Shown piece after piece: positions 1 through 30,075 of a stretch of 30,075 bases of DNA (position 1 is the first letter of the stretch; each line of letters opens with the position of its first letter). Source of the stretch: an uncultured bacterium (lineage in GTDB: Bacteria; DRYD01); the NCBI GenBank assembly GCA_937139605.1, contig CAKZQG010000017.1, positions 1 to 30,075 on the forward strand, given 5' to 3'. The notes beneath the pieces were generated by a model. The model was not told the DNA's origin. It was given only the letters and a program-made list of their open reading frames with translations, and searched no databases. Both the position numbers and the translations under genes were made by a program.

Positions 1-40
1 AAATTTAATATAATTAACAAAAATTTAATATAATTAACAA
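1..40. repeat. Tandem 20-bp direct repeat, two perfect copies
   Basis: The unit aaatttaatataattaacaa occurs at 1-20 and again, base for base, at 21-40. A third copy begins (aaatt) and then diverges at 46. The array starts at the first base of the window, so more copies may lie to the left. It sits about 60 bp before the start codon of the first gene. In DNA this AT-rich short repeats arise easily, but a perfect 20-bp duplication is still a recent slippage or duplication product. Confidence 0.85.
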
Positions 41-100
41 AAATTGTTTTTTTAGGTATAAAAAATGATTATAAATAAAACTATAAAGGAGGTGAATTAA

Positions 101-778
101 ATGTCTGAAGTTAATAATGTAAGTTCAGTAAGTAGCAGTGCAGATTACAGTTCAAGTTCAATAAATCAAAGTTCTAACGTAAATCAAGGTTCTAATGTAA
201 ATGAAACTTCTAATGTAAATCAAACTACCCAAACAGAAGATTCCAAAAAACCCGAAGAAAGTAATAAACCAGAAGATCCAAAAGATCAAGATAAAACTAG
301 TAAAGATAAAGAAAAAGAAGAATTACAAAAACAAATAGATGAACTAAAAAAACAATTGGAAGAATTAAAGAAAAAACTAGAAGAACAAAAGAATCAAAAG
401 CCACAGGGAAATTCTAATTCAAACAAACCGCAACAAGCACAACAAGCACAGCAACCTAATCAAAACCAAAATGATCCCAATCAATTAATACTACAAGATA
501 TAATCCAAGTATTAGAAGCAGAGAAAAATGGAGGCCAAAATCTACAGCAAGCTGTATCTAAATTAAATCAGGATTATCAAATGGTAAAAAGTATGAACAT
601 ACAATTAAAGCCAGAAATAGATCAGATGGCACAACAAATCTTACAAAAATATGGTGGTGCTAATGGAGGCGTTAATCCATTATTAGGGAACCAGTTAGCT
701 CAAGGATTAAATCCAACACAAGCAGTTAACCCTTTAAATAATATTCAACAACCACAAACTCAAGGGATTAATTTCTAA
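101..778 (+). CDS. Unknown low-complexity coiled-coil protein, Q/N-rich
   Basis: I do not recognise a family. The start is well supported by a near-perfect Shine-Dalgarno (aaaggaggtga, 86-96) just before the ATG. Residues 1-22 are Ser-rich. Residues 24-42 hold a repeated SNVNxx hexapeptide, encoded by three 18-bp tandem units at 163-216. Residues 45-70 are charged and Pro/Lys-rich. Residues 70-99 form a clear heptad coiled coil (repeated LKKQLEE-like units). Residues 100-130 are Gln/Asn-rich. Residues 128-184 look like a short folded helical region. The tail is rich in Gly, Asn, Pro and Leu. There is no signal peptide or membrane segment, so it is probably cytoplasmic and partly disordered, perhaps a scaffold or assembly protein. 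It stands alone and is followed by a terminator. Confidence 0.8.
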   Translation: MSEVNNVSSVSSSADYSSSSINQSSNVNQGSNVNETSNVNQTTQTEDSKKPEESNKPEDPKDQDKTSKDKEKEELQKQIDELKKQLEELKKKLEEQKNQKPQGNSNSNKPQQAQQAQQPNQNQNDPNQLILQDIIQVLEAEKNGGQNLQQAVSKLNQDYQMVKSMNIQLKPEIDQMAQQILQKYGGANGGVNPLLGNQLAQGLNPTQAVNPLNNIQQPQTQGINF

Positions 779-810
779 AATTAAATTCAAAAACAATAAA
801 ATAAATAACA

Positions 811-848
811 AAAGGGGGCTTTATTTAAAAGCTCCCTTATTTTTTTAT
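811..848. terminator. Hairpin terminator between convergent genes
   Basis: The left arm aaagggggct and the right arm agctccctt pair with one G-U, with an AT loop between them, followed by tattttttta on the plus strand. It lies 33 bp after the first gene's stop. The minus strand also reads into a T-rich tract, so it can serve the converging minus-strand operon that ends at 885. Confidence 0.8.
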
Positions 849-884
849 TATTATTATTTATTTTATACTTTATCCTTACCTAAA

Positions 885-2486
885 TTAAAAGAAATTTATC
901 TCTTTATTTGAAATTTTTATATCACTTAAATCAATAATTAACTTATCAACTGGTTTTAAATAAAAATCATTCTTACTAACATTAATATAAATTAAAAAAT
1001 CCTTTTTAGGCACCAACTTCAATCCTACATTATTAAAGCTATTTAATTTAGTAAAATTAAACTCAGCTTTATTTAAATTATTATTTTTATAATTACTTTG
1101 ATAATAACTGTAGTCAATTATAAAAACTGGATCTATATTGTTATTTATTTTATTATCATTAGATAAATCTAAAGATAATATAGATATATCATTATTTTGA
1201 TATCTCCAGAACATTACCAAATTTTTAAATATATTTTCCAAATCTAAGAATTTTACATCTTTATTAGTAAATATAACTTTATTAAAAAATGAAGAATCCA
1301 TCATATTTAGCTTAATTATACCTATACATTTATTATCATTAATCAATTGATATATCAAATATAAATTTTTATCAATAATAAAGGATTTTTTTATATTAAT
1401 TAAATTAATAAACTCGCTTTTTAAAACATATACATTTTCTACTTCATTTTTATAATTTAAGTTAATAAAAATTATTTCATTACCTATAAGATCTTTATAT
1501 GTTTTAAAAATTAAGTAATAATTATCTTTTAAATTTATTATATCAAGTAATTCAATTTTTGAATAATTAGATTCCAAAAAGAAAGGTAAAATTTCTATAT
1601 ATTTTTTATCTTGTACTTTTAATAAAAGAAATTTACTTTCCTCATTATAAGATGAAGTTATAAAAATAAATGGATAGTATAAATCTATAGAAGAAATATT
1701 ATAAGGTAATTTTATTAATTTTAAGTCTTTTATTTCTTTGTTATTAGAGTTCATTTTAGCTAACATAATTTTATTATTATCACTTAAATCATTTTCTCTA
1801 TTTAATAAAGTAAACAAAATATAATAAAATTTATCATAATAATCAACTTTTTTGAGATAATAATTATTAAAATTATTAAAATTGTCAATATTAAAATAAA
1901 ATTCAAAAGATTTTAAAAAATTTAAATTAGAATCAAAATTTAAATAAAAAATATTATTTTTTTGAGATATCTCATTATAAGTACTAACAAATAAATCCAA
2001 AATAGCTAAATCATTTATATTTAATTTACCATAATTTACTTTATAGTAATTATCGAATTTTAATGAATATTTTTTAGATAATAATTCATAAGAGTAGATA
2101 TCTCTTTTTGTTAATACCAAATCACTTTTAGAATTGCCATTATATATAAAACTTAAAATCATAAAATTATTATTAAAAAATGAAAAAGAAAAGTTATTAA
2201 AATCGGAATTTATATTGAAAATAGCTAAAAAATTAGAAAGTTTAAAATTATTTAAATTAGAATTTATATCAACGATTGTTTTTTCTTGTTTAATAAAAAA
2301 AGCAAAAAATATTTTATATATTACAATAAAAGAAAAGGTAAAAATAAAATAATAAAAAATGGCTAAAACAAGTAATTCTTTAAGAATAATTTTAAAATTT
2401 TCCTTTAGTTTTAATTCTAAATTATCTTGGTAATTATGATTATGTGTGTTATTTTTGTTGGAGGTATTGTAATGCATTAATAGCAC
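885..2486 (-). CDS. Unknown membrane-anchored protein, Asn/Phe-rich
   Basis: No family recognised. A short Asn-rich cytoplasmic stretch (1-30) is followed by one long hydrophobic segment at about residues 35-65. About 460 residues of alternating hydrophobic and polar stretches follow, rich in Asn, Phe, Tyr, Ile and Lys. This pattern would suit an extracytoplasmic beta-rich domain, possibly a propeller, but that is inference. The frame opens at a GTG (2486). The ATG three codons later (2477) has better spacing from the aagggg purine run and may be the real start. Either start overlaps the 3' end of the LuxE-like gene by 29-38 bp, so the two are probably translationally coupled. It is the last gene of the dnaJ-hspR-udk operon. 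Confidence 0.65.
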   Translation of the reverse strand: MLLMHYNTSNKNNTHNHNYQDNLELKLKENFKIILKELLVLAIFYYFIFTFSFIVIYKIFFAFFIKQEKTIVDINSNLNNFKLSNFLAIFNINSDFNNFSFSFFNNNFMILSFIYNGNSKSDLVLTKRDIYSYELLSKKYSLKFDNYYKVNYGKLNINDLAILDLFVSTYNEISQKNNIFYLNFDSNLNFLKSFEFYFNIDNFNNFNNYYLKKVDYYDKFYYILFTLLNRENDLSDNNKIMLAKMNSNNKEIKDLKLIKLPYNISSIDLYYPFIFITSSYNEESKFLLLKVQDKKYIEILPFFLESNYSKIELLDIINLKDNYYLIFKTYKDLIGNEIIFINLNYKNEVENVYVLKSEFINLINIKKSFIIDKNLYLIYQLINDNKCIGIIKLNMMDSSFFNKVIFTNKDVKFLDLENIFKNLVMFWRYQNNDISILSLDLSNDNKINNNIDPVFIIDYSYYQSNYKNNNLNKAEFNFTKLNSFNNVGLKLVPKKDFLIYINVSKNDFYLKPVDKLIIDLSDIKISNKEINFF

Positions 2487-3636
2487 ATCCCCTTAATTGA
2501 GTTTTTCCTGCCCTACCTAATACATTTATATAAAATCCTTTTCTTCCGCATTCACAGTTATAAGAAATATATCCCACATCACTACTAATAACAAAAGCAA
2601 TAGCATAGCTATTACAGTAAGGTGTAATAAAAGAAATTAGACCTATATTATTATTGTGATAATAAAAATTTTTCGTTAAAGGATTAAATATTAAAATTCT
2701 GGAATATCTAGGGATATGCATATTAAAATATTCGCATTCTACATAAGGTATTCCATGTTCTACTAATCCATATAAATCTCTAACATTTTCAGGTTTTATT
2801 CCTAAATAATCCTTTATTAGTTTTCTAAATACAGGTTTTGGGATTTCTTTATCAGCTAAAGTTTTCCATCCTCCCCCAGGTAAAACAACTCCTTCAAAAT
2901 TAAATCTCAAATTTCTCTTAATAATTTCCTGAATAGTAAAATATATATAAGCTGGAAATCCCAGAATCCTTATAGGATTGTCTTGTTTTGAATACTTTAT
3001 TAAAATATTAATAACTGAATCTATATCAAAATAAAAATCTTTTTTAGAATCATCGTATTTTAAAGCAAAAAATTTATTTTTTATCTTAGGGGCTAAAGAA
3101 GTTAATAACATATCAGAAAAAGCAGTCCCAACATTACTCGCAAAATCTATCTCATATGTAAAAAATAAATAATTATATTCATTTTCTAAATCTACCAAAT
3201 TATAATCATTATAAATATTAAAAACAATTTTTTTGATTCTGTTTAAAGTTAAATTGTCCAAAACTATTCTTGATTTTTTCCCTTTAGTACCAGAGGAATA
3301 TAACTCAGTTTCATAGTTTTTATTTAATATGAAATAATCAGTATCAGCGTATTCCTTTAATACCCACACATTCAAAAATAAATACCATCTAAAAAAATCT
3401 TCTAAATTTTTAATATTATTAATAAAATTCTCTAAACTAAATTCTTCGTTAAAATTTTTTTTATACTTAATATTTACCAAATTTTTATAAAATTCAGAAT
3501 TATAATACTGATTAATAAAAGCATTTCTTATAGACTCTAAAAATAAACTATCATTATAAAAATATTGATTAATATCATAATCAAATGGTTTTGTATCTAT
3601 AAGGGTATCTATAATATTTTTATTATAAAGTTCCAT
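2449..3636 (-). CDS. LuxE-like acyl-protein synthetase (adenylate-forming)
   Basis: Adenylate-forming enzyme of the LuxE / phenylacetate-CoA ligase-like group. These enzymes activate a carboxylic (often fatty) acid with ATP and pass the acyl group to a protein or carrier. Visible motifs are the ATP phosphate loop SSGTKGKKS (114-122), GGGWK (254-258), an adenine-contact motif YGLVEH (289-294), SSDVG (351-355), CECGRKG (361-367) and GRAG (374-377). This order and the Cys-rich CxCGR motif are typical of LuxE. No LuxC reductase or LuxD transferase is nearby, so it is not a bioluminescence or fatty-aldehyde operon and the true substrate is unknown. It starts 9 bp after the NfeD gene stop with no obvious Shine-Dalgarno, suggesting coupling. 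LuxE-like proteins without LuxCD also occur in polysaccharide and acyl-carrier contexts. Confidence 0.82.
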   Translation of the reverse strand: MELYNKNIIDTLIDTKPFDYDINQYFYNDSLFLESIRNAFINQYYNSEFYKNLVNIKYKKNFNEEFSLENFINNIKNLEDFFRWYLFLNVWVLKEYADTDYFILNKNYETELYSSGTKGKKSRIVLDNLTLNRIKKIVFNIYNDYNLVDLENEYNYLFFTYEIDFASNVGTAFSDMLLTSLAPKIKNKFFALKYDDSKKDFYFDIDSVINILIKYSKQDNPIRILGFPAYIYFTIQEIIKRNLRFNFEGVVLPGGGWKTLADKEIPKPVFRKLIKDYLGIKPENVRDLYGLVEHGIPYVECEYFNMHIPRYSRILIFNPLTKNFYYHNNNIGLISFITPYCNSYAIAFVISSDVGYISYNCECGRKGFYINVLGRAGKTQLRGCAINALQYLQQK

Positions 3637-3645
3637 ATTTTTTAA

Positions 3646-5076
3646 TTAGTTATTAATGTCTTTTTTAATTTCTTCTTTTTTTACAATTAGTTTTAAATTA
3701 GCAGGATCTATATCAATAACAGTTAATAAATCGTTTATATTAATTTTACTAAGTTCTTGTGAGTTATTTAATAAAGCAGACCACAAATCTCCTTCTACCT
3801 TTACAATTAATTCATTCTCTTTTATAGCCATAACCTTAGCTTGTTTTCCAATAATAGATTCAATCCCAAATTTAGGTTTATTTTTTAAAGATTTAAAAAT
3901 ATAATAAATTACAGTTAAAAAAATAATTAAGAAAATAGAACTAACAGTTAAGAAAAATACTACAGGAGGTTTATAAAAAATATTACTATTTTTAAAAGCT
4001 AAAATAGTCCCAGTAATAAGTAAAACAGTGCCAAGGATAAAAGAAACCCCATAGGTACTAGCCTTTATTTCTATAAGATAGATAATAAAGGCGGCTATAA
4101 TGAGTGCAATTCCTAAGAAATTAACGGAAACTAAACCTAACCCAAATAGGCCCAAACTTATTAATATAATACCAGTAATTAAAGGAACTAAAGTTCCAGG
4201 ATGATTAAATTCTATTATAATAGCCCAAAATCCTAAAGTCAATAAAAAATAAGCGATCTCGGGATTAGCCAGGGTTATTAAAATTTTTTCTAATAAATCA
4301 GGTTCAATAGTATCATAAACTATGTTTTGATAGTTCTTTAATACAATAACTTCTCCAGTATCTAATATTAAGGGTTTATTTTTTATGTTTTTAAAAATCT
4401 CAGAAGGATCATCTAATACAAAATCAATTAGATTATTATTAAGTGCTTGTAAGCTTGTATAAGTTTTAGCATTAACAATAGCATCCTGAATAGCAAAATA
4501 GTTTCTATTTCTTCTATTAGCAAGGTTTTGACTAAAAGCTAGTAAAGCCTGAATAGCTTTATTTTGTAAAGTTTGATTATTAGTATTTGTAAGATCCAAA
4601 GGAGTAGAAGCCCCAGTAATTGTATCATTAGACATAACTGCAACATTCCCAGCAATTAAAACAAACATAGCCGCACTTAAAGCCTTACTACCTTTAGGAT
4701 ATACATAGCAAATAATTGGTTTATCAACTGAATAAAACAACTGTACTAAATCCATCATAGAATCAAGTAATCCGCCATAACTATCTATTTTAACTAAAAT
4801 AAAATCATATTTATCTTTATTCTTTAGCTTATTTTGGAAATAAACTAATAAAGGATTAGAAATTATTCCATCTATTGTTAATACCATAACCTTTATGTCT
4901 TTTTTATCTATTTCAATTAATTTATTTGAGTATATTTTTTTAATAGTTTTGACATTTTTATCTATTGCTCCAAAACTTAAATTGAAAAATTTAGAATAAA
5001 AAAATAAATAAAGAATAGAGAGTAAAAAGTATATAAAAAAAGCTACTTTATAATTTTTATTTAAAATTTTTAGCAT
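3646..5076 (-). CDS. nfeD: NfeD-family membrane-bound serine protease (ClpP-like)
   Basis: Long-form NfeD protein (NfeD1b type). An N-terminal hydrophobic signal/anchor spans residues 10-30. A ClpP-like protease domain follows (about 60-235), with the SYGGLLDSM oxyanion-region motif (99-107) and the nucleophile in KALSAAM (Ser134). Next come four or five membrane segments (about 270-395), then a C-terminal NfeD OB-fold domain (about 403-468). The general base of this family is usually a Lys in the region around 200. A Lys is present at 204, but I cannot be sure it is the equivalent residue. Family members usually act with a slipin/SPFH membrane scaffold and cleave its hydrophobic tail; no slipin gene is in this window. 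The start overlaps the end of udk by 20 bp. Confidence 0.9.
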   Translation of the reverse strand: MLKILNKNYKVAFFIYFLLSILYLFFYSKFFNLSFGAIDKNVKTIKKIYSNKLIEIDKKDIKVMVLTIDGIISNPLLVYFQNKLKNKDKYDFILVKIDSYGGLLDSMMDLVQLFYSVDKPIICYVYPKGSKALSAAMFVLIAGNVAVMSNDTITGASTPLDLTNTNNQTLQNKAIQALLAFSQNLANRRNRNYFAIQDAIVNAKTYTSLQALNNNLIDFVLDDPSEIFKNIKNKPLILDTGEVIVLKNYQNIVYDTIEPDLLEKILITLANPEIAYFLLTLGFWAIIIEFNHPGTLVPLITGIILISLGLFGLGLVSVNFLGIALIIAAFIIYLIEIKASTYGVSFILGTVLLITGTILAFKNSNIFYKPPVVFFLTVSSIFLIIFLTVIYYIFKSLKNKPKFGIESIIGKQAKVMAIKENELIVKVEGDLWSALLNNSQELSKININDLLTVIDIDPANLKLIVKKEEIKKDINN

Positions 5077-5758
5077 ACTTATTGTGATGCTCTTTAATTA
5101 AAGCTATCAATAAATTTAAAGCGGATTTAAAACTTTTTTCATTTTGAATAATTATATCAGCATAGTTTTTTGTAGGTTTTACATATTCTATATACATAGG
5201 TCTAACAAAATTTAGATACTGTTCTATTATACTATCAATATCTCTACCTCTTTGAGATATATCTCTTTTAATTCTTCTTATTAATCTTATATCGTCAGGA
5301 GCAGATACAAATATTTTCAAATCCATTAGATTTCTCAATTCTTTTTTATATAAAGAGAAAAGTCCTTCTAAGATTATGATTTTAGCGGGTTCTAGTTCTT
5401 CAAATTCATTAGTTCTGTTATATAAAGTGAAAGAATAAACAGGTTTATATGCTTTTTTTAATTGAAATAAGTTATATAAATTTTGATAAACTAAGTTCCA
5501 GTCTATAGAATTTGGATGATCAAAATTAAATTTCTTTCTTTCTTCTAATTCCAAATGAGATAAATCAATATAATATGAATCTAAATTAATAAGAGTAACT
5601 TTTTCTTGATGAAGATTTTTCATTAATTCATTAGCAACACTAGTTTTGCCTGATGCAGTTCCTCCAGCTATACCTATAAACAATATCTCATTTTCTTCTT
5701 TAAAAGATTTTATTTTTTCCAGTTTATCTATATTATTATTTATTTCTTCTAAATCCAT
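5057..5758 (-). CDS. udk: Uridine kinase
   Basis: Phosphorylates uridine (and cytidine) to the monophosphate in pyrimidine salvage. It has a Walker A loop GGTASGKTS (32-40), the substrate-loop region with LDSYY and FDHPNSIDW, the ILEGLF strand typical of uridine kinases, and the Arg-rich lid RLIRRIKRDISQRGRD. The C-terminal half keeps the VRPMYIEYVKPTK motif. Length (233 aa) is slightly longer than the usual 205-215 because of about 20 extra N-terminal residues. The ATG is preceded by a purine-rich aaggaaggtagg site. It lies between the hspR-like gene (57-bp gap) and nfeD (20-bp overlap) in one operon. Confidence 0.93.
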   Translation of the reverse strand: MDLEEINNNIDKLEKIKSFKEENEILFIGIAGGTASGKTSVANELMKNLHQEKVTLINLDSYYIDLSHLELEERKKFNFDHPNSIDWNLVYQNLYNLFQLKKAYKPVYSFTLYNRTNEFEELEPAKIIILEGLFSLYKKELRNLMDLKIFVSAPDDIRLIRRIKRDISQRGRDIDSIIEQYLNFVRPMYIEYVKPTKNYADIIIQNEKSFKSALNLLIALIKEHHNKYAKNFK

Positions 5759-5815
5759 AAATTTATAACCTACCTTCCTTAGATCCTATATGTATTTCTA
5801 ATTTTTAGTACTCCC

Positions 5816-6226
5816 CTATTCATTTTCTTTAATTTTAATAGAATTTCCTTTATATTTTATTAATCCTATATCTCCATAATTTAAGTTATAATACTCTAAT
5901 TTAGATTTTAAGGTATTAATTTCTTCTTCATATTTTTGTTTCATCTGTTCAATTTGTTCTAGTAGTTTTATAATTACTTCGATACCAGCGGTATTTATAC
6001 CCATATCCTTAGATAAATTTGAGATTATTCTTAATTTAGCTATATCTTTAAGGCTATACATCCTTCTACCTGTAGGAGTTCTACTTGGTTTTATTAATCC
6101 CATTTTTTCATAATACCTTATAGTTTGTTCATTTAAATTTAGCATATTAGCAACTACTTTAATAGTAAAATAGCTACCATCTAATGGATACTCTTTAAAA
6201 AAGATTTCTAAAATTTTTTCAACCAT
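5816..6226 (-). CDS. hspR: HspR-like MerR-family heat-shock repressor
   Basis: Small MerR-type DNA-binding protein (136 aa). The winged helix-turn-helix runs from about residue 20 to 75, including the signature QTIRYYEKMGLIKPSRTPTG and the wing RRMYSLKDIAKLRII. It ends in a coiled-coil dimerisation helix (about 88-112) and a short acidic tail. The absence of a metal-binding Cys set and its place directly after a dnaJ gene point to HspR, the repressor of chaperone operons, rather than a metal sensor. The start has a strong ggaggggg Shine-Dalgarno. HspR usually binds a HAIR inverted repeat (CTTGAGT-N7-ACTCAAG) and autoregulates; I found no clear HAIR copy upstream of dnaJ, so its operator here is unknown. 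Confidence 0.85.
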   Translation of the reverse strand: MVEKILEIFFKEYPLDGSYFTIKVVANMLNLNEQTIRYYEKMGLIKPSRTPTGRRMYSLKDIAKLRIISNLSKDMGINTAGIEVIIKLLEQIEQMKQKYEEEINTLKSKLEYYNLNYGDIGLIKYKGNSIKIKENE

Positions 6227-6257
6227 ATGCCCCCTCCATTTTTCATTTTTATTTTTT

Positions 6258-7199
6258 CTACTTCTTATAACTTAGATTAAGAATTTCATTAACGCTAACT
6301 TTAGGTACAAAATAAACATATAAATCTCCTGAATTTCCTTTACTATCAACTAATCCTAAACCTTTGAATATCTTTTCTTTATATAGATCTTCAGAAGTTA
6401 TTGTTGTCTTTAATTTTTTATTATTAGGTAAAGGAATAACTATCTCTTCTTTATTAATTATTTTAGAAATATCTACTTCTACAACTTTATATAAGTTTTT
6501 TTCATTAAACACAATATAATCTCCTTTATTTATTTTTATTTTAATTTTAATAGGGCCATAAGGAGTATTTATTGTTATCTTTGCATTTTCTTTTATTCTA
6601 GAGGGTATGCTAATAGTAGTTGTATATAAATTCCCATTTATATTTAAAGTTATATTCTTAGTAATTCCGTTATATATTTCATTTATATCAAAATATACTT
6701 CAGTTTCAGGTATATTATTAGAAAGATTTGAAAAATTAGAATCAAAAGGATTATAAGAACTATATGAGTAATTTTTATAACTTTTAGAAGTAGTACCTGC
6801 TTTATTAAAAATATCAGATAAATCAAAAAAGAATTCAAAAGCAGAAGATGACTTTGATTTTCCAAATATTTCATTTAATATTTCTTCTAAATCTTGTGCA
6901 GCTTTAGATCTTCTATAACCTCCTGTACTTTGGTTATATTGTTGATAGATATTCTCATAATCTTTAAATTGGCTAAAATTCTTCCAATTATGTCCATATT
7001 TATCGTATAATTTCCTTTTTTCAGGATCAGATAATACTTCATAAGCTTCATTTATTTCTCTAAATATTTTTTCTGCTTCTTCTCTGTTATTTGGATTTAA
7101 GTCAGGATGGTATTTTCTAACTAATTTTCTGTAAGCTTCTTTTAATTCTTTTTCAGTTGCATTTCTACTTACTCCAAGGATTTCATAATAATCTCTCAT
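6258..7199 (-). CDS. dnaJ: DnaJ-like (type II, CbpA-like) co-chaperone
   Basis: Co-chaperone that stimulates the ATPase of DnaK. The J domain occupies residues 1-70 with the diagnostic HPD at 31-33. A Gly/Phe/Ser/Tyr-rich linker runs from about 85 to 165. A C-terminal substrate-binding region follows (about 166-310; motif [15 protein letters not shown]). The Cys-rich zinc-finger repeats of full DnaJ are absent, and at 313 aa it matches the CbpA/type II class. It is the first gene of the operon, 31 bp before the hspR-like gene, with a gagaggagtgag Shine-Dalgarno. No dnaK or grpE lies in the window. Confidence 0.9.
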
Positions 7200-7479
7200 G
7201 TAATCTCACTCCTCTCTTTCAATTTTAAAAAATTAAAATTAATAAGAAAACAAATTTCAACTCCCCTATTATTTTTATTATAAAAGTTTTTATAAAATTC
7301 CTTTTATTCTTTTTATATTTTTTTTAAAACAAAAATAAAATTTTTGTAATTCAAAAACAACAAGGATTAAAAAAAAATATATATAATTTATATCCTATAA
7401 GAACTATATAATCTTCAGTATAAGACCAAGTATAAAAAAATACAAAATAAAAAAAATATAAAAAAAAGGGGGGGGAAAA
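7200..7479. promoter_or_regulatory. Divergent intergenic region with an AT palindrome
   Basis: This 280-bp gap lies between the dnaJ start (-) and a GNAT-like gene (+), so it should carry promoters for both. An 8-2-8 perfect inverted repeat, ttataaaa-gt-ttttataa, sits at 7278-7295, about 80 bp before the dnaJ ATG. It overlaps possible -10-like hexamers and could be an operator, although AT palindromes are common here. On the plus side, several tataat-like stretches occur between 7380 and 7420. I see no HAIR or CIRCE element and no reading frame. Confidence 0.35.
7468..7475 (+). promoter_or_regulatory. G8 homopolymer acting as the Shine-Dalgarno site
   Basis: Eight consecutive G follow seven A, four bases before the ATG at 7480. 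No other clear ribosome-binding sequence is present, so the G-run must be the binding site. Length change by slippage would alter spacing to the start codon. Confidence 0.6.
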
Positions 7480-8499
7480 ATGAAAATGCCTAAAAAAGCA
7501 ATTTTAGAATACGAAGGAGAAATAAACGGATTTTTAATCCAAGCCGAAGGAGAAAATAATATATATCAAGAAAACAATACATACTATTCTGAAGGATACC
7601 TAAAATTTAATAAAATTCCACTTAACTTTTCCCCAATATATAGCAAATCATGGAAATGTAAACACCATCCGGAACTTATTTTAGATAAACCATATGAATA
7701 TTTTATGCAAATTTCTTTTGAAGGTTCCGCTCAAGGATATATTAAAAGAATTTCTCATAAAATTGATGTAAAAGATTACTCTTACATAAGCACCTATATA
7801 GAAGGAAATTTTGACAAAAAAAGTATAGGAGATTACGATAAAATAGAACTAGAACAAGATATATTATTTCCATTTGATGAAAGGACAATAATTGTTTCTG
7901 GATATAAAAAAATAATAGATTCATTAAAAGAAGAAGTAATTCAACATACATACTCAACTATAACAACTGAAAACACCTTAACCAAACCAGTTATTTTAAA
8001 ATACATCCCCCTAAAATTAGAATTCAAAGATAATATATATACAGAAAAAACTCAGATACTAATAGAAGAATATAATTACCCTTTGGTAAATATAAGCCAA
8101 AATGAATATGATAAAGTAGAAGAATTAATAAATAAATATCATAGCCATATTGAAAAAACAATAAAAAGAGAAATACCAAAAATAGATCTAAATAAAGTAA
8201 ATAATATAATAGGGATAAAAGAAAATGATAATTTATTAGCTTGTATTATCTTTGATATAGATAAAAATGACGATTTATTAAAAGAAGAATATATTAATAT
8301 CTATGGAATATATACAAAAGAAGGCTATGAATCTCAAGGACATGAAATAAATTTATTACTTAATTTAATAAAATTTGCAAAAGAAAATAATATAAAAAAA
8401 ATAAGATCTGTTGTTTATCCTTTTGAGCAAAAATTAGAAAACTTACTTACCACTTTATCTTTTAGATATATTGCTAAACGAATGGAACTTAAATTATAA
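7480..8499 (+). CDS. Unknown protein with C-terminal GNAT-like domain
   Basis: The first 190 residues look beta-rich and I do not recognise them. The segment about 240-339 has the strand-helix pattern of a GNAT N-acetyltransferase. LLACIIFDID forms the central strands. INIYGIYTKEGYESQGHEINLLL (272-294) stands where GNATs have the acetyl-CoA pyrophosphate loop (R/QxxGxG/A). SVVYPFEQKLENLLTTLSFRYIAKRMEL matches the typical final 'N...lyeklGF' region. The loop here (SQGHEI) is degenerate at its second Gly position, so cofactor binding is uncertain. A Cys/His cluster, CKHH, occurs at 60-63. It is a single gene ending at a bidirectional terminator. Confidence 0.7.
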   Translation: MKMPKKAILEYEGEINGFLIQAEGENNIYQENNTYYSEGYLKFNKIPLNFSPIYSKSWKCKHHPELILDKPYEYFMQISFEGSAQGYIKRISHKIDVKDYSYISTYIEGNFDKKSIGDYDKIELEQDILFPFDERTIIVSGYKKIIDSLKEEVIQHTYSTITTENTLTKPVILKYIPLKLEFKDNIYTEKTQILIEEYNYPLVNISQNEYDKVEELINKYHSHIEKTIKREIPKIDLNKVNNIIGIKENDNLLACIIFDIDKNDDLLKEEYINIYGIYTKEGYESQGHEINLLLNLIKFAKENNIKKIRSVVYPFEQKLENLLTTLSFRYIAKRMELKL

Positions 8500-8535
8500 A
8501 CCAAATTATAATATAAAAAACTAGAAACTAAATAT

Positions 8536-8567
8536 AAAAAGGGGTCATAAAAAGCCCCTTTTTTTAT
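8536..8567. terminator. Bidirectional hairpin terminator
   Basis: The arms aaaaagggg (8536-8544) and ccccttttt (8555-8563) are perfectly complementary with a 10-nt loop. There is a T-run on the plus-strand side and, read from the minus strand, another T-run after the hairpin. It lies between the ends of the GNAT-like gene (+) and uvrB (-) and can stop both. Confidence 0.88.
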
Positions 8568-8592
8568 TTATATTATAAAATTTAAATACATT

Positions 8593-10629
8593 CTAATTTA
8601 ATAACTTTATTTTTTCTCTAATAACAATAGCTTTTTCAAAATCCATATTATCTGCTAAAGATTTCATATATTTTGTTAGTCTTTGTTTCAAATCTTTTTT
8701 CTTTTTTTCACTTAATCTATTTATATATTCAATAAATATTTCATCATCTACAAAAGCTATTTCCTCTTCACTAATTAATAAATCAACCTTAGTTAAAAGT
8801 TCTTTATTGTCTTTATAATCTACTCCTAACATTTCAAATACCATTTTTATAATATCCTTAGGTTTAGCAGGAAGAGGTTTAGGTTCTATTGAATTCATTT
8901 TATTATAATTCAACTGATATTCTCTTCTTCGGTTAGTTTCAGCAATAGCATCACTTAATGCTTTAGTTATTTCATTAGCAAAAATAATAACTTTAGATAC
9001 TAAATTTCTAGCAGCTCTCCCAGCTAATTGAATAATACTATTCTTACTTCTTAAAAACCCTTGTTTATCACCATCTGTTATTATTACAGTAGAAACTTCA
9101 GGTAAATCTAAGCCTTCTCTTAATAGATTAACCCCTACTAAGCAATCATAAACTCCTTTTCTAAAATCTGTTAATATTTTTATTCTATCAAGCGGCTCAA
9201 CTTTAGAGTGAATATAAGCAGATTTAACTCCATTCATTATTAAATACTCACAAAAATCTTCCGCCATTTTCTGAGTTAATACATTTATTATTACTCTATT
9301 ACCCTTAGATTTTTCTTGATTAATTTCATTTAAGATAGTTTCAACAATATTATCTGGTTTTAAGATAATTACTTCAGGATCAACTAACCCCGTAGGCCTA
9401 ACCAATAATTCAACAATCTTATTAGAATTACTCAGTTCAAAATCTCCAGGAGTAGCACTAACAAAAACTATATTATGAGTAAATTCAAGGAATTCTTCAA
9501 ATCTCAATGGCCTATTATCTAAACAACTAGGTAATCTAAATCCATATTCTATTAAAGTTTCCTTTCTATTTTTATCAGAAAAGTACATCCCTTTTAATTG
9601 GCTAATAGTTATATGGCTTTCATCTATAAAAGTTATAAATTTATCTTTAAAGTAATGTAATAATGTATAAGGTGGGGAGTTGGGGGGCCTGTTAGAAAGG
9701 TACCTAGAGTAATTTTCAATTCCTGGGCATGTACCGAATTTAGATAGCATTGCTAAGTCATATTCTACACGAGTTCTTAGTCTCTGAGCTTCTACTAATT
9801 TCCCTTCTTTTATTAATTCGTTATATCTTTGTTCTAAATCTTGTCTTATTTCTTTTATAGCTTTTTTTAAGATTTCTTCAGAAGTTATAAACATTTTCGC
9901 TGGATATATAGTAAATAAATCTACTTTTCTTAGTTTTTTAAAGTCAGGATAATTTATTATATAAATATTTTCTACAGTATCATAATCTAATTCAATTAAA
10001 ATAGGGTTATCTTCACCTTGAGGAAAAACAATAATATTATTTCCTCTAACTCTAAATTTCCCAGGATTTAGTTCATAGTTATCTTGTTCATAATAAATTG
10101 AAACTAGTTTATAAGTTATTTCATCTGTAGTTATTTTTTGGTTTATGTATATGTTAAAATAGGAGTTAATATATTCTTCGGGAGAACCGATATTATAGAT
10201 ACAAGAAACACTTGCAACTATAATAGTATTTTTATCAGATATAACTGCTTGGGTAGCTCTATGTCTAAGTTTATCTATATACATATTAATAACTGCTTCT
10301 TTTTCTAGGTATAGATCTAATGAAGGTACATAGCTTTCTGGTCTATAGAAATCGTAAAAGCTAATGAAATATTCTACTCTGTTATGTGGGAAAAAATTTT
10401 TGAATTCAGAGAATAATTGAGCTGCTAATACTTTATTAGGGGCAATAACTAAAGCCGGTAAATCTAATGCTTCTATTACTTTAGCCATTACAAATGTCTT
10501 GCCACTACCTGTCACTCCTAATAAAGTCGTAAATTTATTATTCTTTTTTATGCTTTGTACTATCTCATTTATTACTCTCCTTTGTTCATCTGTTTCTTTG
10601 TAATTACTTACTAAATTATACATATTCAT
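8593..10629 (-). CDS. uvrB: Excinuclease ABC subunit B (UvrB)
   Basis: Damage-verification helicase of nucleotide excision repair, which works with UvrA and UvrC. Visible are Walker A GVTGSGKTF (38-46), the DNA-clamping beta-hairpin YDFYRPESYVP (92-102), the DESH helicase motif, VSATPGDFE, the motif V/VI region REGLDLPEVS and IIQLAGRAARN, and a C-terminal UVR domain (about 640-678) that contacts UvrC. The length, 678 aa, is normal. The start codon lacks a Shine-Dalgarno, and a consensus TATAAT (10641-10646 on the complement) ends only 11 nt before the ATG, so the message may be leaderless. Its promoter and first codons are duplicated at 12247-12338. Confidence 0.97.
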   Translation of the reverse strand: MNMYNLVSNYKETDEQRRVINEIVQSIKKNNKFTTLLGVTGSGKTFVMAKVIEALDLPALVIAPNKVLAAQLFSEFKNFFPHNRVEYFISFYDFYRPESYVPSLDLYLEKEAVINMYIDKLRHRATQAVISDKNTIIVASVSCIYNIGSPEEYINSYFNIYINQKITTDEITYKLVSIYYEQDNYELNPGKFRVRGNNIIVFPQGEDNPILIELDYDTVENIYIINYPDFKKLRKVDLFTIYPAKMFITSEEILKKAIKEIRQDLEQRYNELIKEGKLVEAQRLRTRVEYDLAMLSKFGTCPGIENYSRYLSNRPPNSPPYTLLHYFKDKFITFIDESHITISQLKGMYFSDKNRKETLIEYGFRLPSCLDNRPLRFEEFLEFTHNIVFVSATPGDFELSNSNKIVELLVRPTGLVDPEVIILKPDNIVETILNEINQEKSKGNRVIINVLTQKMAEDFCEYLIMNGVKSAYIHSKVEPLDRIKILTDFRKGVYDCLVGVNLLREGLDLPEVSTVIITDGDKQGFLRSKNSIIQLAGRAARNLVSKVIIFANEITKALSDAIAETNRRREYQLNYNKMNSIEPKPLPAKPKDIIKMVFEMLGVDYKDNKELLTKVDLLISEEEIAFVDDEIFIEYINRLSEKKKKDLKQRLTKYMKSLADNMDFEKAIVIREKIKLLN

Positions 10630-10690
10630 TAACTTTTTTTATTATAAGATTTTAATATAATCTCTTGCTATTAAACACTAAAAATTTTAG
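10602..10690 (-). repeat. Direct repeat, copy 1: uvrB promoter and first codons
   Basis: This stretch holds the first nine or so codons of uvrB, its ATG and the TATAAT -10 element. It aligns over about 90 bp with 12247-12338 in the same orientation, at roughly 80-85% identity by eye with a few 1-2 base gaps. The two copies flank the Rpn-type nuclease gene and a truncated reading frame. Confidence 0.85.
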
Positions 10691-10702
10691 GAATTTTAAA
10701 TC

Positions 10703-10738
10703 AAATAATTTTTAAATAAATTCTAAACAAAATTATTT
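10703..10738. repeat. 10-bp perfect inverted repeat after the Rpn gene
   Basis: The arms aaataatttt (10703-10712) and aaaattattt (10729-10738) are exact complements with a 16-nt spacer. It lies just past the stop of the Rpn-type gene, before uvrB. It may be a weak AT-rich transcription stop or an element end; there is no T-tract after it, and no matching repeat was seen at the other side of the Rpn gene. Confidence 0.45.
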
Positions 10739-10749
10739 TTCTTTTTTTA

Positions 10750-11817
10750 TTATTTTTGAATAATTTCTTTTATAGCTTGTATATATTCATCAGGTTCTAA
10801 ATCTAACAACATAATTTCTTTTATTTTTAGCAATTTCTCTATCTCTTCAATTTTTTGGATCTCTATTAATATCTTTTGTTTTTCCTTTGGTAATTTTGTT
10901 ATTACTAATACTTTTATTATTTCTTTCTCTTTCTCTTTTAATATTTCTTCTTTCTCTTTTAGTATTTGTTCTTTTTCTTTTAATACTTCTTTTTTTTCTT
11001 TTTCTAACTGTTTTTCTTTTTCTTTTAGTATTTTTTCCATTTCTTTCATTTGTTTTCCATATACAGTATCTACAATATCCTTTAGCATTGGGTTTCTTTT
11101 ATATAATTTTATATAATCTTCTTTATCTATATCTAACATTTGATTCACCTCTTTATAACTTATTGCTCCTTTCTCTATATATAACATCCCTATTATTATT
11201 TTCAATCTTTTTCCTTCTTCTTCCTTATATTCCCCTTTGTTTATTTTCCCTTCTATTTCCCTTATTATCTCATTTAACACTTCTTTTTTATATCCTCTTT
11301 CATATGATTCTATTAACTCTATTAATCCCATATAATCTTTACTTCTTATTTTTTCTTTTACCTTATCATTTAACAAGTTTATCACTAAGACTTTGTATAT
11401 ATTTGTTTTTATAATCTCATTACCTATTCTTATTCTTTTTGATGATTCTTGATAATATATTGATTTCTCTTTTCCTTCCTTTTTATCTAATAACAATATC
11501 AGACTTATTACTTCTTTATCTAGTTCTTTACTTAGCAACAAGTTATATAAACTCGTTTTGAAAATTATATCCCTTTTTATACTACTTTGAAACTCTATAT
11601 TTACATAATATTCTTCTTCATTTATTCTTATTTTTGATATATAATCAGGAATCGCTTTTATATAATATTCTTCCTTTACTGGTATTATTTCTATTAACTC
11701 TATTTTTGCTTTATCCTTTAATTTATCTGGTATTATAAAATCCTTTACTAAACTTATTATTTGTTTTTCTCTTTCATAAAATACACTCTTTAAATAACTA
11801 TCTATGAATTTATACAC
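10750..11817 (-). CDS. Rpn-family PD-(D/E)XK nuclease (transposase-like)
   Basis: Member of the Rpn / 'PD-(D/E)XK nuclease family transposase' group, which have recombination-promoting nuclease activity and are often found in many copies per genome. The nuclease core is at residues 50-80: Asp58 in AIPDYI and Glu75-x-Gln77 in VNIEFQSS. A conserved helical middle region follows. Residues about 260-305 are a nearly pure K/E coiled coil with repeated ILKEKE units, and the last 45 residues are helical, as is typical of the family. The frame opens at GTG, preceded by aaaaggga, a plausible Shine-Dalgarno. It sits between the two copies of the uvrB-head repeat, which suggests it arrived or moved with that rearrangement. 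Confidence 0.85.
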   Translation of the reverse strand: MYKFIDSYLKSVFYEREKQIISLVKDFIIPDKLKDKAKIELIEIIPVKEEYYIKAIPDYISKIRINEEEYYVNIEFQSSIKRDIIFKTSLYNLLLSKELDKEVISLILLLDKKEGKEKSIYYQESSKRIRIGNEIIKTNIYKVLVINLLNDKVKEKIRSKDYMGLIELIESYERGYKKEVLNEIIREIEGKINKGEYKEEEGKRLKIIIGMLYIEKGAISYKEVNQMLDIDKEDYIKLYKRNPMLKDIVDTVYGKQMKEMEKILKEKEKQLEKEKKEVLKEKEQILKEKEEILKEKEKEIIKVLVITKLPKEKQKILIEIQKIEEIEKLLKIKEIMLLDLEPDEYIQAIKEIIQK

Positions 11818-11991
11818 TATTTTTTCCCTTTTGATTTTTTTATTTTATATTTCTTTCTTTTTTCTACTTTACCTATAGTTAAAAAAGTATATTTGTTTTT
11901 AAAAATATCTTAGAAAATGAATTATATCTTTGATTAAAGAAATGTGAGATCTATATTTTTATATATTATATTTTTTTAAAGTTTTATTATT

Positions 11992-12023
11992 AAATTTATT
12001 AAAATTTAAATTTATTAAAATTT
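11992..12023. repeat. Tandem 16-bp repeat, two perfect copies
   Basis: The unit aaatttattaaaattt is found at 11992-12007 and 12008-12023. It spans the 3' end of the truncated reading frame at 12015 and the spacer before the Rpn gene. The rest of the 11818-11991 spacer is AT-rich and I see nothing else in it. Confidence 0.8.
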
Positions 12024-12249
12024 ATCAGCAAAATTAATAACGGAATTATTAGATTGGAAGTAAAACTTATTGTTTTTAATTTGAGCAACTATTGCAGTTC
12101 TAACATATAATTTTCTAGCAGTTTTATTACCTATCACTATAAATTCCAATCCTTGTGGAAAACTACCATTAATATTTCTCCATACAGGCACATTATAATT
12201 TATTCTTAAATTATTAAATGGATTAATGTTTCTATTATAAGCAAGAAAT
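12015..12249 (-). pseudogene. C-terminal remnant of an unknown gene
   Basis: The minus strand stays open for about 78 codons ending in TAA at 12015-12017. Its amino-acid composition looks coding (for example GSFPQGLEFIVIGNK and KTARKLYVRTAIVAQIKNN). There is no start codon at its 5' end. The frame runs into a stop exactly where the duplicated uvrB-head sequence begins (about 12247). This is what the tail of a gene looks like after its front has been replaced by a recombination junction. I do not recognise the family. Confidence 0.6.
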
Positions 12250-12338
12250 TACTTACTAAACTATACATACTTATTTCATAAACTTTTTTTTATTATAAAA
12301 TTTTGATATAATCTCTTGTTATAAAGCGTTAAAAATTT
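12247..12338 (-). repeat. Direct repeat, copy 2: decayed uvrB promoter and start
   Basis: Second copy of the uvrB head. It keeps the TATAAT (12292-12297 on the complement), the A-run, and a Met-Tyr-Ser-Leu-Val-Ser-like start resembling UvrB's, but the frame is broken by a stop after the first codons. It overlaps the last codons of the res gene (stop at 12329-12331). It may still act as a promoter firing toward the Rpn gene. Confidence 0.82.
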
Positions 12339-15300
12339 AAAATAACTTTTATTTTTTTTAATATTTTCATAAGGTATTCAGAATCTTCTTGGAATATTAT
12401 GTTATTTTGTTCAAACATTTCCTTTGGATGATTTCCCTGACCAAATGTATATTTTATATCATTATAAGAAGATATGGATAGAATAAAAGCATCCAACTGT
12501 AAATTGGTATCCTTTTCGGTTAATTCTTCATTTATTTTTTTATTTATATCTTTGATATAAGAAATACAGAATTGAATTTTATCATCGTTAAAATTTCCGA
12601 GATTTCTAATTCCTTTTGGATCTATAAAAACCAGATGTTGTTTATTTTGGTTGTTAATCCAAATTATAAAATCTGGATAGAAGCCGGAGCTAATAAAGAA
12701 CCCTATGCCCTTTCTTGAAAGATTTCTAAGTAAAAATATATCATAATTTTCAAAAAGACTATTATTAGTATTCAATAAGTTTTTAAAATCTAATAGGAAT
12801 TTAGTTTCTCCTTTATTAAGTTTTATCGGCACTGATTTCACTTCTTCTTTATTTTTTTTCCAAATTACTAAAGGAGTATATAAATGATTATCAAAATGAA
12901 TAATAAATGATTCCCAATTTTTCCATTCAGAAGGTAATCTATTAGAATCCGGATTATATTCATTAAGCTGATTTATAACTTCTTTAATTTCATTTCCTAA
13001 ATTCTTAGGAATCTTGATTATAATTTCCTTATTTTGAGGGTACATAAAAGTATGATCATTTATTGTTAATAAATCTACTTCTAAACAATCCATAGTTTTT
13101 CTTTTTTCTTCCTTCTTATAAAATTTTATAATATAATCTTTTATGATAATTAAAATAATTTCATGAAATTTCTTTAATCCTTCAAAAGATGTTATTTTAA
13201 AAATAGGTTTCCCATTATTATTTTCAATATCTATTGATTCATTTCCCAAGGGTTTATCTAAGAATATTTTATATTCACTTGATTTTATTATCTTTTTTAT
13301 TACTTCCATATCTATAATCAAGTTATATAATCCTTTTATACTTTTGTAGTTAATAATTTCTGAATAAATATAATCCCAATCAATAAGATTAAAATAGCCT
13401 TCGGGAATTGTTAATGGTTCTTCTATTAGTGTCTGAGCAGTGCTAAGTTTTAATCCATGTGATAAAGTAATTTTTGATCTCAAATCAATTTTAGTAGCTC
13501 TCAAAATATTATTATCTAATGTAAGTAATATAGGATAATCAAGGAAATCAAAAGCATCTTTTGTTTTTATCGTATAAATTTTTCCTTCCCATTTTTGAGC
13601 GTTATTAAAATTAATCGGAATAATTATCTCTTGGTAATTTACTTCTTCACTTTCTATTGCTTCTAAGAAGGCATTAATATAATCTGCATTTAAACCGAAA
13701 ATAAAAAGTGTTTGTAATATTTTTAATTTATAATCTGGATTTTCTTCTCTTTTAAGTGAGTAATTTTTCCCTTTTAATCTTACACCCCTTCCAAAAAGCT
13801 GGATAATCTGTGTGCCTTCATTTCTTCCCATATTTATCAATCCCATATTTGAAACTCTCCAAGAGTTCCATCCTTCTACAAACTTTTTTGAGCCAATTAG
13901 AATATTTATATGAGAATTAATTTCATTAATCCCAAAAAATAAGGATTGACTAAAGTGATCCTGTTTAATTTCAATATTTAAATCTGAAATCAATTTTTTA
14001 AGTTCCCCTACATCTCCTACATTAATAACCCCAAAATATTTTCCTGTTGCAGAAGTTTTAACTCCTATCTCTCCATCAGAATTTTTTATTTCGTAAAGCT
14101 CTAATATACCTTTTCCATTAAATATTTTTTGATAAATATTTTCTATAAGAATGTTTAAATCAATATTTTTTATAAATTCAAATTTTCCTTTAAAAATATC
14201 ATTACCTTCATTATCAATAAGCCCAGATTTTTCTTTTAATATCTTTTCAATATTACTTTTAATATATTGTTGATCTTTAGTGTTATTTTATCTAAAAATT
14301 TAACTATTCTTAGTATATCAGAATTAATTCCCTTACCTGCAACTTTACTTCCAACAAAAATCCATAAAGGTTTTTCAATATTGTATATTCTTAATTCTTC
14401 TTTATATTTCTCAAAAATTTCCAATTGTTCATAAAAAGATAATAACCCCGCTAATAATAACAAGTCTTGTTGATCTTCTGTATAATTATTTTCTTTTACA
14501 TTATAGACATAAAAATCTTTGCCGTATCCATCTGTATAAAAATATTTATAAGAGTAATCAAAAATTATTGCTTTAGAATATTCTTGGAGTAAATATTGAT
14601 TATTTCCTATAACTTGTCCGAAAGTGGCAGAATATTCAAATAAAAATCCATTTTTTCCTATTTCTTCTCTCAATAGTTTCCACTTCTGTTCTTCTGTTCT
14701 TTGTCCTTTATGTCCTTCATCAATAAAAAGTAAGTTTTTTCCATCGAAATAAGATATATCTATACTTACCCCTTCACCCTTTTTTTCTTGAGTAAGTTTG
14801 TACATATCTATTACCAAAATTTCTCCATCTTTTGTTTTTAAATTATCTATATTTCCATTATATAATTTACAAGGAATTCCACTCAATTTCAATTCTTCAT
14901 AATGTTGTTTTGATAATCCTTCATTTGGAGTAATCAGGATTATGTTATCCCAATTATTTTTAGAATACTTCAAAATCTGCCAGTAGTTTATATGAATTAG
15001 AAGGGTTTTACCGCTACCTGTTGCCATCCAAAACCCAATTTTTTTTAAGTCTTTTTCATTAAAATAACTTATTTTCTCTTTATTTTCATTATTAAATTCC
15101 TCTAAAAATGCGTTCAATTCATTCAATAATCTTTGTTTATCATTATAATATTTATCTAAAAATATTTCTGTAAATAGAACTGCAAGATATTGGAAATATT
15201 TTAGGTTTAAGTTCGGTTGTCTTCTGCTTTGTCTTAATCTTTCTGTATAGTCTTTTATTGCTTGATCGTATCTTAGAAGTTCAGTTTCTAATTGGGGTTT

Positions 15301-15459
15301 TAAACCAATTAATACATCAAGAAAAAAACTTCTTCCTGTAGTATCGTATCCTTCTGTTGTATCTTTTAATTTTTCTCTTAACTCATTGAAATTATTAAAA
15401 CCAAAGAGATTAAGAAAGTATTTATTTAAAACCAGGTGTTTTTCAAGTTTTAAACTCAT
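12329..15459 (-). pseudogene. res: Type III restriction enzyme Res subunit, frameshifted
   Basis: Helicase-nuclease subunit of a type III restriction system. The first part (15459-14236) has Walker A MATGSGKTL, LITPNEGLSKQHYEEL, DEGH and YSATF. The second part has EGWNSWRVSNMGL, motif VI QLFGRGVRLKGK, and a PD-(D/E)XK nuclease site (YPDF, then FIDPKG about 18 residues on). The frame breaks within 14276-14289. Upstream text reads VKFLDK and the continuation in another frame reads KDQQYIKSNIEKIL, running without a stop into the listed second half (13993-12329). Joining them needs one added A, most simply in the A-run at 14286-14289. The repaired protein would be about 1044 aa, a normal Res length. 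ATG at 15459 is preferred over 15504 because it has an agga Shine-Dalgarno. Confidence 0.9.
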
Positions 15460-15545
15460 CTTTATATTCCTCGTTTTTTTATTTTTTATTATTTTTTTAT
15501 ACATATTTATTAATATCTTTAATATCCTTATTAATTTGTCACTTC

Positions 15546-18500
15546 TTATTGCTTGATATCTTCAAACATTAAGGATTTAAATAATGGTTCAATTGGTGTA
15601 AAATTTTTAACTATGGCGTCTCCGTTAATGTAAGTTTCATCTGGATTAAATTCTTGGATATTATTTTCAATGATTTTTTTATCTTTTTCAAAGTCAATAT
15701 TTTTTAGATTTCTCCAAACAATGATAATTTTTTTATTTTGTTTTTCAGCAAAAACGAAAACATATTTTCTCTCGTTATCTTCTAAAACTTTGTATTTATT
15801 TACATTCAATCCAATTAGATAATTAAATGTCTCAATTAAATCAACATTAACTATTTTTTGTTTATAATTTTCAATGATTTTAAGTTTGTAATTAAAGGGA
15901 TCTTTCATTTTATGAAGATTAAGGAAAGTGTTACTGTTTTTAGTTTCCCATTCAAGTATGTATTTAGTGAAATAATCTGGTAGTTCATAAAGGAGCTCAT
16001 TTTGTTTTTTATATTCAATATTTTCTCCGTTTTGTTTTTCAAATTCTATATTTTCTAAAGCATCTTCGTACTGCTCTAAAGTGTGATATTTAAAGAAACC
16101 ACCTGCTGTTTTCTCATTATATTTTTCTTTAATATTCTTTTCCTTTGAAATTCCTGAAGGATCATAAAATAAAACTTTTTTCATTCTACCTAGCACACCA
16201 ATTTTCTTTACTGGAATATATTTTTTTAATTTTTGAGAATATTTCTTACCTACATAAAAATTTTCAAAATGTTCTCCAATTTCAACTCCAATATATTTTC
16301 TTCTAAGCTTATGTGCTACTGCTGTAGTTGCTCCAGATCCAAGAAAGAAGTCCATAACTAGATCGCCTTCTGCTGAAGAAATTTCTATAACTCTTTCTAA
16401 AAGCTCCTCCGCATTTTCCGTTTGAAATCCCCAAGTTTGAGTGTACCCAGCAATATCAGTCCAATTTTCATTTTTTCATTTACAAGTTTTTCATCATAAA
16501 AACATTCAATAATATAATTAGGCTCATTACAATGATGTAAATTCAAATCAGAAAAATCTTTTATTATAAAACTACAATTTCTACATCTTAACCTCACTTT
16601 ATTTTTATTAATTAGTTCATCTAGTCTTCTTTGAGTGAATTCCCAATGTCTCCCTTCAGGAGCTTTTAATTTTAAACCAAATATAGATACCTCAGAAGAG
16701 GTTGCTCTTTCACCAACCCTTGTTCCTAATTGAAGCCACAACATTTCTTCTAATAGCTCTATTATTTTATTATTTTGATCATAAATATTTTGTTTTTCTA
16801 TTATTCTTTTTATTGCCTCAAGGAATTTCGATTCAAAGGTAGTCGTGTAATACAGATTAAACTTAAATTTTTCCCCATAAGAATAAATAAATAAACTATC
16901 TTTAGCTTTGGTAAGCTGTAATCCTTCTCCTTTAGTTTTTCCAGGAGTTGTTTGAACAATTACCTCATTTCTAAAATTATTCCATCCAAAAATCTCATTT
17001 AATAATAACCTTACATACATATTCCCATTATAATCACATCTAACAAAAATACTTCCTCTTTCATTTAATAGTTCTCTTGCTAGTTTAATTCTATTTTCCA
17101 GCATGGTTATCCATGTAGCATCTTTATAACCCACTTTATAAAGATAATCTGCTTCATTTTCTTTGTTAAAAGGCGGGTCAATATAAATTGTTTGGACTTT
17201 CTCATAGTACTTATTTAAAAGCAAGTTCAAAGCTTGAAAATTCTCAGATTTTATTAAAACCCCATCCAAAATCTCATCTAAACTATTCTTTTCACTTAAA
17301 GCAACCAATAACTTCCATTTAAAATCTTCATTAAAATATTTAGTATCAATCGGTAACTTCTTCCATCCCTTAAATAACAGTATATTTTTCTCAATTAAAT
17401 CCTCTCTTCCTTCCACCTTAACTCCAAACAATTCCTCCCATTCCTTTAACTGCTTTTCATTACCTAAAATTTCATCTAAAATACCTTCTAAAAATCTTTC
17501 CCCAGCATACTCCTTAATCTTATCCAAAGTAATTACATAATGAGTATCAATAATAAACTTCTTCTTCTCCCATAACTTCTTTTGAAAGTTCTCAATCTGC
17601 GCTAAAAAATCAATTATTTTTAAAGCAATATTTCTAAACGTACTAATCCCAATAAAGTAAATCCTTAACCTCTCAAAATACTCCCCCTGTGTTAAAACTT
17701 TTTCTAAAACCTGTAAGTCTTCTAATTTCAAAAACTCATTCTTAATATAAAAATCTAATTCTCTTTGTAAAAATCCCTTTAAATCCTTATGTATAAAATA
17801 ATCTGTTGTATTTCTTTTAGTATATCTATTAAGATGTTTTTCAATTAAAGTTTTTTCTCCTTCAATTTCAAAAATTAACCTAGCTAAACTACTTTCAGGA
17901 ATTCTTTCTTGTAAAATTCTTATTATTTCCTCATTTATTTTATCTTGTGATACCGACTGATTATACTTATATTTTTCCTCTTCTTCCTTTGTTAAACCCC
18001 TATATTCAAAATAAATATTTAACTCCTTCTTATTTTTATCGAAATCAAATATATTTTCATTTAAAACAAAAAATTTCCTTTCAAGTGCTTTTATGTTCCC
18101 TTTATCTTCCTGGGCATCCACAACTCTAAAATTAACTGTTAATGAATCAGATTTAACTTTAAAAGTATATTTTCTAAAATACTCTGTAGTTTTTATATAA
18201 TATTGATCTTTATTAACCCAATAAAGTAAAACTTCTTCTCCGTTGTAAGGGATAACATATTTTTCATTTTTTCCATACCTTCTTTTACTTATAAAATCCC
18301 CTTTATCATAATAACGAGAGAAAAAGTTTATTAAATGATTGTAAATATCTTTTTCCAAATCCTCTGAAATTATAGCTTTTTCTAGCTGATTTTTCTTCTC
18401 GTAATATTTCATACCTAAGCGTGTATTTTTAAATTCTTCTTTTAGTTCCCCATTTATAAACACAAAATCCCCGATATTTTCTTTTATTTCTTTTTTTACC

Positions 18501-18742
18501 TCCTCAATTTCTTTTTCTATTTTATTTATCTCTTCTTTTTGTTTTAATTTTAGTTGCTTGCTAATTTCTTCAATTAATTCTTTTTCAATAAAATTCTCAA
18601 TTTCTTTACGCTTGTAATTCATTATCTTATAAATCCCAAAATCTAGATCCTCTTTTTCAAATTGAAATATTTCTTTAAGCTTTTCCTTTAGTTTTTGCTT
18701 CAATTCATTTTTTTGGTTTAATTCATTTTTCTCATTTAGCAT
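15546..18742 (-). pseudogene. mod: Type III DNA-methyltransferase Mod, frameshifted
   Basis: Adenine methyltransferase and recognition subunit of the type III system. The N-terminal LREIF-like region with DLDFGIYKIMN is typical of these long Mods. Catalytic motif IV is DPPF (525-528, counted from 18751). The SAM motif DFFLGSGAT comes after it, the beta-class order. The first frame ends at 16397 and the second is open at 16355. In the other frame the missing link reads WTDIAGYTQTWGFQTENAEELL, a classic Mod segment, straight into the SAM motif. One A is missing from the run at 16471-16476 (six T on the plus strand). The start at 18742 is chosen because aaggag directly abuts the ATG at 18751 but is well spaced from 18742. 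A Cys-x2-Cys ... His-His-Cys cluster precedes the break. Repaired length is about 1066 aa. Confidence 0.92.
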
Positions 18743-18751
18743 TTTACTCAT

Positions 18752-18940
18752 CTCCTTAAAATGATAAGTTAATAATTATATTTATTTTTTATATTTAATT
18801 TCTTAGGCTTGTTAAATAGCAATAATCAAAAGTAGAAATTTTTATATACACCTTCTTTTATTTTAATATTAAAAAAATAAAAAACTCCTTTTATATTTTA
18901 AAGGATTTATAAAATGTAAAATTGAATTAAAATAATAAAA
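18752..18940. promoter_or_regulatory. Divergent intergenic region, mod / acyltransferase
   Basis: This 189-bp AT-rich gap lies between the mod start (-) and the acyltransferase start (+) and must hold promoters for both. A short inverted repeat, tccttt (18886-18891) / aaagga (18900-18905), lies about 35-55 bp before the acyltransferase ATG. No reading frame is supported. Confidence 0.3.
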
Positions 18941-20179
18941 ATGGGGTACAAAAAATTTTTTGAGCCTAAAGATAATATTTTTTTAATAAAATTAGCTAAA
19001 TCTATTTTACCATTAGCTTTAAAATTTATCTATAAAATAGAAAAAATAGAAATAGATAATAACGATATAGAAAAATTAAAGGATTTAAAATATAAGAGGG
19101 TAATATTATGCCCCAATCATCCTACTGCACTTGATCCAATTATAATGTTTTACTTATCTAAAGCTATAGATCATAACTTTAATTATTTAGCAGCATGGGA
19201 TATATTTGTAGAAGAGCCATTAAAGGGATACTTTATGCAACAATTAGGTGCATATTCCATAATAAGAGGAACTATAGATAATGATTCATTTAAAACAACT
19301 ATAAAACTAATTACCGAAGGCAAAAAATTTTTAGTTATATTTCCTGAAGGAGATACCTGCGGATTAAATGATTATTTACTACCATTCCAGCCAGGAGTAA
19401 TTCAATTAGCTTTCTGGGCTTTAGATGAACTACATAAAAACAATCAAGAAAAAATAAATGATCTCTTTATAATACCAATTGCTATAAAATATAAATACAT
19501 AAAAAGTATGAAAAACGAAATAATATCAGCTTTAAAAAGAATAGAAGAAAAATTAGGGTTATATTCTATAGAAAATGAAAAAAAAGATAATTACGAAAGA
19601 TTAATAAGAATATCTGAACATCTTTTAAGTATAGCAGAAAAATTCTATAACTTAAAACTCGAAGAAAATTTATCTTTTAACGACAGATTAAACAGAATAA
19701 AAGAATTTATAATAAACAAAATCTCAACATACTTAGATATAAAAATTAAACCAAATATGAATTTATTAGATAAAGTTAGAACTATTTTTAATACCATTAA
19801 CAGTATAATATATGTAGATAATAATTTAGAGACTGATCTTTCGGAATATGAAAAGAAACTATATAAAGAAAAGAAAGAGGAGTTAAAGAATTTTTATGAT
19901 GATTTACATAGAGTATGGAAGTTTATAGCGGTATATGAAGGGTATGTAAAAGAAGATATGTCAGATGAAAGGTTTTTAGAAATAATAAAGAGAATAGAAT
20001 GGGAAATATTTGGGAAAGAAAAAGTTTATGGTCCTTTAAAAGTTATTCTAAAAATAGGGGGAAAAATTAATTTATTAAATTATTATGAAGAGTATAAAAA
20101 GAATAAAAGAAACTGTATAGAGAATTTAATAAAGAAAGTAGAAGACAATATAAAAGAAATGCTAAAAAAATTAAAGTAA
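18941..20179 (+). CDS. PlsC-family lysophospholipid acyltransferase
   Basis: Acyltransferase of the PlsC / 1-acylglycerol-3-phosphate group, which esterifies a glycerolipid at the membrane. Motif I, NHPTALD (59-65), carries the catalytic His60 and Asp65. SIIRG (106-110) fits motif II. FPEGDTCG (134-141) is motif III. A hydrophobic stretch at 13-31 could be a membrane-associated helix. The core ends near residue 180. The remaining 230 residues are charged, mainly helical and unknown to me, making the protein much longer than ordinary PlsC (about 240 aa). The exact acceptor is therefore uncertain. There is no clear Shine-Dalgarno before the ATG. It is monocistronic, followed by a tRNA gene. Confidence 0.85.
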   Translation: MGYKKFFEPKDNIFLIKLAKSILPLALKFIYKIEKIEIDNNDIEKLKDLKYKRVILCPNHPTALDPIIMFYLSKAIDHNFNYLAAWDIFVEEPLKGYFMQQLGAYSIIRGTIDNDSFKTTIKLITEGKKFLVIFPEGDTCGLNDYLLPFQPGVIQLAFWALDELHKNNQEKINDLFIIPIAIKYKYIKSMKNEIISALKRIEEKLGLYSIENEKKDNYERLIRISEHLLSIAEKFYNLKLEENLSFNDRLNRIKEFIINKISTYLDIKIKPNMNLLDKVRTIFNTINSIIYVDNNLETDLSEYEKKLYKEKKEELKNFYDDLHRVWKFIAVYEGYVKEDMSDERFLEIIKRIEWEIFGKEKVYGPLKVILKIGGKINLLNYYEEYKKNKRNCIENLIKKVEDNIKEMLKKLK

Positions 20180-20224
20180 ATAAAGAGGAAAAAGTGGATA
20201 TTTATAAAATATATAAAATAATAG

Positions 20225-20297
20225 GGGCGGATAGCTCAGTGGTTAGAGCGCTTGCCTTACAAGCAGGAGGTCACAGGTTCAATTCCTGTTCCGCCCA
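20225..20297 (+). tRNA. tRNA-Val (anticodon UAC)
   Basis: A full cloverleaf can be drawn. The acceptor is GGGCGGA (20225-20231) with TCCGCCC (20290-20296). The D arm is GCTC/GAGC, and the anticodon stem CTTGC/GCAGG encloses the loop CTTACAA. The T arm is ACAGG/CCTGT with loop TTCAATT. The anticodon TAC reads Val codons. The discriminator is A and the genomic 3' end continues CTA, so CCA is added enzymatically. The 186 bp that follow (20298-20483) are AT-rich with nothing recognisable except the approach to the next start. Confidence 0.96.
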
Positions 20298-20483
20298 CTA
20301 TAATTCATAATCACTAATATCAAATTATTAACTACTTTTCCTTATATATTTCTATCTTTTAATATTAAAAACAATAAATGGGCAACAAACTAACTTATTA
20401 TAAATGTTTTACAAAGAAGTTTCAATTATTTTTAAATTATAAAAATAAAATACATAATTAATATTTAATTTACTTTTTATATA

Positions 20484-21444
20484 ATGGAAAAAATAATAGA
20501 AAATCTAAAATCGGAGTTAAAAAATATAAGAATTTTGTTTGTTATAAGTAGCTTAGCTATTAGCACTTTTGTTTTTTTAATAATATCTTCAATATTTTCT
20601 TTTATAATTATACCAATTGTTTTATACCTTTATTTTAATGTTATATGGATTAAAAAAGCTAAGAATATTATAATGTCAAATATAGATAAATTATTAAATA
20701 ATAAAGTTCCAAGCTTTAAATACTTTACAGATAAAAAAGAATCTAAAAACCTAAAAATTATTAGCATTATTAAGAGATATTCTTTTATTTAGCAATCCTA
20801 ACTATACGGAAATAATGAATAGATATAAATCCTATAAAAGACGAATACACCTTAATTTTGAAGACGAAATTATATTAGAAACTAATGAATTACCAAATCC
20901 TATAGAGATAATAGAATTAACTATATTAGATAGATATGAAGATAGCAAACTTTCTTACGTAGCAGAAGTAGAATATTTCAAAGGTCTAGTTATTTCAAAT
21001 AAAATAACTAAACCTACTAATAGTCAATATCCAAATATAATACTAATATATCATCAAAATCTTTTAAAAAATCCTGAAAATATAGATAGTTATTCTATAA
21101 ATACCTCTTATAAGGATTTTCAAAATTTAAATTTCAAAGTAATAAATCTACAAGAAAACATTTATTGTCTATATGACATTAACGATGAAAATTTATTAAA
21201 TGATCTAAAGCCAAAGTTCTATACCATAATAGAAAACATATATCAAAAAAATAACTATCTTAGTTCATTTATTGTTTTTAATCAAGATATTGTTTATTTA
21301 TTTTTAAATCATAAAGATTACATATTTAAAAGTCGGGATTTATTTAATGTACCTCCTTTTTTTGAAATTAAGGAAAAAGAATTAAATTCATTAGTGAATA
21401 ATTTTAAAAATCAATTGGAAAAAATATTAGAGCTAGTTTTGTGA
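20484..21444 (+). pseudogene. Array paralog A: DUF3137-like membrane protein, frameshifted
   Basis: First of four related genes. Its N-terminus (MEKIIENLKSELKNI) closely matches paralog D. One long hydrophobic hairpin follows (about 18-50), then the shared IWIKKAKNII motif. The frame breaks in the A5 run at 20753-20757. Removing one A joins it to a frame reading LLALLRDILLFSNPN, which aligns with LLSFLNDLLIFNNPV of D, and on into the 20815-21444 part. That part has the family features FEDEIILETNE, YFKGLVISNKI, NIYCLYDINDENLL, VYLFLNHKD and NFKNQLEKILELVL. The repaired protein would be about 319 aa. There is no Shine-Dalgarno before the ATG. It overlaps paralog B by 4 bp (GTGA). Function unknown. 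Confidence 0.8.
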
Positions 21445-22735
21445 ATTATTTTTTACAAATGAAAGAAATACTACAAAATTTAAAATTATATCTTTCAATT
21501 CTTAAAATAAGGACTTTTTTTAATCCATTAATATTTATTCTAACAATTATTATAAGTATTATCTATTATAAACATTTCTCAATTTTTTTTCTTAGTAGAT
21601 TTTATTTATTCTATTTTATTATTATAATTGGTCTTATGATTACATTACCCCAAAAAAGAAAACAAATAATTATTTTCAATGAATTATTTATCTTATTAAT
21701 TTTAATAGTACTAATATTTTCAGGTAGTATTCTAGATAATTTTTCAAAAGGAAAATTAATTAATACAATAGATCTTAGTCTTCCTGTTTTAATAATGGCT
21801 AATCTTTACTCAGTAGGATTATATTATATAGCTTTTACAACTTTTATAGAATACTTTAATAATGATTGGACTAATTTTTTTAAGAAAAAAATTAGCAAAA
21901 ATTTAAATAAAATAATTGATACAGAAAATATAGATAACATAGATATAAAGTATAATGAAGAAATTAAGGAAAGTAAAAATATAAGTTCGCAAAATCAATT
22001 ACTTAATTTTATAAACTATTTAATATTAATAAATAATCAAGATAATCTCAATAAATCGCTTGAATATATTAATAAAGATTTTCAATATCAAAAAAGTTTT
22101 AATTTACAAGATGAAATTATTATAAAAATTGATAACAACATTACAATAGAGATTGTAGAATTATTTTTAAAGGAAGAATATATAAAAATAAGAAACAGAA
22201 ATCCTATTTATTATAATATAATTAATTTTGAAGGGATTATAATATCTGCTAATTTATGGAATATATACAAAGAATTACTTAAAATCCAAAACATAATATT
22301 AATCTATAAATCTCATTTATTTGATGATCCCTTAAACATTAAATTTATAGATCTATCTGATTTATCTACAAAAGATACACCCAATATTTTAAAAAATATA
22401 AAAAACATTAAAAACATAAACTCCTTAAGCTATGAGATAGTAAATATAACAAATGAAATATATTGCTTATATAATTTAAAAGACAAAGAAAACATAAAAA
22501 TAATAGATGACATAATAAAAAATCAACAATTATACATAAAAATAATTACAAGAAGTCATTTATATTAATTTATCAAGGTATCATATACGCATTTATAAGT
22601 CATGAAGATAATATTCTTAATACTAAAAATATATTAGAACCACCTTTTTATTTAACATTAAATTCCGAAAAACTAGAAAAAACAATAAATGATATAAAAG
22701 AACAATTTAAAAAAATATTAAAGCTAGCTTTATAA
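21441..22735 (+). pseudogene. Array paralog B: DUF3137-like membrane protein, frameshifted
   Basis: Second paralog, starting at a GTG that overlaps the stop of A (an ATG at 21459 is also possible). It differs from its siblings in having about four membrane segments (28-43, 53-69, 82-96, 112-135) instead of two. The soluble part keeps LQDEIIIKIDNNITIEIVELFLKEEYIKI, FEGIIISANL and EIYCLYNLKD. The frame stops early at 22568. One extra A in the A5 run at 22538-22542 restores a frame reading NNYKKSFILIYQGIIYAFISHED, ILEPPFYL and QFKKILKLAL up to 22735, matching the C-termini of C and D. Repaired length is about 431 aa. Confidence 0.8.
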
Positions 22736-22784
22736 ACAAAAAATTTATTTTTAAATTTATTTTTAATAAGGGGGAGTTAAAATT

Positions 22785-23873
22785 ATGATAGAATTAAATG
22801 AAAATACTAAAATAGATTTAATAAATAAATTAACAAAACTTTTATTTAATTTAAGAACCCAAACACTATTAATATTCTTAATATGTTTTATAATATTTTT
22901 AATAATATTTGCTTATATATTAAATACAGAAGATATTGCATATATAATATTCGCTATCTTTTTTTCATTTGTTACAATATTTTTTGCTATTTATTATTAT
23001 AACATATATTGGCGTATAAATTCTAAAAAAATAATAATTGAAAATATCTCAAAGATGCTCAAAAATAATATAAATATAAAATATACCCCTACTCTTATTC
23101 CATATAACTTTAGTTTATTAACAGATAATCTAAAATACAATTTACTAAAAAATAAAAACCCTTCATTTAATTTAATTCATTTTATAAACGAATTAATACT
23201 ATCAAATACGGATAATTTAGAACAATCGATTTCTTATTTAAATAGAGGTTTCAGTTTATCTTTTGATTTCGTTTTAGAAGATGAAATAATTATAAAATCT
23301 GAAGATAATTTAGAAATACAAATAATAGAATTATTTTTAAAAGATAAATATACTAAAATAGAAGGTACTGGAAAAAATAGAAGAACTACAATAAAATATA
23401 TAACAAACTTTGAAGGACTAAGTATCTCAACAAAATTAAACAATCCCTCCATACCAACATCACAAAATCCAATTATAATTTATACTTCCAATTTATTTAA
23501 AAATCCATTAAATATAAAATTAAGAAGTTATAAGCAGATAATAGATTCTAAAGATAAACAATACCACTCAATAAATTTATCTGAAAATACATACTGTTTA
23601 TATAACATAAACGATGAAAATACCTTTAACAATATAAAAAATATATTAATAAAAATTTCAGATAAAGTTTATAATCAAAGAAAATATTATAATTCACTTG
23701 TTATTTATTATAATAATTTATTGTATTTATTTATAAACCATAAAGATGGAGTTTTTAATAGCAAAAATATATTAGAACCCCCATTTTATTTACTTGCCAG
23801 TATTAATAACATAGAAAAAATAATAAATAACTTTAAAAATCAATTAGAAAAAATACTAAAACTAGTTTTATAA
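22785..23873 (+). CDS. Array paralog C: DUF3137-like membrane protein
   Basis: Intact third paralog (362 aa) with the clearest Shine-Dalgarno of the array (aagggggag). Two membrane segments (about 27-46 and 50-72) form a hairpin near the N-terminus. The rest is a soluble domain, probably cytoplasmic. Order of shared motifs: LIHFINELILSNTDNL (130-145), FVLEDEIII (162-170), IIELFLKDKYTKIEG (180-194), FEGLSISTKL (209-218), NPIIIYTSNLFKNP (228-241), TYCLYNINDENTF (269-281), LYLFINHKDGVFN (313-325), ILEPPFYL (329-336), FKNQLEKILKL (350-360). This architecture (two TMs, 'FkGl' strand, 'F/Y-x-V/L-Y ... D/N' motif, late 'sF..y...lyl.i......F') resembles DUF3137. That assignment is my inference from remembered family patterns. 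Function unknown. Confidence 0.82.
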   Translation: MIELNENTKIDLINKLTKLLFNLRTQTLLIFLICFIIFLIIFAYILNTEDIAYIIFAIFFSFVTIFFAIYYYNIYWRINSKKIIIENISKMLKNNINIKYTPTLIPYNFSLLTDNLKYNLLKNKNPSFNLIHFINELILSNTDNLEQSISYLNRGFSLSFDFVLEDEIIIKSEDNLEIQIIELFLKDKYTKIEGTGKNRRTTIKYITNFEGLSISTKLNNPSIPTSQNPIIIYTSNLFKNPLNIKLRSYKQIIDSKDKQYHSINLSENTYCLYNINDENTFNNIKNILIKISDKVYNQRKYYNSLVIYYNNLLYLFINHKDGVFNSKNILEPPFYLLASINNIEKIINNFKNQLEKILKLVL

Positions 23874-23965
23874 ATAAAATAAAATAAGGAAATTAAGAAG
23901 GAAATGAAAAACAAAAATGAAAATAGAATAAAAGGACTAAAAAGAATAGGAAAAGTTAATAAAAT

Positions 23966-25120
23966 ATGGAAAAAATAATCAAAGAGTTAAAAAATTACTT
24001 AAATTTAATAAAACTTTCATTTTATTTTTCTTCATTCTTTGTATTTCTTCTTTACCTATCTTTTGATTTACTTTTTAACTTCCTAATTTTTAATTCCTCA
24101 AAATCGAATAATATTAGTCATATAATGATTATTACAATAGTAATAAATATTCTATTTTCTATTATACCTATTATAATAATTATATTTTTTTTATATAATA
24201 TTATTAATTCTTTATGGATTTCAAAGGCAAAAAATATAATAATATCTAATATCCTCAAAGAAATCAATTTAAATTTTGAAAAAAACTCTCAAGTTAAATA
24301 TTCTATAGATTACAAAAAAAGTAATAATCTAAATCCGTCAAGTAATTTACTTTCATTTTTAAACGATTTACTAATATTTAATAATCCTGTTTTATATTAT
24401 AAAGCTTTAAATTATATAAATAATGGATTTGTAAGATTAGTACCACTTTCCTTTAGATTAGAAGATGAATTTATAATAAGAAATGAGAATTTACATTTTG
24501 AAATGATAGAAGTATTCTTAACCAATAAATATAAAAGATACAAGAATTATAAAAAAATAGAAACTTTTTTTAAAGGACTAGCAATCTCAACAAAATTAAA
24601 AAATATAAAAAAAATTAATAATCCCATATTAATTTATAGCAATCTCCTTTTTACCAATCCTAAAGAAATAAAATTTCTTAAAACAAAATCTTTTAATATT
24701 AATGAATCTAAAAATGATATAATCAACTTACTTTACAATGAAATAAAATTAACAAATGTTTTCTATAATGCATATACCTTAGAAATAATAGACATTTCAG
24801 AACTAAACTTTGAAATAACTAATTTATTACATAATATTTATTGTCTATATAATATAGAAGATAAAGAGACTTTTTTTCATTTAAAGCTAATTTTTCAAAA
24901 AACAATTGAAAAATTTTTTATTATAAACAATTATACTAAATCTTTCATTATTTTTTATAAAGATATCATTTATTTATTTTTAAATTATGAAGATAATATA
25001 ATAAGTAATAAAAACTTATTTTACGTTCCATCATTTCTTAAAGCTAATTCTAAAAATTTAAACCCATTAATTTTCAATATAAAAAATCAATTAGAAAAAA
25101 TTTTAGAATTATTTTCATGA
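23966..25120 (+). CDS. Array paralog D: DUF3137-like membrane protein
   Basis: Intact fourth paralog (384 aa). Two membrane segments lie at about 17-43 and 52-80, followed by LWISKAKNIIISNI (83-96), the motif shared with A. The soluble domain has LLSFLNDLLIFNNP (128-141), FRLEDEFII (163-171), FFKGLAISTKL (201-211), NPILIYSNLLFTNP (219-232), IYCLYNIEDKETF (291-303), IIYLFLNYEDNI (334-345) and IKNQLEKILELFS at the end. It carries about 30 extra residues (about 244-285) before the YCLY motif compared with C. No Shine-Dalgarno precedes the ATG; a 24-codon cationic ORF (23904-23978) overlaps its start and might couple translation. It converges on trmI with a 31-bp gap. Confidence 0.82.
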   Translation: MEKIIKELKNYLNLIKLSFYFSSFFVFLLYLSFDLLFNFLIFNSSKSNNISHIMIITIVINILFSIIPIIIIIFFLYNIINSLWISKAKNIIISNILKEINLNFEKNSQVKYSIDYKKSNNLNPSSNLLSFLNDLLIFNNPVLYYKALNYINNGFVRLVPLSFRLEDEFIIRNENLHFEMIEVFLTNKYKRYKNYKKIETFFKGLAISTKLKNIKKINNPILIYSNLLFTNPKEIKFLKTKSFNINESKNDIINLLYNEIKLTNVFYNAYTLEIIDISELNFEITNLLHNIYCLYNIEDKETFFHLKLIFQKTIEKFFIINNYTKSFIIFYKDIIYLFLNYEDNIISNKNLFYVPSFLKANSKNLNPLIFNIKNQLEKILELFS

Positions 25121-25151
25121 ATAAAAAATTAATGTTAATTAAGAAATAAAC

Positions 25152-25946
25152 TTAATATTTTAAGATTTTTTTAGCAGTAAGGATATAAGCAGTATGAGCA
25201 GTCATTATATCAAAAGGTCTAAATCTATTATAATTTGCTTTATATTTTCTTAATAATATCTCCTGAATTTCTATATCACAAAACCCACTTGATTTCAAAA
25301 CCTCTATAGCCTTTATAACCTGATTAGCAGTAGGCAAAATTATACCAATAGTTGAATTACTATTCAATAATTCATATACCTTAGTTATCACATCGTCTAT
25401 TTCAGGTATATCCACTATACAACTATCAAATTTTATCTTAAATAAATTAAAAATATTTTTAGAAAGTACATCAAAATTAATAAGACCCAAATTATTAGCA
25501 TAATTAATATTTTCTAAATTACAAAATTCTGATATATTTTTTTTAGCATTAAGAATAAAATCCATGTTTTTATCAATAGAAACTAAAAATCCATTAGGAT
25601 ATAAACATTTTAATAAAACTATACTCATAGCTCCACTACCTGTAGAAATTTCTAAAACCTTAGAATTAGAATTTATACCAAGTTTAAGAAGCAAATAAGC
25701 AGAATCCTTAGGATATATTATCTGAGTCTTTCTTTTTAAATAATATAAAATAAAATCTTCTGTAGTAGGTTTTAATATTATAAAATTTTTAACAACACTA
25801 CCGTAATCCCTATTAATAACATCTTCAAAAGTTAATCTATTTCTTTTATGGTCTTCAAAAATAATCCCTTTTCTAACCTTTTTTAAATATTGCTTATTCT
25901 TATCATCTACCAAAATTAACTTTATAATATCTCCTTCTTTTATCAT
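25152..25946 (-). CDS. trmI: tRNA (adenine-58-N1)-methyltransferase TrmI
   Basis: SAM-dependent enzyme that makes m1A58 in the tRNA T-loop, a modification important for tRNA stability at high temperature. It has an N-terminal small beta-barrel (1-65), then the TrmI signature RKTQIIYPKD (72-81). The Rossmann fold follows with SAM motif EISTGSGAMS (99-108) and SIDKNMDF (123-130). The C-terminal signature is RPFDIMTAHTAYILTAKK. The acidic residue equivalent to the catalytic Asp is probably Asp179 in VDIPEID (178-184), where most homologs have Pro-Trp at the end of this motif. Length (264 aa) is typical. It lies 46 bp after the solute-binding protein gene. Confidence 0.92.
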   Translation of the reverse strand: MIKEGDIIKLILVDDKNKQYLKKVRKGIIFEDHKRNRLTFEDVINRDYGSVVKNFIILKPTTEDFILYYLKRKTQIIYPKDSAYLLLKLGINSNSKVLEISTGSGAMSIVLLKCLYPNGFLVSIDKNMDFILNAKKNISEFCNLENINYANNLGLINFDVLSKNIFNLFKIKFDSCIVDIPEIDDVITKVYELLNSNSTIGIILPTANQVIKAIEVLKSSGFCDIEIQEILLRKYKANYNRFRPFDIMTAHTAYILTAKKILKY

Positions 25947-25992
25947 AATTTATTAAATGTTTTAATATAAATAAAAAATTAAATTAAAAAAA

Positions 25993-27273
25993 TTAATTAG
26001 ATTTACTAGAACCCCAAATTTTTTGATATTTTTCAAAAATAATATTAATATCAGTACTAGTATTAAATATTTCATTATTAAATTCTTTAAATATATTAGT
26101 TCTTTTGACTGGATCATTTATTACTTTAACAAAATACAAATCAAATACCTTAGACTTATCAAAAACACTTAGCATTTCTTTTTTTACTTTTATAGTTAAA
26201 TTATCATCATTTTTATAGATGATATCATTTAAATTAACTTTAACGCTTGGTAAAACAGGTACCAATTTAGCAAAATCACTTTGATTTTTAACATTAGTTA
26301 TAAATCTAATAAACTTATAAGAATCTAAATATTTATCATTATTAAAGCTATTTTTATACATAACAGATAAAACCATTAAACTAACAGGATAATATTTAAA
26401 AGGAAATTTAATAACATCAGTATTTTCATATAATTTAATATCCTCTTGTTTAATTCTGTATATAAATTGAGGTCCTATTAAAATAGAAGCCACTTTCTTA
26501 TCTTTATACATACTATAAGCTATATCGACATTAGAAACCCAAAAACCAGAAGGTAAATAATCTTTCATATCCCTTAATTTTTTATAAAATAATAAAACAT
26601 CTTTATTAAAGACATTTAAAGGATTATCAATAAACCCAAAAGCTAACATATCTTGTTCAAATTTAATAAAAGGATAAAATCCAAAAACCCCTTTATCCTT
26701 TTTTATTTTCTTAACAATATCTAAAAATTCTAAAACATCCCTAAAATTATCTTTACTAAAATCATAAATACTTTTATTAAAAATTAATAATTTAACAGAA
26801 GAATACCAAGGAAAACAAAATAAATCCTCTTTATTATATATACAGCTATCAATTAAATTATAGTTATACTTATTTAAATCATCTTTCAATTTATTAAAAT
26901 CAAAGGAATAAATATAATGATTAGCAAAAAGAGCATAAGCTAATGGCAAATTAAGATTAACAACATTTGGATAAAAATCAGTATAATATGAAGTTTGTAA
27001 TTTTTGATAAATAGAATCTAAAGGGATATCTTGCCATTCCACTTTTACATTATAAATATTCTCAAAATTAGTTATAACATTTTCAATATAATTAGTAAAA
27101 TAAGGTTTAAGAGAAACTGTCCAGAATATAATTTTCCTTTCTTCCTTTTTTATATTGTTATTAGATTCTTGATTATTACAAGAAGAAAACAAAAACACTA
27201 CTAAATAAGAAAATAAAACTATAATGAGAAAATAAAGGAATTTATGAATAAAATTGTTAAAAATATACCTCAT
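25993..27273 (-). CDS. ABC transporter substrate-binding lipoprotein, family 1
   Basis: Periplasmic solute-binding protein of the bacterial family 1 (UgpB/MalE-like sugar binders), anchored by lipid. The signal peptide is a long hydrophobic run (11-28) ending at FSSC with lipidated Cys32. Phe at -3 is a relaxed lipobox. Mature-protein features include IIFWTVSLKPYFTNYIENVITNFE (the typical first strand and helix), VEWQDIP, the mid-domain CFPWYSSVKLLIFNKSIYD and the late KFIRFITNVKNQSDFAK. No permease or ATPase genes adjoin it, so its transporter is elsewhere or it is an orphan; the ligand cannot be read from sequence. It is flanked by yjbQ (74 bp) and trmI (46 bp). Confidence 0.85.
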   Translation of the reverse strand: MRYIFNNFIHKFLYFLIIVLFSYLVVFLFSSCNNQESNNNIKKEERKIIFWTVSLKPYFTNYIENVITNFENIYNVKVEWQDIPLDSIYQKLQTSYYTDFYPNVVNLNLPLAYALFANHYIYSFDFNKLKDDLNKYNYNLIDSCIYNKEDLFCFPWYSSVKLLIFNKSIYDFSKDNFRDVLEFLDIVKKIKKDKGVFGFYPFIKFEQDMLAFGFIDNPLNVFNKDVLLFYKKLRDMKDYLPSGFWVSNVDIAYSMYKDKKVASILIGPQFIYRIKQEDIKLYENTDVIKFPFKYYPVSLMVLSVMYKNSFNNDKYLDSYKFIRFITNVKNQSDFAKLVPVLPSVKVNLNDIIYKNDDNLTIKVKKEMLSVFDKSKVFDLYFVKVINDPVKRTNIFKEFNNEIFNTSTDINIIFEKYQKIWGSSKSN

Positions 27274-27347
27274 AAACTAAAAACTACCCCACTTATATAA
27301 AGGATAACATGTTTTTATTTGATTTAACAATGTTTATTTTATAAATA

Positions 27348-27821
27348 TTAGAATCCGATAATTTTAATAATGAGTTTTTTATTACGTTGTCCATCAAATT
27401 CAGCATAAAATATTCTTTGCCAAGGCCCTAAATCTAATTTCCCTTCAGTAATAGGAACAATTACTTGATGATGAACTAAAATATTTTTTAAATGAGCATC
27501 TCCGTTATCTTCTCCACTTAAATGATGTCTATATTCTTCACCATCCGGGTGCTTACCATACGGAGCTAATCTTTCTAAGAATTTTTCTAAATCATACAAA
27601 AATCCCTCTTCATTATCATTAATAAAAACAGCTGCAGTAATATGCATAGCAGAAACTAAAACAAACCCTTCCTTTATATTAGCTTCATCTACCGCTTTCT
27701 GAACTTCATTAGTTATATGTACAAACTGTCTTCTTTTAGGAGTATTAAAAACTAAATACTTTGTAAAGGATTTTAAACCAAATTGATTAGAATATTCCTT
27801 AGAATCTAAAACTTTATACAT
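27348..27821 (-). CDS. YjbQ family protein (UPF0047)
   Basis: Small beta-rich protein of the YjbQ/UPF0047 family. E. coli YjbQ has weak thiamine-phosphate synthase activity, but the physiological role is not settled. Diagnostic motifs are [12 protein letters not shown], the [15 protein letters not shown] segment with conserved His, Asp and Asn, and [24 protein letters not shown] near the end. Length is 157 aa; the N-terminal 15 residues are a little longer than usual. The start is supported by a strong taggaggg Shine-Dalgarno. It lies between the 94-aa Cys-rich gene and the solute-binding protein gene. Confidence 0.93.
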
Positions 27822-27888
27822 AAATGTTTTCCCTCCTAAAGTATAAAGAGAAATTAATTAAAAACATAAATTATTAATTACAAATAAA

Positions 27889-28173
27889 TTAAGCTAAGGA
27901 ATCTCCTTCAGGAAATGGGCAATTAGGACAATCTCCTATAGCTTTTAAAGGGCCACCAAAATATGGATGAGTACAATTAATAAAAATCCTTGGAGGATTT
28001 TGAGACATATCAAACCCAAAATCTATATACGGACAAAATTTATCAGGAACATTTTGCAAACAAAATTGATATAACTCTTCATATTGATCTTGCTCAGCAT
28101 GCTGGTACATATGTCTTTCACATTGAAATATACCTAACTGAGAATGTCTAAATTTACAAGGTCTGTATGCCAT
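27889..28173 (-). CDS. Small Cys-rich protein of unknown function
   Basis: A 94-residue protein I do not recognise. It has seven Cys (6, 18, 38, 47, 67, 82, 85), including CPNC near the C-terminus, plus several His (10, 21, 25, 69), so metal binding or redox activity is plausible. There is no signal peptide, which argues for a cytoplasmic metal site rather than disulfides. Codon use is less AT-biased and the sequence less low-complexity than its neighbours, as expected for a conserved protein. A good aaggagg Shine-Dalgarno sets the start. It is the first gene of a possible operon with yjbQ, the solute-binding protein and trmI. Confidence 0.85.
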   Translation of the reverse strand: MAYRPCKFRHSQLGIFQCERHMYQHAEQDQYEELYQFCLQNVPDKFCPYIDFGFDMSQNPPRIFINCTHPYFGGPLKAIGDCPNCPFPEGDSLA

Positions 28174-28261
28174 ATCCTTTTCCTCCTTATTATTATTATA
28201 AGGTTTATTTTCTTTTTCTCCAATTTTAGCAAATCCCCTTTTTAAAAATAGTATTTAATAA

Positions 28262-28292
28262 ATAAAAAGGCTGGGAAAAATTATTCCCAGCC
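28262..28292 (-). terminator. Strong intrinsic terminator after the barrel genes
   Basis: The arms ggctgggaa (28269-28277) and ttcccagcc (28284-28292) are perfectly complementary, 9 bp with a 6-nt loop. On the minus strand the hairpin is followed by TTTTTATT. It lies 37 bp past the stop of the 283-aa barrel gene and separates it from the next minus-strand gene. Confidence 0.93.
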
Positions 28293-28328
28293 AATCAAAC
28301 TTTATTATTCTATATTTATTAAGTTTAA

Positions 28329-29180
28329 TTAGAATTTAAATTTAAGTCCTCCATTAATTCCTTGGTATTTAAGGGTTAATTTATTACCCAATTCATCTCT
28401 TGCTCTAGCATCAGCATATTTAAATCCTAATTCTAAGTTTAAGTTATTAGTTAATTTAAGATCACCACCTAATTCATATTCAAATATTCCAACTCTTTTA
28501 CCACCGCCACCAACAACCCCACCATCAACTCTAGCAAAAGCAGCTAAATTCTCACTTAACATATATTTTCCTTCTAATCCTAAGAACCCACTTGCTCCAT
28601 TTATTCTATAAGAATTAGATCCATTAACACTACCGTTATAAGTCCAATCAACAGCAAAATTATTAAACCTAATACCTGCCAAAACTGCAGCATACCCTTT
28701 TTCATAATTTTTCCCTATGTAATATCCATAAACCACATCAAAAGAATTTACTTTAATAACAGTACTTAAATTATCACCAGCACTTAAATTAACAACTCCA
28801 GTTCCATTTTGATTAAAATAAAAGCTAACAGGGGAAGTAAGTACAACATTAGATTTCCTAGTATCTCCAAAGTAAGCTAAATAAGCAAAAGAATGTTGAT
28901 TTATTTCTTTTCTTAGTTCAAATTGTAAAGAAGTTTTAGTCCCTCCAAATCCATATACATCTTTTAAATCATAACTATTACCAGAAGTATATTCAGTAGT
29001 GGATCCTGTTAATCTAGAAGCCCAAGCTTTTACCTTAAATTCCATACCCTTATAACTATAGCTATCATCTACAAAACTATACCCATATGAAAAACTTATA
29101 AAATTAAGAAGCATTAATAAAACTATAAAAACTGTTAGAAAAATATTATACAATTTTTTATATATTTTATTTTTGCTCAT
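28329..29180 (-). CDS. Outer-membrane beta-barrel protein (paralog 1)
   Basis: Probable outer-membrane barrel. A basic N-terminus and a hydrophobic core (about 12-30) form a signal peptide, with likely cleavage after Gly33 (SFSYG). The mature part alternates short amphipathic strands with Gly/Asn/Ser turns (for example GFGGTKTSLQFELRKEI and VVGGGGKRVGIFEYELGGDLKL) and ends in LKYQGINGGLKFKF with the terminal Phe recognised by the BAM machinery. At 283 aa it is small, perhaps 10-12 strands. It is a paralog of the adjacent upstream gene, with the same length, the same GFG-x-TKT turn and nearly the same C-terminus. The start has a ggaggt Shine-Dalgarno. A pore or structural role is inferred. Confidence 0.85.
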   Translation of the reverse strand: MSKNKIYKKLYNIFLTVFIVLLMLLNFISFSYGYSFVDDSYSYKGMEFKVKAWASRLTGSTTEYTSGNSYDLKDVYGFGGTKTSLQFELRKEINQHSFAYLAYFGDTRKSNVVLTSPVSFYFNQNGTGVVNLSAGDNLSTVIKVNSFDVVYGYYIGKNYEKGYAAVLAGIRFNNFAVDWTYNGSVNGSNSYRINGASGFLGLEGKYMLSENLAAFARVDGGVVGGGGKRVGIFEYELGGDLKLTNNLNLELGFKYADARARDELGNKLTLKYQGINGGLKFKF

Positions 29181-29220
29181 TATTTTTATACCTCCTTTTA
29201 TTTATTAAATTTTTAAGTAA

Positions 29221-30042
29221 TTAAAATTTTAAATTTAAACCGAAATTAAGTCCTTGTAGTTTAAGGTCAGCATTTCTATTAAGATCATCTTCAAATTTAG
29301 ATGAAAGATATCTATATCCAACACTTAGTGCCCAATTTTCAGTAAATCTATAATTTAGCCCTAAGCTATATTGGAAAAATTTATTTTTAGAGCTAGAATT
29401 TAAAGAAACACTTAAACCATTAACTTCATAAAAAGCATTTAAATTAGATCCTATATTAAATTTTCCACCTAACCCTAAAAATAAAGCAGGAGCATTACCT
29501 TTAAATGAAGCTAAAGCAGCTGTATTTGTAGAATAATCAGCTTTAAAATTATTAAATCTTATTCCAATCATCCCATAAAAATCATAATTCTCTCCAGTAT
29601 TAACATATCTTTTATAAAATAAGTCAAAAGCGCTGTTCCTTATATTAGAAAATAAAGTTGTATTAGAAGCTACATTAATATCAACAGGCTCAGCAGGCAA
29701 TGTGACATTTCTTGTCAAAGTTTTAACAGCTTTATGTTCTACATTAAAATAAGAAAACCCAACAGTATTTAAATTAGATAATTTATAATTAAAATCAAAA
29801 TAAAAGCCAGTTTTAGTATTTCCAAATCCTAGGTCATCAGATAAATCAGTAGTGAAGTTAGTAGAAGGAGCAAATAAAGTCCCCGTTAACTTAGCACTCC
29901 ATAAACCAGCATTAATACTCATCTTTTTGTCTTCTATATTATTATAAACATAATAATTTTGTGCAAAACTATATTGTAGCACAGTTATAATTAAAGCTAT
30001 TAAAAAAACTGCTATTTTAAAATATTTTTTTACATTATTCAC
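29221..30042 (-). CDS. Outer-membrane beta-barrel protein (paralog 2)
   Basis: Second small outer-membrane barrel (273 aa). The signal peptide is residues 1-27, with cleavage predicted after Ala27 (YSFA-QN). The mature part has LGFGNTKTGFYFDFNYKL, matching the GFG-x-TKT strand of the downstream paralog, a conserved 'GIRFNNFKADY/AVDW' strand, and a terminal LKLQGLNFGLNLKF. The start is a GTG with a strong ggaggggg Shine-Dalgarno six or seven bases upstream. It lies 40 bp before the first barrel gene, so the two probably form one operon read to the terminator at 28262-28292. Its promoter lies at or beyond the window edge. Confidence 0.85.
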   Translation of the reverse strand: MNNVKKYFKIAVFLIALIITVLQYSFAQNYYVYNNIEDKKMSINAGLWSAKLTGTLFAPSTNFTTDLSDDLGFGNTKTGFYFDFNYKLSNLNTVGFSYFNVEHKAVKTLTRNVTLPAEPVDINVASNTTLFSNIRNSAFDLFYKRYVNTGENYDFYGMIGIRFNNFKADYSTNTAALASFKGNAPALFLGLGGKFNIGSNLNAFYEVNGLSVSLNSSSKNKFFQYSLGLNYRFTENWALSVGYRYLSSKFEDDLNRNADLKLQGLNFGLNLKF

Positions 30043-30075
30043 TTTTAACCCCCTCCTTTTATTTTTTTATTTTTT

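Follow-up and report, generated by a model that had tools for sequence, protein, structure and literature searches.

Frame breaks in a type III restriction-modification system and two neighbouring paralogs of an uncultured bacterium: probable recent decay of dispensable genes

Why should four genes on a single contig, the Res and Mod genes of a type III restriction-modification (R-M) system and two membrane-protein paralogs (A and B), each be split by a frame break? The contig was analysed entire (30,075 bases; hereafter the window) and belongs to a draft genome of 1.88 Mb (45 contigs, 88.5 % complete). Three options were offered in the initial annotation, namely relaxed selection with recent decay, phase variation at A-runs, and rescue by transcriptional slippage. 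The first of these gave the best fit, and recent ordinary loss-of-function indels in dispensable genes of a variable locus under relaxed selection are considered the probable explanation.

The broken genes and their relatives

When all frames were read and aligned with homologs, Res, Mod and paralogs A and B were each found to be split once with family sequence on both sides, as had been proposed. The observation that conserved genes of the window are unbroken was also confirmed, as no frame break was found in the 15 more broadly conserved window genes checked. The relevant features are the following.

8593..10629, minus strand: uvrB, conserved (52-77 % identity in six relatives), left edge of the apparently variable slot
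12329..15504, minus strand: Res of the type III system (PF04851 ResIII, E-value 3.5e-15; PADLOC REase_III on both halves)
~14275-14289, minus strand: Res frame switch, net -1 (alignment to intact homologs; new-frame stop just upstream)
15546..18751, minus strand: Mod of the same system (PF01555 and PADLOC MTase_III on both parts)
~16463-16478, minus strand: Mod frame switch, net -1 (A6 within a tandem AATGAAAA pair)
20225..20298, plus strand: tRNA-Val, adjoining the paralog array
20484..21444, plus strand: paralog A, from a membrane-protein family restricted to the lineage; break at 20753-20757 (A5), net +1
21441..22733, plus strand: paralog B, also from that family; break at ~22536-22556 (A5 at 22538-22542), net -1
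22785..23873, plus strand: paralog C, intact (all-frame reading, homolog comparison)
23966..25120, plus strand: paralog D, intact (all-frame reading, homolog comparison)

In the case of Res, one type III REase profile covers both halves in order (16-323, then 481-1125), and the PADLOC REase_III matches to the two halves had values of 1.7e-74 and 8.9e-67. The C-terminal nuclease (FYPDFIIW...DPKG) lines up with homologs. Res thus has a ResIII helicase and a C-terminal nuclease and lies adjacent to Mod, an arrangement by which a type III system is recognized. The break falls between two helicase halves, in an interval that contains only A4 and A3 and no real A-run.

The N-terminus and DPPF motif of Mod lie in 16397-18751, its FLGSG motif and C-terminus in 15546-16475, and one type III MTase profile covers the two halves in order (35-582, then 640-795). 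The N6/N4 methylase domain, with a DPPF-type motif followed by an FxGxG-type motif, is that of a type III Mod. The break sits in the 3' half and divides DPPF from FLGSG. Because its A6 belongs to the tandem AATGAAAA pair, an 8-bp duplication accounts for the break equally well as a single-base loss, and the homologs just upstream of the conserved NWTDI are too divergent to choose between the two. An A-run at all four breaks had been claimed, together with a single-base change at every site. The former holds for paralogs A and B (plain A5), is lost for Res and is complicated by the repeat pair for Mod; the latter is not secure for Mod.

Neither subunit has an intact frame, one break being present in each. 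Because the breaks part DPPF from FLGSG and the two helicase halves from each other, the Mod and Res products should, judged from sequence, be inactive. Codon usage is normal in the 3' fragments of both genes, which fits a recent loss.

Intact Mod and Res genes are adjacent in the genomes G052 (1021 and 1012 aa), G042, G023 and G016, and the Res homolog of G005 is open over 981 aa. The broken genes are therefore disrupted relative to intact homologs, as is expected of pseudogenes. No shared frameshift site was found among the homologs examined. In the same-family genome G002, both Mod and Res of a related type III system (L044, 2073-8849) are broken. Its Mod ends early, soon past the GEH motif, and a different frame encodes the C-terminal part; its Res is split at an A9 run. 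These positions differ from those in the Mod and Res of the window. Decay of restriction genes seems to recur within the family, G002 also being a draft whose breaks share the assembly caveat. An AAA-ATPase-like gene lies between Mod and Res in G002.

The same-genus genome G001 has uvrB (5' end only, at the contig end), then an AAA-ATPase/PD-(D/E)XK gene and, beyond it, a paralog, and no R-M system was found in its slot beside uvrB. Because G001 holds different content there, the slot is, on comparison of gene content, variable.

A search of 59 genomes found the paralog family only here and in a single genome of the same genus. Paralogs A-D (20484-25120) combine a beta-rich domain with two membrane helices predicted at the N-terminus. 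A Pfam search of the four returned no family at a meaningful score, and when a structure model (pLDDT 69, a modest confidence) was compared with the PDB, no credible match emerged. An acyltransferase gene (PF01553, 18941-20179) is intact here and had no match in the six relatives searched.

Run lengths and the distribution of breaks

The genome's own runs were analyzed in 373 genes (414 kb) against a synonymous-codon shuffle. A-runs of 4-8 occurred at 0.98-1.05 of expectation, A9 at 0.51, and A10-A12 zero times with ~17 expected; T-runs dropped off from length 7 up. The avoidance of A-runs from nine bases is in line with published work on many bacteria, in which selection against slippage-prone runs sets in at nine bases (PMC1088944). 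Among 414 genes, 207 interior A/T runs of at least 8 (8-10) were unbroken in intact genes, and unbroken runs of 7-8 were also found inside the broken genes. Since more than 200 long A/T runs are unbroken in intact genes, the runs at the breaks are not hypermutable or prone to slippage, and runs this short showed no excess fragility. The chance of at least A4 in intervals of break size was 0.22-0.40 each and ~0.008 for all four together. Such mild enrichment would be expected if many of the indels came from ordinary replication slippage.

A census of breaks was made in sampled stretches of the genome (~516 kb including the window, 486 kb outside it). The 516 kb were screened for coding potential and the candidates were then read individually (sensitivity ~61 % with simulated breaks). 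Candidates in L053, L058, L060, L073, L074 and L078 were rejected as adjacent genes with GTG or TTG starts, and the count leaves out L071 7177-8172 and two weak candidates (L063 and L067 11520-12278). Outside the window four further breaks were found, all in accessory-type genes and one of them at an A-run.

L050: Mrr_N-domain gene, break at A7
L055: protein kinase, no run
L062: AAA-ATPase/PDDEXK_9 gene, short repeat-like insertion
L067: MFS transporter, no run

In L062 (~4585-4690, minus strand; genome G000, contig C4), the gene is interrupted by a short repeat that forms an imperfect palindrome (TAACTCACGCATACTGCGTTTCGTTATA and related variants). Three copies of this type of repeat were counted in the 516-kb sample at up to 7 mismatches, and a resembling sequence seems to be present near the 5' end of the same gene.

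No break was observed in recognizable housekeeping genes of the 486 kb outside the window, at the screen sensitivity of ~61 %. In total, 8 breaks were found in 516 kb, all eight in accessory-type genes, where the core and accessory labels were taken from annotation with no systematic orthology test behind them. The initial claim that only accessory genes are broken was weak on the window alone (P = 0.05 by coding bases and 0.008 by gene, with classes set post hoc) and is strengthened by the larger sample. Break density was higher in the window than in the remaining sampled stretches (Poisson P = 0.0008), the window having been picked for its breaks.

These counts bear on the chief alternative to decay, that the breaks are indel errors of sequencing or assembly in the draft genome of an uncultured organism. 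Base loss at A/T runs is a common long-read error, the draft is in 45 contigs, and three of the four shifts have the sense of a lost base. However, the longest homopolymers should then fail first, yet the 207 long runs in intact genes are unbroken, as are the runs of 7-8 within the broken genes themselves. Two of the breaks outside the window lie at no run, and the restriction of all eight breaks to accessory-type genes also argues against error, which we consider unlikely. The initial reasoning that random error should strike housekeeping genes as well gains support from the larger sample, although error may still account for a single site.

Recent decay and the remaining alternatives

The other two options in the initial annotation, phase variation and rescue by slippage, are both disfavoured, on account of run length, break position and the relatives: the A4-A6 runs are shorter than the A9 at which avoidance begins, longer runs are unbroken, and G002 is broken elsewhere. 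Under phase variation, the A-runs would reversibly switch Mod, Res and the paralogs on and off, and such variation is classic for type III mod genes, mmyCImod for example carrying 12 AG repeats (PMC3498834). The window resembles such genes in having a frame break within a mod gene. It differs from them in lacking a long simple-sequence repeat, in having an A6 or an 8-bp repeat pair at the Mod break, and in that Res is broken too. The runs at the four breaks (A4, A6, A5 and A5) occur at chance frequency, rank among the commonest across all genes of this genome and give no indication of hypermutability, and the break sites lie at unrelated places. Independent switching of Res and Mod would moreover be expected to give restriction without protection, and the same-family system of G002 is broken at other sites. 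Phase variation is thus very unlikely.

Transcriptional slippage or ribosomal frameshifting might restore some full-length protein, and such cases are known from AT-rich endosymbionts and, elsewhere, from A9-A11 runs (PMC3017870, PMC4256274, PMC1088944). In Blochmannia and Buchnera, poly(A) frameshifts are thought to be rescued in this way; the Blochmannia frameshifts lie in homopolymeric tracts, and the genomes are rich in runs of at least 9 (PMC3017870). An AT-rich genome, single-base breaks and preservation of both frames are shared with the window. In contrast, the endosymbiont genes broken in their homopolymeric tracts, dnaX and dnaG among them, are kept under selection (PMC3017870), whereas here the breaks lie at runs of A4-A6 in genes that look dispensable. 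None of the four sites has an A/T run of about nine or longer, the length from which A-runs are avoided in this genome, and the homologs examined share no frameshift site, so that rescue is extremely improbable. That the split products are still made and functional, either by assembling as two polypeptides or because very short A-runs permit recoding, so that R-M is kept at low activity, is very unlikely.

The preferred explanation is therefore recent decay. Ordinary replication indels, some of them at short A-runs, would lately have disrupted Res and Mod as well as two of the four paralogs, one lesion possibly being an 8-bp duplication. The loss would be young, because each gene has only one lesion. 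We infer real breaks in the organism, inactive proteins and relaxed selection. The same sort of decay was observed elsewhere in the genome and in the related same-family system.

Decayed (pseudogenized) type III R-M systems are a known kind, and nothing unusual was found. As in other such systems, Mod and Res are recognizable over their full length and each interrupted once, other species keep intact homologs, and gain or loss is seen between relatives. Here, both subunits are broken together with two unrelated neighbouring paralogs.

An apparent pattern of frame breaks at A-runs can be checked against the run statistics of the genome itself. Only runs of at least nine are avoided in this genome, so the A4-A6 sites require no special mechanism. 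The locus beside uvrB would be a variable slot in which restriction and nuclease-like genes are gained and lost.
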